This document shows, in pieces, positions 1 through 64,000 of a stretch of 64,000 bases of DNA (position 1 is the stretch's first letter; the number at the start of each line of letters is the position of its first letter). The DNA comes from an uncultured Clostridia bacterium (GTDB taxonomy: Bacteria > Bacillota > Clostridia > Oscillospirales > Butyricicoccaceae). The position numbers and the translations under genes are program-made. The stretch is from contig CALWJQ010000084.1 in the NCBI GenBank assembly GCA_944381055.1, positions 1 through 64,000 on the forward strand, given 5' to 3'. The notes beneath the pieces are model-generated. The model saw nothing but the letters and a program-made list of their open reading frames with translations. It had not been told where the DNA came from and made no database searches.

Positions 1-160
1 GCGCATTTATGACCGGCACAAGCTGCTGACAAAAATCCTGACCAGCCTGGGGGTCAACCCTGAAACCGCCGCGGCCGACGCCTGCCGGGTCGAGCATGTT
101 TTAAGCGACGAGAGCTTTGAAAAAATCCGTGAGCATGTGCAGAAAAACACAGCCGAATAA
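1..160 (+). CDS. C-terminal end of a DtxR/MntR-type metal-dependent repressor (partial)
   Basis: Only the last 52 codons are present, in the frame that ends at the TAA at 158-160. The visible peptide has the signature of the dimerisation/metal-binding domain of DtxR/MntR family regulators in Firmicutes: a YDRHKLLTKIL helix, then LGV..ETAAADACRVEH and a final VLSDESFEKI stretch, with the Cys-Arg-x-Glu-His metal ligands. These proteins bind Fe(II) or Mn(II) and repress uptake genes. Two GTTAG-N6-CTAAC operators in front of the nearby flavodoxin gene fit an iron-type regulator. Whether it is an iron or a manganese sensor cannot be told from the tail alone. Confidence 0.85.
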   Translation, partial: RIYDRHKLLTKILTSLGVNPETAAADACRVEHVLSDESFEKIREHVQKNTAE

Positions 161-167
161 CGCAGAC

Positions 168-203
168 GCCCTGCCGCGCACTATGCCGGCAGGGCCATTT
201 TTT
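168..203 (+). terminator. Intrinsic terminator of the DtxR-type gene
   Basis: A 9-bp GCCCTGCCG/CGGCAGGGC stem (168-176 and 187-195) is followed by a six-T run at 198-203. It overlaps the stop codon of the convergent DUF3793 gene. Confidence 0.85.
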
Positions 204-747
204 CGACGGGGATTCCCCGGGCGAACATCCGCATATAGCAGGCAGTACAGCGTTGATAGCATTCAAAGCGCTTTTGCGCCGCTTCCGGGTCGCCGTATGA
301 CTTCCAGCACCCACAGCAGGTGAAATTCTGCCCGCGGTTTTCGATAAAGCCGACGACATCGCGCAGCGGATACCCGAGAAAGACGCCAATTTCATGGGGA
401 AAATCCTTCTCGCGCGCCATCCGGCACGCCAGCTGGCGCAGCATTCCGTCCGTGTTTTCTTCGCGGTAGCCGCAGCGGCGCAGGAACGCCCGGCACTCCT
501 CTGATTCCAGCAGCAGCCGAAGCTGGCTTTTGCGGTACACATATACAACGCTCCGGCGCGGCGCACGGCGCTCAAGCAGCAGTACAACAGACAGCCCCCG
601 GGGCTGCAGCCGCCGGTGCCAATGGCAGACCAGCCGGCGAACCGAACCAGGCGGCGCTGCGCCAAAGCAAAACAGGCTGCCGGTTTTCAGCCCCGCCAGC
701 GTGGGCGCGCAGTGGCTGACCAGCAGTTCTTCAAAGGTCTGGTTCAT
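181..747 (-). CDS. DUF3793 family protein
   Basis: A 188-residue cytosolic protein. I recognise the DUF3793 layout: N-terminal MNQTFEELLVSHCAPTLAG, a central LRRCGYREENTDGMLRQLA segment, then a HEIGVFLGYPLRDVVGFI block and a Cys-rich C-terminus (CCGCW...CYQRCTACY). The start is the ATG at 747, which has a GAAAGGAAGG ribosome site; upstream in-frame codons do not. The biochemical role is unknown. Members often sit beside ferrous iron transport or iron regulator genes in Clostridia, and here it lies between a DtxR-type regulator and a flavodoxin, so a role in iron homeostasis is a reasonable inference. The conserved cysteines could bind metal. Confidence 0.8.
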   Translation of the reverse strand: MNQTFEELLVSHCAPTLAGLKTGSLFCFGAAPPGSVRRLVCHWHRRLQPRGLSVVLLLERRAPRRSVVYVYRKSQLRLLLESEECRAFLRRCGYREENTDGMLRQLACRMAREKDFPHEIGVFLGYPLRDVVGFIENRGQNFTCCGCWKSYGDPEAAQKRFECYQRCTACYMRMFARGIPVEKMALPA

Positions 748-785
748 AAGCCCTTCCTTTCTGTACAGCACCCCCGGACAGGAGT

Positions 786-814
786 GTCCCCGCACAAAGA
801 GCTTGTGCGGGGAC
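786..814. other. Strong hairpin between flavodoxin and DUF3793 genes
   Basis: A perfect 12-bp stem GTCCCCGCACAA/TTGTGCGGGGAC (786-797, 803-814) with a 5-base loop. Neither strand has a T-run behind it, so it is more likely an mRNA-processing or stability element in a flavodoxin-DUF3793 transcript than a classical terminator. Confidence 0.5.
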
Positions 815-861
815 GGAAAAGGGAGATGCGAAAAAATTGAGGAGACAAAAAGTAAGGAAAA

Positions 862-1293
862 TTACAGGGAAGCAAGTTCTTTGCCCAAATCGCGGCAGGC
901 TTCCTGCGCCGCTTCGTCCGGTTCGCCGTTGGCGATCAGCCCCTCGTCCCGGACGAGGATCGCCCCGGCCTGGCGGCAGCGATCGCACCAGTCGCGCATC
1001 CACTGGCCGTCGCCCCAGCCATAAGAGCCGAACAGCGCGATTTTCCTGCCGTGCAAAGAGCCTTCCAGCGCAGCGAACATCGGTTCAAACTCCGCTTCTT
1101 CCAGCACTTCAGCACCCATGGCCGGACAGCCGAACGCGACCGTGTCAAACCCGTCGATCCCGGCGGCAGAAACTTCCGACGGCGCCAGCAGCACGGCGTC
1201 TGCGCCGGCTTCCCGCACCCCCTGCGCGATGCAGCCGGCCATTGTTTCGGTGTTGCCCGTGCCGCTCCAGTAGATGATTGCACATTGACGCAA
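862..1293 (-). CDS. Flavodoxin
   Basis: A 143-residue short-chain flavodoxin, a soluble FMN electron carrier that replaces ferredoxin when iron is scarce. The phosphate-binding loop SGTGNTE follows the first strand (IIYW), and the later GCPAMG and FGSYGWGDG segments are the loops that sandwich the isoalloxazine ring. The likely start is the TTG at 1293, 11 bases after AGGAG; a GTG at 1320 would add nine residues but has no ribosome site. Transcription runs toward the DUF3793 gene. The promoter carries paired GTTAG-N6-CTAAC elements, which suggests iron-responsive repression. Confidence 0.88.
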   Translation of the reverse strand: MRQCAIIYWSGTGNTETMAGCIAQGVREAGADAVLLAPSEVSAAGIDGFDTVAFGCPAMGAEVLEEAEFEPMFAALEGSLHGRKIALFGSYGWGDGQWMRDWCDRCRQAGAILVRDEGLIANGEPDEAAQEACRDLGKELASL

Positions 1294-1344
1294 GATCGAA
1301 CACACTCCTTTTCTTCCCACGCAGTGATGCGTGGAAGGGAATTG

Positions 1345-1408
1345 GTTAGCTAAAACTAACTCGCCTGTTTATTAAATGCGGTTCCGATTGTAGTTAGTAA
1401 TCGCTAAC
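1345..1408 (-). promoter_or_regulatory. Two iron-box-like operators in the flavodoxin promoter
   Basis: Two inverted repeats of identical architecture, GTTAG-N6-CTAAC, lie at 1345-1360 and 1393-1408, centres exactly 48 bp apart. On the minus strand a TACAAT -10 element (1387-1392) directly abuts the second operator, and the operator fills the gap to the possible -35 (TTGCGG at 1408-1413 or TATTGC at 1410-1415). The arms match the TTAG...CTAA core of DtxR/IdeR-type boxes. Binding by the regulator at the window start is inferred. Confidence 0.65.
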
Positions 1409-1486
1409 CGCAATATCAATATAACACAGCTCCCTGCGTTTGTCAACCGTATTTTTTCGTTTTGTCCCACGGCCGGAAATAATCGG

Positions 1487-1515
1487 TTGACAAATCCTGC
1501 TTCCGCGTTTAAACT
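1487..1515 (+). promoter_or_regulatory. Sigma-A promoter of the MerR gene
   Basis: TTGACA (1487-1492), 17-bp spacer, TAAACT (1510-1515), 33 bases before the MerR start codon. Confidence 0.7.
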
Positions 1516-1548
1516 CTATACCAGCATCAGACTTTTAGGGGGAATACC

Positions 1549-2385
1549 ATGCGCGGAGCGCTGTTTTCCATCGGTGAAATGGCCCGGTTTAACCATGTCA
1601 GCATCCCCACGCTGCGGCTTTATGATAAACTGGGTCTGCTCAAGCCGGCGTTTGTCGACCCGGAAACGGGCTACCGGTATTATTCGATCCATCAGAATGC
1701 CCGGCTCGACATGATCGCGTACATGAAAGAACTGGGCATGAGCCTGGCGGAAATCGCACAGGTGCTTGAAAGCGAGAACCTGGCGCAGATCGAAACGATC
1801 CTTGCCCGAAAAAACGAACAAATCCACCGGCAGCTGATCGAGCTGAAAGAACAGCACAGCGCCGTAGAACGCGCGCTCGCAAGCATCGAACGCTACCGGA
1901 AGTCGCCGCTGACCGGCACCCTGTCGCTCGAATACATCGAACGGCGCTATATCTGGGGGATTCCCTGCAAAAACAATTTCTATCTCGATGGGCTGGACTG
2001 CTACGAAGAGGAGCTGATCGAACTGCGCCGTCAGCTGATCCAGCGGAACATCGGCCAGATCCACTCATACAGCGTGGGCACGTCTATTTTGCAGGACGAC
2101 TTTCAAAACCTGCGGTTCATCCCGCATCAGGTTTTCATCTTTACAAATGCAGAGAATACGCAGGGCCTCGAGGCCACCCTGCTTGACAGTGGGATGTACG
2201 CCTGCATCTATCTGGACGGCTTTGACGACGAGATGGCCTGCGCCGGCAGGCTGCTCGATTTTTGCCGCGAGCACCATTTCGCCATTGTGGGCGATTACCT
2301 CTGTGAAGTGCTCACCGAGTTCAACGTTTTTGACAACCAGAAGCGCAGCATGTTCCTGCGGCTGCAAATTCCCGTCAGCTTTTAA
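1549..2385 (+). CDS. MerR family transcriptional regulator with effector-binding domain
   Basis: A 278-residue BltR/BmrR-type regulator. Residues about 5-75 form the MerR winged helix (SIGEMARFNHVSIPTLRLYD, then GYRYYS and an IAQVLES helix), followed by a coiled-coil dimer helix (about 80-120) and a C-terminal GyrI-like ligand-binding half with aromatic-rich strands. It lacks the cysteines of metal-sensing MerR proteins, so a small organic effector is more likely. The ATG at 1549 follows AGGGGGAATACC. The next gene has a promoter with the long 19-bp spacer that MerR proteins untwist, so this regulator probably activates it. Confidence 0.9.
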   Translation: MRGALFSIGEMARFNHVSIPTLRLYDKLGLLKPAFVDPETGYRYYSIHQNARLDMIAYMKELGMSLAEIAQVLESENLAQIETILARKNEQIHRQLIELKEQHSAVERALASIERYRKSPLTGTLSLEYIERRYIWGIPCKNNFYLDGLDCYEEELIELRRQLIQRNIGQIHSYSVGTSILQDDFQNLRFIPHQVFIFTNAENTQGLEATLLDSGMYACIYLDGFDDEMACAGRLLDFCREHHFAIVGDYLCEVLTEFNVFDNQKRSMFLRLQIPVSF

Positions 2386-2407
2386 AAGGTTTTATCCAAA
2401 AAATTTC

Positions 2408-2438
2408 TTGACTCTCATCCGGGTACAGGGTCTATAAT
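2408..2438 (+). promoter_or_regulatory. MerR-type promoter with 19-bp spacer
   Basis: TTGACT (2408-2413) and a perfect TATAAT (2433-2438) are 19 bp apart, two more than optimal, and the spacer carries an imperfect dyad (GACTC...GGGTC arms, 7 of 11 positions matching). This is the hallmark of promoters activated by MerR proteins. Confidence 0.7.
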
Positions 2439-2494
2439 GCGATTGTCAAATGAATCACAAACGTTTGAACAAACCGCAAGGAGGCCAGCAAACC

Positions 2495-3520
2495 ATGGAA
2501 AAAATCAAAGTCGTACAGTACGGATGCGGGAAAATGTCCAAGTTCATCCTGCGCTATCTCTATGAACACGGCGCGCAGATCGTCGGCGCCATCGACGTCA
2601 ACCCTGAAGTGGTCGGCCTGGACGTCGGCGATTACGCCGGGCTGGGCGTCAAGACCGGCGTCGTCATCTCGAACGACGCGGACAAAGTCCTGGATGAGTG
2701 CGACGCCGACGTCGCCATTGTCACGCTGTTCAGCTTTATCGGCGACATCTACGAGCATGTCGAGCGCTGCGTCGCACGCGGCATCAACGTCATCACGACC
2801 TGTGAAGAGGCCATTTATCCCTGGACCACCTCTGCCGCCCAGATCAACAGGCTCGACGCGCTGGCCAAACAGAACAACTGCACGATTACCGGTTCCGGTA
2901 TGCAGGACACTTTCTGGATCAACATGGTCGGCATGATCGCCGGCAGCTGCCACCGCATTGAAAAAATCAAGGGCGCTTACAGCTATAACGTCGAAGACTA
3001 CGGCCTGGCCCTGGCCAACGCGCACGGCTGCGACCTGACCCCCGAAGAGTTTGAAGCCAAAATCGCCCACCCCGACGTCTTCGAACCCTCTTACGCCTGG
3101 AACGCCAGCGAAGCCATTTGCAGCAAGCTGGGCCTGACCATCAAGAACATCACCCAGAAAAACGTCCCCTATACCGTCGACCACGACGTGTACTCGGCCA
3201 CGCTGGGCAAGACCATTAAAGCCGGCAACTGCATCGGCATGTCCGCCGTGGTGACCATCGAGACCATGCAGGGCATCACGATTGAAGAAGAGACCATCGG
3301 CAAGGTCTACGGCCCCGACGACGGCGATCTGTGCGACTGGCAGATCACCGGCGAGCCTGACACCGAGTTCCACGTCGTCAAGCCCGCCACCGTCGAGCAC
3401 ACCTGCGCCACCATTGTCAACCGCATTCCCAGCCTGCTCCGGGCGCCCGCCGGCTATGTGACCTGCGACCAGCTCGACGAAATCGAATACCTGACCTATC
3501 CCATGGAATATCACGTCTGA
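2495..3520 (+). CDS. NAD(P)-dependent dehydrogenase of the DapB / 2,4-diaminopentanoate dehydrogenase type
   Basis: A 341-residue oxidoreductase. The N-terminus is a Rossmann fold ([17 protein letters not shown], then an acidic turn [10 protein letters not shown]), followed by CEEAIYP and [10 protein letters not shown] segments seen in DapB-like diaminopentanoate dehydrogenases of ornithine fermentation. The start at 2495 is preceded by AAGGAGG at 10 bases; an upstream ATG at 2450 has no ribosome site. It is monocistronic, behind a MerR-type promoter, and ends in a strong terminator. The family is well supported; the substrate (diaminopentanoate or another amino acid derivative) is not, because the other ornithine-pathway genes are absent here. 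Confidence 0.7.
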
Positions 3521-3550
3521 CGGACGCTTTTCCATTCATCTCCCATATCA

Positions 3551-3594
3551 GCAGAGCGGCCCTTCGCCAGGCGGGCCGCTCTGCATTTTTCTTT
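3551..3594 (+). terminator. Intrinsic terminator
   Basis: A perfect 12-bp stem GCAGAGCGGCCC/GGGCCGCTCTGC (3551-3562, 3573-3584) followed by a T-rich tail at 3586-3595. Confidence 0.92.
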
Positions 3595-4727
3595 TATGGC
3601 TGGGATGCAATGCCAACGGCAAGGCCGTTGATTTCGACCCCTTCGTCGGCGGGAATAAGGATGTACCGGCGGCCGTCGATGACGCGCGTCTGCACAAGGT
3701 AGCTGTTTTCCGGGCTGACGCTGACGACGGCGTCGCCCGATTTGACCTGAAAGCGTTTGCTGTCGATCAGGTTTTCCGGGTTGAGCGCCGCGTCCTGCCC
3801 AAACTGCTCGCCGCATTTTTCACAGAACGCCTGCACACGCGGCTCTTCGACCCCACAGTCGGCCAGTACCCGGCCCACCTCGCCGGCCGTCACGGTCAGA
3901 GGTTCGGGATCGCGGCTTTCCTTGTGCATCTGGATCTTCGTACACAGCTGCTCGTGCACCGCCTGCACCACATCGGCGCTGCACGCCTCCCCGAGCGCGT
4001 CGGACAGCGCCGCTTCAAACCCTTCCCGCTGTTCTGCCGCCGACAAAGGCGGATCGGTGCGGAAAACCGCGTCAATCATCCCGGCGTGCAGATCTTCCGG
4101 GCGGCGGGTGTAAAACAGCGCGTTGTAAATATTGGCCGCGCGCCCGTCAAAGGCGGGGAACAGGAACCCCATCTCGGGCGGCGCAGCCGTCTGGCCCGGC
4201 AGGAAGCAGCGGAACTCATTTTCCTGCGCAAAATAGCCCAATCCCTGTTTGCCGTCCTTCACAGGGCACACGCAGCACAAAATATACGAAAAAGCCTCGT
4301 CTGACAGCTGATCCCCATCGTCTGCCCCGCGCCGCGGCACGTCATAAACATCATGCACGAGCAAAATCAGGTAGTTGCCCTCAAGATCGGCGCCGCTGAT
4401 GATCTTCTGGTACAAAGCCGTGCGGGCCCCGGCATCCCGCAGGCCCGAATCGCGCAAGGCGCGCAGCAGGCGGTGCTCGTCGCTGTCCATCACCTGCTCG
4501 GTCGAAAACACAATGTCGACGAGATTGCGCCCCAGCGACCCGGACAGCGTCTTTTTCAGCAGGCCCATATACTGCTCAACATCCTGCTGGGTGAGCATTC
4601 CGACCGATTCCTGAATATCGGCGATCACTTCGCCGCTGCCGCTGACAAAGCAGCCGTAAATGTGGGTGACGGCGTTTTTATCCGGGGCGAGCCGGCGACG
4701 CAGCTCGCTGACTTCTTTCTGGTTCAT
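3594..4727 (-). CDS. DUF4317 family protein
   Basis: A 377-residue soluble protein of unknown function. The N-terminus MNQKEVSELRRRLAPDKNAV, then THIYGCFVSGSGEVI, is the typical opening of DUF4317 proteins of gut Clostridia; the LLVHDVYDVPRRGADD and LCCVCPVK segments are also shared. No signal peptide or membrane segment is seen. The start at 4727 lies 12 bases after GGAGGG; the 22 extra upstream codons are not family-like. It is transcribed alone, away from the adjacent bacteriohemerythrin terminator. Confidence 0.82.
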   Translation of the reverse strand: MNQKEVSELRRRLAPDKNAVTHIYGCFVSGSGEVIADIQESVGMLTQQDVEQYMGLLKKTLSGSLGRNLVDIVFSTEQVMDSDEHRLLRALRDSGLRDAGARTALYQKIISGADLEGNYLILLVHDVYDVPRRGADDGDQLSDEAFSYILCCVCPVKDGKQGLGYFAQENEFRCFLPGQTAAPPEMGFLFPAFDGRAANIYNALFYTRRPEDLHAGMIDAVFRTDPPLSAAEQREGFEAALSDALGEACSADVVQAVHEQLCTKIQMHKESRDPEPLTVTAGEVGRVLADCGVEEPRVQAFCEKCGEQFGQDAALNPENLIDSKRFQVKSGDAVVSVSPENSYLVQTRVIDGRRYILIPADEGVEINGLAVGIASQP

Positions 4728-4833
4728 AATAATCTGATTCCCTCCGCTCCGGCGTTTCATGCAATGCGCCCGCCGGGCTGCCCCGGCGGACATGCTCTAT
4801 TGTACCGAAAATCCGTGTAAAAATCAAACAAAA

Positions 4834-4863
4834 ACAGCCGGGGCGGACGGAGTCCCCGGCTGT
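4834..4863 (-). terminator. Terminator of the bacteriohemerythrin gene
   Basis: A perfect 10-bp stem ACAGCCGGGG/CCCCGGCTGT with a T-run on the minus strand (+ strand A-run at 4830-4834). Confidence 0.9.
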
Positions 4864-4874
4864 GCGGGCGCGGT

Positions 4875-5276
4875 TTATTTTTTCAAAAAAGCGCCCAGTT
4901 TTTTGTCTTCAATTTTAATGTGGCTGACAAGCTTGCCGATGTGCATGTTCAGGTTGTTCAGGTCGGCAACGCCCGGGCCGGCCGCCGGAATCTGCGCGGC
5001 GATGTCCTGCAGTTTGCGCTTATAGCCTTCATGAAACTGTTTGTGCCCCGCATAATTGGGGTACCCGCTCTGGGTCTGCAGCTGTTCCTCGTGCGCGAAG
5101 TGGCGGTTCACATAGTCCAGCAGAAACTTGAGCGCCGGCTCGATGGCCGCGCGCCCCTGCCCTTTTCCGCAGGCATCCATCAGGGTGTTGACCGCCTGGA
5201 ACAGCTCGCGGTGTTCACGATCGATGGTGGCGTTGCCCGTTTCAAGATCTTTGGTCAGTTCATATTTAATAGCCAT
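4875..5276 (-). CDS. Bacteriohemerythrin (di-iron oxygen-binding protein)
   Basis: A 133-residue single-domain hemerythrin. The ligands of the mu-oxo di-iron site can be followed: IDREHRELF (first His), NRHFAHEEQL (His and Glu), GHKQFHEGY (two His), and the late NMHIGKLVSHIKIEDKK (His, His and Asp). Such proteins store, sense or scavenge oxygen in anaerobes and microaerophiles. The start ATG at 5276 has AAAAAGGAG upstream. It is monocistronic with its own promoter and terminator. Confidence 0.92.
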   Translation of the reverse strand: MAIKYELTKDLETGNATIDREHRELFQAVNTLMDACGKGQGRAAIEPALKFLLDYVNRHFAHEEQLQTQSGYPNYAGHKQFHEGYKRKLQDIAAQIPAAGPGVADLNNLNMHIGKLVSHIKIEDKKLGAFLKK

Positions 5277-5352
5277 GACGAAATTCTCCTTTTTATGTAC
5301 GCTTTATGGGTATGCAGCTGTCGCCGTCCGCAGCTCACATTTTCTAAATAGT

Positions 5353-5381
5353 ATTATATCTCATTTTCTTTTGCAGTGCAA
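5353..5381 (-). promoter_or_regulatory. Sigma-A promoter of the bacteriohemerythrin gene
   Basis: On the minus strand TTGCAC (5376-5381), 17-bp spacer, TATAAT (5353-5358). Confidence 0.75.
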
Positions 5382-5487
5382 TGCCATTGTGAAAAATCGA
5401 TCGGCTGTGGTATACCGGCAGTTTGGCAAAAATATTTACGCACAACCCTGGCCGCGGCTCCTGTTTCAGACAGTCGGGCCAGGCTGC

Positions 5488-5518
5488 GGAAAAAGCAGGG
5501 GAACTCCCTGCTTTTTCC
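5488..5518 (-). terminator. Terminator of the amino-acid ABC transporter operon
   Basis: A 13-bp perfect stem GGAAAAAGCAGGG/CCCTGCTTTTTCC with a 5-base loop, just downstream of the small gene at 5529-5768. The U-rich arm is part of the stem. Confidence 0.8.
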
Positions 5519-5528
5519 GTACAGAACA

Positions 5529-5768
5529 TTATTTTTTCTTCTGTTCCTGCTCTTTTTGCAGCTGATAGCGCAGGTAGTCGATACAGTCGAGCTTTTTTTG
5601 TTCTGTGTGCACACATTCAAGCTGCCGGCATCGCTGGCCGATGAGCAGCCGCAGCTGCTCTTTGGTCGTTCCCTCGTCCAGCGTTTCAAGGTATTGGTCG
5701 ATAAACGCGGTCGTGCAGCCCGCGTCCTCAAGGATTTGGATGATCTCATCCCTGGTCAGCCTGGCCAT
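5529..5768 (-). CDS. Small conserved hypothetical protein (79 aa)
   Basis: The protein starts MARLTRDEIIQILEDAGC and ends with a charged coiled stretch rich in Gln, Glu and Lys; the central HTEQKKLDCIDYLRYQLQ block resembles a family of 70-90 residue proteins common in Clostridia that end in a QKQIDCLDYLIYQ motif. No enzyme motif or membrane segment. It is the last gene of the ABC transporter operon, 17 bases after the binding-protein gene. Function unknown. Confidence 0.7.
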   Translation of the reverse strand: MARLTRDEIIQILEDAGCTTAFIDQYLETLDEGTTKEQLRLLIGQRCRQLECVHTEQKKLDCIDYLRYQLQKEQEQKKK

Positions 5769-5785
5769 GTCCCGTCCTGCTCCTT

Positions 5786-6589
5786 TTATTCGGCCTGCGA
5801 AATGTCGATGCCGAAGTACTTTTCCGACAGCTCGGTCAGCACGCCTTCTTCGCTCAGCTCGTTCAAAGCCTCGTCAATGGCGGCGCGCAGCGTGGCGGTC
5901 TCTTCTCCCTTGCGCATGGGAATAGCGACCTGCGTCGCGTCCTCGCTCACTGCGGCAATCTTGATGTCCGCGTCGGGCTGGGCCGTCATGTAGTCGTTGG
6001 CTGTGACCTCAGAATTGAGTGTGGCGTCGATGCGGCCGGACAGCAGCAGCTGAATGGTCTGGTTCAGGTCGTCCACCGCGGTGACGGTGGCGCCGTATTC
6101 TTCCGCCATGACGGCATAGGTGCTTTGCAGGGTGTTGGCCGTCGTCTTGCCCTCGAGGTCCTCAAAGGACTGAATGTCCTCGTTGTCGCCGCGGACGAGG
6201 ATGGCAACGCGGTTATAGGCATAGGGAACGGAAAAATCATACTTTTCCCTGCGCGCATCGTCGATGTCCACGCCGTTTGCCATGATGTCGTACCGGCCTG
6301 ACTCAACGCCGGACAGCAGGCCCTCCCATTCGCCTTCAACAAACGTGGCGGTCACGCCCAGCTTTTCGGCGACGGCTTTGGCGACCTCGATGTCATAGCC
6401 GACCAGCTCGTCGTTTTCGTCGTGATAAGTCCAGGGCGCCCAGGTGCCTTCGGTGGCAATGACAATTTCGCCGCGCTCCTGAATCTGCGCGAGCAGGTCG
6501 CCTGACGCCTCTTCCGTCTGGCTGCACCCGGCCAGCACGGAAAGCCCGAGCAAAGCGCTCATCAAAAGTGCAAGCATTCTCTTTTTCAT
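5786..6589 (-). CDS. Polar amino acid ABC transporter, substrate-binding lipoprotein
   Basis: A 267-residue binding protein of the SBP_bac_3 family. A lipoprotein signal (MKKRMLALLMSALLGLSVLAG then Cys) is followed by the usual IVIATEGTWAPWTYHDEND opening, LVGYDIEVAKAVAEKLG, and DIMANGVDIDDARR ligand-pocket motifs. The start at 6589 follows GAGGGAGA. The binding specificity cannot be read, but the Arg/Asp pattern is that of cystine/glutamine/histidine-type binders. It lies downstream of its ATPase and permease genes in one operon. Confidence 0.92.
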   Translation of the reverse strand: MKKRMLALLMSALLGLSVLAGCSQTEEASGDLLAQIQERGEIVIATEGTWAPWTYHDENDELVGYDIEVAKAVAEKLGVTATFVEGEWEGLLSGVESGRYDIMANGVDIDDARREKYDFSVPYAYNRVAILVRGDNEDIQSFEDLEGKTTANTLQSTYAVMAEEYGATVTAVDDLNQTIQLLLSGRIDATLNSEVTANDYMTAQPDADIKIAAVSEDATQVAIPMRKGEETATLRAAIDEALNELSEEGVLTELSEKYFGIDISQAE

Positions 6590-6608
6590 AAAATTCTCTC
6601 CCTCGAAT

Positions 6609-7373
6609 TTATTCTTTATCCTGCGGCGACAGGCGGTCGCCGACGGTTTGCAGAAAAGCGCGGGTGCGTTCTTCCCGCGGGTTTTCAAAAAACTCCCTGG
6701 CCGGGCCCTGCTCGACAATGCGGCCATGCTCCATAAAAATGACCTTGTTCGAGACGTAGCGGGCAAAATTGAGCTCATGCGTGACGACCAGCATGGTCAT
6801 GCCGTCGTCGGCCAGCTGCCGCATGACGGCCAGCACCTCGCCGATCAGCTCGGGGTCGAGGGCCGACGTCGGCTCGTCAAAATAAATGATCTGCGGTTCG
6901 GCCGCAATAGCGCGGGCGATGGCCACGCGCTGCTGCTGCCCGCCCGACAGCTGGCTGGGGTAATGATCGCACCGGTCGGACAGCCCGACCTTTGCAAGCG
7001 CGCGGCGGCCGGTTTCGTCCGCCTGATCGCGCGGTATTTTGCGCGCCACAATGAGCCCTTCGGTGACGTTTTGCAGCGCCGTTTTGTTGGCGAACAGGTT
7101 GTAGCTTTGAAAAACGAACCCTGTTTTTTTGCGGATTGCGGCGATGTCGCGCTTGGACGTATGCGCCATGTCATACTCCCGGCCGCCAAACTCGAGCCTT
7201 CCCTCATCAGCGCGTTCCAAAAAATTCAGGCAGCGCAAAAGGGTTGTTTTCCCCGATCCGCTGGGGCCGAGGATAGACACGACATCCCCCTGCTCGACCG
7301 ACAGGCTGACGCCGTCAAGCACACGGAGCGTGTTGTCAAAGGTCTTGTGAACGTTGGTCGCTTTGAGCAGCAT
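6609..7373 (-). CDS. Polar amino acid ABC transporter, ATP-binding protein
   Basis: A 254-residue GlnQ/TcyC-type ATPase. Walker A GPSGSGKTT, Q-loop (VFQSYNLFANKTALQNV), signature LSGGQQQRVAIARAI, Walker B IIYFDEPTSALDPE and the switch His (VVTHELNFAR) are all intact. The LFANKTALQNVTEGL segment and full length are typical of amino-acid importers. It is translated right after the permease gene (gap of four bases) and before the binding-protein gene. Confidence 0.95.
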   Translation of the reverse strand: MLLKATNVHKTFDNTLRVLDGVSLSVEQGDVVSILGPSGSGKTTLLRCLNFLERADEGRLEFGGREYDMAHTSKRDIAAIRKKTGFVFQSYNLFANKTALQNVTEGLIVARKIPRDQADETGRRALAKVGLSDRCDHYPSQLSGGQQQRVAIARAIAAEPQIIYFDEPTSALDPELIGEVLAVMRQLADDGMTMLVVTHELNFARYVSNKVIFMEHGRIVEQGPAREFFENPREERTRAFLQTVGDRLSPQDKE

Positions 7374-7377
7374 AGGC

Positions 7378-8052
7378 TCACTCCTTCCGGCTCTGGTAAG
7401 CGCTCAGGCGCTTTTCCCCCATGCGCTGTAATTTGGTCAGCACAGTGGAAAAGAGAAGATAGACAATCGCGACCTCGATATAAAGCGCCAGGTGCTCGTA
7501 AGTGCGGGCGGCAATGCGCTGGGTCGCCATAAACATTTCGGTCACCGTGATGTTAGCGGCCAGCGACGTGTCCTTCATCAGCGAGATGACAGAGTTTGCC
7601 AGCGACGGGAAAGCCGTGCGCATGGCCTGCGGCAGCACGATGCGGCGCATGACCTGCAAATAAGACATGCCGACGCACTCCCCCGCTTCGATCTGCCCGA
7701 CCGGAACCGATTCAAGGGCGGCGCGCACCGTTTCAGCCGCGTAAGCGCCGGTGTTGATGGAAAAGACGATGATGGCCGCCGGAAAGGGCTCGAGCGTGAC
7801 GCCCACGTTGGGCAGGCCGTAAAAGACGATGTAAAGCTGCACCAGAAGCGGCGTGCCGCGGATGACCCAGATGTAAAAGCGCGCCAGCTGCCTGAGCACC
7901 CGCACATTGGCAAACTGCACCAGCGCCGCCGCCACCGCAATAATAAGCGCCAGCGCAAACGAAATGGCGGTCAGCGGCAGGGTCATGGCCAGGCCGGGCA
8001 GCAGGATTTTTCCAAAGGAGTCGATCAGTAACCCTATGAGTTCCGAATCCAC
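7378..8052 (-). CDS. Polar amino acid ABC transporter, permease
   Basis: A 224-residue HisM/TcyB-type inner-membrane permease with about five membrane segments (first [21 protein letters not shown]). The WVIRGTPLLVQLYIVFYGLP stretch and the EAA loop (YLQVMRRIVLPQAMR) that docks on the ATPase are clear. The start is a GTG at 8052 with GGAAAGGA upstream. First gene of the importer operon, directly behind a near-consensus promoter. Confidence 0.93.
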   Translation of the reverse strand: MDSELIGLLIDSFGKILLPGLAMTLPLTAISFALALIIAVAAALVQFANVRVLRQLARFYIWVIRGTPLLVQLYIVFYGLPNVGVTLEPFPAAIIVFSINTGAYAAETVRAALESVPVGQIEAGECVGMSYLQVMRRIVLPQAMRTAFPSLANSVISLMKDTSLAANITVTEMFMATQRIAARTYEHLALYIEVAIVYLLFSTVLTKLQRMGEKRLSAYQSRKE

Positions 8053-8107
8053 CGGTATCGCTATCCTTTCCTTTTGGGTGTAAATGCCATCTTTTTATGC
8101 CGTGATT

Positions 8108-8136
8108 ATTATAATCCATGCCTTTTGCAAAATCAA
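8108..8136 (-). promoter_or_regulatory. Sigma-A promoter of the ABC transporter operon
   Basis: Minus strand TTGATT (8131-8136), 17-bp spacer, perfect TATAAT (8108-8113), about 55 bases before the permease start. Confidence 0.8.
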
Positions 8137-8182
8137 GTGCTTATATTCAATACCTGTTCATGCCCAAAAGGCATAAAAAACA

Positions 8183-8216
8183 GCCTTTCCGGCGGTTTAC
8201 TGCCGCCCGGGAAGGC
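8183..8216 (-). terminator. Terminator at the end of the polysaccharide operon
   Basis: A GC-rich hairpin (GCCTT.CC.GGCGG and complement) that overlaps the stop codon of the last operon gene, followed on the minus strand by a T6 run. Confidence 0.8.
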
Positions 8217-9135
8217 CGTCGTATGATTGCCCGCTGTCTTCGAGCATACTGACCAGCGGATCCAGATAATGATAGGCAAAGCTCAGGTGCTCGTAGCCGA
8301 ACTGTTTTTCCAGCCGGTCGGCCGACTGCCACAGCGCCTCAAGCCCCTGCCCGGCATAGGTATTGATCTCCTCAAGGTCGTGCCTGCCCGCCGGCTGAAG
8401 TTCATAGATGCACACAACCCCTTTGCCGTACTCACGGGCATAGCCGACCTCGCGCGCTATCTGACCGTATTCGTCGGAGCGGTTGTAGTTCATGACCGCC
8501 ACCCCGTCGCAGGCTGTTTCGATAAGCCTTTCAAGGACTTCCGGCGCACTTGCATCATAAAACGTCGGAATGCACGGCCAAAACGCAAGCCCGCTGCGCG
8601 ACGCATACTGAAAGGCGCAGGACATGCCCGCCAGGTAGCCGTCCATCAGTTCATCGCGTCCATCCCCGTCCCATTCGTCAAGCAGATAGGGCTCGACATC
8701 GGCCACCACGCCGGCGATGCGTTCTTCGGGCCCGGCCCGGCGGTTGTATTCGGCGACCTTTTCGATCTCCGACACCAGGCTTTCGCCGCCGCTGTCATAC
8801 GCCCACTCGGCCTCTCCCATCAGCGCATAGACGGCAACTCCCGCCTGCCCCATGTCCCGGACAAAATCCCCAGCTCCGCCCGACTCCAGCATCTCGTCAG
8901 AAAACTGCTGGTACAGCGCGGTCACACCGGCACGGCCGGCGCACAACGCCAGCGCCTGCCTCCCCTCTTCGGTCAGAGGGATTTCGTCATTCCAGCTGAA
9001 CACGCCAAAAGCCGCCTTTGGCGCAGGTTCGGGCTCCGGCTCCGGCTGAGGCGGCAGAAAAACCGTCCGCATCAGCACCGCCGTCAACGCCGCCGACACC
9101 GCGGCCGCGGCCAGCGCGGGCAGGATCCTTTTCAT
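8197..9135 (-). CDS. Membrane-anchored TIM-barrel-like protein, possible glycosidase; last gene of polysaccharide operon
   Basis: A 312-residue protein with an N-terminal signal anchor (MKRILPALAAAAVSAALTAVL), a Pro-Glu rich linker (PPQPEPEPEPAP) and an extracytoplasmic domain with alternating strand-helix pattern. Motifs include GVFSWNDE at the first strand, GVVADVEPYLLDEWD in mid-domain and VAVMNYNRSDEYGQIAREV later, as in TIM-barrel families that act on sugars; the acidic DVEPYLLDEWD could hold catalytic carboxylates. I do not recognise the exact family. The ATG at 9135 overlaps the stop of the EAL gene by 4 bp, so translation is coupled. In Bacillus subtilis the ydaJKLMN locus likewise contains a barrel protein (YdaL) next to a synthase, which makes polymer trimming or modification a fair guess. 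Confidence 0.6.
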   Translation of the reverse strand: MKRILPALAAAAVSAALTAVLMRTVFLPPQPEPEPEPAPKAAFGVFSWNDEIPLTEEGRQALALCAGRAGVTALYQQFSDEMLESGGAGDFVRDMGQAGVAVYALMGEAEWAYDSGGESLVSEIEKVAEYNRRAGPEERIAGVVADVEPYLLDEWDGDGRDELMDGYLAGMSCAFQYASRSGLAFWPCIPTFYDASAPEVLERLIETACDGVAVMNYNRSDEYGQIAREVGYAREYGKGVVCIYELQPAGRHDLEEINTYAGQGLEALWQSADRLEKQFGYEHLSFAYHYLDPLVSMLEDSGQSYDGLPGRQ

Positions 9136-10949
9136 CGTTCGTTCCTTTCGCCGGCTTCCAGCAGCTGGCGGCGCGCTTCCCATTCGGGCAGCGGCCGGAA
9201 AAACGCATATCCCTGCATGGCGTCGCAGCACAGCCTGCGCAAAATATCAGACTGCGCCCTGTTTTCGACGCCGTCGGCCAGGACGGCCAGATCCAAATCG
9301 TGGCCAATGCGGATGATCGAATCGAGCAGCGCCTTGCCCCGCGGCGTCTCGGCGCCTGCGACCAGGCCCCGGTTGAGCTTGACGCCGTCGGCCGGGAAGC
9401 CGGCCAGTTCGGCAAACGACGTCAGGTCTTTGCCGAAATCGTCCAAAAGCACCCGCAGGCCCATGTCCTGCATCTGCCGGGCATTGCGCCGGATGCGATC
9501 CCCGTCCGCATCCGCCCCGCCCGTCAGCTCTAAAACAAGCAGATCGCGCGCAAACCGGCGCCCTTCCAGCAGGCGGCGGCAGCGGTCGGGAAAATCTTCG
9601 GCCGCAAAGGTCTTTCGCGACAGGTTGCACGACAGGAAAAATCCGGTCTGCACATGCCCGTGCAGGCGATCCAAAAAGTCGGCGCAGCGCTCAAGCATAT
9701 AAAAATCAAGGCGGTCAATCAAATCGGCCCGTTCAAAGACGGGTATAAACCGCCAGGGCGTCAGAAACCCCTTTTCCGGGTGCTGCCAGCGCGCCAGCGC
9801 CTCGCCGCCCGCAACGGCAAGGGAGCCGGCGTCGACATAAAACTGAATATACAGCAAAAATTCCCCGCGTTCAAGGGCCCGCGGCAGTTCTGCGCAAAAC
9901 CGTTTTTCTTCCTGCACGCGGCTGTGCATGGCGTCGGTGTATTCCAGGTACGGTTTTCCCTCGCGCGCTGCCTGTGCGGCAGCCTGTCCCGACCGCGCGA
10001 GGACATCGTCCAATTCCCAGTCCCTTTCCCGCAGGGCGTACAGGCCGGCGGTCACGCGGCACATCCGCAGCTCCCGGCACACCTCGTCGAGCGAGGCCTG
10101 CGCCATCGACAGCCACTGCCGCAGCTCTTCCCCGCCCGCGGTGCGGCGCAGCAGCAGAAACCCGGCGTCCGCCACACGGGCCAGCACATCGTGCTCGCCC
10201 GCATACCTCCGCAGCACTGCCGCCGTCCGGCGCAGCATTTCCTCTTTGTCCTGCGGGCCGCGGACTTTTTCCAGCTGTTCGGCGTCCGCGTAAAAATAGA
10301 CCGCCGTATACAGCACGCGGCTTTCTTCTGAAATCACCGACAGGTAACGGCTGCGCAGGAAGCGCTCGTTTCCCAGGCCGGTCAACGGGTCGGTTTCCCT
10401 GTCTTTCTTTCCCCGGCGGCGCTGACGCAGGCAGGCCCGCGCCAGCAAAACGGCGATCACGGCCAGCAAAGCGGCCGCGATCCCCAGGCCGGCCGTCAGC
10501 GATTCCTGCCAGCGGGGAACCGGCGCGCGCCCGGCCGCCGCGTCGACCAGCAGCCCTGCCGTTTGCTGCTGCCCGACGCCTGCCATAAAGTCCGACAGTT
10601 CCTGACGCAGCGCGGACGGCGCGGCCTGCGTCAGCCACAGCTGGTACGTCACGGTCTCTCCGCCGCGCTCGACGGTCAAAATTTCGATGGGCTCCCCCTG
10701 CGTATGCAGGAAACGTTCGTCTTCCGAGCAGGCTGAAATCAGGTCCACCTGGCGGTTGCGCGCCAGATGGGCCCGTTGATCTTCCTCGCCGGGGCTGTAA
10801 TATTGAATGTCATAGCCGGTTTCTTCGGCAAAGCGGCTGAGCAGCCGGGGCACGACCCCCTGATACGTCCCGCTCCCGCGGTCGTAGTATTCCAGGGGGT
10901 AATTGTCCGGGCTGCCCGCCACCAGGATGACGGCGCCTTCCCTGCTCAA
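9132..10949 (-). CDS. Degenerate GGDEF-EAL protein with N-terminal periplasmic-binding-like domain
   Basis: A 605-residue protein. Residues 5-140 resemble half of a SBP_bac_3 ligand domain (VILVAGSPDNYPLEYYD), 152-172 form one membrane helix, 183-340 a GGDEF fold (DPLTGLGNERFL) whose active motif reads ADAGF at 260-264, and 350-600 an EAL domain. EAL residues kept: E383 (EALAR), N442, E474, D503-D504, K524, Q579. Changed: the second acid after ELT is Gly, the Asp after Lys is Asn (KLNRG) and the EGVE acid reads ADGVE. It probably does not make c-di-GMP and may be a c-di-GMP receptor rather than an efficient phosphodiesterase. The start is a TTG overlapping the upstream TGA, and no signal peptide precedes the binding domain, which is odd. 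Encoded in the polysaccharide operon. Confidence 0.8.
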   Translation of the reverse strand: MSREGAVILVAGSPDNYPLEYYDRGSGTYQGVVPRLLSRFAEETGYDIQYYSPGEEDQRAHLARNRQVDLISACSEDERFLHTQGEPIEILTVERGGETVTYQLWLTQAAPSALRQELSDFMAGVGQQQTAGLLVDAAAGRAPVPRWQESLTAGLGIAAALLAVIAVLLARACLRQRRRGKKDRETDPLTGLGNERFLRSRYLSVISEESRVLYTAVYFYADAEQLEKVRGPQDKEEMLRRTAAVLRRYAGEHDVLARVADAGFLLLRRTAGGEELRQWLSMAQASLDEVCRELRMCRVTAGLYALRERDWELDDVLARSGQAAAQAAREGKPYLEYTDAMHSRVQEEKRFCAELPRALERGEFLLYIQFYVDAGSLAVAGGEALARWQHPEKGFLTPWRFIPVFERADLIDRLDFYMLERCADFLDRLHGHVQTGFFLSCNLSRKTFAAEDFPDRCRRLLEGRRFARDLLVLELTGGADADGDRIRRNARQMQDMGLRVLLDDFGKDLTSFAELAGFPADGVKLNRGLVAGAETPRGKALLDSIIRIGHDLDLAVLADGVENRAQSDILRRLCCDAMQGYAFFRPLPEWEARRQLLEAGERNER

Positions 10950-11530
10950 TTTTCCCGCGCTGTCCTTTCTTTCCTTCTCTTAAAAATGGTCACTCCGCCG
11001 GCGGCCGTGCCGGCCGGGACGGCCGCCTCTTCTTTGTCCTCCGGCTGCGGCTCCGGCGCCTCGACGGGCACTTCGGCGCGCAGCCCGGCAACCTGCTCTT
11101 CGACGGCGGCCGCGCGGCCGTCGAGCTCTTCGAGCAGTTCGCGGAAAAGCCCGCGCAGTTTGCCGATCCGGACGGCGTAAGCATCCAGTTCGCGCATTTG
11201 CCGGCCCGTTTCGTCAGACACCTTTTGCCTGGCTTCTTCCTCATGCAGGCGCGTTTCCTCGCGCGCCTGCCGCGCATACGCCTGCGCGGCCAGCAGGGTG
11301 TCAAAGGTCAGCTGGCGCTTTTCCAGCAGCGCCTCGTTTTCGCTCCGCAGCCTGCCCAGCTCGTTTTCGAGTTCGGCGATGCGCTTTTGCGCCTGCTCTT
11401 CCGCCTCGGCCGCCTGCGACTGCAGCTCGGCGACCTGCTCGGTATGCCGGCTTTCAAGGGCCGACAGGTACTGGCATACATCTGAAACCTTATACCCCCA
11501 GATACTCTTTTTCAGCTCGTCTATCCGCAT
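10946..11530 (-). CDS. DivIVA-like coiled-coil protein in polysaccharide operon
   Basis: A 194-residue cytosolic protein. The N-terminus MRIDELKKSIWGYKVSDVCQ then YLSALE looks like the membrane-curvature-binding N-terminal part of DivIVA/GpsB-like proteins (short helix, then a Y/F-x-x-x-D-V-x-x-Y/F motif). Residues about 30-150 are an almost unbroken heptad coiled coil rich in Glu, Gln, Ala and Arg, and the tail is acidic-Pro followed by a basic end (FKRRKERTAREN). No enzyme motif. The ribosome site AAAAGGAGG is excellent. Placed between the GT2 synthase gene and the degenerate EAL gene, it may scaffold or localise the synthase; this is inference. Confidence 0.65.
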   Translation of the reverse strand: MRIDELKKSIWGYKVSDVCQYLSALESRHTEQVAELQSQAAEAEEQAQKRIAELENELGRLRSENEALLEKRQLTFDTLLAAQAYARQAREETRLHEEEARQKVSDETGRQMRELDAYAVRIGKLRGLFRELLEELDGRAAAVEEQVAGLRAEVPVEAPEPQPEDKEEAAVPAGTAAGGVTIFKRRKERTAREN

Positions 11531-11557
11531 GAAAAACAGCCTCCTTTTCCAATCTGT

Positions 11558-12961
11558 TTATCTGATCTGGATCTCGCTGCGTTCAATCGAACCCCACCGG
11601 GACCGATACTTGTGATACCCGATGAGCGCCGTCATGCGCACCCACGCCAGGACAAAGCGCAGGCATGAAACTTCGGCGGCACAGATAGCAATGGCCTTGA
11701 ACACATCGTACGCCGTCAGCTTGAGATCAACGGTGTGGATCCGCGCAAAAAAGGCGGTCAGCGACAAAATCGACGAATCGGCGATATAAATGGCCAGGTA
11801 CAGCAGCATGAACGGCACGTTGAGAAAATCAATCAGCGACGCCAGAACCATCGTCAGGACGCCGAACACCTCGATATAGGGCGAAAACAGCTCGTACAGC
11901 AGGAAATATGTGTAAGAAATGACGCTGACCAGCCCGTACCGCGGATTGGCCAGGATGGTGCGGTGCCGCATCATGCTCTGGAACAGCCCGATGTGCCACC
12001 GCCGGCGCTGCCGGCACAGGTCACGCAGCTTTTCGGGCGCCTGCGTCCAGCAGACGGCGTCGGTCGCATAGCGGATCCGATAGGGGATGTTGTTTTCACG
12101 GCAGAACGCGTGCAGCCGCACGGCCAGTTCCATGTCCTCGCCCATTGTCGTGGTGTCGTACCCGCCCGCGGCGACAACCACGCTTTTTTTGAACAGCCCG
12201 AGGGCCCCCGAAATGATGATGCTGCCGTTGAACTTGTCGAACAGGATGCGCGCCGCCAGAAAAGACCGGTCGTATTCCAGCACCTGCATACTGGGCAGCA
12301 AGCGGCGGGGCATCCGGTAGCGGACCAGCCTGCCGTTTTCCAGCTCGGCGCCGTTCCCCGGGCGCACGGCGCCGCCCACGGCGACGACCCGGTCGTCTTC
12401 CAGCACGGGCCGGACGATTTTTTCCAGCGAATCGCTTTGCAGTACCGAATCGGCGTCCAGGCACAGGAAATAAGGGTAGCGCGCCGCGTTGATCCCCATG
12501 TTGAGCGAATCGGCCTTGCCGCCGTTGCGCTTGCAGATCAGCGTAATCGGCGCCTTGAAGGCCCGCGACTCATACACCGCTTCTTCGGGCTGGCAGGCCA
12601 GGCTGCGCTGGATGGGCCGGTTGACATGCCGCATACGGAAACGCTCGCGCACAATGTCCGCCGTGGCGTCGGTCGACCCGTCGTCGATGACGATGATTTC
12701 GTACACCTTGTACTCCAGCGACAAAAGCGACCGCACCGTCGCTTCGATGGTCACCGCCTCGTTGTAAGCGGGCACGAGGACCGATACAGGGATGTAATAG
12801 TCGGTGGGCAGTTCGTTTTTCAGCATATTCCGGCGCTTCAGCCCGTACAGGGTCGACGAACCGACAACGACGGACAAAAATAAAAACGTGGCGTATCCAA
12901 TCATATACAGAACAAAAAAGACGCTGACAACGTTAAAGAACGCCTGAAAAAAATCCCTCAT
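11558..12961 (-). CDS. Processive family 2 glycosyltransferase (BcsA/IcaA/YdaM-like synthase)
   Basis: A 467-residue membrane synthase that would polymerise a sugar from a UDP-sugar and extrude it. After one or two N-terminal membrane helices comes the GT-A domain: VSVLVPAYNE, VIDDGSTD, KRNGGKADSLN, FLCLDADS (DxD metal site), GEDMEL (catalytic base) and QRRRWHIG (QxxRW acceptor motif). Four or so membrane helices follow (about 340-460). The protein ends without a PilZ domain, so any c-di-GMP control must come through another protein; the degenerate GGDEF-EAL protein two genes downstream is the candidate. The start overlaps the HEAT gene stop (ATGA). The sugar is unknown; the set of motifs fits cellulose, PNAG or related beta-glycans. 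Confidence 0.9.
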   Translation of the reverse strand: MRDFFQAFFNVVSVFFVLYMIGYATFLFLSVVVGSSTLYGLKRRNMLKNELPTDYYIPVSVLVPAYNEAVTIEATVRSLLSLEYKVYEIIVIDDGSTDATADIVRERFRMRHVNRPIQRSLACQPEEAVYESRAFKAPITLICKRNGGKADSLNMGINAARYPYFLCLDADSVLQSDSLEKIVRPVLEDDRVVAVGGAVRPGNGAELENGRLVRYRMPRRLLPSMQVLEYDRSFLAARILFDKFNGSIIISGALGLFKKSVVVAAGGYDTTTMGEDMELAVRLHAFCRENNIPYRIRYATDAVCWTQAPEKLRDLCRQRRRWHIGLFQSMMRHRTILANPRYGLVSVISYTYFLLYELFSPYIEVFGVLTMVLASLIDFLNVPFMLLYLAIYIADSSILSLTAFFARIHTVDLKLTAYDVFKAIAICAAEVSCLRFVLAWVRMTALIGYHKYRSRWGSIERSEIQIR

Positions 12962-14067
12962 ACCCCGCTCACTTCCCCCGCCGTTTCCTGTTCCATCAGG
13001 CGGGATTCCACCCGATACAGAATCATCTCCCGCGCGTAGCGATCCGACCCGTCGAGCAGTTCGGACAGGTCGCTGTAAGACACCTGATGCGCTTCCAGGC
13101 TGACCGCCGCGTTATAGCGGACATACCAGTTCCCGCTGTGCAGCGCGCCGATCAGCGCCTGCACGACGTCGCCGCCCGGGTACCGCGCCAGCGACGACGC
13201 GCTGACGGCGGCATATTCCCACGCCAGCGGGTCGCGGTCAGCCAGAAACCCCAGCAGGGCGCTGCGCGCCGGCTCATATCTGTGCTTTCCGAAATAGCGG
13301 ACAGCCGACAGCCGCAGCTCTTTGTCCCGGGCGGCATCAGTCATGATAGCAAAGATTTGTTCGCACCGCCCGCCGGTGCGCAGGCGCGTATAGTTGAGCA
13401 CAGCCAGCTGCGTCCGCATGTCAAACTGCTCGAACCGCTCCCACAGCATCGCTTCCAGACGCCGCTGGTCGCCGGCAAAGGACAAAAGGCCGTCGGTCAG
13501 GATCTTGTCGTTGACGGCGGCGCCTGCGCGGCTCTGCACAGAGACAGCCCGCACGACCGATTCGGCCGCCCCGGACGCATACAGGGCCTGCAGCGCGTTG
13601 ACGCGGCAGTAAAGGCTGTCTTTCCCCATATACGCGACAAAGGCTTCCTGCATACTTTCCAGCATTGGCAGCCCGGACGGCCGGTGTTTTTCCGCGAAAT
13701 AGGCAAAATAAGCGCACTGCATCGGATTCTTGTCCCGGTACAGCAGGGCCAGCTGCAGCAGAACCGGCTGGATGGCGCGCACATAGCTGTCGGCGCAGGC
13801 GGGATCCATGCCGCTCAGCGTACGATCCAGCACGACCAGCGCGTTGACGACGGACAGCCGCCGGCGCAGGTACCGCAGGTGCCGTTTTTCCACCTGCATC
13901 CCGGCGCACAGGCGGTCAGCCTGGCGGCAGACACGGCGCGCCAGCCCCCGGGCATGGAACCCGGAGCCGCGTTCGCGCCGGCGCAGCACCGCATTGTACA
14001 CCAGGTTAAACCCGATCATTCCCAGGCAGATCAGGCCATAAATATACAGCAGAACCTCGCTTTTCAC
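12958..14067 (-). CDS. Membrane-anchored HEAT-repeat protein
   Basis: A 369-residue protein with one N-terminal membrane helix (LLYIYGLICLGMIGFNLVYN) and then helical repeats. HEAT/PBS-type repeats are clearest in the C-terminal half: LRLSAVRYFGKHRYEPARSA, AWEYAAVSASSLARY and WYVRYNAAVSLEAHQV. Such repeats are protein-binding platforms. The start is the GTG at 14067 behind AGGGGTGATCGC; an upstream start at 14094 would overlap the preceding gene. It is translationally coupled to the synthase gene downstream, as expected for a synthase partner. Similar HEAT proteins occur beside GT2 synthases in other Firmicutes; the exact job is not known. Confidence 0.7.
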   Translation of the reverse strand: MKSEVLLYIYGLICLGMIGFNLVYNAVLRRRERGSGFHARGLARRVCRQADRLCAGMQVEKRHLRYLRRRLSVVNALVVLDRTLSGMDPACADSYVRAIQPVLLQLALLYRDKNPMQCAYFAYFAEKHRPSGLPMLESMQEAFVAYMGKDSLYCRVNALQALYASGAAESVVRAVSVQSRAGAAVNDKILTDGLLSFAGDQRRLEAMLWERFEQFDMRTQLAVLNYTRLRTGGRCEQIFAIMTDAARDKELRLSAVRYFGKHRYEPARSALLGFLADRDPLAWEYAAVSASSLARYPGGDVVQALIGALHSGNWYVRYNAAVSLEAHQVSYSDLSELLDGSDRYAREMILYRVESRLMEQETAGEVSGV

Positions 14068-14071
14068 GCGA

Positions 14072-16339
14072 TCACCCCTGACGGCCCGCGTCAATCTGCG
14101 CCCAGTACTGCTTGAGCATGGTATAAGACTCTTTGAGGCGCTCGTGGTACGTCACCGTTTTGCCCCAGCCTTCGAGCTCGACCGCCGCCATGGGAATGCG
14201 GTACTCGCTTTCACCGCAGCTCAGGCCGACGTACATTTCGTCGATCTGAAGGTTTTCGATGCCGTAGTGCTCGTAATAATCGTCGTGAATCATCATCTCT
14301 GACGGGTTGGAAAAGTTGAGAAGCTGCCAGGGAATACGGATTTCCACCCCGTGTTCGGCAAACATAAAGTCGGCCAGCGAATCAAAATCCCCGCTTTGCG
14401 GGTTGGCGTTGCCATAGCGAAGCTTTCCGGTTTCATACACCTCGGCGTTTGCTTCCCAGTTGCCCGTGAGAAGCGGGGTGGCGGTCTGAAGCATCAGGTC
14501 AATATACTGAAACTCCGGCGTGTCGCGGTCCGGGACGTCCAGATAGGCGTCCTGTTCTTCGGTTTCATGCATGTACATCGCCCGCAGCACCTCATACCTG
14601 CGCTGCACGACGACACGGCTCTGATCCGTGCCGCTGATGCGGATGACAAAATCGCAGGGCCGCTCAAAAGACAGATCGTAGTTTTGGCAATAGGTGCTGC
14701 CCGTTTTGGGCGTCGTATCGATCGGGATATAGAAAATGTCCTGATCCGGGTCAAATCCTTCGGCCTCTGCGTAAAAATAAAGGAATTTCTCATCGTATTT
14801 GACCGAAAGTGAACTGCTGCCGTCCGACCAGACCACGTCTTCTTCGGTCCATTCCGAAAGATCGCCGTCCACATAGCAGACGCTTTCGGTTTTTCCGGGG
14901 TCAAAGGTTAAAAGCCCGAAATACTGTTCATTGGTCTGATAATCGCTCCAGTACGGGGTGTTGTCCAGATCGACGGCGTGCATGGTGTTCCAGGTGCGCT
15001 TAAACCATTCGTCCTGCCAGGTAAACACACAGCTGCCGGCACAGCCGGCGTCCATGATGTCTTCATAGCAGTCGATGAGCGCCTGGCCCTGCTCCTGCTC
15101 GCTCATATGGCCCTGGTTGCGGCCGGTGTTGATATCCCGCTGCGCCATGCCCCGGCCGGTGGACACGCCGTATTCCGAAATGACCACGGGGATTGTGTGA
15201 TAGCGGTTGAGCGCCCGCAGATAGGCGACATAGGTATTGGTACGCCCGTCGCGATCACGGTAGTCTGCGGCCTCGTCGCCGGTCAAAACGCTCTCAATGG
15301 GGACGCCGGCGGCGTCTGACATGGAAAGCTCGATCTCTTCGTCATTCCATGCGGGGTCGGAAACTTCCAGCTCAACCGGGTTCAGCACATAATTCAGATA
15401 ATCCGGATAGTAGGAATACACATGGTAGGACGCAAAGTGGCCGGACAAAAACGCATCGGTCGTTTTGATGTGCTCGACGTCCACCTGCGCGCACTTCATG
15501 AAAAAATTGGTGATCTCTGCCGGGTACAAAAACGGATCGGTCGTCGGCCAGTTGGAAAAGGCGATGAGCCGCTGCTGCTTGTACCGATGGGTCTCGTACG
15601 CAATGACGCTGTCCCCCACGCGGGCCAGCATGGCCTCAAACGGCGTGGCGTCTTCTGTGGTATACATGTAGCTGCCGGCGTACTGGCTGCGCCCGGGGTT
15701 GCTTTCGTTGGTATAAGCGACGGTCACATCTTCCCATTCCACGCCCAGAATATAGGCGATGATCCAGGGCGAGACGTCCCTGCGGTAGCTGCCGGAGCCC
15801 AGCCCGCGGCCCAGCGAAAGGTTCTTTTTCCCGTGCACCACATCAATCATGGTGTGGCAGTCGTCCAGAAAGGTCTGCAAAAAGTCGTCGTCATAGGCGT
15901 CCCGGTGCGAGTTTTGGATATAGTCGTTGACCCATACGCCGTGAATCAGCCACAATGGCTCAAGGCCCTGCTCTTCACGATCGGTATTGTAATCGTAAAA
16001 GGCGTTGTAAAAGTCGTCGTGCAGAATGGTATAGACGCGGATGGTATTGGCCCCCATTTCCTGAATCAGGCCGAACCAGCGCAGGTATGTTTCATATTCA
16101 ATGGCGTAATCAGTGGCCCATTCGCCGGGAATCCCGACGCCCATATTGACGCCCCGGATTTCAAACGGTTCGGCGGTCCCGTCCCGCTCCATATAGATTG
16201 TGTCCCCGTCGGCCGTCATCCGGACATCTACCTCGCCGTCCGGCTGCAAGTCGATGTAGACGCCCAGATGGAAATACGCATAGTAGGCCGCGAAAAAAAT
16301 CAGCACGACCGCACTTGCGACGGCAATAAACAGTTTCAT
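14072..16339 (-). CDS. Membrane-anchored glycoside-hydrolase-like protein (clan GH-A type barrel plus C-terminal domain)
   Basis: A 755-residue protein anchored by an N-terminal helix (MKLFIAVASAVVLIFFAAYYAY) with the rest outside. Residues about 55-430 look like a clan GH-A TIM barrel: IRGVNMGVGIPGEW opening, GANTIRVYTI, WIIAYILGVEWE at strand 4 (the second-position Glu could be the acid/base) and IPVVISEYGVS at strand 7 (nucleophile Glu). After CVFTWQDEWFKRTW, a C-terminal beta domain (CYVDGDLSEWTEEDVVW onwards) resembles CBM9/DOMON-type sugar-binding modules. It probably trims or transfers the polymer made by the operon's synthase. The exact GH family is not identified, and the Asn usually before the acid/base is Val here. 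Confidence 0.65.
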   Translation of the reverse strand: MKLFIAVASAVVLIFFAAYYAYFHLGVYIDLQPDGEVDVRMTADGDTIYMERDGTAEPFEIRGVNMGVGIPGEWATDYAIEYETYLRWFGLIQEMGANTIRVYTILHDDFYNAFYDYNTDREEQGLEPLWLIHGVWVNDYIQNSHRDAYDDDFLQTFLDDCHTMIDVVHGKKNLSLGRGLGSGSYRRDVSPWIIAYILGVEWEDVTVAYTNESNPGRSQYAGSYMYTTEDATPFEAMLARVGDSVIAYETHRYKQQRLIAFSNWPTTDPFLYPAEITNFFMKCAQVDVEHIKTTDAFLSGHFASYHVYSYYPDYLNYVLNPVELEVSDPAWNDEEIELSMSDAAGVPIESVLTGDEAADYRDRDGRTNTYVAYLRALNRYHTIPVVISEYGVSTGRGMAQRDINTGRNQGHMSEQEQGQALIDCYEDIMDAGCAGSCVFTWQDEWFKRTWNTMHAVDLDNTPYWSDYQTNEQYFGLLTFDPGKTESVCYVDGDLSEWTEEDVVWSDGSSSLSVKYDEKFLYFYAEAEGFDPDQDIFYIPIDTTPKTGSTYCQNYDLSFERPCDFVIRISGTDQSRVVVQRRYEVLRAMYMHETEEQDAYLDVPDRDTPEFQYIDLMLQTATPLLTGNWEANAEVYETGKLRYGNANPQSGDFDSLADFMFAEHGVEIRIPWQLLNFSNPSEMMIHDDYYEHYGIENLQIDEMYVGLSCGESEYRIPMAAVELEGWGKTVTYHERLKESYTMLKQYWAQIDAGRQG

Positions 16340-16362
16340 CGGGCGCCTCTCTTCTCATCCTG

Positions 16363-17847
16363 TCAATGGTTGAATTTCTTGTTCTTGGACGGGTGGCTGT
16401 ACTGCTGAAGGATCTCGATGTGTTCGTCCATCCACTCGCCGCGCTCTGCAATAAAGTCCCTGATTTGCTGCACCGCCTCGCCGTGATCGGCGGGGTTGCG
16501 GCTTTCCGGCCGCAGGGGGACGTATTCCTCAAACGTATATCCCCAAACCTCGAAATTGCGGCTGACGGCGTCGCCGAGGAACGCAACGGTTTTGTCGATG
16601 TATTCGTTCAGGGTCTCTTCGCTCAGCCAGCTTTCCCGCAGCGCGTGATAGCGGCTGATAATCTGCCTCACGAAGTCTTCGTTCTTGGTCAGCATATAAT
16701 ACCAGACGCCGTTCTGCATTTCAAAATGCTGGGGCTGCGTCGTCAGTGATGTATAGTTGTCGCAGGCCGAGTTAAAGTCCCAGATGCACATGCGGTATTT
16801 CCCGCCAATGTCTTTGTACAAATAGGTTGAAAGGTTGCCGGCGTCATAGTTGCAGGTAAACTCGTTGATGATAAAATAATCGACAAACGACCCTGTATCG
16901 ATCCATGTCCTGTACCCGTATGTCTCCGAATCGTAGTCAAACGAATACAGCGCCTTTTCAAAATCAGACAGCTCCTGCTCGATGGCGTCCGCCAGCTCCT
17001 GTGTCAGGCTGCCGCTGCGCGGGTACGCAATATTGATGCTGATGTTGTGCATGCGCCCAAGCCTGTAAGTATAATAGGTAAAGTTATTGATGTTTTTGAT
17101 GTCGGTTTCGCTGCCGCGGTCCAGCCGCAGCACGCAGCCGGTGGACGTCGTCCCTTCAACGGGTTCGCGCACCTCCACGCGGCTGTCCACCCCGCTGGTG
17201 ATGGTCTCGGTCATGACATAAAGGCCCTGGTATTCACCGTTCAGCATGACCTCGCAGAAGCGGACGTTGGGGGCATAGTCCATGATTTCGCCGGCAATAT
17301 TATACCACATGTAATTGCGGATCAGGCTTTTGTCCAGGTAGGGCCCGTAAAGCGCCCATTCGTAATGGCTGTCCATCCCCATGACTTCACGGCTGGCATA
17401 GCTTCCGTCCCTTTCGGTCAGCCGCAGCAGATAGCTTTTTTTGTCAAAATACCGCGAAGAATTGCCGCGCACGCGGATCAGCGCGCTGCTTTGAAGGTCC
17501 GGCTCGTCGGACGGATGATGATTATGCGAATCATCATCCAAAACAGCGACCTGGACGCGCAGCATATCCTCGCCTTCCGCCGTTGTGGTAAACCCTTCCG
17601 CCGCTTCGTCGGAATGTTCGTTGAGGGGAACCCCCGGTATCTCTTCTCCGCCGGTGTCGATGAGCACCAGCGGCAGGTGGGTGCACAGCTCCGTTCCGTC
17701 ACAGCTGCAGCCCTCGTCCGGCTGCCGGCCCGTCAAATGCTGATGGACCCGCCTGGGGCCCTCAGACGCTTCATAGCCAATCGCCGCCAGCACGCACAGC
17801 GTCATTACCGCCAGCGCGGCGGCCGCCAGGATCAGTGTCCGCTTCAT
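16363..17847 (-). CDS. CotH family atypical protein kinase, exported
   Basis: A 494-residue protein with an N-terminal membrane anchor. CotH landmarks are all present: RVRGNSSRYFDKKSYLL near residue 125, EWALYGPYLDKSLIRNY, LNGEYQGLYVMTE, and the late YLYKDIGGKYRMCIWDFN metal/ATP motif. CotH of Bacillus spores phosphorylates coat proteins; non-sporulation CotH proteins are found at cell surfaces and in cellulosomes. Here it is embedded with DUF4956 and a VTC-like domain, a frequent trio across bacteria. A His/Asp stretch (DDDSHNHHPSDEPD) near residue 100 is unusual and could bind metal. Ribosome site GGAGGGCGGT. Role in modifying the surface polymer or its proteins is inferred. Confidence 0.9.
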   Translation of the reverse strand: MKRTLILAAAALAVMTLCVLAAIGYEASEGPRRVHQHLTGRQPDEGCSCDGTELCTHLPLVLIDTGGEEIPGVPLNEHSDEAAEGFTTTAEGEDMLRVQVAVLDDDSHNHHPSDEPDLQSSALIRVRGNSSRYFDKKSYLLRLTERDGSYASREVMGMDSHYEWALYGPYLDKSLIRNYMWYNIAGEIMDYAPNVRFCEVMLNGEYQGLYVMTETITSGVDSRVEVREPVEGTTSTGCVLRLDRGSETDIKNINNFTYYTYRLGRMHNISINIAYPRSGSLTQELADAIEQELSDFEKALYSFDYDSETYGYRTWIDTGSFVDYFIINEFTCNYDAGNLSTYLYKDIGGKYRMCIWDFNSACDNYTSLTTQPQHFEMQNGVWYYMLTKNEDFVRQIISRYHALRESWLSEETLNEYIDKTVAFLGDAVSRNFEVWGYTFEEYVPLRPESRNPADHGEAVQQIRDFIAERGEWMDEHIEILQQYSHPSKNKKFNH

Positions 17848-17858
17848 ACCGCCCTCCG

Positions 17859-18536
17859 TCAGCTGCTGATGTCATCGTTCTGCATGACGATGTTGAAGTA
17901 TTCGACGCCGCCCAGCGCATAGATCTCGTCGGTCAGGCTTTTGGCCGCTTTCCGGTCTTTTTCGATCAGCTTGCGGCCCAATTCAAAGATAAACTCAACG
18001 CTTTCTTCGGTGGTATTTTTTGCGCGCAGCACGGCCTTGCGCGCAAAACGCTGGAAAACGACCGCTTCAATCCTGCTTTCGCTCACGCGGCCGGCGCGGA
18101 TGATGAGCAGCACGCGGTTGTCGTTGCGCACATACCCCAGCGCCAGGAAGACGGCGAAGGTAAAGGCGCTGCCGATGCCCGCCACCCAGAAATCGCCCGC
18201 GCCGCAGCAGATGCCGGTGACGATGGCCCAAAAGATATAGGCCGTATCGCGTGAATCCTTGATGGCCGTGCGGAAGCGGACAATGGACAGCGCGCCGACC
18301 ATGCCGAGCGAAAGCGCGATGTTGTTGCCGATGACGATCATGACCGTCGTTGTGATGACGGTCAGGGCTGCCAGCGTGACGTTGAACTTGCGGCTGTAAA
18401 TGGTTCCGACGTGCGACAGCCGGTAGGACAGGTAAATACAGCACGCGATGACGGCCGACACCCCCAGCCGGGTGACAATGACATCCGGCGCCAGGTAACC
18501 TGCGTCGGCGAACAGCTCCATCAGATACTGCTTCAT
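17859..18536 (-). CDS. DUF4956 membrane protein
   Basis: A 225-residue protein with about four membrane helices in the first 125 residues (VIACCIYLSYRL, ALTVITTTVMIVIGNNIALS, then GMVGALSIVRFRTAIKD, IVTGICCGAGDFWVAGI) and a cytosolic alpha/beta tail. GALSIVRFRTAIKD is the diagnostic DUF4956 block. These proteins nearly always sit between CotH and VTC-like polymerase-domain genes, as here (gaps of 11 and 27 bases). The activity is unknown; partner channel or scaffold for the VTC-like domain is the usual guess. Confidence 0.88.
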   Translation of the reverse strand: MKQYLMELFADAGYLAPDVIVTRLGVSAVIACCIYLSYRLSHVGTIYSRKFNVTLAALTVITTTVMIVIGNNIALSLGMVGALSIVRFRTAIKDSRDTAYIFWAIVTGICCGAGDFWVAGIGSAFTFAVFLALGYVRNDNRVLLIIRAGRVSESRIEAVVFQRFARKAVLRAKNTTEESVEFIFELGRKLIEKDRKAAKSLTDEIYALGGVEYFNIVMQNDDISS

Positions 18537-18563
18537 AAAGACCTCGCTTTCCCGAAAGCGCCG

Positions 18564-19253
18564 TCAGACATGCAGCGAGACGCTTCGGGCCAGATAGTAT
18601 TTGCTGACCGACAGCTCGGAACGGTCGGCCGTGTTGAGCAGGGATCGGATATAGCCAAGCAGAAAGCCGTTGTACTTGACTTCAAGCACGGCGCTGAACG
18701 GATCCAGTACCGGGGAAAGGGGCAGGTTCGGGGAAAAAACGTCATAGTCTGCTTCGTTGGCCGCGACTTGGCGGTCAACGGTCACACGGATACGGTTTTC
18801 ACGGGCAATAAAGGCGGTGCGCCGGTACTCGACGACCGTCCGCGGGCGGTAGCAGCGCCAGCACATCAGGCCGTAGCATTCGGCCGCGAACGGCTCGTCG
18901 TAGCGCAGCAGAGGCCTGTAATCGCCCTGCGTCAGCCGTGCGGCGTCCTCGCGCGCAAGGCGCAGCGAGCGTTTTTTCTGGTATTCCCCCTGTTTCTGCT
19001 TCATTTCCAGCATGGCAAACCGGTCGTTCGGGTTATAGACACGCAGACGGATTTTGCGCCGCAGCTCAAGCCCGTCGAGCTTATCATAAAAATCGCCGTC
19101 ATCGGGCGTGTCAAAATACAGCGAACGCACGCGGTAGCCGAGCGGGCCGTTGTGCCCGTCCTGCATCATGACCCGCCCCAGGCGCGCGCACAGGATCGGC
19201 ACGTCAGCCGCCGTGATCTGGTACTTTTTTTCCTGCCGCAAAACCTGGTTCAC
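18564..19253 (-). CDS. VTC-like polyphosphate polymerase domain protein
   Basis: A 229-residue cytosolic protein of the VTC/CYTH-like triphosphate tunnel fold. Features: EKKYQI strand at the start, VRSLYFDTP, RRKIRLRVYN with basic tunnel residues, LEMKQKQGEYQKKR, VVEYRRTAFI and a late AVLEVKYNGFLLGYIRSLL. In yeast Vtc4 this tunnel makes polyphosphate from ATP; the bacterial DUF4956-linked form has not been assigned firmly. The start is the GTG at 19253 nine bases after AAGGGAG; an upstream ATG lies directly on an AGGAGG with no spacing. First gene of the nine-gene operon. Confidence 0.82.
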   Translation of the reverse strand: MNQVLRQEKKYQITAADVPILCARLGRVMMQDGHNGPLGYRVRSLYFDTPDDGDFYDKLDGLELRRKIRLRVYNPNDRFAMLEMKQKQGEYQKKRSLRLAREDAARLTQGDYRPLLRYDEPFAAECYGLMCWRCYRPRTVVEYRRTAFIARENRIRVTVDRQVAANEADYDVFSPNLPLSPVLDPFSAVLEVKYNGFLLGYIRSLLNTADRSELSVSKYYLARSVSLHV

Positions 19254-19313
19254 AGCGGTTTTCTCCCTTCTGCACGCCCGGTCGAACGGGTTTTGCTTTT
19301 TCTTTATTTTATC

Positions 19314-19354
19314 ATTATACATCCTCCTGCACAGAATGTACAGCGCCAATTCTG
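19314..19354 (-). promoter_or_regulatory. Promoter and inverted repeat of the polysaccharide operon
   Basis: Minus strand TGTACA (19337-19342), 17-bp spacer, perfect TATAAT (19314-19319). An inverted repeat CAGAAT-N11-ATTCTG (19332-19337, 19349-19354) brackets the -35 region and may be an operator. No c-di-GMP riboswitch is visible in the short leader. Confidence 0.6.
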
Positions 19355-19413
19355 CCCGTACAGCGGAAAATTTGAAAAAGCAGCGCCTGCGCCGCCGGCC
19401 TCCGTCAGAGGGA

Positions 19414-19442
19414 TTGGCGGAACCGCCGATTCGTGGTATACT
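19414..19442 (+). promoter_or_regulatory. Promoter of the CoA-disulfide reductase operon
   Basis: TTGGCG (19414-19419), 17-bp spacer, TATACT (19437-19442), 27 bases before the start codon. Confidence 0.65.
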
Positions 19443-19469
19443 GTCTTTAGAAAATACAGGAGGGCTTTT

Positions 19470-21167
19470 ATGAAAATTGTCATCATTGGCGGCGTCGCCG
19501 GCGGGGCCACAGCGGCCGCCCGGCTGCGCCGTCTGGACGAACATGCCGAAATTGTCATTTTAGAGCGCAGCGGCTATGTATCCTATGCCAACTGCGGGCT
19601 CCCCTATTACGCCGGCGGCGTCATCCAGAGCAAAAGCGCCCTGACTTTACAGACCCCCGACAGCTTCCGCCGCCGTTTCGCCATCGACGTGCGGGTGCGC
19701 AGCGAAGCGGTCGCCATCGATCCGGCCGCGCACACCGTTACGGTGCGCGAGCTGAATACCGGGCGGGAATACGCCGAGTCTTACGACAAGCTCATTCTGT
19801 CTCCCGGCGCCCGCGCCGTCCGGCCGCCGCTGCCCGGCGCCGACAGCGGGAACATCCATACCCTGCGCACCGTCGAAGACACGCTGCGCATCCGCGAAAT
19901 TGTCGAAACGCGGCATCCGAAATCGGCCGTTGTCGTCGGCGGCGGCTTCATTGGCCTTGAAATGGCCGAAAACCTGATGCACGCCGGCCTGCATGTCACG
20001 CTGATCCAGCACAGCGATCACGTCCTGCCGCCCATGGATCCCGACGTGGCGGGTGAAATCCACTCTTACCTGCGCTCGCAGGGGCTTGACCTGCGGCTCA
20101 ACACCGCCGTCACCGGGTTTGAGGATCTCGGCGGCCCGGTCCGCGTCCTGATCGGGGACGCGTCCGTCGAGACCGATCTGGCTGTCCTGGCAGTCGGCGT
20201 CGCGCCCGATTCCGGACTTGCCAAAAAAGCCGGGCTGGCGCTCGGCGTCCGCGGCTCTATCGCCGTCGACGAACACATGCGCACCTCTGATCCCGATATT
20301 TACGCCGTCGGCGACGCTGTCGAAGTGACCAGTCTGGCGACCGGGCAAAAGGCCCTCGTCGCACTGGCCGGGCCGGCCAACCGGCAGGGCCGTATCGCCG
20401 CCGACCACATCTGCGGCCTCGGCAGCGCCTATTCCGGCGCGCAGGGGACGTCGGTCATCAAGCTGTTTGAAATGACGGCCGCGTCAACCGGGCTCAATGA
20501 AAAAACCGCCCGCGCGGAAGGCATCCGCTATGACAAGGCGGTGACCTATTCGGCCTCGCACGCTTCTTACTACCCCGGCGCGCGCAACATGGCCGTCAAG
20601 ACGCTTTTCGATCCTTCGGACGGCCGGATTCTCGGCGCGCAGATCGTCGGGTTTGACGGCGTGGACAAGCGCATCGACGTGCTGGCGGCCGCCATCCGCG
20701 CCGGCCTGACCGCGCGGCAGCTGACCGAGCTGGATCTGGCCTATGCGCCCCCTTATTCTTCGGCCAAGGATCCGGTCAATATGGCGGGCTACGTCATTGA
20801 AAACATCCGCGCCGGCCTGGTCCGCCAGCACCACTGGGACGAGGTCGCCGGCCTGCCGCAGGACGGATCGGTGACGCTGCTCGACGTGCGCACGCCCGCC
20901 GAATTCCAGGCCCAGGGCCCCGTGCGCGGCGATGCCGTCAACATCCCGCTCGACGATCTGCGCGGCCGTCTGAGCGAGCTCGACCCCCAAAAGCCCGTGT
21001 ACGTCAACTGTTACAGCGGCCTGCGCAGCTACCTGGCCTGCCGCATCCTGGCGCAGCACGGCTTTGACTGTTCCAACCTGTCGGGCGGCTGGCGCTTCTG
21101 GTCCTATGCCGCCACAGACCGCCGGCACGACGCCGTGCCGACCCATCCGTGCGGCGCCAAACTGTAA
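19470..21167 (+). CDS. CoA-disulfide reductase-like flavoprotein with C-terminal rhodanese domain
   Basis: A 565-residue protein. Residues 1-445 form a pyridine-nucleotide-disulfide oxidoreductase of the NADH oxidase/CoADR class: FAD loop IIGGVAGGATAAARLRR, redox cysteine in SYANCGLPYY (about residue 44), NAD loop VVVGGGFIGLEMAE, FAD-binding YAVGDAVEV and a C-terminal dimer domain (YAPPYSSAKDPVN). Residues about 465-565 are a rhodanese domain with the active Cys in VYVNCYSGLRSYLA. The CoADR-rhodanese fusion reduces CoA disulfides/persulfides or polysulfide with NAD(P)H and helps with oxygen and sulfur stress. The ATG at 19470 follows AGGAGGGC; a long in-frame extension upstream is antisense to the polysaccharide operon and not real. 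Probably co-transcribed with the next two genes. Confidence 0.92.
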   Translation: MKIVIIGGVAGGATAAARLRRLDEHAEIVILERSGYVSYANCGLPYYAGGVIQSKSALTLQTPDSFRRRFAIDVRVRSEAVAIDPAAHTVTVRELNTGREYAESYDKLILSPGARAVRPPLPGADSGNIHTLRTVEDTLRIREIVETRHPKSAVVVGGGFIGLEMAENLMHAGLHVTLIQHSDHVLPPMDPDVAGEIHSYLRSQGLDLRLNTAVTGFEDLGGPVRVLIGDASVETDLAVLAVGVAPDSGLAKKAGLALGVRGSIAVDEHMRTSDPDIYAVGDAVEVTSLATGQKALVALAGPANRQGRIAADHICGLGSAYSGAQGTSVIKLFEMTAASTGLNEKTARAEGIRYDKAVTYSASHASYYPGARNMAVKTLFDPSDGRILGAQIVGFDGVDKRIDVLAAAIRAGLTARQLTELDLAYAPPYSSAKDPVNMAGYVIENIRAGLVRQHHWDEVAGLPQDGSVTLLDVRTPAEFQAQGPVRGDAVNIPLDDLRGRLSELDPQKPVYVNCYSGLRSYLACRILAQHGFDCSNLSGGWRFWSYAATDRRHDAVPTHPCGAKL

Positions 21168-21185
21168 AAAGGAGGAGGTTTTTTC

Positions 21186-21536
21186 ATGTTGTTTCTGTGC
21201 TATCCCCGGTGCTCGACCTGCCAAAAGGCCCAAAAGTGGCTGGATGCACATCACATTGACTACACCCTGCGCGACATCAAGCTGCAAAACCCGTCCGAAG
21301 ACGAGCTGCGCGCCTGGCACAATGCCAGCGGCCTGCCGCTCAAGCGTTTTTTCAATACCAGCGGGCAGCAGTACCGCGCACTTGAGCTCAAAGACCGCCT
21401 GCCGCAGATGTCGATGGACGAGCAGTACGCCCTGCTGGCGACCGACGGGATGCTGGTCAAGCGTCCGATGCTGATCGGCGACGATTTTGTACTGGTCGGG
21501 TTTAAAGAACCTGACTGGTCGGAAAGGCTTTTATAA
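21186..21536 (+). CDS. ArsC/Spx-family thioredoxin-fold protein (YffB-like)
   Basis: A 116-residue protein of the arsenate reductase/Spx superfamily: YPRCSTCQKAQKWLD holds the CxxC at the helix start (residues 9 and 12), followed by DYTLRDIKLQNPSEDEL, FNTSGQQYR and the cis-Pro RPMLIG before the last strand. Family members are thiol reductases or RNA-polymerase-binding regulators; the length and lack of Spx recognition residues favour a thiol enzyme. It has AAAGGAGGAGG upstream and follows the CoA-disulfide reductase by 18 bases, consistent with redox defence. Confidence 0.87.
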   Translation: MLFLCYPRCSTCQKAQKWLDAHHIDYTLRDIKLQNPSEDELRAWHNASGLPLKRFFNTSGQQYRALELKDRLPQMSMDEQYALLATDGMLVKRPMLIGDDFVLVGFKEPDWSERLL

Positions 21537-21539
21537 AAA

Positions 21540-22070
21540 ATGGATTTTATCAGACTGCACAGCGGCGAAGACCCGCTCTTTGTCCCGCTGTTTTCCCTGT
21601 ACCAAAGCAGCTTCCCCCTGCACGAACAGCGCCGGCCCGGCGACCAGCTGGCCGCCCTTTCCCACCCGGACTACCACTGCATGGCCATCACCGAGGACGG
21701 CGCCTTCTGCGGCCTTTTGATGACGTGGGAGTCACCGGATCTCATCTACGTCGAACACTTTGCCGTCAGCCCGGATCGCCGGGGTTCCGGGCTGGGCAGC
21801 CGTGTGCTGGAAAAGCTGCGCCGCGCACCGCAGCCCCTCATTTTGGAAATCGACCCGCCTGAAGACGACATTTCGATCCGCCGCCGCCGGTTTTACGAGC
21901 GTGCCGGCTTTGTCCTCAGCGACATCCCCCACATCCACCCGGCCTACCGCAAAGACTGCGCCCCGCACCGGCTGGCGCTCATGTCGTCGCCCGGGCCGCT
22001 GACGCCGGCGCTGGCCGGCGCTTTCCGCCGCTATTTGTCCGGCGTCGTCATGGCCTTCAGCGAGCGTTAA
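21540..22070 (+). CDS. GNAT family N-acetyltransferase
   Basis: A 176-residue acetyltransferase. The acetyl-CoA site is AVSPDRRGSGLGSRVLEKL (motif A, Q/RxxGxG/A type), preceded by a strand with VEHF and followed by the motif B helix RRRRFYERAGFVL. Its ATG is four bases after the previous stop, with only a weak GGAAAGG ribosome site, so coupled translation is likely. Substrate unknown. It converges on another GNAT gene with a 4-bp overlap. Confidence 0.85.
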   Translation: MDFIRLHSGEDPLFVPLFSLYQSSFPLHEQRRPGDQLAALSHPDYHCMAITEDGAFCGLLMTWESPDLIYVEHFAVSPDRRGSGLGSRVLEKLRRAPQPLILEIDPPEDDISIRRRRFYERAGFVLSDIPHIHPAYRKDCAPHRLALMSSPGPLTPALAGAFRRYLSGVVMAFSER

Positions 22071-22561
22071 AGGGTGCGGATCTGCATGGACACCGTCTTT
22101 TTCCCGCCGTCGATGGTCTGGCGGCCGATTTCGGCGAAGCCGAGCCCGCGGTGAAAGGCAAGGGACCGGCGGTTTTCCGGCTCGACGTTGATTTCGGCAG
22201 CAAGCGTCCCGACGCCGGCCGCACGCGCAAAGTCCAGCACCTCACCGTACAGGCGCGTGGCCAGCCCGCGGCTGCGGTACGGCTGCGCCACCGCAATGCG
22301 GTCGATGTATAAAAACCGGTCCAGCCTGCTGCCGAACCACCGGTAGTTGACGCTTTGATAATCCGCTCCCTCGCGCAGGGCGATGACGAACGCTGCGGCA
22401 TGGCCGTCCGCCACGGCCGCGCGCGCAAAGGCCGCCGATTCCAGCAGTTTTTTAAGCCCCTGCCGGTCGAGCGGCGACAGCATTTCGACGTTGTCTTCAT
22501 TGATGCGCAGGATGTCCGCGTAGAATTCCGGCGTGATTTCGGCGACAGCCACACGGTTCAT
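22067..22561 (-). CDS. GNAT family N-acetyltransferase
   Basis: A 164-residue acetyltransferase with the pattern RIAVAQPYRSRGLATRLYGE (CoA pyrophosphate loop) and EPENRRSLAFHRGLGFAEIG, the usual end of the fold. The opening VAEITPEFYADILRINEDNV resembles GNAT proteins annotated as amino-acid-type acetyltransferases. The ORF ends convergently on the neighbour's stop. Substrate unknown. Confidence 0.87.
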   Translation of the reverse strand: MNRVAVAEITPEFYADILRINEDNVEMLSPLDRQGLKKLLESAAFARAAVADGHAAAFVIALREGADYQSVNYRWFGSRLDRFLYIDRIAVAQPYRSRGLATRLYGEVLDFARAAGVGTLAAEINVEPENRRSLAFHRGLGFAEIGRQTIDGGKKTVSMQIRTL

Positions 22562-22600
22562 TGTGATTTCCCCCTTTGTCTCGGAACGTCAGTAAAAATG

Positions 22601-22633
22601 AAAAGACGGTACAGCCCCGCTGTACCGTCTTTT
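22601..22633. terminator. Bidirectional terminator
   Basis: A perfect 15-bp stem AAAAGACGGTACAGC/GCTGTACCGTCTTTT with a CCC loop, A-run on one side and T-run on the other. On the minus strand it lies downstream of the aminotransferase and just upstream of the acetyltransferase start. Confidence 0.9.
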
Positions 22634-22636
22634 ATC

Positions 22637-23863
22637 TTACAGCGCCGCCAACGCCCTGTCAACCGCGTCCGCGGCCTCGCCGGCCTGTTCGGGCGTCAGT
22701 GTGAAGGGCGGCTTGAACATAAGCGCCGTTCCCGCGCGCCCGCACAGGTACCCGCCGGCGCGCAGCGTCTGGTGGACGGCGGCGGCCGACGCCTCGTCGG
22801 CGCATTCCAGCGCGAGGGCCAGCCCCTCGCCCCGCACCATGACCGCCTTACCGTACTTTTCAGCGCAGCGCTCCAGCCCCGCCTTGAGCCGGGCGCCGGC
22901 CGTACAGATGTTTTCCAGCAGCCCGCCCTCGTAAAGCTCATCAAACACCGCACAGGCCGCGGCGCACGACAGCACCGCGTCGCCCGATCCGCCGGACAGG
23001 GCATATAGATCCTCTTTTTCCGGCTGGCATGACGTCAGGAAACCGGCGATGTGCAGGCCGTTGCCCAGCGCCTTGCCGATCAGCAGAAAGTCGGGCACAA
23101 CGCCTTCAGCCTGGTAGCGGAAAATCTGGCCGGTGCGGCCCATGCCGCTCTGGATCTCGTCAAAGATGAGCAGCGCGCCGCGCTCCTGCGTCCACGCGCG
23201 CAGCGCCTTGAGGTATCCCGGCGGCGGGCTGAGGTGCGACGCGCCCTGGCACAGTTCGATGACGACGGCTGCGATTTCCTGCGCCGACCCATACGTCACC
23301 TGCTCGCTGAGAAAGCCGAGGCAGGCAAACCGGCAGCTCTGCGCCTGGCAGTGAAACGGGCAGCGCAGGCAGTCGGGGTACGGCGTGAGCAGCACGCCCG
23401 GGTCAAGCGGGCCGTAGCCCGCCTTGCGCTTGGGCAGGCCCGACATGCTGGCGCTCAGCTGCGTACGGCCGTGGATGCTGTTCCAAAAGCTGACGACTTC
23501 GGTTTTGCCCGTCATCTTGCGAGCCAGCTTGACCGCCCACTCGGCGGCTTCCGACCCCGACGAGGTCAGATGGATGTACGAAAAATCTCCCCGGGTCGCT
23601 TCCAGCAGCCGTTCGTACAGGCGCGCCTTATAGGGGTTGGCCGAACCCGCCTGCGACGGGTGCTCGAGCGCCTGGCGCATTACTTCAATAAAGTGCCTGT
23701 TGCCGGCGCCCAGGCAGGCGCTCAGCTCGCTCAGGGCCAGGTATCGCCTGCCCGCGGCGTCAAACAGCTCGGCTCCTTTGCCGCTGACCAGTTCGGGTCC
23801 CTGCCCGTGCAGCGGAGCCAGCAGGTCGTGCGAAAGAACCGGCTGTACCCGTTCTTCCCGCAT
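22637..23863 (-). CDS. Class III pyridoxal-phosphate aminotransferase
   Basis: A 408-residue fold-type I enzyme. HLTSSGSEAAEWAVKLAR is the phosphate loop, FWNSIHGRTQ the cofactor-stacking region, LIFDEIQSGMGRTG the conserved Asp motif and LIGKALGNG holds the PLP lysine. A cysteine cluster in DCLRCPFHCQAQSCRFAC (about 166-183) is typical of the GABA/ornithine-type subgroup with a PxCxRCPFG motif. It starts four bases before the stop of the creatininase-like gene, so the two are translationally coupled and likely act in one amine or amino-acid pathway, probably under the divergent GntR regulator. Substrate not determined. Confidence 0.88.
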   Translation of the reverse strand: MREERVQPVLSHDLLAPLHGQGPELVSGKGAELFDAAGRRYLALSELSACLGAGNRHFIEVMRQALEHPSQAGSANPYKARLYERLLEATRGDFSYIHLTSSGSEAAEWAVKLARKMTGKTEVVSFWNSIHGRTQLSASMSGLPKRKAGYGPLDPGVLLTPYPDCLRCPFHCQAQSCRFACLGFLSEQVTYGSAQEIAAVVIELCQGASHLSPPPGYLKALRAWTQERGALLIFDEIQSGMGRTGQIFRYQAEGVVPDFLLIGKALGNGLHIAGFLTSCQPEKEDLYALSGGSGDAVLSCAAACAVFDELYEGGLLENICTAGARLKAGLERCAEKYGKAVMVRGEGLALALECADEASAAAVHQTLRAGGYLCGRAGTALMFKPPFTLTPEQAGEAADAVDRALAAL

Positions 23864-23866
23864 GGC

Positions 23867-24625
23867 TTACACCTCCAGTTTGTCAAAATTGGTCAAAAAC
23901 TCGACCAAATCGTCGACTTTGGCCTGCATCATGCGCTCGCCCTTTTCACGCGTGGCCAGCGTGCTGTTGCCGTTGGTGCCGCGCGGCGTTTTCATTTTAT
24001 TGAACAGCGCGACGCGCACAGTGCCGTTTTTGGCGCAGCCCGGCATGACTTCAAGGTACTCTTCGGTCGTCTCTTCCATGCGCACCAAATCGCCGCGGAT
24101 ATACAGCATGGTCGACGTTTCGGCCTCGTCGCCATGCCCGCCCTTTTTCTGCTCGCACAGCTCGTCCTCGGCTTCTTTCCCCAGTCCCAGGCAGTTGGAC
24201 ACGCCGACCTTGACGCCCCAGCGGCAGGACAGGTTGTTTGCCGCAATGCGCAGCGGGTAATGGGTCGACACGCCGCCGTCCAGGATGAGGAATTTTTTCA
24301 CGCCGAACTTGATAAAATTTTCCAGGATATTTTCGACAAACGAAGAAAACTGGTACGCTTCAATACTGACCGATCCCTTGTAGTCGGTAAAGGCCGGGAA
24401 GTAGGCGTAGGGCAGTGTCGGCAGCGTCACAACGGGGAACCGCTCGGTGACCGCGCGGGCCAGCCAGTCAGTGACGAAAAAGTCCGTGCCCATGGGCAGG
24501 TGCCCGCCGTGTTCTTTGGATCCGCCGCCGATGGGCAGCATGACGATGGTTTCTTCATCGAGAATCTTCTGGCAGTCCTCGTTGGTGACCTCGGCGATCA
24601 TCACGCCTTTTTTCAGTCTGGTCAT
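23867..24625 (-). CDS. Creatininase family metal-dependent amidohydrolase
   Basis: A 252-residue protein. The metal-site signatures are all there: IGGGSKEHGGHLPMGTD (E38, H39/H42, D48), LDGGVSTHYP with His near 122, and GHGDEAETSTML (the H-A/G-x-E-x-E-T-S motif). This family hydrolyses creatinine or other cyclic/linear amides, or acts on mycofactocin-type peptides. The start is the ATG at 24625 behind AAAGGAGAAAAC; the longer frame to 24679 lacks a site. It is the first gene of an operon with a class III aminotransferase. The replacement of the usual N-G-H-G-N motif by D-G-G-V-S-T-H is a visible difference. Confidence 0.85.
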   Translation of the reverse strand: MTRLKKGVMIAEVTNEDCQKILDEETIVMLPIGGGSKEHGGHLPMGTDFFVTDWLARAVTERFPVVTLPTLPYAYFPAFTDYKGSVSIEAYQFSSFVENILENFIKFGVKKFLILDGGVSTHYPLRIAANNLSCRWGVKVGVSNCLGLGKEAEDELCEQKKGGHGDEAETSTMLYIRGDLVRMEETTEEYLEVMPGCAKNGTVRVALFNKMKTPRGTNGNSTLATREKGERMMQAKVDDLVEFLTNFDKLEV

Positions 24626-24680
24626 TTGTTTTCTCCTTTCATACAGGGCCCGCAAGTGTTTTATAATATCATATAACATT

Positions 24681-24709
24681 ATACTATCATTTTAAAAAAC
24701 CCCTGTCAA
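24681..24709 (-). promoter_or_regulatory. Promoter of the creatininase-aminotransferase operon
   Basis: Minus strand TTGACA (24704-24709), 17-bp spacer, TAGTAT (24681-24686); a TATAAT three bases further is an alternative -10. Confidence 0.6.
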
Positions 24710-24820
24710 TTTCCGCAAACTTTTTTTGAGGATATTGCCGACTTTTGCCGTCATTATAGACAATTTTAAAAGCTGCCCCGCCCGGCGGAAAAATTTTTGC
24801 GTCTCTTTTTGTAAAAAGGG

Positions 24821-24849
24821 TTGACAGACCGAAAATGCGCGATTATGGT
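24821..24849 (+). promoter_or_regulatory. Promoter of the GntR gene
   Basis: TTGACA (24821-24826), 17-bp spacer, TATGGT (24844-24849); a TATAAG just downstream is an alternative -10. Confidence 0.6.
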
Positions 24850-24899
24850 ATAAGTATAAGCCTTTGAAGGCTTCCACTGTGAAAGCGAGGCGCCGACCT

Positions 24900-25634
24900 G
24901 TGATTGAAAAAAATGCCAGCACGCCTATGTATGAACAGATTGCCGCTGTGCTGCGCCGCGAAATCCTGCAGAAAAAATACGGCGACCGCGGCTGTATCGG
25001 CACCCATGCCGAGCTGACACAGCGTTTCGGCGTCAGCATGATCACGGTGCGCAAGGCCGTTCAGCTTCTGCATGAAGAAAAGCTGGTCGACATTAAGCAG
25101 GGAAAGGGCACCTTTGTGCGCAGCACCCTTCTGCATGACAACCTGTCCTGCCTGACCGGCGCCAGCAATATCATGCAGGCCAGCAAGCTGCCGGCTCTTG
25201 TTTCGGTGCCGGTGTTTGAAACCATTGACACCCCCCGGCATCTCGACGCCGACCTGCGCGCCGGCCTCGGCCGGCGATGCCTGCACATCACGCGCATCCA
25301 CAGCGTCGACGGTACGCCGCTGTCTTACGCCGAGCTGTATCTTCCCGGCCTGTACAGCCGCAGCATTACAAAAAACGACATCGAACGCTTTACCGTATAC
25401 CAGATTTATCAGGACAAGCTGCGGATTCCGCTGGGCGTCGGCCGTCAGAGCATCCGGGCCGCGCGCGCCGGGTGCGAAGCCGCCCGCGCGCTGGACATCG
25501 AGCTGGATTCCCCCGTCCTTGAAATCGAGCGGCGCGCCTATTCCGCCGACGGGAAGCTCATCGAATACATGCTGATGACCTATGAGTACACCAAGTATTC
25601 TTTTGAAGTGGAGCTGCGGCTCAGCGCGACATAA
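24900..25634 (+). CDS. GntR family regulator, HutC/UTRA type
   Basis: A 244-residue repressor. Residues about 7-75 are the GntR winged helix (TPMYEQIAAVLRREILQ, then RFGVSMITVRKAVQLL and GKGTFV) and about 90-240 the UTRA effector domain (ITRIHSVDGTPLSYAELYLP, LEIERRAYSADGKLIEYMLM). The start is the GTG at 24900 with GAGG nine bases upstream. It is transcribed divergently from the creatininase-aminotransferase operon, so it most likely represses that operon and itself, with a pathway metabolite as inducer. Confidence 0.92.
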   Translation: MIEKNASTPMYEQIAAVLRREILQKKYGDRGCIGTHAELTQRFGVSMITVRKAVQLLHEEKLVDIKQGKGTFVRSTLLHDNLSCLTGASNIMQASKLPALVSVPVFETIDTPRHLDADLRAGLGRRCLHITRIHSVDGTPLSYAELYLPGLYSRSITKNDIERFTVYQIYQDKLRIPLGVGRQSIRAARAGCEAARALDIELDSPVLEIERRAYSADGKLIEYMLMTYEYTKYSFEVELRLSAT

Positions 25635-25640
25635 ATCCTT

Positions 25641-25677
25641 AAAACGGTAAAGGCGGCAGGCCGCCCTTACCGTTTTT
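25641..25677. terminator. Convergent bidirectional terminator
   Basis: AAAACGGTAA-A-GGCGG pairs with CCGCC-C-TTACCGTTTT (one mismatch) around a CAGG loop; it overlaps the stop codon of the minus-strand permease half. Confidence 0.85.
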
Positions 25678-26035
25678 CTTTGGCAAAAAACAGTTCCCGG
25701 ATGCCGATGACAATCCACAGCCCGCCGAACAGGCGGTGCAAAACCCCTTCGCCCGCCAGCTGCGATAAAAAAGCGCCCGGCAGCGCGGCCGCGCAGCCGG
25801 CTGCCGCCGCCCACAGGCCGCCCCTGACTTCGACGCGCCGGTTTTTCAAGTGATAGTACAAAGCCGGCGGCGCCGTCGCCAGAAAGTACAAAAGGTTGAC
25901 GCCCTGCGCCTGCCCCTGTTCAAAAGAAGCGGCAGCCGTCAGGTACAGCACCAGCAGGGTTCCGCCGCCGACGCCGGCCCCGGTTAAAACGCCGGTCAAC
26001 GCCCCGGCGAGCGCGGCAAACGCAAAGCCCTTCAT
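25667..26035 (-). CDS. TauE/SafE-type permease, second half-size subunit
   Basis: A 122-residue membrane protein equal to one repeat of the TSUP (sulfite exporter TauE/SafE) fold: helix with ALTGVLTGAGVGGGTLLVLYL (the GxGGG repeat motif), a conserved SFEQGQAQGVNLLYFLA helix, and a final helix LHRLFGGLWIVIGIRELF. The start ATG at 26035 overlaps the stop of the first half (ATGA). Two half-size genes instead of one full-length permease are common in Clostridia; together they would make the 8-helix transporter for a sulfur or organic anion. Confidence 0.8.
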   Translation of the reverse strand: MKGFAFAALAGALTGVLTGAGVGGGTLLVLYLTAAASFEQGQAQGVNLLYFLATAPPALYYHLKNRRVEVRGGLWAAAAGCAAALPGAFLSQLAGEGVLHRLFGGLWIVIGIRELFFAKEKR

Positions 26036-26382
26036 CCCAGCACCGCCCGCACCCCGCCAAAAATCAGCAGCGCCCCGAAGACGCGGCGCAGCAAAAGGGC
26101 GGGCAGTTTTTGATACAGCCGGCCGCAGGCCAGCCCGCCGGCAAACCCGCCGAGCAGATAGGGCAGCGCCGCCGGGAAATCCACGCGCCCCTGCCACAGA
26201 TAAAGCGCGGCCGACACCGCCGAAATGGGCAGGATGATAAAAACCGACGTGGCAAAAGCCTTTTTAGATTCCAGCCCGATCCACGACAGCAGCAGCGGCG
26301 TCAGCACAATGCCGCCGCCTGCGCCGAAAAAGCCGTTGATCAGGCCGGCCAGCGCGCCGGCTGTCAGATACTTTCTTTTCAT
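26032..26382 (-). CDS. TauE/SafE-type permease, first half-size subunit
   Basis: A 116-residue counterpart of the next gene, with helix ALAGLINGFFGAGGGIVLTPLL (GxGGG motif), the SKKAFATSVFIILPISAVSA helix and FGALLIFGGVRAVL at the end. The chosen ATG at 26382 follows a GGGGG stretch by five bases; a TTG at 26394 is an alternative. The sister pair probably arose from, or has kept, the ancestral half-repeat arrangement, not from a frameshift, because both halves have clean starts and coupled translation. Confidence 0.78.
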   Translation of the reverse strand: MKRKYLTAGALAGLINGFFGAGGGIVLTPLLLSWIGLESKKAFATSVFIILPISAVSAALYLWQGRVDFPAALPYLLGGFAGGLACGRLYQKLPALLLRRVFGALLIFGGVRAVLG

Positions 26383-26430
26383 AAACGCCCCCAAACAGGT
26401 TTTCCCTTAGTTTGGGCGGCGGCCGGGCGA

Positions 26431-27930
26431 TTATACCGGGCGGGACAGCAGCCGCGCCGCGTGGGGCAGATGCCGCACGACATCGCTGGGCAGCATTCCG
26501 TACTCGCCCAGCTCGGCACGCGCCCAGTCGGCGGCCGAACCGTGCAGCCACACGCCGCACAATGCGGCTTCGGTCAGGCCGGCGCCCTGCGCGGCCAACG
26601 AAGCGATCACGCCTGCCAGCACATCACCGCTGCCGCCTTTGGCCAGCCCGCTGTTTCCGCCGTCAAACAGCCACATGCGGCCGTCGGGCGCCGCCACCGT
26701 CGTACAGCTGTCCTTGAGCACCAGCGTCACACGGTGCTCGCGTGCGAAGGCTGACGCCAGCGAAAAGCGCCGCCGCGCGACTTCACCGGCCGGCACGCCG
26801 CACAGCCGCGCCATTTCCCCCATGTGGGGCGTCAGGACGGCGCGGTCTGCGGCAAGGCGCAGCAGGCCGGGGGCCTGGGCCAGCAGGTTGAGCCCGTCGG
26901 CGTCAATGACGACCGGTCCGCTAAACCCTGCCAGCAGGCTGTGCAGGCGCTTGCGCGCTTCGGCGCCGGCGGACAGGCCGCAGCCGCACAGCGCCGCCGT
27001 GGCCCACGACAGAGATTCTTCCAGGTTTTCGCCCGGCGCCAGCAGGCATTCGGGCAGCCTTGCGGCGGCGGCTGCAAGAACCGGCCGATCGGACAGCAGC
27101 CGCACCAGCCCGACGCCGGTGCGCAGCGCCCCTTCGCACGACAGCAGCGCAGCGCCGCTCATCCACTCGCTGCCGCAGACGGCGAGCAGGCGGCCGAAAG
27201 TTCCCTTGTGCCCGCCGCGCGGGCGCGGCGGCAGTCCTTGGGACGCGGCGGCGCGATCCAGGCGGCAGAACGCGCCGGCCTGCTCAAGCTGCCCGTCGGT
27301 AATGCCGATGTCAATGACCGTACAGTGGCCGCACAGGCCGGCCGAACTTTTGAGCAGATGCCCCGGCTTGAGACAGGCGAAAGCCAGCGTCTGCGCCGCG
27401 GGCAGGGTGTGTTCATCGCACAGGCCGGTGTCCAGATCCACGCCGGACGGCGCGTCCAGCGCGATGACGGGCAGGCCGCTGGCCTGCACAGCGTCAAAAA
27501 GCGGCAGCAGATGCTGCGGCAGCGCGCCGGAAAAACCGGTTCCGAAGACCGCGTCGACAACAAGCGCCGACCGTCCGAGCAGCCGCCCGATCTCGCCGTC
27601 CGGCAGAGGCAGATCCCACACCGCGGCGCCCGTATCTTCGAGCAGCGCAAGGTTGTGTTCTGCCAACGGCGACAGACGGGTGCCCATCGTGAACAAAACG
27701 GCGGGCACATAGCCTTCGCGCTGCAAAACACGCGCCATGACGAGCCCGTCGCCGCCGTTGTTGCCCTTCCCGCACAAAATGAGCACGCCGTCCCCCGGCC
27801 GCAGCGACGGCATGATTTTCTGCGCGGCCAGCGTTCCGGCACGTTCCATCAGCTCGGCATAACTGACCCCCGCGTTGTCGGCCAGCGCCTCGGCCGCCCG
27901 CATGGCGGCGCTGACAGCGATTCTGGTCAT
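26431..27930 (-). CDS. nnr: Bifunctional NAD(P)H-hydrate epimerase / ADP-dependent dehydratase
   Basis: A 499-residue fusion that repairs hydrated NAD(P)H. Residues 1-215 are the YjeF_N epimerase (GVLILCGKGNNGGDGLVMARVL and VVDAVFGTGFSGAL with the catalytic Asp). Residues about 225-495 are the ribokinase-like dehydratase: VVIDADGLNLLA, LTPHMGEMARL and the ADP/anion-hole NSGLAKGGSGDVLAGVIASL. Both halves keep their key motifs. It is monocistronic, directly behind the rplL terminator. Confidence 0.94.
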   Translation of the reverse strand: MTRIAVSAAMRAAEALADNAGVSYAELMERAGTLAAQKIMPSLRPGDGVLILCGKGNNGGDGLVMARVLQREGYVPAVLFTMGTRLSPLAEHNLALLEDTGAAVWDLPLPDGEIGRLLGRSALVVDAVFGTGFSGALPQHLLPLFDAVQASGLPVIALDAPSGVDLDTGLCDEHTLPAAQTLAFACLKPGHLLKSSAGLCGHCTVIDIGITDGQLEQAGAFCRLDRAAASQGLPPRPRGGHKGTFGRLLAVCGSEWMSGAALLSCEGALRTGVGLVRLLSDRPVLAAAAARLPECLLAPGENLEESLSWATAALCGCGLSAGAEARKRLHSLLAGFSGPVVIDADGLNLLAQAPGLLRLAADRAVLTPHMGEMARLCGVPAGEVARRRFSLASAFAREHRVTLVLKDSCTTVAAPDGRMWLFDGGNSGLAKGGSGDVLAGVIASLAAQGAGLTEAALCGVWLHGSAADWARAELGEYGMLPSDVVRHLPHAARLLSRPV

Positions 27931-27984
27931 GATTTCACGCCCTTTTCATCAGATTGAAGACAGTATACCACAAATACAAACAAA

Positions 27985-28054
27985 AAAACAGACAGCGGCC
28001 GCTGTCTGTTTTCTGCATATTCTGTCCTTCCGCCCCCGCAGGACGGAAGGACAG
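27985..28054 (-). terminator. Double terminator of the rplJL operon
   Basis: Two hairpins in series: an 11-bp stem CTGTCCTTCCG/CGGAAGGACAG (28022-28054) followed on the minus strand by a 28-bp perfect palindrome (27985-28012, 14-bp arms) with a T-run of eight behind it. Confidence 0.9.
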
Positions 28055-28074
28055 GTTTTTTGTGTAAAAAGTGC

Positions 28075-28455
28075 TTATTTGACCTCGACTTTGGCGCCGG
28101 CTTCTTCCATGCGCTTGACGATGGCGTCGCACTCGTCCTTGGAGACGTTCTCCTTGATGGGCTTCGGAGCGTTGTCGACCAGCTCCTTGGCTTCCTTCAG
28201 GCCCAGGCCGGTCAGCTCGCGGACAGCCTTGATGACCTCGATCTTCTTGTCGCCGACAGCGGCCAGAACCGGGGTGAACTCGGTCTTCTCTTCGGCAGCG
28301 GGAGCGCCGCCGGCAGCGGGAGCGGCCATCATGGCGACGGGGGCGGCGGCGGAGACGCCGAATTCTTCTTCCAGAGCCTTGACCAGCTCGGACAGCTCGA
28401 GGACGGTCAGAGCCTTCACTTCTTCAATCAGCTGGGTAACTTTTTCACTAGCCAT
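28075..28455 (-). CDS. rplL: Ribosomal protein L7/L12
   Basis: A 126-residue acidic stalk protein. N-terminal dimer helix ([20 protein letters not shown]), an Ala/Gly/Pro hinge near 45 ([15 protein letters not shown]) and the conserved C-terminal factor-binding domain [20 protein letters not shown]. It follows rplJ as in almost all bacteria. Confidence 0.99.
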
Positions 28456-28538
28456 TTGTGTTTACCTCCAAAATGTTAGAATCAATCGAACGTAAGGCTG
28501 CGCCGGCGCCCCGGAACAGGGCCGCGCAGCGGCTTTGA

Positions 28539-29081
28539 TTAAGCCTCGGCGGGAGCTTCGGCAGCTTCCGCGCCGTCGGCGGGAGCACCCTGCTTTTCGG
28601 CAATGGCGTTGAGCGCGCGCGCCAGGGCGGCGATGGGGGCGTTCAGGGTGCCGAGCACGGTGGCCAGCAGGACGTCCTTGCTGGGCAGCTCGCCGATCGA
28701 CTTGATGGTCTCGACGTCGACCACCTTGCCTTCGATAAAGCCGGCCTTGATCTTAAAGACCTTCTCGTTCTTTTTGGCAAAATCGACGATCAGCTTGGCG
28801 GGCGCGATGGGGTCGTCCATGCCCAGAGCCAGGGCGGTGGTGCCGTTAAGGATGGGGTCAAGCTCGTTAAAGCCGACCTCGTTAGCGGCAAAGCGGGTCA
28901 GGGTGTTCTTAACGACGGAATACTCGACGCCGGCCTTTCTCAGCTCGGCGCGCAGCTTGGTGTCAGCCTCGACGGTGATGCCTCTGTAATCGACGAAAAC
29001 GCCGGCGCTGGCATTGCGCATTTTTTCGGCCAGCTCGCTGACGATGGCCTGCTTCTGAGCCAGAACTTTTGCATTAGGCAT
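28539..29081 (-). CDS. rplJ: Ribosomal protein L10
   Basis: A 180-residue stalk base protein that binds 23S rRNA and L7/L12 dimers. Start at the ATG 29081 (MPNAKVLAQKQAIVSELAEK) with GGAGGTGAAACGCAA upstream. The FVDYRGITVEADTKLRAELR and VVKNTLTRFA blocks are diagnostic. The alanine-rich tail (EAAEAPAEA) is an extension. A long leader with L10-type RNA structure precedes it, consistent with L10-L12 autoregulation. Confidence 0.99.
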   Translation of the reverse strand: MPNAKVLAQKQAIVSELAEKMRNASAGVFVDYRGITVEADTKLRAELRKAGVEYSVVKNTLTRFAANEVGFNELDPILNGTTALALGMDDPIAPAKLIVDFAKKNEKVFKIKAGFIEGKVVDVETIKSIGELPSKDVLLATVLGTLNAPIAALARALNAIAEKQGAPADGAEAAEAPAEA

Positions 29082-29085
29082 TTGC

Positions 29086-29240
29086 GTTTCACCTCCGAAT
29101 AGGAATCTCGCGGGAAATAACAGTGCCCTCACGCGCAGAGCGTGAGGGCACACTGGTAAGCAGCATAAAAGCAGATCTTTCATGCACCCTCGGCAGGACG
29201 GCCGCGCCGTTTACGATTTCTCTCCTGCTGTCTGCGGAAT
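29086..29240 (-). ncRNA. Ribosomal protein L10 leader RNA
   Basis: Between the promoter and rplJ the minus strand carries the conserved L10 leader pieces in order: CCGCAGACAGCAGG (29224-29237), CCTGCCGAGG (29188-29197) and then a strong 11-bp hairpin TGCCCTCACGC/GCGTGAGGGCA (29124-29150). The first two pair as the L10-binding kink-turn stem. Binding of excess L10(L12)4 would shut down rplJL expression. Confidence 0.88.
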
Positions 29241-29252
29241 GACACAATTGTT

Positions 29253-29281
29253 ATTATAGCAACAGGTTTAAGGCCTGTCAA
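29253..29281 (-). promoter_or_regulatory. Consensus promoter of rplJL
   Basis: TTGACA (29276-29281), 17-bp spacer, TATAAT (29253-29258) on the minus strand: a full consensus sigma-A promoter inside the rplA-rplJ gap. Confidence 0.92.
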
Positions 29282-29295
29282 CTGTTTTTTTCAAA

Positions 29296-29988
29296 TCAGC
29301 CCAGCTTGGCGGGGTTGATGCGGACGCCGGGGCCCATGGTCGTCGCGATGACGCAGGACCGGATGTACTGGCCCTTGGCGGCGGCCGGCTTGGCGCGGAC
29401 AATCGCTCCCATCAGGGCGTCGAAGTTTTCCTGCAGCTTTTCAACGCCGAAAGAAGCCTTGCCCAGCGGGCAGTGGATGATGTTGGTCTTGTCCAGGCGG
29501 TACTCGATACGGCCGGCCTTGCTGTCGGCGATGGCCTGGGCGACGTTAGGGGTGACGGTGCCCGCCTTGGGGTTGGGCATCAGGCCCTTGGGGCCGAGGA
29601 TTTTACCCAGGCGGCCGACGACGCCCATCATGTCGGGAGTCGCGATGACGACCTCGTAATCGAAGAAGTTTTCGCCCGTAATGCGCTGGACCATGTCTTC
29701 GGCTCCGACGTAATCGGCTCCCGCAGCCTCGGCTTCCTTGGCCTTGTCGCCCTTGGCAAAGACGAGCACGCGCACCTTTTTGCCGGTGCCGTTGGGCAGC
29801 ACGATGGCGCCGCGGACCTGCTGGTCGGCGTGGCGCGAGTCAACGCCCAGCTTGACGTGGATTTCAACGGTTTCGTCGAACTTGGCCTTGGCGGTTTTCA
29901 GCATCGTCTCAATGCCCTCAGTCGGGTCAAACAGCTTGGCCCGATCGTAAAGCTTGGTGCTTTCGATATATTTTTTACCCTTATGCAC
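29296..29988 (-). CDS. rplA: Ribosomal protein L1
   Basis: A 230-residue large-subunit protein of the L1 stalk. The motif [20 protein letters not shown] and the ending [17 protein letters not shown] are characteristic. The start is a GTG at 29988 behind AAGGAGG. L1 also represses its own mRNA in many bacteria, which has not been tested here. Confidence 0.99.
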
Positions 29989-30071
29989 GAATAATTTCCT
30001 CCTTATAGTGGTTTTCGGAATAATCCTCCCACCAGGCGGTCACGGGTCCATGCCCGCCGCCTCGCTGTGCC

Positions 30072-30497
30072 TTACTCCTGAACGGTGATGCCCATGCTGC
30101 GGGCAGTGCCGGCGATCATGCTCATCGCGCTTTCCAGGCTGGAAGCATTGAGATCGGGCATTTTCATTTCGGCGATCTTCTGCAAATCCTCGCGGGACAG
30201 CTCGGCGACCTTCTGCTTGTTGGGCACGCCGGAGCCCGAGTTAATCTTGCAGGCCTTTTTGATGAGAACGGCCGCAGGAGGGGTCTTGGTGATGAACGAG
30301 AAGGAACGGTCGGCATAAACGGTGATGACGACGGGGATGATGAGGTCGCCTTCGTTCTTGGTGCGTTCGTTGAATTCCTTTGTGAACGCCATGATGTTAA
30401 CGCCGTGCTGACCGAGAGCGGGGCCGACCGGGGGCGCCGGGGTCGCCTTGCCCGCGGGAATCTGAAGTTTGATAAGTCCTACTACTTTCTGTGCCAC
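30072..30497 (-). CDS. rplK: Ribosomal protein L11
   Basis: A 141-residue protein with [20 protein letters not shown], the Pro-rich loop contacted by elongation factors and stringent factor, and a basic C-terminal RNA-binding domain ending [15 protein letters not shown]. Start GTG at 30497 with a good ribosome site (AGGAGGTGCAAC). Confidence 0.99.
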
Positions 30498-30588
30498 TTG
30501 CGTTGCACCTCCTTGAATAAATGTGGTAAAATTGGGCGCAAAGCCCTCCCACCCCGAGGCGCCTGCCCCGGGTAATCATAAAAAAACG

Positions 30589-31113
30589 CTATTTTTCCAG
30601 CGAAGCCACCTGGCCGAACTTGAGCTCGACCGGGGTCTCGCGGCCGAACATCGACACGGTGACGCGCACCGTCTCCGACGGGTAAAGGATTTCGTCGACC
30701 ACGCCGATAAAGCCCTCGAGCGGACCGTCGATGATCTTGACGTTGTCGCCCACCTCGTACGACAGATGGACTTCGCGCTTTTCCATACCGAGCGCCGCCA
30801 CCTCTTCATCGGTCAGAGGCACCGGCTTGGAACCCGGCCCGACAAAGCTCGTCACGCCGCGCGTGTTGCGCACGACATACCAGCTTTCGTCAGTCATGAT
30901 CATCTTGACCAGCACATACCCGGGGAAAATCTTGCGCTCGACCTCTTTGGGGCCGCTGTCGCGCAGTTCGGTCACGGTTTCCATCGGGACGCGGATGTCG
31001 AGGAACAGATCCTCGAGCTTGCGGTTTTCCACTGTTTTGCGGATTGTGGCCGCCACCTTATTTTCATAACCCGAATAGGTGTGCACCACATACCACTTCG
31101 CCTGATCAGACAT
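30589..31113 (-). CDS. nusG: Transcription antitermination/pausing factor NusG
   Basis: A 174-residue protein: N-terminal RNP-like domain (KWYVVHTYSGYENKVAATI), the FPGYVLVKM and VRNTRGVTSFVG loops that bind RNA polymerase, and a C-terminal KOW domain (VKIIDGPLEGFIGVVDEI). Encoded between secE and rplK as usual. Confidence 0.98.
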   Translation of the reverse strand: MSDQAKWYVVHTYSGYENKVAATIRKTVENRKLEDLFLDIRVPMETVTELRDSGPKEVERKIFPGYVLVKMIMTDESWYVVRNTRGVTSFVGPGSKPVPLTDEEVAALGMEKREVHLSYEVGDNVKIIDGPLEGFIGVVDEILYPSETVRVTVSMFGRETPVELKFGQVASLEK

Positions 31114-31137
31114 AATACCCTCCTGTGCGGCGGGCCG

Positions 31138-31428
31138 TCAGACCAGATCGACGATAAGGCTGCGGACAGAGCCGAACGCCGCATCCAAAAGCGCGACGAA
31201 AATGCCGATGACAATGATGCACACGATGACGACCACCGTGTTGTTAAACACCTGTTTGCCGGTCGGCCATACGACCTTTTTCGCTTCGCTTCTCAGGTCG
31301 CGGAGCCACTTGCCGATGCGGCGGAAAAAGCGCACGACGGCGTTGGGCTGGGCGTCTTTTTTCTTGGCGGGCTTGTCCGTTTTGCCCTGAGCGGGGGTCT
31401 GATTGACGTTTTTGTCCTGTTCAGCCAT
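31138..31428 (-). CDS. secE: Protein translocase subunit SecE
   Basis: A 96-residue protein with a charged low-complexity head (DKNVNQTPAQGKTDKPAKKK), the amphipathic LRDLRSEAKKVVWPTGKQV helix that is the SecE signature, and one C-terminal membrane helix (VVVIVCIIVIGIFVALLD). ATG at 31428 follows GAGGTGCAGCTGC. Confidence 0.97.
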   Translation of the reverse strand: MAEQDKNVNQTPAQGKTDKPAKKKDAQPNAVVRFFRRIGKWLRDLRSEAKKVVWPTGKQVFNNTVVVIVCIIVIGIFVALLDAAFGSVRSLIVDLV

Positions 31429-31458
31429 GCAGCTGCACCTCACTTTCCGACTTCATTG

Positions 31459-31608
31459 TTACCTGGTTTCCCTGTGCAAGGTGTGCTTTTTGCAGAACGG
31501 GCAGTATTTTTTCATTTCCAAGCGGTCGGGGTCGTTTTTCTTGTTTTTCATGCTGTCATAATTGCGCTGTTTGCATTCCGTACACGCCAAAGTGATCTTT
31601 ACGCGCAT
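31459..31608 (-). CDS. rpmG: Ribosomal protein L33
   Basis: A 49-residue protein, [19 protein letters not shown]...[17 protein letters not shown]. Four cysteines (two CxxC pairs) mark it as the zinc-binding type. It starts at the ATG 31608 behind AAAGGAGGTGCCGACAC. First gene of the secE-nusG-rplKA transcript. Confidence 0.97.
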
Positions 31609-31765
31609 GTGTCGGCACCTCCTTTATAAATTGCCTCCCTGACTTTTTAGGGCTTTGCGGCGTCCCTGCGCTCCCGCTTGAAAGGCGCCGGGCACGGCGC
31701 GCCGGACTTTCCGGCTGTTGCCGCCTGTTTCCGGGCAACAAAAAAAGACCCTGACAGGTAGAATT

Positions 31766-31794
31766 AGAATACCACAAACTCCTGTCAAGGTCAA
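31766..31794 (-). promoter_or_regulatory. Promoter of rpmG-secE-nusG-rplKA
   Basis: Minus strand TTGACC (31789-31794), 17-bp spacer, TATTCT (31766-31771). A second overlapping TTGACA is six bases downstream. The roughly 150-base leader (31609-31765) is GC-rich with several possible hairpins, including GTTGCC/GGCAAC, but no family I recognise. Confidence 0.6.
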
Positions 31795-31831
31795 GCATTT
31801 TTTGTCACTGAAAAATATTCGCCGTCAATGC

Positions 31832-32029
31832 TCACGGCTGCTGCTCTGAATCGTCTGTCCGGGGATGGGCTTCCGGGTTCTCTTCATCAAGTATCGCTGA
31901 CCGTATACCCTTCTTCCAGCTCGACAAAGTACATCTGCGGAAAAGCCGCCCGGAATTCAGTGGTTTTTCATCGTTCAGGCCCTGTACCATAACGACCACC
32001 CTGTTCCGCTCTTTATCAACACACTCCAA
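31832..32029 (-). pseudogene. Possible frameshifted small gene downstream of glpK
   Basis: A 65-codon frame starts with TTG directly after the glpK stop, with GAGG five bases upstream. Its first half reads like a protein strand (RVVVMVQGLNDEK), then becomes basic and unstructured. In the +2-shifted frame the same mRNA continues TEFRAAFPQMYFVELEEGY then TVSDT and a stop, which again looks like real protein. The switch falls at an AAAAA run near 31975, as expected for a single-base indel. Either a decayed gene or a sequencing error; family not recognised. Confidence 0.35.
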
Positions 32030-33526
32030 TCAGTCCTCTGTCCAGCTGCCGGCGCGGGAAACGGCCTTTTCCCAGCCCTTCAGCAGCTGCGCCCGGCGCT
32101 GCGGATCCATATCCGGCTCGAACCTGCGGTCGACTGCCGGCCGCGCCGCCCCGCCGCCGGCCTTCCACACGCCGGACGTCAGCCCGGCCAGGGCGGCCGC
32201 GCCCAAAGCCGTCGTCTCAAGGCAGCGGGGCCGCACGATGGCGCGGTTCAGAATATCGGCCTGGAACTGCATCAAAAAGTCGTTGGCCGACGCGCCGCCG
32301 TCGACGCGCAGGGCGCTGAGACGCCCGCCGGCGTCCTGTTCCATGGCGCGCAGGACGTCGGCCGTCTGATAGGCGATGGACTCCAGCCCTGCGCGGATGA
32401 AGTGGCAGCGTCCGGCGCCGCGCGTCAGGCCGAAGACGGCGCCGCGGGCGCGCATGTCCCAGTGCGGCGCGCCCAGCCCTGTAAAGGCAGGCACGATATA
32501 GACCCCTGCGCTGTCGGGCACCTTGCGCGCAAAATACTCGCTGTCCGCCGCGTCTGAAATCAGCCCCATCTCGTCGCGCAGCCACTGCACGACCGCGCCG
32601 CCCACAAAGACGCTGCCCTCGAGGGCGTACTGGACCTTTTTCCCGTCTGTCGCGGCCAGTGTGGACAAAAGCCCGCCTTCTGACCGGCAAAGGCGCGCGC
32701 CGGTGTTCATCAGCAGGAAGCATCCGGTGCCGTAGGTGTTCTTGGCGTCGCCTTCGTCAACGCAGCCCTGGCCGAACAGCGCCGCCTGCTGCTCGCCCGC
32801 ACCACCGCGGCCGGGCACCCGAACCCCGCCGAGGTCTGCCGTACCGAAGTCTGCGCCCGACGGGCGCACTTCGGGCAGCATCTGCATGGGAATGTTGAGC
32901 GCGCGGCAGATGTCCTCGTCCCAGCACAGGCGCTCGATGTTGTACAGCATGGTGCGGCTGGCGTTGGTGCGGTCGGTCAGGTGCTCGCGCCCGCCCGTCA
33001 GCCGGTAGATGAGCCAGCTGTCCACCGTGCCGAACAGCAGCTCGCCGCGCTCGGCGCGCTTCTGCGCGCCCGGGACGTTGTCCAGAATCCACCGCAGCTT
33101 GGTCGCCGAAAAATACGCGTCCGGCAGCAGCCCCGTCGCGCGGCGGATCGTGTCGGTCAGTGCGCGGTCGCGCAAAATGGCGTCGCAGATCGCCGCCGTG
33201 CGCCGGCATTGCCACACCACGGCGTTGCAGACGGGCCGGCCGGTCTCTTTTTCCCACACTACGGTGGTTTCGCGCTGGTTGGCGATGCCGACAGCCGTCA
33301 GATCGGCCCCGGTCAGGCTGTTTTGCGCCAGGACTTCGGCCAGCGCGCCGTACTGCCCGGCGTAAATTTCCATCGGGTCGTGTTCAACCCAGCCGGGCGC
33401 CGGGTAATGCTGCGTCAGCTCGCGCTGCGCCATGCCAATGGGTTCCAGGTTCCCGTCAAACAGAATGGCCCGCGAGCTGGTCGTTCCCTGGTCGAGCGCC
33501 GCGATGATCGTCCTTTTCCGTTCCAT
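32030..33526 (-). CDS. glpK: Glycerol kinase with Asp-to-Glu change at the catalytic base position
   Basis: A 498-residue FGGY kinase that makes sn-glycerol 3-phosphate. Start ATG at 33526 ([20 protein letters not shown]) with GGGGGATGGCGGC upstream. Conserved pieces: [11 protein letters not shown] phosphate loop, NQRETTVVW (glycerol-binding Arg85-Glu86), DAYFSATKL (Tyr138), [14 protein letters not shown] and ADP-binding [15 protein letters not shown]. At the place where glycerol kinases have GDQQAALFG, the sequence is GEQQAALFG, Glu245 instead of the catalytic Asp, and the preceding loop is VPGRGGAG. No glpF or glpD is adjacent. Family certain, full activity uncertain. Confidence 0.93.
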
Positions 33527-33615
33527 GCCGCCATCCCCCTTTTTTGTTGATTCATTGTACCATAAAACAGGCACAAAAAACAGCCCCGGGCATATACTTT
33601 TTCGCAACAATATGC

Positions 33616-33621
33616 TATACT
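33616..33621 (+). promoter_or_regulatory. Extended -10 promoter of the serine hydrolase gene
   Basis: TGC-TATACT forms an extended -10 without a good -35, 31 bases before the start codon. Confidence 0.45.
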
Positions 33622-33652
33622 GTTTGTAACTCAATTTTCGGAGGTGTGTAAA

Positions 33653-35575
33653 ATGAACTGTACTCTCAGCGAAAAGCTGACCAACCTGGTGCGCGAGGCG
33701 GTCAGCCCCGACCTGACGGCTATTTCGTTCGCCCTGATGAAAGACGGCAGGGAACTGGCGGCCGGCGCCGTCGGCACGCTGGACGGGCGGCCCAGCCATC
33801 CGGCCAAAACGACCGACCTTTACAACATCGGCTCGATTTCCAAAGTCTATGTCACCGCCGCTGTCATGAAACTGGTTGAAATGGGCAAAATTGACCTGGA
33901 CGCCCCGGTCGTGCAGTATCTGCCGCGCTTTAAAATGGCCGACCCGCGCTATAAAGACATCACGGTGCGCATGTGCCTGTGCCACCAGAGCGGGCTGCCC
34001 GGCACCCACTGGAAAAACGGCTTTACGTACGCGTGGATCGACCACTACCACGAAGACGTTTACGACTACTTTGCCCACAGCCGCCTGAAAGCTGCGCCCG
34101 GCACCTACACCACCTATTGCAACGACGGCTTCACGCTGGCGGAAATGGTCGCCGCCGAGGTTTCGGGCATGGCTTTGTCCGACTTTTTGCGCAAGTACAT
34201 CCTGGCGCCCATCGGCGCGTTTTCGACCTGCGCTTCCGACCGCCTGCCCATCGGGCATGACCATGTGGTCATGAAAACGGCCCCCGGCATGGAATACCTG
34301 CCGGTCGTCGGCGCGGGCGGCATCAACAGCGACATGATGGACGTCTGCCGCTTCGGCAACAGCTTTTTGACCCATTCGGTGCTGTCGGCTGAGTCGTGCG
34401 CCGAGATGGCCAAGCCTCACGGTCTGCCCCAGCCCCCGCAGGACACCTTTTCCCATTACCTCGGCCTGGGCTGGGACCGCGTCGCTTTTGAAAGCAAAAT
34501 CTGCGATCTGGGCGAAGGCGTGCTGATGAAAAGCGGCGGCACGGTGCAGTTTTTGTCCTACCTTATCGTCTCGCCCAAGTACAACTTGGCGGCCGCCATT
34601 TCTGGCACGCCGGATACCAAAGCCGATCACCTCACCCTTTTGTGCCGCCTGATCACCGAAGCGCTTAAAGAAGAAGGGACCGACATTTCCATCCCGCCCG
34701 CCGCGCCGCAGCGCGACTTTTCGCCCATCCCCGCCGACATCAAGGAAAAATTCGCAGGCTACTACGCCATGCCGACCAGTCTCAGCCAGGTCGAGTTCGA
34801 AGGCGAAAAGCTCAATGTGTGGAACATTACCACCGGCGAAAAGCAGCCGCTTTTCACCGGGCTGCAGTACTGCGAAGGCCGTTTTTACAGCCCGCAGGGC
34901 GGGGAACTCGGGTTTGTCGAGCACAACGGCTTTAAGTACCTGTTCATGAGCAACGCCATGAAAGTCTTTGTGCCCGCCATGCAGAAGATCGAAAACCTCA
35001 GGCCGCTGACCGACGCGTGGAAAAAGCGCGACGGCCGCCAGTATTATTTCTGCGACGCCATGCCCGACGACATTATCTGGGGCATGAGCACCGCCATCTG
35101 CACGCTCAAGGTCTTCCCGCACGCCGAAGGCGTCATGCTGGCCTGCCTGCAAGCCAATCCCGACAACGGCATGCCTATGGTCATGCCGCTGGCCGTTGAA
35201 AACGACAACGTCAGCCGCATGTTCTTAAATGCGTCCGCCAGCGCGTCGCGCGATCAGTTTGCCGCCGAATTTTACGAAAAAGACGGCACCGAAGAAATGT
35301 ATCTGTGCGGTATGCGCTACCGCGATATCTCATACAACAAGCAGCCGCTCGAAACGGGCGACGTTGTCGCCGAATACGGGAAAACGCAGATCTTCGCAAT
35401 CCCCGAAGGCAAGCAGCCTGTCGTCTACGTGCCGGAAACGGGACGTCTGCTGCTGACCGACGCGGACCTGCACATTGTTTATGACAGCTACGCAGGCGGA
35501 TCGGTGCCCGCCGTTTCGGGCGGCTACGCCCTGTTTACCGGCCAGACGGGCGCGCGGTTCAGCGTCCTGCTGTAA
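33653..35575 (+). CDS. Serine hydrolase of the beta-lactamase/class C PBP family
   Basis: A 640-residue protein without signal peptide, hence probably cytosolic. The beta-lactamase domain (about 20-340) has SISK (nucleophile Ser and Lys, near residue 64), the [11 protein letters not shown] strand, and the YCN motif ([12 protein letters not shown]) that supplies the catalytic Tyr. It is followed by about 300 residues of beta-rich sequence (from [17 protein letters not shown]) as in ancillary domains of EstB/D-aminopeptidase-like members. Such enzymes cleave D-amino acid amides, peptides or esters. Start ATG at 33653 has GGAGG eight bases upstream. Substrate unknown. Confidence 0.87.
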
Positions 35576-35596
35576 AACGACATTTTAAGCCTTCCA

Positions 35597-35628
35597 AAAA
35601 GCGCAGGGTCTTGCGGCCCTGCGCTTTT
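35597..35628 (+). terminator. Intrinsic terminator
   Basis: A perfect 12-bp stem AAAAGCGCAGGG/CCCTGCGCTTTT behind the serine hydrolase gene. Confidence 0.88.
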
Positions 35629-35695
35629 CCAGTGGTTCCCCTGTGAACGCGCCGCACCCGCCGGGCACGGGCCCGTCTGCGGCAGCTGAAAACGG

Positions 35696-35723
35696 TTGCT
35701 TTTTGCCCGCGCTGTGCTATAAT
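35696..35723 (+). promoter_or_regulatory. Promoter of the PQ-loop gene
   Basis: TTGCTT (35696-35701), 16-bp spacer, perfect TATAAT (35718-35723). Confidence 0.7.
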
Positions 35724-35751
35724 AGAGTCAAATGCCATTGGAGGGGATATG

Positions 35752-36039
35752 ATGTCTGAATTGCTCGAAATCTGCATGGTCGTGTGCTTTGGCCTTTCGT
35801 GGCCCATGTCGGTGCTCAAGTCCTACCGCGCGCGCACGGCCAAAGGGAAAAGCCTGTTCTTCCTCGTCATGATCTGCATCGGTTACGTCTGCGGCATTGC
35901 CGCCAAGCTGACGGCGCCGTCGTTCAAATGGTACGTGCTGTTTTTCTATGTGCTCAACCTTGTCATGGTGAGCTGCGATCTGCTGCTGTACTTCCGCAAC
36001 CGCCGGCTGGATCGGGAAAAAGCCGCCGGGCGGGCCTGA
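35752..36039 (+). CDS. Small PQ-loop / SemiSWEET-like membrane protein
   Basis: A 95-residue protein with three membrane helices: ICMVVCFGLSWPMSVLKSY (with a Pro-containing PQ-loop-like turn), LFFLVMICIGYVCGIAAKL and WYVLFFYVLNLVMVSCDLLLY. The RARTAKGKSLFF link is typical of this small family in Firmicutes; SemiSWEETs transport sugars as dimers of such triple-helix bundles. Start at the second of two adjacent ATGs gives the better distance from GGAGGGG. Monocistronic. Substrate unknown. Confidence 0.72.
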   Translation: MSELLEICMVVCFGLSWPMSVLKSYRARTAKGKSLFFLVMICIGYVCGIAAKLTAPSFKWYVLFFYVLNLVMVSCDLLLYFRNRRLDREKAAGRA

Positions 36040-36069
36040 GCGTTTATTTGTACATCTGCATACCACATA

Positions 36070-36095
36070 AGGCCGCTGCGTGCGGCCTCTTTTTT
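36070..36095 (+). terminator. Intrinsic terminator
   Basis: Stem AGGCCGC/GCGGCCT (36070-36076, 36082-36088) with a run of seven T at 36090-36096. Confidence 0.85.
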
Positions 36096-36134
36096 TGCCT
36101 TATCCCCATGTCGCAGCCCGCTTGCCCGGCCGCC

Positions 36135-36193
36135 TTGACTTCGCCCCCCCACCGGGGTATAATAAAATCAATCATCGTATACGAAGTGTATAC
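36135..36193 (+). promoter_or_regulatory. Promoter with tandem GTATAC operator
   Basis: TTGACT (36135-36140), 17-bp spacer with a C8 run, TATAAT (36158-36163). Just downstream, GTATAC-N5-GTATAC (36177-36182, 36188-36193) places two identical palindromes 11 bp apart, on one face of the helix, where a repressor would block initiation. Confidence 0.65.
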
Positions 36194-36216
36194 TTTTAAC
36201 AAAGGAGGTCCTCCGT

Positions 36217-37743
36217 ATGTCGTTCGCCCCTCCCCTTTCTTCGGCTTTTAACGAGACCAAAAACCGCTCGGCGGTCCTGTCGCCGCAGTCGGGCATGTGC
36301 TCGTTCTGCACCGCCGAGTGCCTCGGCACCTGCGAGCTGGGGCTTTCCGCCGTGCTCGGCGCGCGCGCCGTGTACCCCACCAACACCGGCGACAACCAGG
36401 TCGCCTCGGAAAAAGACTACCCCATTGACTTTTCCCATTTCAACATCAACGGCCGCGTTTTCGGCGCGCGCGGCGCGCAGCCGGACGGCGACAAGGCCAC
36501 GGTCTTCAATGTCGGGCTTGAACGCGTCTACGGCCGTGAAAACCCGGTCAAACTGGCCATGCCCGTCATCCTGCCCGCGCTCATCAAGCTCAACTGGCAG
36601 GATTACTTCGGTGGCGCCGCCATGGCCGGCGTATCCTGTGTCATCGGCGAAGGCTCGCCGGGCAAGGACGCCGGGCTGGTGATGGAAAACGGCAAAATCA
36701 CAAGCTTCCCCATGCTGGCCGGCATCCTGGACGCTTTCCGCCGGTATGACCGCGGCTATGGCCAGATCGTTTTGCAGTGCAACTGCGAAGACGACGCGCA
36801 GGGCCTGCCCGAGTACGCCATTGCAAAGCACGGCCTGACGGCGCTCGAGTTCAAGTTCGGCCAGTCCGCCAAAGGCACCCAGCCGGTGCAGGCGGTCAGC
36901 GGCGGGCTTGAGGGCGCGCTCAAAAAACAGGCCGCCGGCGCGCTGGTCCACCCCGATCCGTCGGATCCCGCGGTGCAGAAAGCTTACGCCGACGGCGTGT
37001 GCCCCAACTTCTATACATACGGCCGCCTGCCCATGTGGGACGAAACCTATTTTGTCCCGCGCGTGCGCGAACTGCGGCAGATGGGCCTGAAAAACGTCTA
37101 TTTCAAAATGGCCGGCTACGACCGTGCCGACCTTGAACACGTGCTGCGCATCGCCTGCATGGCAGGCGTTGACATGGTGACCTTTGACGGCGCGGGCGGC
37201 GGATCGGGTTACAGCCCGTGCAAAATGATGAACGAATGGGCGCTGCCCACCGTCTGCATGGAAGCCGCCATTGTCGACATCTGCAAAAAACTGACAGCCG
37301 AAGGGCTGGTTCTGCCCGCCATCACGGTGACCGGCGGCTTTGCCACCGAAGATCAGGTCTTTAAGGCCCTTGCTTTCGGCGCGCCCTACGTCACCGCCGT
37401 CGGCCTGTGCCGTGCCAGCATGGCAGCCGCCATGAGCGCCAAAAAAGCCGGCGAGCTCATCGCCCAGGGCAAAGTGCCGGCGCACCTGCAAAAATACGGG
37501 TCGACCGTGCAGGAAATCTTCGCCGATCTGCCCGATCTGCGCGCCCTGTACGGCAAACAGGCCGACGGTTTCTCCCCCGGCGCCATCGGCGTCTTCTCGT
37601 ACCTCAACCGCATCGCGTTCGGCCTGCGCCACTTCGGCGCGCTCAACCGCAAATTCGACGTGTCGCTGTGGAACAGGACCGACCTGATCCCCCTGACCCG
37701 CGACGCCCGCGATCTGATGCGCGGCGAATGGTTCAACTGGTAA
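36217..37743 (+). CDS. GltS-like FMN-binding protein with N-terminal cysteine cluster
   Basis: A 508-residue flavoprotein of the glutamate-synthase central-domain family. A Cys motif CSFCTAECLGTCELG (C28-x2-C31-x3-C35-x3-C39) near the N-terminus could hold an iron-sulfur cluster. The barrel follows with VSCVIGEGSPGKDAG, VKF-like GLTALEFKFGQSAKG (the K-x-G-Q-x-A-K-G FMN/substrate motif), VTFDGAGGGSGYSP (phosphate loop) and ITVTGGFATEDQVFKALAFG. It lacks the amidotransferase domain and the C-terminal CPxGI cluster motif of true GltB. Strong ribosome site AAAGGAGG. Probably an electron-transfer or amino-acid oxidoreductase; the exact reaction is not known. Confidence 0.83.
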   Translation: MSFAPPLSSAFNETKNRSAVLSPQSGMCSFCTAECLGTCELGLSAVLGARAVYPTNTGDNQVASEKDYPIDFSHFNINGRVFGARGAQPDGDKATVFNVGLERVYGRENPVKLAMPVILPALIKLNWQDYFGGAAMAGVSCVIGEGSPGKDAGLVMENGKITSFPMLAGILDAFRRYDRGYGQIVLQCNCEDDAQGLPEYAIAKHGLTALEFKFGQSAKGTQPVQAVSGGLEGALKKQAAGALVHPDPSDPAVQKAYADGVCPNFYTYGRLPMWDETYFVPRVRELRQMGLKNVYFKMAGYDRADLEHVLRIACMAGVDMVTFDGAGGGSGYSPCKMMNEWALPTVCMEAAIVDICKKLTAEGLVLPAITVTGGFATEDQVFKALAFGAPYVTAVGLCRASMAAAMSAKKAGELIAQGKVPAHLQKYGSTVQEIFADLPDLRALYGKQADGFSPGAIGVFSYLNRIAFGLRHFGALNRKFDVSLWNRTDLIPLTRDARDLMRGEWFNW

Positions 37744-37758
37744 CGCTTTCATATCATC

Positions 37759-37786
37759 AAAGCCGCGGCCGTCCGGCCGCGGCTTT
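37759..37786. terminator. Bidirectional terminator
   Basis: A perfect 12-bp stem AAAGCCGCGGCC/GGCCGCGGCTTT with GTCC loop between the convergent GltS-like and glycerate kinase genes. Confidence 0.85.
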
Positions 37787-37791
37787 TGCTT

Positions 37792-38907
37792 TTACAGCGC
37801 CATATCCTGCACGGCCTTTTCCACCAGTTCGGCGGTGTGCGTCATGGAATATTCCAGCGTGACGCCCGGGGCCATCAGCTCATGCACCGCTGAAAACCCG
37901 CACTGTTCGGCGCGCTCGGCGCCCTCGCCCCGGCTGCCGACAATGGCGGCGCAGCGCACGCCGTACTTTTTTGCCAGCCGTGCCGCTTCGACGGGCAGTT
38001 TCCCCATCAGCGACTGCCCGTTCATCTGCCCTTCGCCGGTGATCACAAGGTCAAACCCGCCGGTTTGCAGCAGCCGCTCGTACCCGGTGATCTCGTTGAC
38101 AATGGCAAAGCCGGGGCGCAGCTCGGCCCTCAGCAGCGCCATGAGCGCGGCTCCCATGCCGCCCGCCGCGCCTGCGCCCGGCGACGCGGCGACGCGCTTC
38201 CCCGCGGCCTGTTCGAGCAGATCGCCAAAGCGCGCCAGGATGGCGTCAAGCACCGGCACGTCCCCGGGGGCGGCTCCCTTTTGCGGGCCGAAAACGGCCG
38301 ACGCGCCCCGCGGCCCGCACAGCGGGCTGTCGACGTCGCAGGCAACGGTGAACCGGCAGCCGCGCAAACGCGGGTCGGCGCCTGACTTCTCGATGCGCGC
38401 CAGCGCCGCCACCCCGCCGGCCCCCGGCCCGATCGGCTTTCCAAGGCGGTCAAGCAGTCCAAAGCCCAGCGCCTGCAGCATCCCCGCGCCGCCGTCGTTG
38501 GTTGCGCTTCCGCCGATCCCCATGATGACGTGATCGCAGCCTTCGTCAAGCGCGGCGGTAATCAGCTGCCCTGTCCCGGCGCTCGTCGTGCGAAAGGGGT
38601 CGCGCTTTTCGGGCGGCACCAGGGGCAGCCCGGACGCGGCCGCCATCTCGATGACCGCCGTTTTCCCCAGCACGCCGAAAACCGCCTGCCGCGGTTCGCG
38701 CAGCGGCCCTGATACCGTTCGGGTGCAGTACCGCCCTTTTCCGGCCAGCACCAGCGCTTCCACCGTCCCTTCGCCGCCGTCCGCCATGGGCAGCTTGACG
38801 ATTTCCGCATCGGGCGCGCGGCGCAGCAGCGCTTTTTCAATGATTTCGCACAGCTCGCGCGATGTCGCGCTCCCCTTAAAAGAGTCGGGCGCAATGAGTA
38901 TTTTCAT
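37792..38907 (-). CDS. glxK: Glycerate kinase (GlxK/GarK type)
   Basis: A 371-residue kinase phosphorylating D-glycerate to 2-phosphoglycerate (or 3-phosphoglycerate). MKILIAPDSFKGSATSRELC is the classic opening, followed by LPMADGGEGTVEAL, the substrate/phosphate loop MGIGGSATNDGGAGMLQALG, and LVITGEGQMNGQSLMGKLP. The start is the ATG at 38907 behind AAAGGATGCGGCAGC. It lies 1.2 kb from a tartrate/D-malate-type dehydrogenase gene on the same strand, which could supply glycerate. Motifs all intact. Confidence 0.95.
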   Translation of the reverse strand: MKILIAPDSFKGSATSRELCEIIEKALLRRAPDAEIVKLPMADGGEGTVEALVLAGKGRYCTRTVSGPLREPRQAVFGVLGKTAVIEMAAASGLPLVPPEKRDPFRTTSAGTGQLITAALDEGCDHVIMGIGGSATNDGGAGMLQALGFGLLDRLGKPIGPGAGGVAALARIEKSGADPRLRGCRFTVACDVDSPLCGPRGASAVFGPQKGAAPGDVPVLDAILARFGDLLEQAAGKRVAASPGAGAAGGMGAALMALLRAELRPGFAIVNEITGYERLLQTGGFDLVITGEGQMNGQSLMGKLPVEAARLAKKYGVRCAAIVGSRGEGAERAEQCGFSAVHELMAPGVTLEYSMTHTAELVEKAVQDMAL

Positions 38908-38976
38908 GCTGCCGCATCCTTTCTTTTGCATCTGTTCCGGCGCAAAATACCGTTTCCCCTGTCATGCCGTACGGCT

Positions 38977-40050
38977 TTACAGCCCCATGGCTGCAAAGTA
39001 TTTCCGATTGTGCAGGTAAGCCGGCGACTGCGGCCTGAGCGCGCCGGCCAGCTCGTTGTACCGCGCCGCCCCGGCGTGATCCCCCATGCGGTCCAGACAA
39101 ACGCAAAGCTGCATCAGGGGAATAAACCCATGGCAGCCGGGCACGACAAAGGCGCCGGATCGGTCGTCTGCCGGGCGCTGCAGCGCAGTCTGGTACCAGA
39201 ACGCCGCCGTTTCGGGCTGGTTTTCCTCCAGGAACCACGCTCCCAGCCGGCAGCACAGCTCCGCCCGCGGCGGGCCGAAACACAGCGCGCGCAGCAGCGC
39301 CGCCGACGCCTTTGTTCGTTCCCCCTGCGCGGCGTAGCAGTCGCACAGCTGGCCGCAGGCGTCGATCAGGTTAGGGGCCCAGCCCTCGCCCCGATCGATC
39401 AGCCGTTCAAACACGGCCGCCGCCCGCGCCGTTTCCCCTGCTTCACACAGTTCGCGCCCGTAGTAAAACTGCTGGCGCGCATCCAAAGTCTCGCCGCGCC
39501 CGAGCATCCGCTCAAAAATGCGCAGGTTGCGCCCCGGTTCGGACGGTTTGCACTTGCGGTGCTCGACGGCAGCTTTGCTGTAAAGGATCTTGCCTTGCGG
39601 CGCGATGACCTCGTGCACCGCGCCGACCCACCGCAGCCCGGCGGCGCGCCGGATCATCCGCTCGCGGCAGTAGACGAAAGCCGGCGCGCCGGTTTCGTCA
39701 AACGCCGTGTGGTACGGCATCATGACGACATCGGTGTCCGGCGGCATTTCACGCTTTAAACGCCCGATTTCACGCGCGCTTTCCCCGGGCAGCACATCGT
39801 CGGCGTCCAGCCACAGGCAGTAATCGCACGCCGCCCGGGAAAACGAAAAATTGCGCGCCGCCGCGAAGTCGTCAATCCAGTCGAAATGATAAATCCTGTT
39901 TGTATATTTTTCGGCAATTTCTACGGTTTTATCGACAGAACCCGTGTCGACGATGACGATTTCGTCGGCGATCGGAGCCGCCGAACACAGGCAGCGATCG
40001 AGCGTCTGTTCTTCGTCCCGCACGATCATGCACAGGCTGATGGTATTCAT
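38977..40050 (-). CDS. Family 2 glycosyltransferase with TPR-like C-terminus
   Basis: A 357-residue protein. Residues 1-200 are a GT-A domain: ISLCMIVRDEEQTLDRCL, EIVIVDTGSVDKTVEIA, DFAAARNFSF and LWLDADDVLPG with the DxD metal site, then RWVGAVHEVI. Residues about 205-345 are helical repeats with TPR character (AARAAAVFERLIDRGEGW, EENQPETAAFWYQTAL). This architecture is the SunS/tetratricopeptide type, which glycosylates proteins or peptides. No membrane segments. Position between glycerate kinase and dehydrogenase genes gives no functional hint. Confidence 0.88.
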   Translation of the reverse strand: MNTISLCMIVRDEEQTLDRCLCSAAPIADEIVIVDTGSVDKTVEIAEKYTNRIYHFDWIDDFAAARNFSFSRAACDYCLWLDADDVLPGESAREIGRLKREMPPDTDVVMMPYHTAFDETGAPAFVYCRERMIRRAAGLRWVGAVHEVIAPQGKILYSKAAVEHRKCKPSEPGRNLRIFERMLGRGETLDARQQFYYGRELCEAGETARAAAVFERLIDRGEGWAPNLIDACGQLCDCYAAQGERTKASAALLRALCFGPPRAELCCRLGAWFLEENQPETAAFWYQTALQRPADDRSGAFVVPGCHGFIPLMQLCVCLDRMGDHAGAARYNELAGALRPQSPAYLHNRKYFAAMGL

Positions 40051-40088
40051 GCAATCCCTCCTGCCATCAGCCTATGCGTTTGCCCGTT

Positions 40089-41153
40089 TTACCGCCCCAG
40101 CGCCTGCGCCACGGCGTCGCCTGCCTGCGCCGTCGTCGCATGGCCGCCCATGTCGGGCGTCAGGGCCGTTTTGCACTGCAAGACCGACTCCATGGCGCCA
40201 AGCACCCGCGCGCCCCAGTCTTCATGCCCGAAAAAGTCCAGGATCTGGCTGGCCGACCAGATGGCGGCCATGGGGTTGGCCGTGCCCGTGCCGGCGATGT
40301 CGGGCGCCGAACCGTGGATGGGTTCGAACATCGACGGGAAGCGCCGTTCGGGGTTGATGTTTGCCCCCGCCGCCAGGCCGATGCCGCCGGCGATTGCCGC
40401 GCCCAGGTCGGTCAGGATGTCGCCGAACAGGTTGGACGCCACGACGATTTCGAACCGCTCGGGGTGGGTCACCATCAACATGCTGGCCGCGTCGACGAGC
40501 AGGGTTTTGGTCGGGACATCGGGGTATTCGCGGCCGATTTCATGAAAAATTTCATCCCAGTAGACCATAGAATAGTTGAGCGCGTTGCTCTTGCTGATGC
40601 TGGTCAGGCTTTTTTTCTGCGCCCGCGCCAGCTCGTAGGCATAGCGGATGACGCGGCTCGTGCCGCGGCGCGAAAACACGCCGGTCTGCGTGACGAACTC
40701 AGACTCCTGCCCCGCATACATCCTGCCGCCCAGACCGGCGTATTCGCCTTCGCTGTTCTCGCGGACGAAGATCATGTCAATATCCTCGCGCCGGACGTTT
40801 TTGAGCGGGGTTTCGGCGCCGCGCAGAAGGCGGATGGGACGCAGGTTGATGTACTGATCAAAGCCGCGGCGGATGGCGAGCAACAGCCCGTGCAGCGACA
40901 CGTTGTCAGGCACCGACGGGTCGCCGACCGCGCCGAGGAAGACGGCGTCAAATCGCCGCAGCTGGTCAAGCCCGTCTTCCGGCATCATACGGCCGGTTCG
41001 GTGATAATAGCCGCAGCCCCACGGCAGCTCGGTAAAAGCAAAGGAAAACCCGCCGTCAAGCTCTGCGGCGCGCCGCAAGATCTTGACGCCTTCTCTCGCG
41101 ACCTCGGGACCGATTCCGTCGCCGCCGATGACGGCAATTTGATATTCTTTCAT
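40089..41153 (-). CDS. Isocitrate/isopropylmalate dehydrogenase family, tartrate or D-malate dehydrogenase type
   Basis: A 354-residue NAD-dependent beta-decarboxylating dehydrogenase. IAVIGGDGIGPEVAREGVKIL opens the fold; LPWGCGYYHRTGRMMPEDGL and YINLRPIRLLRG match tartrate/D-malate dehydrogenases (DmlA/TtuC) more than LeuB; FVRENSEGEYAGLGGRMY carries substrate Arg/Glu; the Lys/Tyr pair is in SISKSNALNYS; metal Asps are in VDAASMLMV and NLFGDILTDLGAA; NAD site EPIHGSAPDIAGTGTANP. TDH of this type can convert meso-tartrate to D-glycerate, which the nearby glycerate kinase could use. LeuB cannot be fully excluded, but no leu genes are adjacent. Confidence 0.83.
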   Translation of the reverse strand: MKEYQIAVIGGDGIGPEVAREGVKILRRAAELDGGFSFAFTELPWGCGYYHRTGRMMPEDGLDQLRRFDAVFLGAVGDPSVPDNVSLHGLLLAIRRGFDQYINLRPIRLLRGAETPLKNVRREDIDMIFVRENSEGEYAGLGGRMYAGQESEFVTQTGVFSRRGTSRVIRYAYELARAQKKSLTSISKSNALNYSMVYWDEIFHEIGREYPDVPTKTLLVDAASMLMVTHPERFEIVVASNLFGDILTDLGAAIAGGIGLAAGANINPERRFPSMFEPIHGSAPDIAGTGTANPMAAIWSASQILDFFGHEDWGARVLGAMESVLQCKTALTPDMGGHATTAQAGDAVAQALGR

Positions 41154-41260
41154 ATAACCACTCCTGACCCTGTTGATTTGATTTTTATTTTATCACGAAA
41201 GAACAATAAAAAACAATCGTGCGGCGCATGTCCGCACGATTTGTCTTTGCAAAACAGATT

Positions 41261-41785
41261 TTACTGCCAGCGGCCGTCCTGCATCAAAACGGCCCGCCCC
41301 TCGGCAAGCGACCGCTGCACGTCAATGATCCGCTGGTTTTTCGAACCGCGGAAGCGCAGCGACAGGCTGCGTTCCGCCAATACAAAGGGGCCGTCGACCA
41401 GCACATGGCACAAGCGCAGCAGCGCTTCTTTGTCGCCGCCCTGTTCGAGCAGCTGCTCATAGGTCCAGCCGCTGTAAGCGGCCAGCTCAAGCCCCCGCGC
41501 GCGCACCCCTTCGGCCAGCGGAAGCAGTGCCGCCGCCTGGCAGAACGGTTCGCCGCCCGACAGCGTCACGCCGGACAGCAGGGGGTTTTTGTCCAGCTTT
41601 TGCAGCAGATCCTGCGCCGTACGCGCTTCGCCCCCCTCAAACGGATGGGTCTCGGGGTTGTGGCAGCCCGGGCAATGGTGCGGACAGCCCTGGACAAAAA
41701 CCGCCATGCGGATACCGGGGCCGTCGGTAATGGAATCGCCGATGACGCCGGCCACATAAATGACGTCAGACGCTGTGTTTGACAC
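41261..41785 (-). CDS. nrdG: Anaerobic ribonucleotide reductase activating protein
   Basis: A 174-residue radical SAM activase. GIRMAVFVQGCPHHCPGCHNPET has the CxxxCxxC 4Fe-4S site, GVTLSGGEPFCQAAAL binds SAM, and RSLSLRFRGSKNQRIIDV is the NrdG-type ending. It generates the glycyl radical on NrdD. The start is the GTG at 41785, nine bases after GGAGG, inside the nrdD end (20-bp overlap, different frame). Confidence 0.94.
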   Translation of the reverse strand: MSNTASDVIYVAGVIGDSITDGPGIRMAVFVQGCPHHCPGCHNPETHPFEGGEARTAQDLLQKLDKNPLLSGVTLSGGEPFCQAAALLPLAEGVRARGLELAAYSGWTYEQLLEQGGDKEALLRLCHVLVDGPFVLAERSLSLRFRGSKNQRIIDVQRSLAEGRAVLMQDGRWQ

Positions 41786-44093
41786 GGTCCCGTTCCTCCG
41801 CTCTCTTGGCGTCGTTAAACCGGTCGAGCGTGCCGACCAGGTATCCCGTGATGCGGCGGATGCGCTCGATCTTGGGGCCGGGCTCGTCCTCGCGGCGGCC
41901 GCAGCAGGGACATTCGTCGCCGATGATGCCGGTGTAACCGCACACCGGGTCGCGGTCGACCGGGTGGTTGATCGAGCCGTAACCGACGCCGGCGTCATGC
42001 ATACAGCGCACAACGCGCTCAAAGGCCTCCAGGTTCTGCGTCGGGTCGCCGTCCAGCTCGACATAGGTGATGTGGCCGGCGTTGGTCAGCGCGTGATAGG
42101 GCGCCTCGATCTGGATCTTTTCAAAGGCTGAAATGGGGAAATAAACCGGCACATGGAAGCTGTTGGTGTAATAGTCGCGGTCAGTGACGCCGGGGATAAT
42201 GCCGTACCGTTTTTTGTCCATACGGATGAACCGGCCGGACAGTCCCTCGGCCGGCGTGGCCAGCAGCGTGAAGTTAAGCTTTTCCTGTTTGCTCAAGCGA
42301 TCGAGATAGTCGCGCATAAAGCCGACAATGTCCAGGCCCAGGTTGCGCGATTCCTGCGATTCGCCGTGATGCTTGCCCGTCAGGGCGACCAGCGTTTCTG
42401 CCAGGCCGATAAACCCGACGGACAGCGTGCCGTGCTTCAGTATCTCGCCGATGGTGTCGTCCGGGCCGAGCTTTTCAGAATCAATCCACACGCCCTGCCC
42501 CATCAGGAAGGGGAAGTTGCGCATTTTTTTGCGCGCGATGATGTGGTAGCGGTCGAGCAGCTGCTTGGTCGCAAGATCCATTTTGCGCTCAAGCTCTTCA
42601 AAGAACCAGTCGATGTTGCCCCGGCTTTTGATGGCGATGCGCGGCAGGTTAATCGACGTAAAAGACAGGTTACCGCGTCCGAAACTGATCTCGCGGTCCG
42701 GGTCGTAGACGTTGCCCATGACGCGGGTGCGGCAGCCCATATACGAAATCTCGGTCTCGGGGCGGCCGGGCTTGTAATATTGTAGGTTAAAGGGCGCGTC
42801 GATAAACGAAAAATTGGGGAACAGCCGCTTGGCGCTGACGCGGCAGGCCAGCTTGAAAAGATCGTAATTGGGGTCGCCGGGGTTGTAGCTGATTCCCTCT
42901 TTGATACGGAAGATCTGAATGGGGAAAATGGGGGTCTCGCCGTGGCCCAGCCCGGCCTCGGTGGCCAGCAGGACGTTTTTAATGACCATGCGGCCCTCAG
43001 GCGAGGTGTCAAGGCCGTAGTTGATGGATGAAAACGGCGTCTGCGAGCCGGCGCGCGAGTGCATGGTGTTGAGGTTGTGCACCAGCGCTTCCATGGCCTG
43101 GAAGGTGGTCTTGTCGGTTTCGGTCAGGGCGTTTTTATAGGCGAACTCGCGCGCGCGGGCAAAGACGTCGTCGCGCAGGCCGAACTCTTTGGCGATTTCC
43201 TCTTCGCAGGCGCGGAAATCGTCGGTCATTTCGATGCGGGGGAAGGGCCTGCCCGCTTTCCACAGCTCCTTGAACGCATGGCGGATGTCGGCCTGACGCT
43301 CTTCGAGTTCGGGCTGCATCAGCACGGCAGCTTTGGAAAAATTGGCTGCGTACAGGCGGCGGAAGGTTTTCATGACGCCCTTGGACAAAGCGTAATCAAA
43401 GTTGGGAATACTCTGGCCGCCGTGCTGGTCGTTCTGGTTTGCCTGAATGGCAATGCAGGCCAGCGCGCCGTACGATATGATGTCGTTGGGCTCGCGCAGA
43501 AAACCGTGCCCGTTGGAAAAGCCGCCGCTGAAAAGCTTTTCCAGGTCAATCTGGCAGCAGGTGGTCGTCAGCGTGTAAAAATCAAAGTCATGAATGTGGA
43601 TGTCGCCTTCGCGGTGGGCGCGCGCCTGCTCGGGAGACAGGATGTATTTTTCGTAAAAATCTTTGGCGCCTTCGGATCCGTACTTGAGCATGGTGCCCAT
43701 GGCGGTGTCGCCGTCGACGTTGGCGTTGTCGCGCTTTAAGTCGCTGTCCTCGGCGTCGGCAAAAGTAATCTCGTTGTAAATGCGCATCAGGTTGGTGTTC
43801 ATCTCGCGGGCGCGGCTGCGCTGTGCGCGGTACAGGATGTACTTTTTGGACACCATGGCGTAGCCGTTGTCCATCAGGACGACCTCGACGATGTCCTGAA
43901 TATCCTCGACGCCCGGGGACCGCTCCCCAAACTGTGCGGCCAGCCGCTCTTCGACGACAGAGGCCAGGCGGCGGCTCTCTTCCAATGCCGAGCGGCGGCC
44001 CGAAGCTTCCATCGCTTTGTTGATGGCCACGGCGATCTTTTCAATATCGTAAGGGACCTCGCGTCCGTCCCGCTTGGTAATGGTCTGGAACAT
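41766..44093 (-). CDS. nrdD: Anaerobic (class III) ribonucleoside-triphosphate reductase
   Basis: A 775-residue enzyme that makes dNTPs from NTPs with formate-type reductant under strict anoxia. N-terminal ATP-cone (ITKRDGREVPYDIEKIAVAI), catalytic core with GCRTRVMGNVYDPD and FLMGQGVW, C-terminal zinc site with CGYTGIIGDECPCCG, and glycyl radical loop RRITGYLVGTLDRFNDAKR then EERDRVKHS. Start ATG at 44093 with GGAGGTACAAGC. Transcribed with nrdG; promoters carry NrdR-type boxes. Confidence 0.97.
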   Translation of the reverse strand: MFQTITKRDGREVPYDIEKIAVAINKAMEASGRRSALEESRRLASVVEERLAAQFGERSPGVEDIQDIVEVVLMDNGYAMVSKKYILYRAQRSRAREMNTNLMRIYNEITFADAEDSDLKRDNANVDGDTAMGTMLKYGSEGAKDFYEKYILSPEQARAHREGDIHIHDFDFYTLTTTCCQIDLEKLFSGGFSNGHGFLREPNDIISYGALACIAIQANQNDQHGGQSIPNFDYALSKGVMKTFRRLYAANFSKAAVLMQPELEERQADIRHAFKELWKAGRPFPRIEMTDDFRACEEEIAKEFGLRDDVFARAREFAYKNALTETDKTTFQAMEALVHNLNTMHSRAGSQTPFSSINYGLDTSPEGRMVIKNVLLATEAGLGHGETPIFPIQIFRIKEGISYNPGDPNYDLFKLACRVSAKRLFPNFSFIDAPFNLQYYKPGRPETEISYMGCRTRVMGNVYDPDREISFGRGNLSFTSINLPRIAIKSRGNIDWFFEELERKMDLATKQLLDRYHIIARKKMRNFPFLMGQGVWIDSEKLGPDDTIGEILKHGTLSVGFIGLAETLVALTGKHHGESQESRNLGLDIVGFMRDYLDRLSKQEKLNFTLLATPAEGLSGRFIRMDKKRYGIIPGVTDRDYYTNSFHVPVYFPISAFEKIQIEAPYHALTNAGHITYVELDGDPTQNLEAFERVVRCMHDAGVGYGSINHPVDRDPVCGYTGIIGDECPCCGRREDEPGPKIERIRRITGYLVGTLDRFNDAKRAEERDRVKHSV

Positions 44094-44151
44094 GCTTGTA
44101 CCTCCGTCAGACTGAAATAAAGGGGCCTGCGCCCCGCCGCACCCCATTCGG

Positions 44152-44204
44152 CCAGCCGATATAGTGTGCATGAATATTATAACCACTATATCTTGTTTCG
44201 TCAA
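44152..44204 (-). promoter_or_regulatory. nrdDG promoter with NrdR-box pair
   Basis: Minus strand TTGACG (44199-44204), 17-bp spacer, TATAAT (44176-44181). One near-complete NrdR box, CCACTATA-TCTTGTTT (44183-44198), lies in the spacer, and a second, with a good half-site TATAGTGT (44160-44167), just downstream. Their centres are 31 bp apart, three helical turns, as required for NrdR binding. Confidence 0.8.
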
Positions 44205-44260
44205 TGAGCGATCCCCAAAAGACCTGCTGAACTTGCCCCTGCTTTTTTGTATATCTTGCC

Positions 44261-44323
44261 CTGTCGGTTCTTGTGGTTTTATCTTTGCATTACCACAATA
44301 TATTGTGCCTTACAGCAGTCCAA
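44261..44323 (-). promoter_or_regulatory. Second NrdR-box pair and candidate upstream nrd promoter
   Basis: A nearly perfect box CCACAATA-TATTGTGC (44293-44308) and a half-strong partner with TCTTGTGG (44269-44276) are centred 32 bp apart. A minus-strand promoter, TTGGAC (44318-44323), 17 bp, TATTGT (44295-44300), is covered by the strong box. The remaining gene-free stretch 44324-44431 holds only the terminator below. Confidence 0.65.
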
Positions 44324-44375
44324 CCTGGCCTGCCGCAAGGCTTTGCGGCTTTTGGGCAGGCGCCCGGGCAGACAG

Positions 44376-44400
44376 AAAGGCCGCCCCGCAGGCGGCCTTT
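44376..44400. terminator. Terminator hairpin downstream of the PLP enzyme gene
   Basis: Perfect 10-bp stem AAAGGCCGCC/GGCGGCCTTT (44376-44385, 44391-44400). Confidence 0.75.
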
Positions 44401-44431
44401 CCAAATCCGGAAAATGGATAATTGCCAGAAG

Positions 44432-45907
44432 CTATTTCATGTTTTTCAGCACGCCGGTGCGCTCGTTGAACTCGTCGATAAGGTGATCGATTTCCTGCGC
44501 CTGGGCATGGACCGACGTCCAGTAATCATCGTCGTACCACTGGGCGTTGAGTTCCTGCACGCTGCGGCCCTGCTGCTCGACCCAGGTGTAATACTTCAGG
44601 TTGTGGATGCGCTTTTTGCCCCGATAGGTCAGTTCGAGCATGTTGTCCGTGCGGATCGACGCCAGATGCTGGTAAAAATCACGGCAGGCGGACATAACGC
44701 TGTATGGGCCGCTTTGTTCGCGCAGCTCTTCGATACGCGAACGGTACATGTCCGCCGAATCGGTCAGCACCGTGGCCACGACATCGTTTTCGGTCAGTTC
44801 ATAATACCGGGCCATTTTGATGCAGCACAGCACGTTGGCAATGCCCGAAATGCCCAAAAGCCCCAGTTTTTCGACGATCCCGGGCGCAGCGCCGGCCTCT
44901 TTGACCAGGAATTCGCGGCCCTGCGGCTCGTTGAACAGCCGCAGCAGGTTCTGGCTGTCATCGTCGTCAATGTCGATGACCATGTCGGTGTTTTTGACAT
45001 TGTGAATCCACGGCACATGCTTGTCGCCGATGCCCTCGATGCGGTGGTCGCCAAAGCCGTTTTCCAGCAGGGTCGGGCACTGCAGCGCCTCGCCGACCGC
45101 CAGCTTGCAGCCGGGATAGCGTTCTTTCAGGTAATCGGCCGAACCCAGCGTACCGGCCGAACCGGACGTCAGGCAGACGCCGGCCAGGCGGCCTTTTTCG
45201 CCGCGGACACTTTCAAACGCCTCGGCGATGGCGCTGCCCGTGACGTGATAATGCCACAGGTGGTTGCCCAGCTCTTCAAACTGGTTAAAAATAACAACGT
45301 CGTCGCGGGTGCGGCGCAGTTCCCATGTTTTATCAAAAATTTCCTTGACGTTGGACTCGCAGCCCGGCGTGGCGATGACTTCGCCGGCGACCTGCGACAG
45401 CCAGTCAAAGCGTTCGCGGCTCATGCCGGCGGGCAGGATGGCGACCGACTGGCAGGCCAGCAGGCGCGAATTGAACGCGCCGCCGCGGCAGTAGTTGCCG
45501 GTCGACGGCCAGACCGCCTTGTGATAGGTCGGGTCAAACTGCCCGGTGACGAGGCGCGGCGCCAGGCAGCCGAACGACGCGCCGACCTTATGGCAGCCGG
45601 TCGGGAACCATTTGCCCGTCAGGGCGATGATGCGCGCTTTCACGCCGGTCAGGCTCTGCGGCAGCTCGATAAAGTTAACGCCCCCGAACAGCCCGCCGCT
45701 TTCCTTGGGCTCGTTTTTCCATGTGATGCGGAACAGGTTGACCGGATCAAAGTCCCACAGCCCGGCGTTTTTCATTTTTTCGCGGATTTTTTCCGGGACA
45801 AGCGAAGGGTCTTTCATCTGTGCGAACGTGGGAATGACGATATTGTTTTCGCGCGCGCGGGCGACGGCTTTTTCCAGCCGCTGTTCGTTTTTGGTCAAAT
45901 CGATCAT
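44432..45907 (-). CDS. Fold-type II PLP enzyme of the cysteine synthase superfamily, substrate unknown
   Basis: A 491-residue protein. PLP lysine in GKWFPTGCHKVGASFG (about residue 125), STGNYCRGGAFNSRLLA as the substrate loop and the glycine-rich phosphate cup LTSGSAGTLGSADYLK are visible, so it belongs with cysteine synthase/threonine synthase-like enzymes, but it is about 150 residues longer, with a C-terminal extension rich in Tyr, Trp and His (KYYTWVEQQGRSV). The start ATG at 45907 sits seven bases after GGAGG; the ATG two codons earlier is too close. Known as uncharacterised PLP-dependent proteins in gut anaerobes. Monocistronic with its own promoter. Confidence 0.75.
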   Translation of the reverse strand: MIDLTKNEQRLEKAVARARENNIVIPTFAQMKDPSLVPEKIREKMKNAGLWDFDPVNLFRITWKNEPKESGGLFGGVNFIELPQSLTGVKARIIALTGKWFPTGCHKVGASFGCLAPRLVTGQFDPTYHKAVWPSTGNYCRGGAFNSRLLACQSVAILPAGMSRERFDWLSQVAGEVIATPGCESNVKEIFDKTWELRRTRDDVVIFNQFEELGNHLWHYHVTGSAIAEAFESVRGEKGRLAGVCLTSGSAGTLGSADYLKERYPGCKLAVGEALQCPTLLENGFGDHRIEGIGDKHVPWIHNVKNTDMVIDIDDDDSQNLLRLFNEPQGREFLVKEAGAAPGIVEKLGLLGISGIANVLCCIKMARYYELTENDVVATVLTDSADMYRSRIEELREQSGPYSVMSACRDFYQHLASIRTDNMLELTYRGKKRIHNLKYYTWVEQQGRSVQELNAQWYDDDYWTSVHAQAQEIDHLIDEFNERTGVLKNMK

Positions 45908-46041
45908 GCTCATTCCTCCAATGTGTGATGTTGTCCGTGCCAAAACCGGTAAAGCTCGAGACAATGTCATCCGCCCAGCGGCGGCTGTTATCACCCTCCT
46001 TGGAGGCTTCGTCGATTTTCGGGCGGGGCCCGATTGATTTT

Positions 46042-46070
46042 ATTGTACTATACTACTGCAGTAAAATCAA
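46042..46070 (-). promoter_or_regulatory. Promoter of the PLP enzyme gene with internal palindrome
   Basis: Minus strand TTGATT (46065-46070), 17-bp spacer, TACAAT (46042-46047). The spacer contains a 10-bp perfect palindrome TACTGCAGTA (46054-46063), a possible operator. The following leader of about 130 bases has a small CCTCC/GGAGG hairpin. Confidence 0.65.
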
Positions 46071-46108
46071 GCCAGACCTATCATTTTCCCTTTTAGAGAA
46101 GGCTAGTA

Positions 46109-46534
46109 TTAGAACATCCCGGCGCTGAAGCTTTCGGGATATCGCCCGATTACCTGTTCAAAAAAATTGATGTCCGCATCGGCTGCAATCTCTATGGTCA
46201 TCTCTGTCCCGTAATGCTCGCTCCAAATATCACATAAATCATTTTTGATATGAATTGTAAAATATTTTGTCATTTTATTATAGATACTTTTATCTGTTGG
46301 CTCCTCCGTTAATAATTTTTTGAGCAGGTCTTTTGTCACCGCTCCCTTGACCGACACCTCGTATTTATCCTCAGCGGCAGTGCCATATAAAGACGCTTCC
46401 TGGATTTCGGCAATTTCTTCTCTCCAGCAACGGATCTCAAACACATCGCCTGCTCTTACGAAATGCTGCATAAGCTCCTTCCACCATCGGGATGAAACAG
46501 AAAGATCAATCATCTGAACACTGAACCGTTTCAT
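46109..46534 (-). CDS. Hypothetical protein in an AT-rich patch
   Basis: A 141-residue acidic, soluble protein (starts MKRFSVQMIDLSVSSRWWKE). It is rich in Ile, Lys, Glu and Asn codons with A/T third positions, unlike the GC-rich genes on both sides, so it may have been acquired recently. The ATG at 46534 follows GGAAGGTTCTT. No known domain is recognised; a WWKE/IRCWREE pattern and the lack of signal or membrane segment give no function. Small immunity-type proteins have such features, but no toxin gene is nearby. Confidence 0.65.
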   Translation of the reverse strand: MKRFSVQMIDLSVSSRWWKELMQHFVRAGDVFEIRCWREEIAEIQEASLYGTAAEDKYEVSVKGAVTKDLLKKLLTEEPTDKSIYNKMTKYFTIHIKNDLCDIWSEHYGTEMTIEIAADADINFFEQVIGRYPESFSAGMF

Positions 46535-46677
46535 AAGAACCTTCCTCTTCAACCCTGATAGCATAATTCTACAGCACAAGATTTGCACGCCGCCTGCAGG
46601 AGCCCTCGCCGGAGCTTGCCTGGGCGCGTGAAAGCATCGCAGTTTGGCCCCTCACTGCTTATCTTGAAAAGGGCCTG

Positions 46678-47223
46678 TTATTCCATCGACTCATTGCGCC
46701 GGACGAAATGGATGTGATCCTCCCACACGCCGTTGATGCGCAGATACTTGCGCGCCAGTCCCTCGTTGTAAAAACCGCACTTTTCGACCACACGAATGGA
46801 CGCTCGGTTGCGCGGCATGATGTTTCCCTCAATGCGGTGCAGGCCCAGCTCATCAAAGGCAAACCGGACCACCCGCTGCACAGCCTCGGTCATCAGGCCG
46901 CGGTTTACGTAGTCGCGGTCAAGCTGATACCCCATAAAACACGAACAAAAGGCGCCCATGACGATATTGCTCAGATTGATATACCCGATGATAAGCTCTG
47001 GCCTCTCTTTCGGCGACAGATACAGGCGGCAGGCGCGCTTTTCATGCCAGTCCTCCGACTGTCTGCGCAGCAGGTCAGACTGCCCGCAGGGCGTGTAATA
47101 ATTCTCAGGCCGCTGCGGCTCATACGGGGCCAGAAATTCGCGGTTTCGCGTCACATAGTCGGCGGCAGCCCCGGCTGTCACCTCGTCAGGACGCAGCAGA
47201 AGCAGCCGTTCAGTTTCAAACAT
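46678..47223 (-). CDS. RimJ/RimL-type GNAT acetyltransferase
   Basis: A 181-residue protein of the ribosomal-protein-serine/alanine acetyltransferase group: MFETERLLLLRPDEVTAGAA opening, YQLDRDYVNRGLMTEAVQRV CoA site and the HRIEGNIMPRNRASIRVVEK signature. The start at 47223 has AAGGAG nine bases upstream. Substrate could be a protein N-terminus or an antibiotic. A longer in-frame extension is not supported. Confidence 0.9.
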   Translation of the reverse strand: MFETERLLLLRPDEVTAGAAADYVTRNREFLAPYEPQRPENYYTPCGQSDLLRRQSEDWHEKRACRLYLSPKERPELIIGYINLSNIVMGAFCSCFMGYQLDRDYVNRGLMTEAVQRVVRFAFDELGLHRIEGNIMPRNRASIRVVEKCGFYNEGLARKYLRINGVWEDHIHFVRRNESME

Positions 47224-47257
47224 CCTAATTAACTCCTTTTTTCCCAAATAGAAGAAA

Positions 47258-47276
47258 CGGCAGGGCAGACCTGCCG
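47258..47276 (-). terminator. Terminator of the CD0519/CD1768-type gene
   Basis: Stem CGGCAGG/CCTGCCG with TTTCTTCT on the minus strand. Confidence 0.7.
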
Positions 47277-47294
47277 CTTCCGTCGTAATCATTT

Positions 47295-48479
47295 TTAAAA
47301 CAGCGAGACCAGCCGGAACAGCCAGTGGGCTGCGACGCCGGCGCAGAGCCCGCCGATGGTGTGGGCAACGATCGCGCGCCCGGTCAGCTTGCCGCACTTT
47401 AAGTTGTTCATCATGGCGACGTGGGTGCCCAGGTACCCGCTCCAGCACATGCACATGGCGGTGAAAACCGCGACGTCGCCGGCAACCGCGTTGCCGCTGG
47501 ACAACAGCTTGGGGACCAGGCCGATGGCCGCGCCCGCCGAGCCGAGCGCCGTCACCGGAACAGCGATGCCCTCGGTGCTGGTAAACCCGAAGAGCGGCGT
47601 CAGGATAAAGGACAGTTTCTGCCCCAGCCACGGGAAAAAGGCGACGCCCTCGTAAGCCGCGCCGGTGTAGACGCCCGCTTCCGACGGGCCGTTGGTCAGC
47701 ATGAGCACCAGCGTGCAGATGATGAGCACGCTGGGAATGATGTCAAACCCGAGCGTCACGCCGGTCTTGCCGCCTTCCATCACGGCGTCCATAATGCGCA
47801 TCCCTATGCCGCCCTCGCGCGCGACGCGGTGGCCGGTCGCCATTTCCGGCCCGCCGTCCTCTTCATCACAGGGCGCTTCGGTTCCAAAGACTTTGGCCGT
47901 ATGCCACAGCATAAGCCGCGTGCTGACAATGCTGCCGATGACCGCGCCGATATTGCCGATAAGCGCCGCCTTGACCAGGCTTTCGCCCGACGGCGGCGTC
48001 AGGCCGATCATAAAGGTCGTCACAATGGCACCCATGCCAAAAGCGGTGCCGATGTTGGTCAGCGCCGGCAGCTGGTACTTTTTAAAAAACCGGCGGAAGC
48101 TCTTGTCGTGCGCCAGCGACAAAATGGCCGGGTTGTCCGACAGGTACGTCGTGACGACGCCGAGCGACGCCGCGCCCGGCAGGCCGTACAGCGGCTTCAT
48201 CAGCGGCGACAGCAGGCGGTTGGCCAGCGCGATGACGCCGAATTCGGACAGCAGCGCCGAAATCGCCCCTGCCAGAACGGCGACAGCCATGATGTAAAAC
48301 ACCGTGTCAAGCAGCAGCTGGTACGCCGTGTTCATCATGGTGCTCAGCATGTTGACGGCACCCATCCTGCTGCCGATCAGGCAGAACAGCCCAAGAAAAA
48401 CGGCGAGGAAGATCAACGGCTCAAGCGAGCGCACAGGCTTAGCCGTCCGTTTTGGGGGACGCAATCTTGGCATGGTCAT
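47295..48479 (-). CDS. CD0519/CD1768-family multi-pass membrane protein (nucleoside-recognition/Gate type)
   Basis: A 394-residue protein with about ten membrane helices. Gate-domain features are seen in LGVVTTYLSDNPAILSLAHD, LTNIGTAFGMGAIVTTFMIGL, and the repeat-like LGFDIIPSVLIICTLVLML; the polar TSTEGIAVPVTALGSAGAA and CMCWSGYLGTHVAMM stretches may line a transport path. It matches a family known from Clostridioides genomes without an assigned substrate. Two possible starts (48479, 48473); the first is used. Own promoter and terminator. Confidence 0.75.
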   Translation of the reverse strand: MTMPRLRPPKRTAKPVRSLEPLIFLAVFLGLFCLIGSRMGAVNMLSTMMNTAYQLLLDTVFYIMAVAVLAGAISALLSEFGVIALANRLLSPLMKPLYGLPGAASLGVVTTYLSDNPAILSLAHDKSFRRFFKKYQLPALTNIGTAFGMGAIVTTFMIGLTPPSGESLVKAALIGNIGAVIGSIVSTRLMLWHTAKVFGTEAPCDEEDGGPEMATGHRVAREGGIGMRIMDAVMEGGKTGVTLGFDIIPSVLIICTLVLMLTNGPSEAGVYTGAAYEGVAFFPWLGQKLSFILTPLFGFTSTEGIAVPVTALGSAGAAIGLVPKLLSSGNAVAGDVAVFTAMCMCWSGYLGTHVAMMNNLKCGKLTGRAIVAHTIGGLCAGVAAHWLFRLVSLF

Positions 48480-48532
48480 GACTTCCTTTCTACTGTAAAG
48501 CCCACAACGTTCCGCTCTGTGGGATCGTGTTC

Positions 48533-48561
48533 AGTATATCGCCTGTCCTGTCGTTTGTAAA
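48533..48561 (-). promoter_or_regulatory. Promoter of the CD0519/CD1768-type gene
   Basis: Minus strand TTTACA (48556-48561), 17-bp spacer, TATACT (48533-48538), followed by a leader hairpin CCCACA/TGTGGG. Confidence 0.65.
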
Positions 48562-48596
48562 GAGGGTTTGAGCAAAAATTTTTTTGTCTGCGAGCG

Positions 48597-49484
48597 TTAT
48601 TTCACATGCTCGCCGAAAAAACTCAGTTCGCCGTCCACGCCGCCGACGCCGGCCGACGACGGCGGCTGGCCGTTCACCGTGACGACGACGGCCTCGATGC
48701 CGCTGTCCCCGGCCAGGGTGTTGGCAAGCGCTTCGACTTGCAGCCGTCCTTCCGGGCCGCTTTTCAGCTCGCTCAGGTCGACCCGGCACACGCCGTTTTC
48801 GTCCAGGACGCACGAATTGATTGCTTCCGCCCCGGCCAGCGGGGATTGCAGCCCGCCTTCCTCGGGCAGGGTCAAAAGCTCTGTCAGCAGCGTGCGGGGC
48901 GACGGATACTCTCCGGCCACCTTGATAGTACGCTGCACGGCGGACAGGCCCCCGCCGTCTTCGGTAATGAAATACAGCATGACGTCAAAGGCGTTGAACG
49001 CGATAGCGGTTGAATTCAAGAGGATGCGATCGATCGAATAGTACCGATCGCCCATGGGCGGCTGAAACGCGCCGTCCGACGTAATGCGCACATAATCGAC
49101 GCCCTCGACGCCGAGCAGCGTCAGGGCGACGCCGCCGGACAAAAGGCTTTGTTCCAGCGCCGCCAGATCCTGGTAATCCCTGCTGAAGTCAACGGTGGCG
49201 ACCGCACCGGACAGCGTGACTTTCTGCAGTTGAACCTGCGGGGGAATCAGGCTTTCGTGCCCTGCCTGCTGCGGCCGGTACATGCTTTCGACAAGCTCCT
49301 GCAGCCCGGCGGCTGTACAGGGTTCCTGTACCGGCCGCTCCTCGGCCGTCAGCCGGCGTTCCTGTTCGCCGGCGCTGACGAAATAAACCTCTGTGCCGGC
49401 GACCTCCTTTTCCCCCGTCCCGCCGGGCGTGCAGGCGGACAGCAGCGGGATGAGCAGCACGAGCGCAAGACGTTGTTTTTTCAC
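48597..49484 (-). CDS. Lipoprotein with two GerMN domains
   Basis: A 295-residue lipoprotein. The GTG start at 49484 overlaps the sensor-kinase stop by 4 bp. A lipobox LLSAC is at about residue 18. Two GerMN-type domains follow: the first with VQLQKVTLSGAVATVDFSRD (about 75-170), the second with RTIKVAGEYPSPRTLLTELL and CRVDLSELK. GerM acts in spore engulfment/germination, but such tandem-domain lipoproteins also occur with envelope two-component systems, as here, where it may be an extracytoplasmic partner of the kinase (compare LpqB with MtrAB in actinobacteria). Confidence 0.85.
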   Translation of the reverse strand: MKKQRLALVLLIPLLSACTPGGTGEKEVAGTEVYFVSAGEQERRLTAEERPVQEPCTAAGLQELVESMYRPQQAGHESLIPPQVQLQKVTLSGAVATVDFSRDYQDLAALEQSLLSGGVALTLLGVEGVDYVRITSDGAFQPPMGDRYYSIDRILLNSTAIAFNAFDVMLYFITEDGGGLSAVQRTIKVAGEYPSPRTLLTELLTLPEEGGLQSPLAGAEAINSCVLDENGVCRVDLSELKSGPEGRLQVEALANTLAGDSGIEAVVVTVNGQPPSSAGVGGVDGELSFFGEHVK

Positions 49485-50923
49485 TGTCCGGCTCCCCCTT
49501 TCCGATAGGACACAAAGCGGACGGTAAATTCGCTGCCCTTTCCGTACTCGCTCCTGACCTCGATGCGGCCGCCCAGGTTCCTGACCCATTCGTCGACAAT
49601 GGCAAGCCCCAGCCCCGTTCCGCCCGTAGCGCGCGACCGCGTTTTGTCCACGCGGTAAAAGCGCTGGAAAATGTTGTTCAGGTGTTCGGGCGGGATGCCG
49701 ATGCCGGTGTCGCAGACGGTCAGCACGGTCATGTCCTTATCCGTACCGACGCCGGCGACGACTTTTCCTCCGCGGCGGTTGTATTTCACGGCGTTTTCCA
49801 TCAGGTTAAAAACGACCTGGTACAGCCCGTCGGGGTCGGCCAGAATCAGGTGCCGGCCGCCGCTGTGCAGCTCGATGGAAACCCCGTACTGGGCCGCGCT
49901 CCCGCGCAGCAGGTCAGCGCACTTGCGGACCGTCGCGTCGACGTCGCACGGCACCGGGCGCGCCGGCGGCATGGCGTCGAGCCGCGTCAGGTCGAGCAGG
50001 CTTTCGGAAATCCGCGTCAGGCGCTCGATTTCTTCGTTGATGTCGGTCAAAAACTCGCGCACGTCTTCGCGGCTGATGTTTTTGGTCTGCAAAATGGAAT
50101 CGGACAGCAGACGGATAGACGCCAGCGGCGTCTTGAGCTCGTGGCTGGCGTCCGACACAAACTGCCGCCGCATTTCCTCGTTTTTCTGGATCTGCCCGGT
50201 CAAAACGTTGAACTCGCTGCCGATAGCCGACAGCTCGTCCTGGCCCCGCATCTGGATCTTATAGCTGTATTCCCCCTGCCCGACCCGCTTGACGCCGCGC
50301 AGCAGCAGCCCAAGCCGGCGGCTGAAGATCAGCATGAAGGCCGCGATGCCCAGCAAACTGACGGCGGTCAGGACAATCGACAGCCGGTACAAATCCCCCT
50401 GGGTCTCGCGCAGCCGCGCGGCCTGTTCGGTGTCGTAGTCATAAAAATACACAGCTCCCGCCGTTTCGCCGCCCCGCATGACGGGCACGGCGGCGCACGA
50501 CTCAAAAGCCGTTTCGCTGTAACGGCAGCGGAAGACATCCCGCCCTGAAAGCGCGGCGATCATTTCAGGGAACAGCGCCAGCCTGCCGACGACGGCCGCC
50601 GTCTGCGAGCTGTCGTAAATGACAATGCCGCCGGCGTCGGCGGCCAAAATCCGCCGCTCGCGCATGACGTCAAGCAGGCGGACGGCGTTGTACACATTGT
50701 CCTCGGTCAGCTCAGGGTAGCTTTCAAGCGCGGCTGCCAGCGTCGTCGCCGCGCTCCACAGCTCGGTCTCTTTGGTCGCGATAACCTGCTCGCGCATCAG
50801 CTGCACCGGGTAATAATTGATGATGACGAGCACCGCTGCCAGCAGCACTGCAAACGCCGCGCTGAGCCTGAAACGCAGGCTGCTGAGCAGCCTGCGCAGC
50901 CAGCCGAAGCGGCTTTTACCCAT
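49481..50923 (-). CDS. Sensor histidine kinase
   Basis: A 480-residue membrane kinase. Helix 1 at about 18-40 (FRLSAAFAVLLAAVLVIINYY), a 140-residue extracytoplasmic domain, helix 2 around 180-200 (LTAVSLLGIAAFMLIFSRRL), a HAMP domain, H-box VSDASHELKTPLASIRLL, and ATPase N-box NLMENAVKYN, G1 DTGIGIPPEHL and G2 GGTGLGLAI. The architecture is WalK/MtrB-like, without PAS. Gene order response regulator, kinase, GerMN lipoprotein, all overlapping, suggests one envelope-sensing module. Confidence 0.95.
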   Translation of the reverse strand: MGKSRFGWLRRLLSSLRFRLSAAFAVLLAAVLVIINYYPVQLMREQVIATKETELWSAATTLAAALESYPELTEDNVYNAVRLLDVMRERRILAADAGGIVIYDSSQTAAVVGRLALFPEMIAALSGRDVFRCRYSETAFESCAAVPVMRGGETAGAVYFYDYDTEQAARLRETQGDLYRLSIVLTAVSLLGIAAFMLIFSRRLGLLLRGVKRVGQGEYSYKIQMRGQDELSAIGSEFNVLTGQIQKNEEMRRQFVSDASHELKTPLASIRLLSDSILQTKNISREDVREFLTDINEEIERLTRISESLLDLTRLDAMPPARPVPCDVDATVRKCADLLRGSAAQYGVSIELHSGGRHLILADPDGLYQVVFNLMENAVKYNRRGGKVVAGVGTDKDMTVLTVCDTGIGIPPEHLNNIFQRFYRVDKTRSRATGGTGLGLAIVDEWVRNLGGRIEVRSEYGKGSEFTVRFVSYRKGGAGQ

Positions 50924-51608
50924 TTTTCTCGACGCGGAAGTAGTATCCGACGCCCCACTTGGTCAGGATATACCGGGGGTTGGCGTCGTCTTCTTCCAGC
51001 TTTTCGCGCAGCCGCCGGATATGCACGTCGACCGTCCGGATGTCGCCGGGATACTCATATCCCCACACATTATTGAGCAGGGTTTCCCGGCTGAACACAC
51101 GCCCCTGGTTGCGCATCAGCATGGCCAAAAGGTCAAACTCCTTGGCCGTCAGGTCGACGGCGCCCCTCCCTTCGACCGTGACCGAACGCTGCATCAGGTC
51201 GACGGCGATGGGCCCTGCGCTCAGGCGCTCGGAAGCCGACGCCCCGGTCTGCCCGGCACGCCGCAGGATGACGCGGATGCGCGCCTTGAGCTCTAAAATA
51301 TCAAACGGCTTTGTGATATAGTCGTCAGCGCCGTACTCAAACCCGATCAGCTTGTCGCTGCCTTCGCTTTTGGCCGTCAGCATGATGACCGGCACATTGG
51401 ATGTCTCGCGGATCTTGCGGCAGACGGTCAGCCCGTCGAGCACGGGCAGCATCAGATCCAGGATGATCAGATCATAGCTGTTTTCACGGAACATGACAAG
51501 CGCCGTCGAACCGTCGTAAGCGCCGTCGACCGTATACCCTTCGTTTTCCAAATTGAATTTGATGCCCTTGACGAGCAGCTTTTCGTCGTCAACCACCAAA
51601 ATGCGCAT
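50916..51608 (-). CDS. OmpR/PhoB-family response regulator
   Basis: A 230-residue regulator: receiver with DDE at 7-9, phospho-Asp in DLIILDLMLPVLDG (about residue 51), Lys in YITKPFDILE, then a winged helix ending RTVDVHIRRLREKLEEDD and GVGYYFRVE. It resembles VicR/WalR and MtrA. Start ATG at 51608 with GGAGGG seven bases upstream; stop overlaps the kinase start by 8 bp. Confidence 0.96.
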   Translation of the reverse strand: MRILVVDDEKLLVKGIKFNLENEGYTVDGAYDGSTALVMFRENSYDLIILDLMLPVLDGLTVCRKIRETSNVPVIMLTAKSEGSDKLIGFEYGADDYITKPFDILELKARIRVILRRAGQTGASASERLSAGPIAVDLMQRSVTVEGRGAVDLTAKEFDLLAMLMRNQGRVFSRETLLNNVWGYEYPGDIRTVDVHIRRLREKLEEDDANPRYILTKWGVGYYFRVEKNG

Positions 51609-51612
51609 TGTG

Positions 51613-51987
51613 TTACCCTCCCATACAGATGATATAGTCGCACAGCCCCTCATAAGTCGCAGGCCCGATGCCGCTGACCGCCATCAGCTCTTCGCACGAA
51701 GCAAAGGGCCCGTTCCGTTCGCGGTATTCGATGATCTTTTCCGCCGTCTTTTCGCCGATCTGCGGCAAAAGGCAAAGCTCTTCAACCCCCGCCGTATTGA
51801 TGTCAACCGGTCCGAACGCCGGCGCTCCGCCGCCCCCGGGCGCGTCCCGCGATTCCAGCGCAGGCAGGGCCAGCGGTTCCTTCCCGCCGCTCATCCACGC
51901 GCCGCCCCAAAGCAGCGAAAACCGCCCCAGCGCAATGCCGAGCAGGCAGCAGCCCGCCGCCAGCGCGATCGACGTTTTTGCCTGCAT
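51613..51987 (-). CDS. ComEA-like helix-hairpin-helix protein
   Basis: A 124-residue protein with an N-terminal anchor (KTSIALAAGCCLLGIALGRF), a Gly/Pro linker and a tandem HhH DNA-binding domain: VDINTAGVEELCLLPQIGEK, TAEKIIEYRERNGPF, and AVSGIGPATYEGL. In competence, ComEA binds incoming DNA at the membrane. It lacks the SLBB domain of full ComEA. It precedes the response regulator by four bases, an unusual operon partner. Confidence 0.85.
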   Translation of the reverse strand: MQAKTSIALAAGCCLLGIALGRFSLLWGGAWMSGGKEPLALPALESRDAPGGGGAPAFGPVDINTAGVEELCLLPQIGEKTAEKIIEYRERNGPFASCEELMAVSGIGPATYEGLCDYIICMGG

Positions 51988-52046
51988 GGCGAAGCCCCCC
52001 TTCCGGCGCGGATCAATTAAAATTTCTTAAGGACTTCATTCTGCCG

Positions 52047-52075
52047 TTGAAAACCGTCCGGTTTTCTGATAAACT
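52047..52075 (+). promoter_or_regulatory. Promoter of the D,D-carboxypeptidase gene
   Basis: TTGAAA (52047-52052), 17-bp spacer, TAAACT (52070-52075). The leader has a CCGGGCG/CGCCCGG hairpin at about 52122-52138. Confidence 0.65.
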
Positions 52076-52171
52076 GTTTAAAAGCCCTTTCTTTTATTGT
52101 ATTATACCAAACAAAGTGCTCCGGGCGCAACGCCCGGCATGATAAAATACCCGAATATTTTGCAAAGGAGA

Positions 52172-53485
52172 GTGCTCACCCTGAAACGCCTGAAAACCCC
52201 TGTCTGCCTGCTGCTCGTCCTTACGGCTCTCCTCATGCCGGCCTGCGCCGCCGAGCCCCCGGCCGTTACCGCGGCGGCCGCCATTCTGTACGAGGTCAAG
52301 TCCGATGAAGTCCTGTTTGAATACAACGCCGACGTGCAGCGCTACCCCGCCAGCACGACCAAGCTGATGACCGCCATCGTGGCGCTGGAACACGGCGACA
52401 TCACCGACACGGTCACCGTGTCGCAGAGCGCGCTCGACGGCCTGCCCGAACGCGGCAGCAGCGTCTTTCTCATCGCGGGCGAAGAGATGTCCTTTTCCGA
52501 CATGCTCAACTACCTGCTCGTCGCGTCGGGCAACGACGCGGCCAACGCCCTGGCCGAACACGTCGCCGGGTCGGTCGACGGCTTTGTCGCCCTGATGAAT
52601 GAAAAGGCGGCTGAGCTGGGATGTACGGGCACCCACTTTGCCAATCCGCACGGCCTGCACGACGAGACCCACTATACCACAGCGCGCGATCTTCTGTACA
52701 TTGCCCGCTGCGCCATGGAAAACCCGGTCATCGCCGAAATTGTCGCCAAGCCGCAGATCGAGCTGCAGGCGACCAACAAACACCCCGAGCCCACCGTTTT
52801 GACGACGACCAACCACCTGCTGACACGCATCCGCCGCAGCGAATACTACTACCCTTCGGCCATCGGCGTCAAAACCGGCTTTACCACCCCTGCCGGCAAC
52901 TGCCTGGTCGCGGCCGCCAAAAACGACGACCTGACCTATATTTCGGTCGTACTCGGCGGGACCGAGACCGAAGACGGGAACATCACCAGTTTTTCTGATA
53001 CCATTGCGCTGCTTGACTACGCGCAGGAAGGCTTTGCCGTGCAGCAGCTGGTCAAAAGCAGCGACCCCATCACCGAAGTCCCCGTCCGGCTGGCCACCGA
53101 CCGCGACACGCTGGTGCTGACCCCCGAAAGCGACCTGTCCGCCCTGCTGCCCGTCGGGTTTGATCCGGCCGACGTCACGGTCGACTTTACCACCAACGAA
53201 GACATCTGCGCCCCCATTACGCGGGGGCAGGCCCTGGGGCAGGCCACCTTTACCTATAACGGCAAGGAATACGGCACCCTCAACCTGGTCGCGTCTGACG
53301 ATGTTGAGCGCTCGCAGGCTTTGTACATTGTCGACCGCGTCACCTCATTTTTCGGCAGCACCGCCTTCCGCATCGCCGTTGCCGCCGTCCTGGCGCTCAT
53401 CGTCCTGTTTGTCGTGTGGCTCTTTATCCTGCGCGCGCGCAACAAGCGCCGCCGCCGTTCGCGGGGACGTTACCGCCGCAGGTAA
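52172..53485 (+). CDS. D-alanyl-D-alanine carboxypeptidase (DacF/PBP5 type)
   Basis: A 437-residue (from GTG 52172) low-molecular-weight PBP trimming peptidoglycan stem peptides. Signal peptide LKTPVCLLLVLTALLMPACA, S-x-x-K in PASTTKLMTA, S-x-N in LLVASGNDAAN, K-T-G in IGVKTGFTTPAG, then a beta-rich PBP5_C-like part and a C-terminal membrane helix (FRIAVAAVLALIVLFVVWLF) with a basic end. The start is unclear: AAAGGAG directly touches the GTG, whereas a CTG at 52181 has ideal spacing; no ATG is well placed. Confidence 0.92.
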   Translation: MLTLKRLKTPVCLLLVLTALLMPACAAEPPAVTAAAAILYEVKSDEVLFEYNADVQRYPASTTKLMTAIVALEHGDITDTVTVSQSALDGLPERGSSVFLIAGEEMSFSDMLNYLLVASGNDAANALAEHVAGSVDGFVALMNEKAAELGCTGTHFANPHGLHDETHYTTARDLLYIARCAMENPVIAEIVAKPQIELQATNKHPEPTVLTTTNHLLTRIRRSEYYYPSAIGVKTGFTTPAGNCLVAAAKNDDLTYISVVLGGTETEDGNITSFSDTIALLDYAQEGFAVQQLVKSSDPITEVPVRLATDRDTLVLTPESDLSALLPVGFDPADVTVDFTTNEDICAPITRGQALGQATFTYNGKEYGTLNLVASDDVERSQALYIVDRVTSFFGSTAFRIAVAAVLALIVLFVVWLFILRARNKRRRRSRGRYRRR

Positions 53486-53494
53486 AACCTGTTC

Positions 53495-53520
53495 AAAAGC
53501 CCGGCGCAGGCCGGGCTTTT
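53495..53520 (+). terminator. Intrinsic terminator
   Basis: Perfect 11-bp stem AAAAGCCCGGC/GCCGGGCTTTT with a GCAG loop. Confidence 0.9.
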
Positions 53521-53537
53521 GCTGTTTCAGGGCTTCG

Positions 53538-53565
53538 CTACCAATAGTAGCCGGATAGTTGGTAG
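53538..53565 (+). promoter_or_regulatory. Inverted repeat before the XRE regulator gene
   Basis: CTACCAA-N14-TTGGTAG (53538-53544, 53559-53565) lies about 25 bp before a TATAAT at 53587-53592, a plausible operator for the XRE protein encoded next. Confidence 0.5.
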
Positions 53566-53625
53566 ACCCGCAAGCCCGTTTTCGCCTATAATGAGAGAAA
53601 ATCGCAAACGGAGGAAAATAGCATC

Positions 53626-54102
53626 ATGGAACTGGGAATGAAGATCCGGCAGCTGCGCACCGAACGCGGCCTGTCGCAGGAGGCGCTGGCCCACGAGCTG
53701 GACGTGTCGCGGCAGGCGGTGACCAAGTGGGAGTCCGGGGCCGCCCTGCCCAGCACGGCCAACCTGCTGGCGCTGTGCGAACTGTTTGGCATTTCGATGA
53801 ACGAACTGACCGGCGGTCAGGAGCCGCCGCAGCCTGCCGGGCGTACGCCGCGGGCGCCGCTGTGGGGAGCGCTGCTGCTCGGCGCCGGCGCGGGGCTGGC
53901 TGTTTTAACACTCCCTGCCTGGATCTTTCAGCGCAGCCGCAGCCTGCCGGCCGGCGTCATCGGCATGGCCGACGGGGCGACCAGCATCTGGGTGACCGGC
54001 GCGCCGGTTCTGTTATATGCGCTGACCGGTCTGGCCGCGCTCTGCGCCGCTGTGGGCGTCTGGACCCTGCTCGCTCAAAAACACAAGAGAGGGCAGAAAT
54101 GA
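53626..54102 (+). CDS. Membrane-bound XRE-family regulator
   Basis: A 158-residue protein. Residues 1-62 are a helix-turn-helix of the Cro/XRE type (MKIRQLRTERGLSQEALAHE, DVSRQAVTKWESG, LCELFGISMNELTGG). After a Pro linker come three membrane helices (PLWGALLLGAGAGLAVLTLPA, VTGAPVLLYALTGLAALC and onward). Such anchored XRE proteins sense membrane or envelope state. The stop overlaps the lipoprotein start (ATGA), so both are one unit. GGAGGAAAATAGCATC precedes the ATG. Confidence 0.85.
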   Translation: MELGMKIRQLRTERGLSQEALAHELDVSRQAVTKWESGAALPSTANLLALCELFGISMNELTGGQEPPQPAGRTPRAPLWGALLLGAGAGLAVLTLPAWIFQRSRSLPAGVIGMADGATSIWVTGAPVLLYALTGLAALCAAVGVWTLLAQKHKRGQK

Positions 54103-54533
54103 GCCGTAAGCTCTTGGGATTTTTGCTTTTGTGTCTGCTGTTCGCCCTGCCCGGGTGCGCCCCCGGAACGCATTCCCAGTCTGCTCCGGCCGAAAGCCCC
54201 CGCAACGAAACGCCCGTTATGGCTGAAATCGACGAATGGCCGGAAAACGAGTACACTCAAAACCTCTTCCCGCCTGAATCGGGTGTCCCCGATTACACAC
54301 TGTCTGACGGGCAGGCCGGCCTGTTCAGCGTCTTTTACCGGGACGTTACCCGCGAACAGGGCCGGCAGTATATCGACGTGCTGTGCGCGGATGGGTTTGC
54401 CGTGCTCGAACAGGATGCCAACGCTGTTTCAATCGGCCAGATGCTGGAAAAAGACGGCGTATTTCTAAGCGTTTCCCTGTCCGACGGCGTACTGGGCGTC
54501 TGCATTTCCCTGCCGCAGGACAGCCAAAGCTGA
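54099..54533 (+). CDS. Small lipoprotein, unknown function
   Basis: A 144-residue lipoprotein: signal MSRKLLGFLLLCLLFALPGC with lipobox LPGC, a Pro/Ser-rich linker, then an 80-residue domain with FSVFYRDVTREQGRQYIDVL and repeated Gly/Asp turns. No known domain. Coupled to the membrane-bound XRE regulator; it could be the sensory partner on the outer face. Inference only. Confidence 0.75.
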   Translation: MSRKLLGFLLLCLLFALPGCAPGTHSQSAPAESPRNETPVMAEIDEWPENEYTQNLFPPESGVPDYTLSDGQAGLFSVFYRDVTREQGRQYIDVLCADGFAVLEQDANAVSIGQMLEKDGVFLSVSLSDGVLGVCISLPQDSQS

Positions 54534-54537
54534 AGAG

Positions 54538-54573
54538 AAAAAAGGACGCATCCCGCGGGATGCGTCCTTTTTT
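54538..54573. terminator. Perfect-palindrome bidirectional terminator
   Basis: A 36-bp perfect palindrome with 18-bp arms (core GGACGCATCCCG/CGGGATGCGTCC), A6 on one side and T7 on the other; serves both convergent operons. Confidence 0.92.
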
Positions 54574-55010
54574 TATTTTTCCAGCGCCATTATCATATCG
54601 ACGCGGGTCTGGTGCCTGCCGCCCTCAAACCCGGTGTCAAGGAAAAGGTCGGCAATCATGGCCGCCAGGCCGGGGCCGACGGTGCGCTCGCCCAGGCAGA
54701 GCACGTTGGCGTCGTTGTGCATCCGGGTCGCTTTTGCGGTAAAGCAGTCAGACACCGCGGCGGCGCGGATCCCATGAATTTTGTTGGCCGCCATCGACAT
54801 GCCGATGCCGGTGCCGCACACCAGAATCCCGCGCTCGTTTTCGCCCGCGGCGACGCTGCGCGCCACCTTTTCGGCAATGGCCGGGTAGTGGCACGACGTT
54901 TTGTCGTGCGTCCCAAAATCCTGTACTTCAAAACCGCGCTCCGTCAGGTGCTGTTTGAGCGTCTCTTTCAAATCAAAACCGGCGTGGTCGCTTCCAATGG
55001 CTATTTTCAT
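54573..55010 (-). CDS. rpiB: Ribose-5-phosphate isomerase B
   Basis: A 145-residue RpiB/LacAB family isomerase: MKIAIGSDHAGFDLKETLKQ, DFGTHDKTSCHYP (Cys/His site), ILVCGTGIGMSMAANK (phosphate loop) and VSDCFTAKATRMHNDANVLCLG. Interconverts ribose- and ribulose-5-phosphate (or a 6-C analog). Start overlaps the tsaB stop by 4 bp; last gene of tsaE-tsaB-rpiB. Confidence 0.96.
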   Translation of the reverse strand: MKIAIGSDHAGFDLKETLKQHLTERGFEVQDFGTHDKTSCHYPAIAEKVARSVAAGENERGILVCGTGIGMSMAANKIHGIRAAAVSDCFTAKATRMHNDANVLCLGERTVGPGLAAMIADLFLDTGFEGGRHQTRVDMIMALEK

Positions 55011-55687
55011 GGCTGTTTTTCCTCCTTTTGTTGTCTCATCCGCTCCGCCTGCGTCGGGCGCAGGTAAGACGGCCTGACATCGTGGCAGCTGACCGTTTCG
55101 CCCCGCACGGCACGGCTGTACGCGCAGCGCGCGGCAGAGGCCGCGTCTTCCGCCGCCCCGGCCGTTTCTTCGGGCAGGCCGAGTTCCGCGCACAAGTCCC
55201 GCGCGCCGCTTCCGCAGAGCCGCAGCGGATCCTGCCGCAAAAGCGCGGCTATCGCATCCGACGCCATGACGCCGTCCGGCGTGACGCGCGCCGCCGCTCC
55301 GTCCTGTACAAACTGCGCGGCGTAATACTCGCCCGCCCGCGCCCGCACGACGGCCAGCTTGCCGCCCGGACGGGAATCGTCGGCCCAGGCCGCCGCCTCG
55401 AGCGTCGATACTGCGACGCACGGCCGGCCGCAGCCGAAGGCAAACCCCTTGACGGCGGCCACGCCGATGCGGATACCGGTGTAAGACCCCGGCCCGCAGA
55501 CGGCGGCAAACACATCGACGTCTTTGAGCGAAAGGTTCTGGCCGGCCAGCATTTCTTCACACACCGGCAGAATAGTGCGGCTGTGATCCATCATGGAATC
55601 GCGTTCGCAGCGCGCAATAACCGCGCCGTCGCGGCACAGCGCCGCTGACGCGACCCGGCCCGTCGTGTCCAGCGCCAGAATCAGCAC
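55007..55687 (-). CDS. tsaB: tRNA threonylcarbamoyladenosine biosynthesis protein TsaB
   Basis: A 226-residue ASKHA-fold protein, partner of TsaD/TsaE in t6A37 modification. LILALDTTGRVASAALCRDG opening, VCGPGSYTGIRIGVAAVKGF signature and VSTLEAAAW match TsaB. Start is a GTG at 55687 behind GAGGGGGTGGGACC, overlapping the tsaE end by 7 bp. Confidence 0.95.
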   Translation of the reverse strand: MLILALDTTGRVASAALCRDGAVIARCERDSMMDHSRTILPVCEEMLAGQNLSLKDVDVFAAVCGPGSYTGIRIGVAAVKGFAFGCGRPCVAVSTLEAAAWADDSRPGGKLAVVRARAGEYYAAQFVQDGAAARVTPDGVMASDAIAALLRQDPLRLCGSGARDLCAELGLPEETAGAAEDAASAARCAYSRAVRGETVSCHDVRPSYLRPTQAERMRQQKEEKQP

Positions 55688-56118
55688 GGTCCCACCCCCT
55701 CGGGCCAGCGCAGGACAAAGCTGCGCGTCTGTTCGCCGGTCTTTTCGATGTCCACCCACAGGGTGTCCGGCGGGAACAGCTCGGGCGCGACGCCGCTCCA
55801 TTCGGCGGCGCACAGCGCGCCCGACGCGAGGTAATCGTCCCACCCGATTTCCCATAAGGCGTCGCCGCCCGGCAGGCGGTACAGGTCAAAATGGCAGATC
55901 TTCCGTTTTGCGCGGTATTCGTTGACAATGGCATAGGTCGGGCTGGTCACGGCGTCGGCGCTGCCCAGCGCCCGGGCCAGCCCGCGCACCAGCGCCGTTT
56001 TGCCCGCCCCCAAATCGCCCGACAGCGCAATGGCCGACAGCCCGTCTGACTGCCGCGCGATGCGCCCGCCCAGCGCTTCGGTCTCGGTTTCGTTATGTGT
56101 CACGCAGGTCTGCGTCAC
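55681..56118 (-). CDS. tsaE: tRNA threonylcarbamoyladenosine biosynthesis ATPase TsaE
   Basis: A 145-residue P-loop protein: SGDLGAGKTALVRGLARALG (Walker A), VTSPTYAIVNEYRA (switch Thr/Ser) and CHFDLYRLPGGDALWEIGWDD (Walker B-like). It drives the TsaBDE cycle with ATP. The start is a GTG at 56118. tsaD is not in the window. Confidence 0.95.
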   Translation of the reverse strand: MTQTCVTHNETETEALGGRIARQSDGLSAIALSGDLGAGKTALVRGLARALGSADAVTSPTYAIVNEYRAKRKICHFDLYRLPGGDALWEIGWDDYLASGALCAAEWSGVAPELFPPDTLWVDIEKTGEQTRSFVLRWPEGVGPC

Positions 56119-56141
56119 GTTTTCGCCCCCATGTCTTGTGT

Positions 56142-56163
56142 AAAAAACCGCCGGTTTCCGGCG
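56142..56163 (-). terminator. Terminator-like hairpin in the tsaE leader
   Basis: On the minus strand CGCCGG-AAA-CCGGCG (56163-56149) is followed by GTTTTTT, between the promoter and the start codon; possible attenuator. Confidence 0.55.
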
Positions 56164-56181
56164 CTTATTTCCCTGATGTCT

Positions 56182-56209
56182 ATTGTATCATAAAATGTCC
56201 CGGGGACAA
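56182..56209 (-). promoter_or_regulatory. Promoter of tsaE-tsaB-rpiB
   Basis: Minus strand TTGTCC (56204-56209), 16-bp spacer, TACAAT (56182-56187). Confidence 0.65.
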
Positions 56210-56231
56210 AGACTTTTTCACGTTTTGCCGA

Positions 56232-56259
56232 TTGAATCGGCCGGCAAAAATGATATAAT
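56232..56259 (+). promoter_or_regulatory. Promoter of the SEDS gene
   Basis: TTGAAT (56232-56237), 16-bp spacer, perfect TATAAT (56254-56259). Confidence 0.75.
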
Positions 56260-56307
56260 AGCAGTACGGCCGTTTTGCCGCTCTGTTTTTCTGGAAAGGA
56301 ACCGCCT

Positions 56308-57465
56308 ATGCAGCATATTTCCCAATCCCTGCGCACGTTTTTTCAAAATGTGCCGCAGGCTGTCAAAACCTATCTCCGCACCGCCGACATGCTGCTGCTC
56401 GTGCTCTCGCTGGCCGCGTCCGGCCTGGGGCTCGTGCTCATTTTCAGCGCCACGCGCAGCTTTGATACCAACCGCTATGTGCTGGTTCAGGCCCTGGCCG
56501 TTTTCCTGGGACTGATCGGCTTTATTATCGCGTCGTTCATTGACCTTGACCGCATCGCCCCCGCCTGGCGCATCCTTTTTCTTCTCAACATCGGCCTGCA
56601 ATGCCTGCTCTTCCCCTTTGGCGTCGAAGGCGACACCGGCAACAAAAGCTGGATCCGGTTTGACAGCCTGGGCATCGGCATCCAGCCCGCCGAACTGGGC
56701 AAAATCCTTTTCATCCTGACCCTTTCGCGGCACATCTGCGAACTGCGCGACAAAATCAACTCCCCGCTGAGCGTTTTGCAGCTGGGCGCGCACGCCCTGC
56801 TCACGGCCGGCATTGTCTTCATCACCTCAGAAGACCTGGGCATGGTCATCGTCTACCTGTTTATCTTTTACATTCTGCTTTTTTCCAGCGGCATTTCACT
56901 GGCCTGGATGGGCGGCCTGACGGCAGCCGGCGGCGCAGCCCTCGGAATCCTGTGGCCGTTTTTGTCTGAAAACCAGCAGCTGCGCATTCTTGTCGTTTTT
57001 GAACCCGAACTGTCCGACCGCTACGCCTACCAGGCCAAACAGGGCATGATGGCCATCGGTTCGGGCCAGCTGACCGGCGAAGGCTTTCTCGACGGCCGCA
57101 TGACGCAGGCGGCTTCGGGTATTCCCGCCAAGCACACGGACTTTATTTTCGCCACTGCCGGCGAAGAGTGGGGGTTTATCGGCTGTCTCGTCATCATTGC
57201 CCTGCTTACGGCCATTGTACTGCGCATCTTTTACGATTCCGCCCACACCAACGACCAGTTCGCCCGCCTGATGTGCCTGGGTATCGGCGGGATGCTGATG
57301 GTGCAGACCCTTATCAACATCGGCATGTGCATGGGCATCATGCCGGTCATCGGCCTGACCCTGCCCTTTTTCAGCTACGGCGGCACGTCGGCGGCCATCA
57401 GCCTGACCTGCCTGGGCTTTGTCAGCGGCTTTGTCATGCGGCTCAAGCCCAGCTGGCTGCGCTGA
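56308..57465 (+). CDS. SEDS-family peptidoglycan glycosyltransferase (FtsW/RodA/SpoVE type)
   Basis: A 385-residue polytopic protein with about ten membrane helices. SEDS features: GNKSWIRFDSLGIGIQPAEL then GK, ITSEDLGMVIVYLFIFY (the acidic helix), the long extracellular loop GSGQLTGEGFLDGRMTQAAS, KHTDFIFATAGEEWGFIG with the conserved Glu and GLTLPFFSYGGTSAAISL near the end. These enzymes polymerise lipid II. The start ATG at 56308 follows AAAGGAACCGCCT. The subgroup (RodA, FtsW or SpoVE) cannot be fixed without a tree; no class B PBP is adjacent. Confidence 0.94.
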   Translation: MQHISQSLRTFFQNVPQAVKTYLRTADMLLLVLSLAASGLGLVLIFSATRSFDTNRYVLVQALAVFLGLIGFIIASFIDLDRIAPAWRILFLLNIGLQCLLFPFGVEGDTGNKSWIRFDSLGIGIQPAELGKILFILTLSRHICELRDKINSPLSVLQLGAHALLTAGIVFITSEDLGMVIVYLFIFYILLFSSGISLAWMGGLTAAGGAALGILWPFLSENQQLRILVVFEPELSDRYAYQAKQGMMAIGSGQLTGEGFLDGRMTQAASGIPAKHTDFIFATAGEEWGFIGCLVIIALLTAIVLRIFYDSAHTNDQFARLMCLGIGGMLMVQTLINIGMCMGIMPVIGLTLPFFSYGGTSAAISLTCLGFVSGFVMRLKPSWLR

Positions 57466-57564
57466 TCGTGTTCAGAATTTTTTAAGAATCCTGTCGGGCC
57501 GGACGACAGAAACGCCTGGTATTCTGTCTTCAGGCTCAACCGATCGTTTGAAAGGATGTCGCGT

Positions 57565-58266
57565 TTGGAAAATCCGTGCGTGCTGGTCGTCGACGACGAC
57601 CGCGAAATCAACGGCGCCATCTGCAAGCTGCTGGCTCTCGAGGGGATCCGCACCCTGCAGGCCTTTGACGGGATGCAGGCCCTCGACCTGCTGGCGCAGA
57701 GCAGCGTCCAGCTCATTATTCTCGACGTCATGATGCCAAAGCTCGACGGGCTTTCGGCCACCATGCAGATCCGGCAGTCGCGCAATATCCCCATTTTGAT
57801 TTTGTCCGCCAAAAGTGAGGACAGCGACAAAATCCTCGGCCTGTCCATGGGCGCCGACGACTATGTGACCAAGCCCTTTAACCCGCCCGAGCTGGTGGCC
57901 CGCGTGCGTTCGCTGCTGCGCCGCTACCTGACGCTGGGGGACGTGCAGCGCCAGAGCGGCACACACAGCCTGACCGTCGGCGGCCTGACGCTGGACACCG
58001 AGGCGCGGCAGCTGTACGTCGACGGCGAACCGGTCCACCTGACGGCGACCGAGCTGCGCATTGTCGACCTTTTGATGCGCAATCCCGGGCGCGTCTTTCC
58101 GGCCGAAGAAATTTACGAGCGCGTCTGGGGCGAGACCGCCTATGCCGTTGAAAACACCGTTATGGTCCACATTCGCCGCATCCGCGAAAAGATCGAAATA
58201 AACCCCAAAGAGCCAAAATATTTAAAGGTGGTATGGGGAATTGGTTACAAAATTGAAAGGCTTTAG
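57565..58266 (+). CDS. OmpR/PhoB-family response regulator (VanR-like)
   Basis: A 233-residue regulator with VLVVDDDREINGAICKLLAL, phospho-Asp in LIILDVMMPKLDG, ILSAKSEDSDKILGL, YVTKPFNPPEL, and a winged helix that ends MVHIRRIREKIEINPKEPKY and GIGYKIERL. The TTG at 57565 with AAAGG eight bases upstream is the more likely start; an ATG at 57556 lies directly on the ribosome site. The kinase gene overlaps its end by 26 bp. Confidence 0.93.
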   Translation: MENPCVLVVDDDREINGAICKLLALEGIRTLQAFDGMQALDLLAQSSVQLIILDVMMPKLDGLSATMQIRQSRNIPILILSAKSEDSDKILGLSMGADDYVTKPFNPPELVARVRSLLRRYLTLGDVQRQSGTHSLTVGGLTLDTEARQLYVDGEPVHLTATELRIVDLLMRNPGRVFPAEEIYERVWGETAYAVENTVMVHIRRIREKIEINPKEPKYLKVVWGIGYKIERL

Positions 58267-60298
58267 CACAAATACCCTGACCCGGGCCGCAGCCTTTGCG
58301 CTGGCCCTGTTCTTCCTGGCGCTGACCATCGTCACGCTGTACGACCTGGCCTTTGACATTTACCAAAACGAACCTGAACCCGAAGCGCTGTTCACCCCCG
58401 ATTATAAGGACTCCAACGCCTATTACCGGTGGATTGACGACTGCCTGTGGGAGATCCGGGCAATCATCGCAGCCGGCGACCCCGGCTCGGCCGCACAGCA
58501 GCTGACCGACGAGGGCGTTCTGTTCCGCGTACAGGACGGCGAGGCCGTATTCACCAACGCCGAGGGCTGTTCGGCTGCGGATCTCACCCCTTCAAGCGAC
58601 CTTTGGGTTGCGATTGACAACGGCGAACTGACCAATCATCTGCGGCCCGGTGATTCGTCTGACACGTTTGCCTTCAGCGCGCTTTATGCCGACTATTACA
58701 GCGACTATTCCGTTTTCAACCGCGACGGCGTGTCGGTTCAGCTCTTTGTACCTCAAAGCACCCTCGACGAACACCAGGCCCACTGGGAACAGTCACGCGG
58801 CCTGCTCAGCCGCGGGCTGCGCCAGCTGGCGCTGTGCGCCGTCCCCTTTGTGCTGCTCACTGTTTTTCTGTGCGTTGTCACCGGCCGGCGTCCCGGCGAC
58901 GATGCGCTGCACGCCGGGCGTCTTGACCGCGTGTGGACCGAACTGCTGATCGCCGCCCTGATCACGGTCATCATATTCAGCGTTCTGCTGGCAATGTCCG
59001 GGCTTGAAAACGCATTTTACCGGGGGTTCGGCTTCTGGTCCAACCGCAGCGTCGTCCTCTGGTTGTGCGGCCTCATCCTTGGCACCGGATACAGCCTGTC
59101 CATGCCTTTGCTGCTTGCCCTGGTGCGCAAAATCAAGGCCGGGCGCTTTTTCCGCCACAGCGCCGTCGCAGCCCTGCTGCGGCGCATCGTCCGGCTGTGC
59201 CGCAGCGCGGCCGCCCTGTTCCGCGGGCTGTTCAGCGGTTCTGCCTTCTACGCATTCCCCTTTGCCGAAGCCGTCTTCCGGCACCGCCTGTCCTGGGTGC
59301 TCGGTTCGCTGGCCTGCGCCCTGCTCTTTCTGTTTGGGCTGGGGTCGACGGCGTGGTTCTGCACCCTTGCCGCCGCTCTCGAAATTCTCATCAGCTGGTG
59401 GTATTTGCAGTCGGACAACCAGACGCTGACCGACATGACGCACATCGTCGAACAGATCGACCGCATCGCAGGCGGCGATTTGTCCTGGGCGCCCCCCATC
59501 CCCCCGGGATCGCAGCTCGCACCGGCCAGCCGCCAGCTGTCTGACATTGGCGGCGGGATGCAGAAAAGCGTGGAAAAGCAGATGCAGAGCGAACGCATGA
59601 AAGTCGAGCTGGTCACCAATGTCTCGCACGATCTCAAGACCCCGCTGACCAGCATCATCAGCTATGTCGATCTGCTGTCCAAAGTCGAAGGCCTGCCGCC
59701 CGAAGCGCGCGACTATGTCGCCATTCTGGCGCAGAAGTCCGACCGGCTGAAAAGCCTGGTCTACGATTTGTTCGAACTGGCCAAAAGCACCAGCGGCAAC
59801 ATGGAAATGCAGTGCGAAGCGCTCGACTTTCACCGCCTGGTCGAACAGACGCTGGGTGAAATGCAGGAACGCATCGACCAGTCGGGCCTGGGGCTGCGCG
59901 TCTCGCTGGCCGACCCGCCCGTAACCATTTGGGCCGACGGACGCAAAATGTACCGGGTGCTGCAAAACATCATCGACAACGCTCTCAAGTATTCGCTGGC
60001 CGGCACGCGCATTTACGTCGACCTGACGGCGCAAAACGGCGTCGCGCTGCTGACCGTAAAAAACACGTCGGGCTATGAAATGGACTTTACCGCCGAAGAA
60101 ATCACCGAACGCTTTGTCCGCGGCGACAAGGCCCGCACCGCCGAGGGCAGCGGGCTGGGCCTGTCCATCGCCCAAAGCTTTACTCAGGCGTGCGGAGGCC
60201 GTTTGAGCGTCGCCATTGACGGCGATCAGTTCAAGGTGTTTATCCGGTTCGATCTGTACGGCGCAAATCCTGGCAGCAGGGATTCTTCCGCTGTCTGA
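58241..60298 (+). CDS. Large multi-pass sensor histidine kinase
   Basis: A 685-residue kinase. One N-terminal helix (AAAFALALFFLALTIVTLYDL), an extracytoplasmic loop of about 150 residues, then four to six closely spaced helices (about 185-385, among them WTELLIAALITVIIFSVLLA and SLACALLFLFGLGSTAWFC), a dimerisation helix with VSHDLKTPLTSIISYVDLL, and an ATPase with NIIDNALKY and GSGLGLSIAQSF. The layout is like VanS-type kinases of gut Clostridia that carry an extra membrane bundle. The start is a TTG at 58241. The ligand is unknown. Confidence 0.92.
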   Translation: MVTKLKGFSTNTLTRAAAFALALFFLALTIVTLYDLAFDIYQNEPEPEALFTPDYKDSNAYYRWIDDCLWEIRAIIAAGDPGSAAQQLTDEGVLFRVQDGEAVFTNAEGCSAADLTPSSDLWVAIDNGELTNHLRPGDSSDTFAFSALYADYYSDYSVFNRDGVSVQLFVPQSTLDEHQAHWEQSRGLLSRGLRQLALCAVPFVLLTVFLCVVTGRRPGDDALHAGRLDRVWTELLIAALITVIIFSVLLAMSGLENAFYRGFGFWSNRSVVLWLCGLILGTGYSLSMPLLLALVRKIKAGRFFRHSAVAALLRRIVRLCRSAAALFRGLFSGSAFYAFPFAEAVFRHRLSWVLGSLACALLFLFGLGSTAWFCTLAAALEILISWWYLQSDNQTLTDMTHIVEQIDRIAGGDLSWAPPIPPGSQLAPASRQLSDIGGGMQKSVEKQMQSERMKVELVTNVSHDLKTPLTSIISYVDLLSKVEGLPPEARDYVAILAQKSDRLKSLVYDLFELAKSTSGNMEMQCEALDFHRLVEQTLGEMQERIDQSGLGLRVSLADPPVTIWADGRKMYRVLQNIIDNALKYSLAGTRIYVDLTAQNGVALLTVKNTSGYEMDFTAEEITERFVRGDKARTAEGSGLGLSIAQSFTQACGGRLSVAIDGDQFKVFIRFDLYGANPGSRDSSAV

Positions 60299-60323
60299 AA
60301 CTGATGTAATTGATATAAATTGC

Positions 60324-60363
60324 AAGCGGCAGAAACCAAAAATTACGGTTCCTGCCGCTTTTT
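60324..60363 (+). terminator. Intrinsic terminator of the two-component operon
   Basis: AGCGGCAG-A-AACC pairs with GGTT-C-CTGCCGCT around an A-rich loop, followed by TTTTTC. Confidence 0.8.
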
Positions 60364-60393
60364 CAAAAACTTTTGCAGAGTTTGTTCAAAAAG

Positions 60394-60423
60394 TTGACAA
60401 ATTCGTATTTCAAAATATATAAT
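60394..60423 (+). promoter_or_regulatory. Promoter of the RpiR gene
   Basis: TTGACA (60394-60399), 18-bp spacer, TATAAT (60418-60423). Confidence 0.75.
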
Positions 60424-60456
60424 ATTGGAGTAACCGCATTATTGGGGGGACTTTTG

Positions 60457-61326
60457 TTGGACGTTATTCAAAATATCCACGATAAATATGCCGGTATGAC
60501 CAAAAAGCAAAAGGACATCGCCGCCTTTATGCTGGCCGACCCCGAACGCATGAGCTTCATTACGCTCAAAGAGCTGAGCGCCGCCACCCATGTATCTGAA
60601 ATGACGGTTTTAAACGCCTGTTCATATCTCGGCTATGCCAATTTCAACGAGCTGAAATACCAGTTCCGCCAGTACATCCTGGGCAGCCGGCGTATCCTGA
60701 TGCAGCAGGACAACGATTACCAGCACCCCTATATTCCTTCACGCGATCTGACTGACCGTGAAAGCTTCCTGCATCAGATTTGCAGCGAAGAGATGACTTC
60801 GTTTTCTTCTTTCCTTTCGCAAATTGATCCCTCGCAGTATTTTGACGCCGCCCGTGTGATTCTGGAAAAACGCTTTGTTGTAATGTGCGGCCGCGGCATA
60901 TCGCTGCAGCTGCTGGACTTCATGTCCATGCGCCTGGCGATTACCGGGATTCCGTCCATTTGCATCAACACAGAGCTCAACGACGCCATCCAGACTGCGC
61001 TGCCTCTGCTCAGCGACGACGCCTTGCTCCTGGCCTTTTCTTTCCCGGATTATTACTTCATGACGACGACGCTGGTCCAATACGCCCACCAAAAGGGCGC
61101 GTTTGTCCTGGGGATCACCGACAGCCCGCGATCGGACATTGTGCCGTTTTGCGACCTCACGCTTTACTGCCCGACCAGCACCCATCTGTTTCTCAACACG
61201 CTGTCTTCCGGTATGGCGCTGGTCAATATTTTAAGCTCTGCCATCAGTATCGAGCTGAGCATGGGGTCACGCGACCTGAGCGCTGCTTCGCGCGAGTTCG
61301 CAGCCCTGTTTGAAGACAAAGAGTGA
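60457..61326 (+). CDS. RpiR/MurR family transcriptional regulator
   Basis: A 289-residue regulator. Residues 1-80 form the HTH_6 domain (IHDKYAGMTKKQKDIAAFML, LSAATHVSEMTVLNACSYLG, FNELKYQFRQYI). The SIS domain from about 130 to 270 binds a phosphosugar: VVMCGRGISLQLLDFMSMRL, LLLAFSFPDYYF, AFVLGITDSPRSDIVPFCD. The likely start is the TTG at 60457, after GGGGGGAC. No sugar operon is attached, so its target lies elsewhere or it is acting on itself. Confidence 0.9.
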   Translation: MDVIQNIHDKYAGMTKKQKDIAAFMLADPERMSFITLKELSAATHVSEMTVLNACSYLGYANFNELKYQFRQYILGSRRILMQQDNDYQHPYIPSRDLTDRESFLHQICSEEMTSFSSFLSQIDPSQYFDAARVILEKRFVVMCGRGISLQLLDFMSMRLAITGIPSICINTELNDAIQTALPLLSDDALLLAFSFPDYYFMTTTLVQYAHQKGAFVLGITDSPRSDIVPFCDLTLYCPTSTHLFLNTLSSGMALVNILSSAISIELSMGSRDLSAASREFAALFEDKE

Positions 61327-61339
61327 CCGACCTCGAAAC

Positions 61340-61380
61340 GCAAGCAAGCGGCCCGTTCATATGAACGGGCCGCTTTGGTT
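61340..61380. repeat. 41-bp palindromic repeat, copy 1 (terminator of the RpiR gene)
   Basis: Identical over 41 bases to 62856-62896. The core is a 30-bp perfect palindrome AAGCGGCCCGTTCAT/ATGAACGGGCCGCTT with direct GCAAGCAAG lead-in and a weak T-stretch. Confidence 0.9.
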
Positions 61381-61434
61381 TCCTTTGGGAAAGCGGCCCT
61401 TTTCAGGGAGTGCGTCATAATTTTACTAAAAATA

Positions 61435-61471
61435 TCAAATATTTGAATTTTATCTTGATATCTGCTATACT
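61435..61471 (+). promoter_or_regulatory. Promoter of the DUF4230 pair with overlapping palindrome
   Basis: TTGAAT (61443-61448), 17-bp spacer, TATACT (61466-61471). A 12-bp palindrome TCAAATATTTGA (61435-61446) overlaps the -35. The region is AT-rich. Confidence 0.7.
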
Positions 61472-61563
61472 TACTACAACGTATGCCGCATCCTCTTTTC
61501 GCGAAAATTGCAGCTGCTGTTTTGAAAACAGGGGCGGCGTCCCCGAAAAAAGGAGAGAGCAAC

Positions 61564-62157
61564 ATGGAAACGAAGCGCAAATTGAAAGGGCCCTTAATTG
61601 TGGCTGCGAGTACGGCGGCGGCCATACTGGTTCTGGCCGCTGCCCTCATTCTCATCCCCAGCCTGGCTCCCAGCCGTGAAGATCCCCAGGTCATCACGAC
61701 TTCGACGCTGCGGCAGATCATCAACGTCAGCGAGCTGTCCACCTTTACTGCCGTTTACAACGGCATTGCCGAGGTTTCCAACCCGGAAAAGCCCGGTGAA
61801 ATCGATTATTACGTCTCTTACAAGGCGAAAGTGCTGGCGGGCATCGACTTCGAAGCCGTAGAAGTCGACGTCGACAACGATCGGAAGCTTGTCTCGATCA
61901 CCGTGCCCGACGTGCGGATCAACGACGTCGTTGTCGACATCGCATCGCTCGACTATATCTTTTTAAACGATGACGCCAACGCCTCGACGGTTTCACAGCA
62001 GGCTTATCGGGCGTGCGAGGACGACGCGCGGGCTGAAAGCGAAAAGCAGGAAGCCATCGTCGATCTGGCCCGCCAGAACGCGCAAAACGTCCTGACCGCG
62101 CTGGTGCGTCCGCTTGTCGAACAGGCGGACGGCGGCTATGACCTGATCGTGGAGTAA
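61564..62157 (+). CDS. DUF4230 membrane-anchored protein
   Basis: A 197-residue protein with a single N-terminal helix (LIVAASTAAAILVLAAALIL) and an extracytoplasmic domain of DUF4230 type: STLRQIINVSELSTFTAVYN, YYVSYKAKVLAGIDFEAV, and ITVPDVRINDVVVDIASLD, then a charged helix (RACEDDARAESEKQ). It starts behind AAGGAGAGAGCAAC. Function unknown; the family often comes in pairs at the cell surface. Confidence 0.85.
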   Translation: METKRKLKGPLIVAASTAAAILVLAAALILIPSLAPSREDPQVITTSTLRQIINVSELSTFTAVYNGIAEVSNPEKPGEIDYYVSYKAKVLAGIDFEAVEVDVDNDRKLVSITVPDVRINDVVVDIASLDYIFLNDDANASTVSQQAYRACEDDARAESEKQEAIVDLARQNAQNVLTALVRPLVEQADGGYDLIVE

Positions 62158-62171
62158 GGGGGAAGGAAAAG

Positions 62172-62849
62172 ATGAAAAAGGGATGGGTCGTATTCCTTGC
62201 AGTAATTTTAACCGCGCTGTGTGCGTCGTGCGGCCAGCCTGCCGAACAGGCCCCGGACATGGAGCCGGAACTCACACAGATGAAGTCGATCTGCGAACTG
62301 GCCGTCATGGACTGCTACTATCACAACGTCGCCAAATATTTTGAAGAAGATGTTTCCGGCATTTTGTGGTGGCAAAAGGACAAGCATTTCTGGATTGAAT
62401 ACAGCGGTGTCGTCACCCTGGGCGTTGATGTTTCACAGGTATCTATGGAAATCGACGGTGATACCGTCACTGTCACCATGCCCGAAGCGACCGTGCAGAA
62501 ATGCCGGGTAGATTCTGATTCGCTGACAGAGGATTCCTTTATTGTTGCCAAAGATTCCGCCGCCGTCCAGGCTGAAGACGAGACCCGGGCATTCAGCGAA
62601 GCACAGTCCCAGCTGGAAGCGGCGGCTGCCCAGGATCGTACACTGCTCGCCGAGGCTCAGCAACGGGCCAAAACCCTGATTGAAGATTATATCGGCAATA
62701 TCGGCAGCGCCGTCGGCAAAGAATATGTCGTCCGCTGGGTTGATATTGGCGAAGACGGCCGCCCGCTGGGCGAGCCTGCCGAAAGCATTCCGGAAGAAAA
62801 TGTTCCCACAGAAAGCGGCGTAGATTCCCCCGTACCGGTAAAATCTTGA
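62172..62849 (+). CDS. DUF4230 lipoprotein, paralog of the preceding gene
   Basis: A 225-residue lipoprotein (signal MKKGWVVFLAVILTALCASC with lipobox CASC). The domain parallels the upstream gene: QMKSICELAVMDCYYHNVAKY, FWIEYSGVVTLGVDVSQVSM, VTVTMPEATVQKCRVDSDSL, and the coiled RAFSEAQSQLEAAAAQ region. The C-terminal tail (ESIPEENVPTESGVDSPVPV) is disordered. Fourteen bases after the first gene, same transcript, probably a membrane-anchored plus lipid-anchored pair. Confidence 0.85.
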   Translation: MKKGWVVFLAVILTALCASCGQPAEQAPDMEPELTQMKSICELAVMDCYYHNVAKYFEEDVSGILWWQKDKHFWIEYSGVVTLGVDVSQVSMEIDGDTVTVTMPEATVQKCRVDSDSLTEDSFIVAKDSAAVQAEDETRAFSEAQSQLEAAAAQDRTLLAEAQQRAKTLIEDYIGNIGSAVGKEYVVRWVDIGEDGRPLGEPAESIPEENVPTESGVDSPVPVKS

Positions 62850-62855
62850 CAAAGA

Positions 62856-62896
62856 GCAAGCAAGCGGCCCGTTCATATGAACGGGCCGCTTTGGTT
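62856..62896. repeat. 41-bp palindromic repeat, copy 2
   Basis: Exact copy of 61340-61380; sits between the convergent DUF4230 lipoprotein and cca genes, where it can terminate both. Confidence 0.9.
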
Positions 62897-62900
62897 GTTT

Positions 62901-64000
62901 TCACAGGCTCCAACTGTCCATAACGCGCTGCGCCAGCGCGAGCAGCGCCCCTTTTTCGTTGCGCACGCGGCCGTTCATGACCTCTTGCAGCAGCACGTCG
63001 AGCAGACGGCCGACCTGCGGGCCGTCTGCCCCCAGCGCAATCATGTCCCTGCCGCGCACCGCCAGCATCTCGCGCGAAAAGGCCTTTTTTTCGTGCAGCA
63101 CCTGATCCAGTATTTCCTGCGTACGGCGCAGTTCATCCTGGCGGCCGCGCCAGTCCGGACTCTGCGCCAAATTATCCGCTCGTTTGACACGGATGAGCAG
63201 GCGCAGGTTTTCTTCACCCAGGCGGTTCAGCCAGCGGCGCACGCTGTTTTCCGTCGGGAACAGATGGCTGTCGTGGTATTCGACCAGCGTACACACCTGC
63301 CGGATCAGGCTGCGGTCATACCGCAGGCGCAAAAGCACGCCGCCGGCGATGCCTGTGCTGATCATCGGATGGCCGTAAAAATGCCCGACCCCGTCGGCGT
63401 CTTCGGTATAGCTGTGCGGTTTGCCCAGGTCGTGCAGCAGCATGACGAGCCGCAGCACCAGCTCGGGCTCGACCGCTGCGATGCTGTGCACCGTATGTTC
63501 CCACACATCGTAAATGTGATGGTAATTGTTCTGGCTGAACCCGATCGACGGTGTGATTTCGGGAATGATCACGGCAATGATGCCGGCATAGTCCATGAGC
63601 ACGCGTTCGACCCCGGGTCCGCACAGCAGGGCGGAAAACTCGTCACGCACGCGCTCGCTCGAAATGCGGGCCAGCAGCGACCGGCACTCGATGGCCGCCT
63701 GCGCGGTCTTTTCTTCGATGGAAAAACCGAGAACCGACGAAAAGCGCAGGGCGCGCAAAATGCGCAGGGCGTCTTCGCTGAAGCGTTTGCCCGGGTCGCC
63801 GACCGCGCGCAAAATCCCACGCGTCAGGTCAGCAGCGCCGTCAAACGGATCGACCAGCCCTGTCTTTTCCGACCATGCCATGGCATTGACCGTAAAGTCG
63901 CGGCGTGCCAGGTCGGTCTGCAAGTCGGCGGTAAAGGATACGCTCGACGGGTGGCGCAGATCCAGATACTCGCCTTCCTCGCGGAATGTGGTGATTTCAA
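62901..64000 (-). CDS. cca: CCA-adding enzyme / tRNA nucleotidyltransferase (N-terminus beyond the window)
   Basis: The last 366 residues of a class II CCA-adding enzyme; the start lies past 64000. Visible: ITTFREEGEYLDLRHPSSV, the ARRDFTVNAMAW motif and VDPFDGAADLTRGILRAVGD, then the neck/body helices EDALRILRALRFSS, followed by an HD domain (YDVWEHTVHSIAAV, LVMLLHDLGKP, GHPMISTG) as in many Clostridia. It adds or repairs the 3'-CCA end of tRNA; the HD domain suggests added phosphohydrolase activity. A short terminator-like repeat closes the gene. Confidence 0.95.
   Translation of the reverse strand, partial: EITTFREEGEYLDLRHPSSVSFTADLQTDLARRDFTVNAMAWSEKTGLVDPFDGAADLTRGILRAVGDPGKRFSEDALRILRALRFSSVLGFSIEEKTAQAAIECRSLLARISSERVRDEFSALLCGPGVERVLMDYAGIIAVIIPEITPSIGFSQNNYHHIYDVWEHTVHSIAAVEPELVLRLVMLLHDLGKPHSYTEDADGVGHFYGHPMISTGIAGGVLLRLRYDRSLIRQVCTLVEYHDSHLFPTENSVRRWLNRLGEENLRLLIRVKRADNLAQSPDWRGRQDELRRTQEILDQVLHEKKAFSREMLAVRGRDMIALGADGPQVGRLLDVLLQEVMNGRVRNEKGALLALAQRVMDSWSL

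Follow-up and report, generated by a model that had tools for sequence, protein, structure and literature searches.

The window, that is, the whole stretch of 64,000 nucleotides analysed here, contains an operon of nine ORFs on the minus strand (8197-19253 in the ORF list of the window), which raises the question of what a GT2 glycosyltransferase makes when it is encoded together with VTC, DUF4956, CotH and HEAT proteins. The Pfam assignments in the operon are VTC, DUF4956, CotH, HEAT, GT2 and SBP_bac_3-GGDEF-EAL, with zero Pfam matches for the fourth and ninth genes (g4 and g9). The intergenic distances from g1 to g9 are 27, 11, 23, -23, -4, 27, -4 and -4 bp, the last being measured from the ATG of g9 at 9135, which the family alignments prefer over the GTG at 9231. 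A terminator was not picked up by a simple scan; folding of the RNA from 8168-8225 shows a hairpin (-26.1 kcal/mol, z = -3.4) located before UGUUUUUU. The layout described in the sequence-only reading, nine minus-strand genes with gaps of at most 27 bp, a promoter and a terminator, is thus all present, and comprises the following elements:

19314..19342, minus strand: promoter-like site, TGTACA-17-TATAAT
18564..19253, minus strand: g1, VTC-domain protein (polyphosphate-polymerase/TTM type), cytosolic, no TM (PF09359 1.8e-39; profile match to yeast Vtc4, 3g3q)
17859..18536, minus strand: g2, DUF4956 membrane protein with MgtC-like TM region and cytosolic C-terminus (PF16316 1.7e-13; weak MgtC 0.006; three hydrophobic segments)
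16363..17847, minus strand: g3, CotH-type secretory kinase homologue with N-terminal TM anchor (PF08757 1.5e-55; conserved K/D/D/N)
14072..16339, minus strand: g4, predicted membrane-anchored GH-A-like TIM barrel with C-terminal β-sandwich (AF2 fold; no Pfam)
12958..14094, minus strand: g5, HEAT-repeat protein with N-terminal anchor, immediate GT2 partner (PF13646 1.9e-7; TM 14-32; profile match to distant HEAT partners)
11558..12961, minus strand: g6, predicted processive GT2 polysaccharide synthase, no PilZ (PF00535/PF13641; PgaC_IcaA 1.3e-44, below cut-off; motifs)
10946..11530, minus strand: g7, DivIVA-like coiled coil, optional and fast-evolving (N-terminal motif GY-x3-DV-x2-YL; NCBIfam DivIVA-related 0.001)
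9132..10949, minus strand: g8, SBP_bac_3-like domain, TM, degenerate GGDEF and EAL (PF00563 2.2e-54; PF00990 2e-5; PF00497 2.7e-4)
8197..9135, minus strand: g9, TIM-barrel protein with N-terminal anchor, perhaps GH18-like, optional (AF2 pLDDT 75.6; mixed TIM-barrel/GH18 fold matches)
8168..8225, minus strand: intrinsic terminator-like hairpin and T tract (RNA fold; stem overlaps the end of g9)

The core order VTC–DUF4956–CotH–g4–HEAT–GT2 is retained in 53 of the 56 complete loci of other Clostridia, those with sufficient upstream DNA, as identified by tblastn, and in 48 of the 56 by stricter, profile-first ORF calling; greedy longest-ORF calling mislabels GC-rich loci. Co-occurrence of the genes, which had been put forward as a check, is near universal for this core. 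These counts place the arrangement far beyond chance and indicate that the gene cluster is real and widely shared among gut Clostridia. The nine-gene machine proposed earlier stands as regards the six-gene core, but not as a fixed set of nine, as g7 (28 of 61 loci) and g9 are optional; g9 homologues adjoin related operons as an optional terminal TIM-barrel gene. The g4 barrel was found in all 68 loci with sufficient DNA. The six-gene core is also located on a Planococcus maritimus plasmid (GT2 identity 50%). The source of this plasmid, which carries a compact version of the operon, was shrimp paste.

The basic tunnel residues R69, R71, K85 and K94 of the VTC protein, aligned with Vtc4 (3g3q), are invariant, and g1 is a predicted polymerase. 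Similarly, g3 is a predicted kinase, with a full PF08757 match and the catalytic Asp, Lys and Asn positions, and its orthologues conserve K136 (63/63), D335 (61/63), D357 (63/63) and N359 (61/63). The trio of VTC, DUF4956 and CotH may form a phosphate module that spans the membrane, in which VTC would produce polyphosphate inside the cell with DUF4956 as its membrane subunit, while CotH would phosphorylate the polymer or g4-like proteins outside the cytoplasm. The sequence-only reading had taken the position of the trio beside a polymer locus to be undescribed, which is incorrect, since it is already known from Gram-positive pel clusters (PMC7112168, PMC12345266). A 2025 paper reported the trio as not found outside pel, and the gene content of the HEAT–GT2 loci contradicts this restriction.

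It is rather unlikely that the trio lies outside the polymer machine, as an independent polyphosphate/kinase module that shares its transcription by chance. Consistent with such independence, the trio is often missing from g4–HEAT–GT2 loci across Bacillota. Conversely, the full trio or only its VTC–DUF4956 pair is often found in loci that have no synthase, next to two-component systems. However, the class A VTC proteins form a single clade with a fixed six-gene order, and the VTC phylogeny shows that the trio joined HEAT–GT2 and Pel (PMC7112168) independently. Furthermore, mutants of two trio members change the amount of Pel in S. intermedius: Pel is reduced when the CotH homologue is lost and increased when the DUF4956 homologue is lost, and both mutants aggregate less in one medium. 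On the other side, no phenotype is reported for the VTC homologue, SIR_1593 (PMC12345266).

The GT2 protein, g6, contains DDGSTD, LDADS, GEDMEL and QRRRW, which correspond to the D, DxD, GED and QxxRW motifs. A membrane GT2 with D, DxD, (T/G)ED and QxxRW motifs and C-terminal TM helices, linked to an exoplasmic glycan-active protein, here g4, characterizes synthase-dependent exopolysaccharide systems. The best NCBIfam match, PgaC_IcaA, reached 153 bits against a cut-off of 422 bits. In the GT2 tree, of which the coarse grouping alone was used as the BcsA, OpgH and ArnC branches are very long, g6 is nearer to PgaC/IcaA than to lipid glycosyltransferases; ArnC and the lipid-type enzymes are far off, and the lipid-type grouping that had been named as a check is not seen. 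No Pfam match to PilZ or BcsB was found within the operon. A single PilZ is present elsewhere in the genome of the window. The motifs, the proximity to PgaC/IcaA and the export neighbours in Gram-negatives agree with the earlier proposal of a processive polymer synthase that lacks PilZ and BcsB and has unusual partners. We infer that the products of the operon very probably assemble a long sugar polymer and export it, in which case g6 would use a cytosolic sugar nucleotide for polymerisation and would itself form the membrane channel through which the chain passes.

The AF2 model of g4 (pLDDT 84.7) suggests that this protein, unnamed in the title of the earlier reading, is a GH-A-like barrel with a C-terminal β-sandwich. 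The best PDB folds are the GH157 endo-β-1,3-glucanase, followed by GH2, GH72 and GH5, all with low TM-scores, and a sequence search of PDB gave one weak GH157 match (0.0062). Members of clan GH-A have catalytic Glu residues on β4 and β7; the candidate residues in g4, E201 and E389, are mostly conserved, with the nucleophile missing in 9 of 71 orthologues. The corresponding sequence search with g9 gave nothing useful, and a firm GH18 label was dropped for this protein, which has mixed TIM-barrel fold matches and relatives that match PF01261 weakly. On the outside of the cell, g4, sometimes along with g9, may trim, rearrange or merely bind the emerging chain. The resemblance of g4 to the β-glucan-active GH157 and GH72 folds would also suit a Ccs-, RiGT2- or Yda-type synthase that makes β-glucan or a cellulose-like polymer, and such glucans are made by Clostridia (PMC10374906). 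We consider this improbable, as RiGT2 has a PilZ domain (PMC10374906) that is absent from g6, and BcsA is very distant from g6 (22% identity, E 0.005). In addition, UDP-sugar dehydrogenase or glmS genes lie beside the HEAT–GT2 pair in some relatives, which hints at uronic-acid or amino-sugar polymers there.

The HEAT protein, g5, matches the HEAT partners of distant phyla by profile (E 1.1e-32), and HEAT and GT2 genes are adjacent in Deinococcus, Mesorhizobium, Erythrobacter, Devosia, Legionella, Bacteroides and haloarchaea. Judged by this adjacency, HEAT–GT2 is a cross-domain pair, which strengthens the earlier suggestion of a dedicated synthase partner. The membrane-anchored g5 would serve as an obligatory cytosolic partner of the GT2, in place of PilZ/BcsB, PgaD or IcaD. 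In Gram-negatives, TPR/YaiO outer-membrane export proteins adjoin the HEAT–GT2 homologues, as in polymer exporters, which supports the polymer-synthase reading of the GT2, and Deinococcus has a TPR-g4 fusion at its HEAT–GT2 locus. We know of no polymer assigned to a HEAT–GT2 pair. Wall- or lipid-glycan decoration, where the GT2 would attach individual sugar residues to wall polymers or to a carrier lipid and CotH and VTC would phosphorylate a teichoic-acid-like product, could appeal to the great diversity of GT2 proteins, the phosphate-rich polymers of Gram-positive walls and the VTC–DUF4956–CotH modules known without a synthase, but is very unlikely given the QxxRW and GED motifs and TM layout of g6, its distance from ArnC-type enzymes, the export barrels mentioned above and an operon without teichoic-acid genes.

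The earlier description of g8 as a degenerate GGDEF-EAL protein applies to the GGDEF half but not to the EAL half, in which the catalytic residues (E, N, E, DD, K, E, Q) are kept across the family; a wholly degenerate protein is thereby ruled out. The EAL domain in the window has two changes, E477G and G508D, in the usual ExTE/DDFGxG loop (loop 6), whereas the family keeps this loop. Of 51 loci, 13 have an intact diguanylate cyclase (GGDEF) gene immediately upstream, and 51 of 61 have a GGDEF-EAL gene downstream of the core, in line with the suggested link to c-di-GMP. However, no c-di-GMP-binding site is visible in the GT2 or HEAT proteins, and distant HEAT–GT2 loci have response regulators in place of c-di-GMP enzymes; these points, like the two loop changes of the window copy, count against such control. 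Local c-di-GMP turnover by the upstream GGDEF enzymes of some loci and by g8 may tune the output. For g7, Pfam and NCBIfam gave weak coiled-coil/DivIVA-like matches alone. The ydaJKLMN synthase forms polar clusters (PMC7064775), which makes a DivIVA-like protein plausible here, and in some species the coil might position the machine in the cell.

The operon probably represents a synthase-dependent exopolysaccharide system that works along the lines proposed above. It would define an exopolysaccharide operon that is common in gut Clostridia and seems not to have been described before, and would give a second, independent polymer context for CotH–VTC–DUF4956, previously known from pel. The HEAT–GT2 pair is spread over Bacteria and Archaea, and the role of the partner is testable with two genes. 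A broader and more tentative idea is that HEAT–GT2 might be an unrecognised synthase class of both domains, with the HEAT solenoid as a switch that responds to response regulators in most lineages and to c-di-GMP enzymes in Clostridia, and that VTC–DUF4956–CotH might relay phosphate across the membrane onto secreted polymers, as a transferable unit recruited independently by HEAT–GT2 and Pel.

No description of the gene set was found in open-access journals. The Gram-positive pelDEADAFG clusters have the same trio as accessory cotH-PPP(VTC)-DUF4956 genes beside an exopolysaccharide synthase operon, and those of bifidobacteria have a DGC/PDE in place of DUF4832 (PMC7112168, PMC12345266), an arrangement reproduced at loci L318 and L320. 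However, Pel uses the GT4-type PelF together with PelD, PelE and PelG, unlike the GT2 of the window operon, the trio is ordered cotH-vtc-duf rather than vtc-duf-cotH, and the VTC belongs to another clade. Pel was ruled out, as PelF (PF11997, DUF3492) has no match in the genome of the window. The PNAG systems PgaC/PgaD and IcaA/IcaD represent the closest curated GT2 family (~27% identity to g6), but form a separate GT2 clade; a PNAG synthase was rejected because g6 falls below the PgaC_IcaA cut-off and the operon lacks a deacetylase and PgaD/IcaD. The absence of PilZ and BcsB from the operon likewise rules out a BcsA/BcsB cellulose synthase. The ydaJKLMN operon of Bacillus subtilis also combines a GT2-type synthase with a c-di-GMP receptor (PMC7064775); compared by description rather than alignment, it has no described trio or HEAT protein, and a BcsB-like YdaN is missing from the window operon. 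A Yda-type operon was rejected. Finally, NfrBA-YbcH of E. coli, in which NfrB carries an MshEN domain and no HEAT, trio or GH is described, resembles the operon in part, with a GT2 synthase, a TPR outer-membrane partner and local c-di-GMP control (PMC8669469).

The nine minus-strand genes lie, as the sequence-only reading claimed, in a tight cluster at 8197-19253 with gaps of at most 27 bp and three 4-bp overlaps, and both a promoter-like site (19342-19314, minus strand) and, at the operon end, a terminator-like hairpin carrying a T tract are present. In transcription order, with families from Pfam/NCBIfam and anchors from hydrophobicity, the genes are:

g1, minus strand: VTC; no hydrophobic segment
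g2, minus strand: DUF4956; three hydrophobic segments
g3, minus strand: CotH; single N-terminal anchor
g4, minus strand: no Pfam/NCBIfam family matched; single N-terminal anchor
g5, minus strand: HEAT; single N-terminal anchor
g6, minus strand: GT2; hydrophobic segments at the N and C termini
g7, minus strand: coiled coil with a DivIVA-like start; no hydrophobic segment
g8, 9132-10949, minus strand: SBP_bac_3-GGDEF-EAL; one central hydrophobic segment
g9, minus strand: no Pfam/NCBIfam family matched; single N-terminal anchor

The names kinase (CotH) and polymerase (VTC) would apply by homology. Just downstream of the operon is an amino-acid-type ABC transporter (binding protein, ATPase and permease; 5786-8052), for which a separate promoter-like site lies at 8136-8108.

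Querying genome contigs with the GT2 retrieved 80 loci from Clostridia and Bacilli. The order VTC-DUF4956-CotH-g4-HEAT-GT2 was recovered by tblastn in 53 of the 56 loci with sufficient upstream DNA (48 of 56 with stricter ORF calling), the exceptions being L015 and L061, in which trio genes are absent or partial, and the decayed copy L052. The six-gene set is thus a conserved unit, though patchy among genomes, with g4 detected in 23/399 genomes of the phylum and 13/147 of the order. The GGDEF-EAL gene follows this core in 51 of 61 loci and the coiled-coil gene is present in 28 of 61. Homologues of g9 were found in 10 loci, located either behind g8 or ahead of VTC. On a plasmid of Planococcus maritimus the order is g9-VTC-DUF4956-CotH-g4-HEAT-GT2, without the coil and the GGDEF-EAL gene. 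The decayed operon of Flavonifractor sp. AGMB03687 (L052 / L285), which has truncated VTC and CotH genes and retains g4 and the GT2, and in which no DUF4956 or HEAT gene was found, is a partial mutant occurring in nature.

All GT2s checked from window-type loci (class A) contain the motifs DDGSxD, DADS and Q-R-x-R-W, and nearly all contain GEDMEL. The top curated family for g6 is PgaC/IcaA, with a score far under its cut-off, and BLAST ranks HEAT-paired GT2s (30-39% identity) before PNAG synthases and deacetylase-GT2 fusions, then ArnC and finally BcsA. Consistent with the claim that the synthase is not of the lipid type, the tree holds the class A GT2s together and separate from PNAG, BcsA and ArnC enzymes, within the limits set by long branches.

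The HEAT gene is also located immediately upstream of the GT2 in plasmid-borne homologues from Deinococcus, Mesorhizobium, Legionella, Bacteroides, Erythrobacter, Devosia and three haloarchaea. The window HEAT family aligns with these distant partners over 349 columns, including the N-terminal anchor (E 1.1e-32, a score that repeats can inflate). The pair is accompanied by YaiO barrels in Mesorhizobium and Legionella, by a TPR-YaiO fusion in Bacteroides, and by a TPR-g4 fusion directly upstream in Deinococcus radiophilus pRadio2 (L196 2376-4802). In known polymer machines the export half consists of TPR plus an outer-membrane barrel, as with NfrA (PMC8669469), so these neighbours are the strongest evidence in our analysis that HEAT-GT2 would make a secreted polymer. 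The product may differ between lineages, as the neighbouring sugar-nucleotide genes vary, with a UDP-sugar dehydrogenase in locus L274 and Legionella and glmS in Halosolutus. In loci L289-L292, three g4-like genes surround HEAT-GT2, one of more than 1000 aa. Response regulators adjoin many of the HEAT-GT2 pairs, and one Bacillota locus encodes a fusion of a DivIVA-like coil with a receiver domain, which suggests that g7 may descend from a regulator of this receiver-coil type.

The predicted structure of g4 is a TIM barrel with a beta-sandwich (pLDDT 84.7). The nearest PDB folds are GH157 endo-beta-1,3-glucanase, followed by GH2, GH72 and GH5/GH113, with low TM-scores (best about 0.3 of query length). 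E201 (65/71 orthologues) and E389 (62/71) occupy the positions expected for the clan GH-A acid/base and nucleophile; since nine orthologues lack E389, some copies must work without ordinary hydrolysis. The predicted fold of g9 is also a TIM barrel, and its GH18-like motifs are suggestive only.

The g8 protein had been described as a degenerate GGDEF-EAL protein. This holds for the GGDEF motif, which is lost across the family, but not for the family's EAL domain, where E383, N442, E474, D503, D504, K524, E562 and Q579 are near invariant. Most family members also keep ExTE and DDFGxG, the window copy carrying E477G and G508D. The window's g8 may act as an enzyme or as a sensor. In 13 of 51 loci, VTC is immediately preceded by an intact GGDEF gene, and additional EAL or HD-GYP genes are found near the operon in others. 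Together with the conserved EAL residues, these genes make local c-di-GMP control likely for this operon family. The operon contains no PilZ domain, as claimed; a single one is encoded elsewhere in the genome, which has at least three strong GGDEF proteins as well. A signal peptide accompanies the SBP_bac_3-like domain of g8 in Lachnospiraceae-type copies (loci L058, L065 and L080) but not in window-type copies, so this domain may lie on either side of the membrane.

The VTC-DUF4956 pair is far broader in distribution than the HEAT-GT2 operon: VTC was found in 101 of 196 Clostridia genomes, and DUF4956 adjoins it in 74 of the 80 neighbourhoods examined. These comprise class A, with HEAT-GT2 (n=9, three cut by contig ends), class B, in which CotH and two-component genes are the usual neighbours (n=29), and class C, where Cthe_2159 and two-component genes are frequent (n=42). 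In many Clostridia, the pair stands in loci that lack a synthase (L112-L191, classes B and C), next to response regulator/histidine kinase genes and to either CotH or Cthe_2159 carbohydrate-binding proteins.

The three trio genes have been reported as not found together outside pel (PMC12345266), which is contradicted by the HEAT-GT2 loci, the classified neighbourhoods and the P. maritimus plasmid. In the same study, loss of the CotH homologue gave less Pel and loss of the DUF4956 homologue more, and both mutants aggregated more weakly in one medium. The trio is present in the Pel loci L318 and L320, in agreement with PMC7112168. In the VTC tree, the Pel-locus proteins nest within class B at two places while class A forms a separate clade, so the link between the trio and polymer synthases arose more than once. 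The gene order also differs, being cotH-vtc-DUF4956 in these Pel loci and VTC-DUF4956-CotH in class A.
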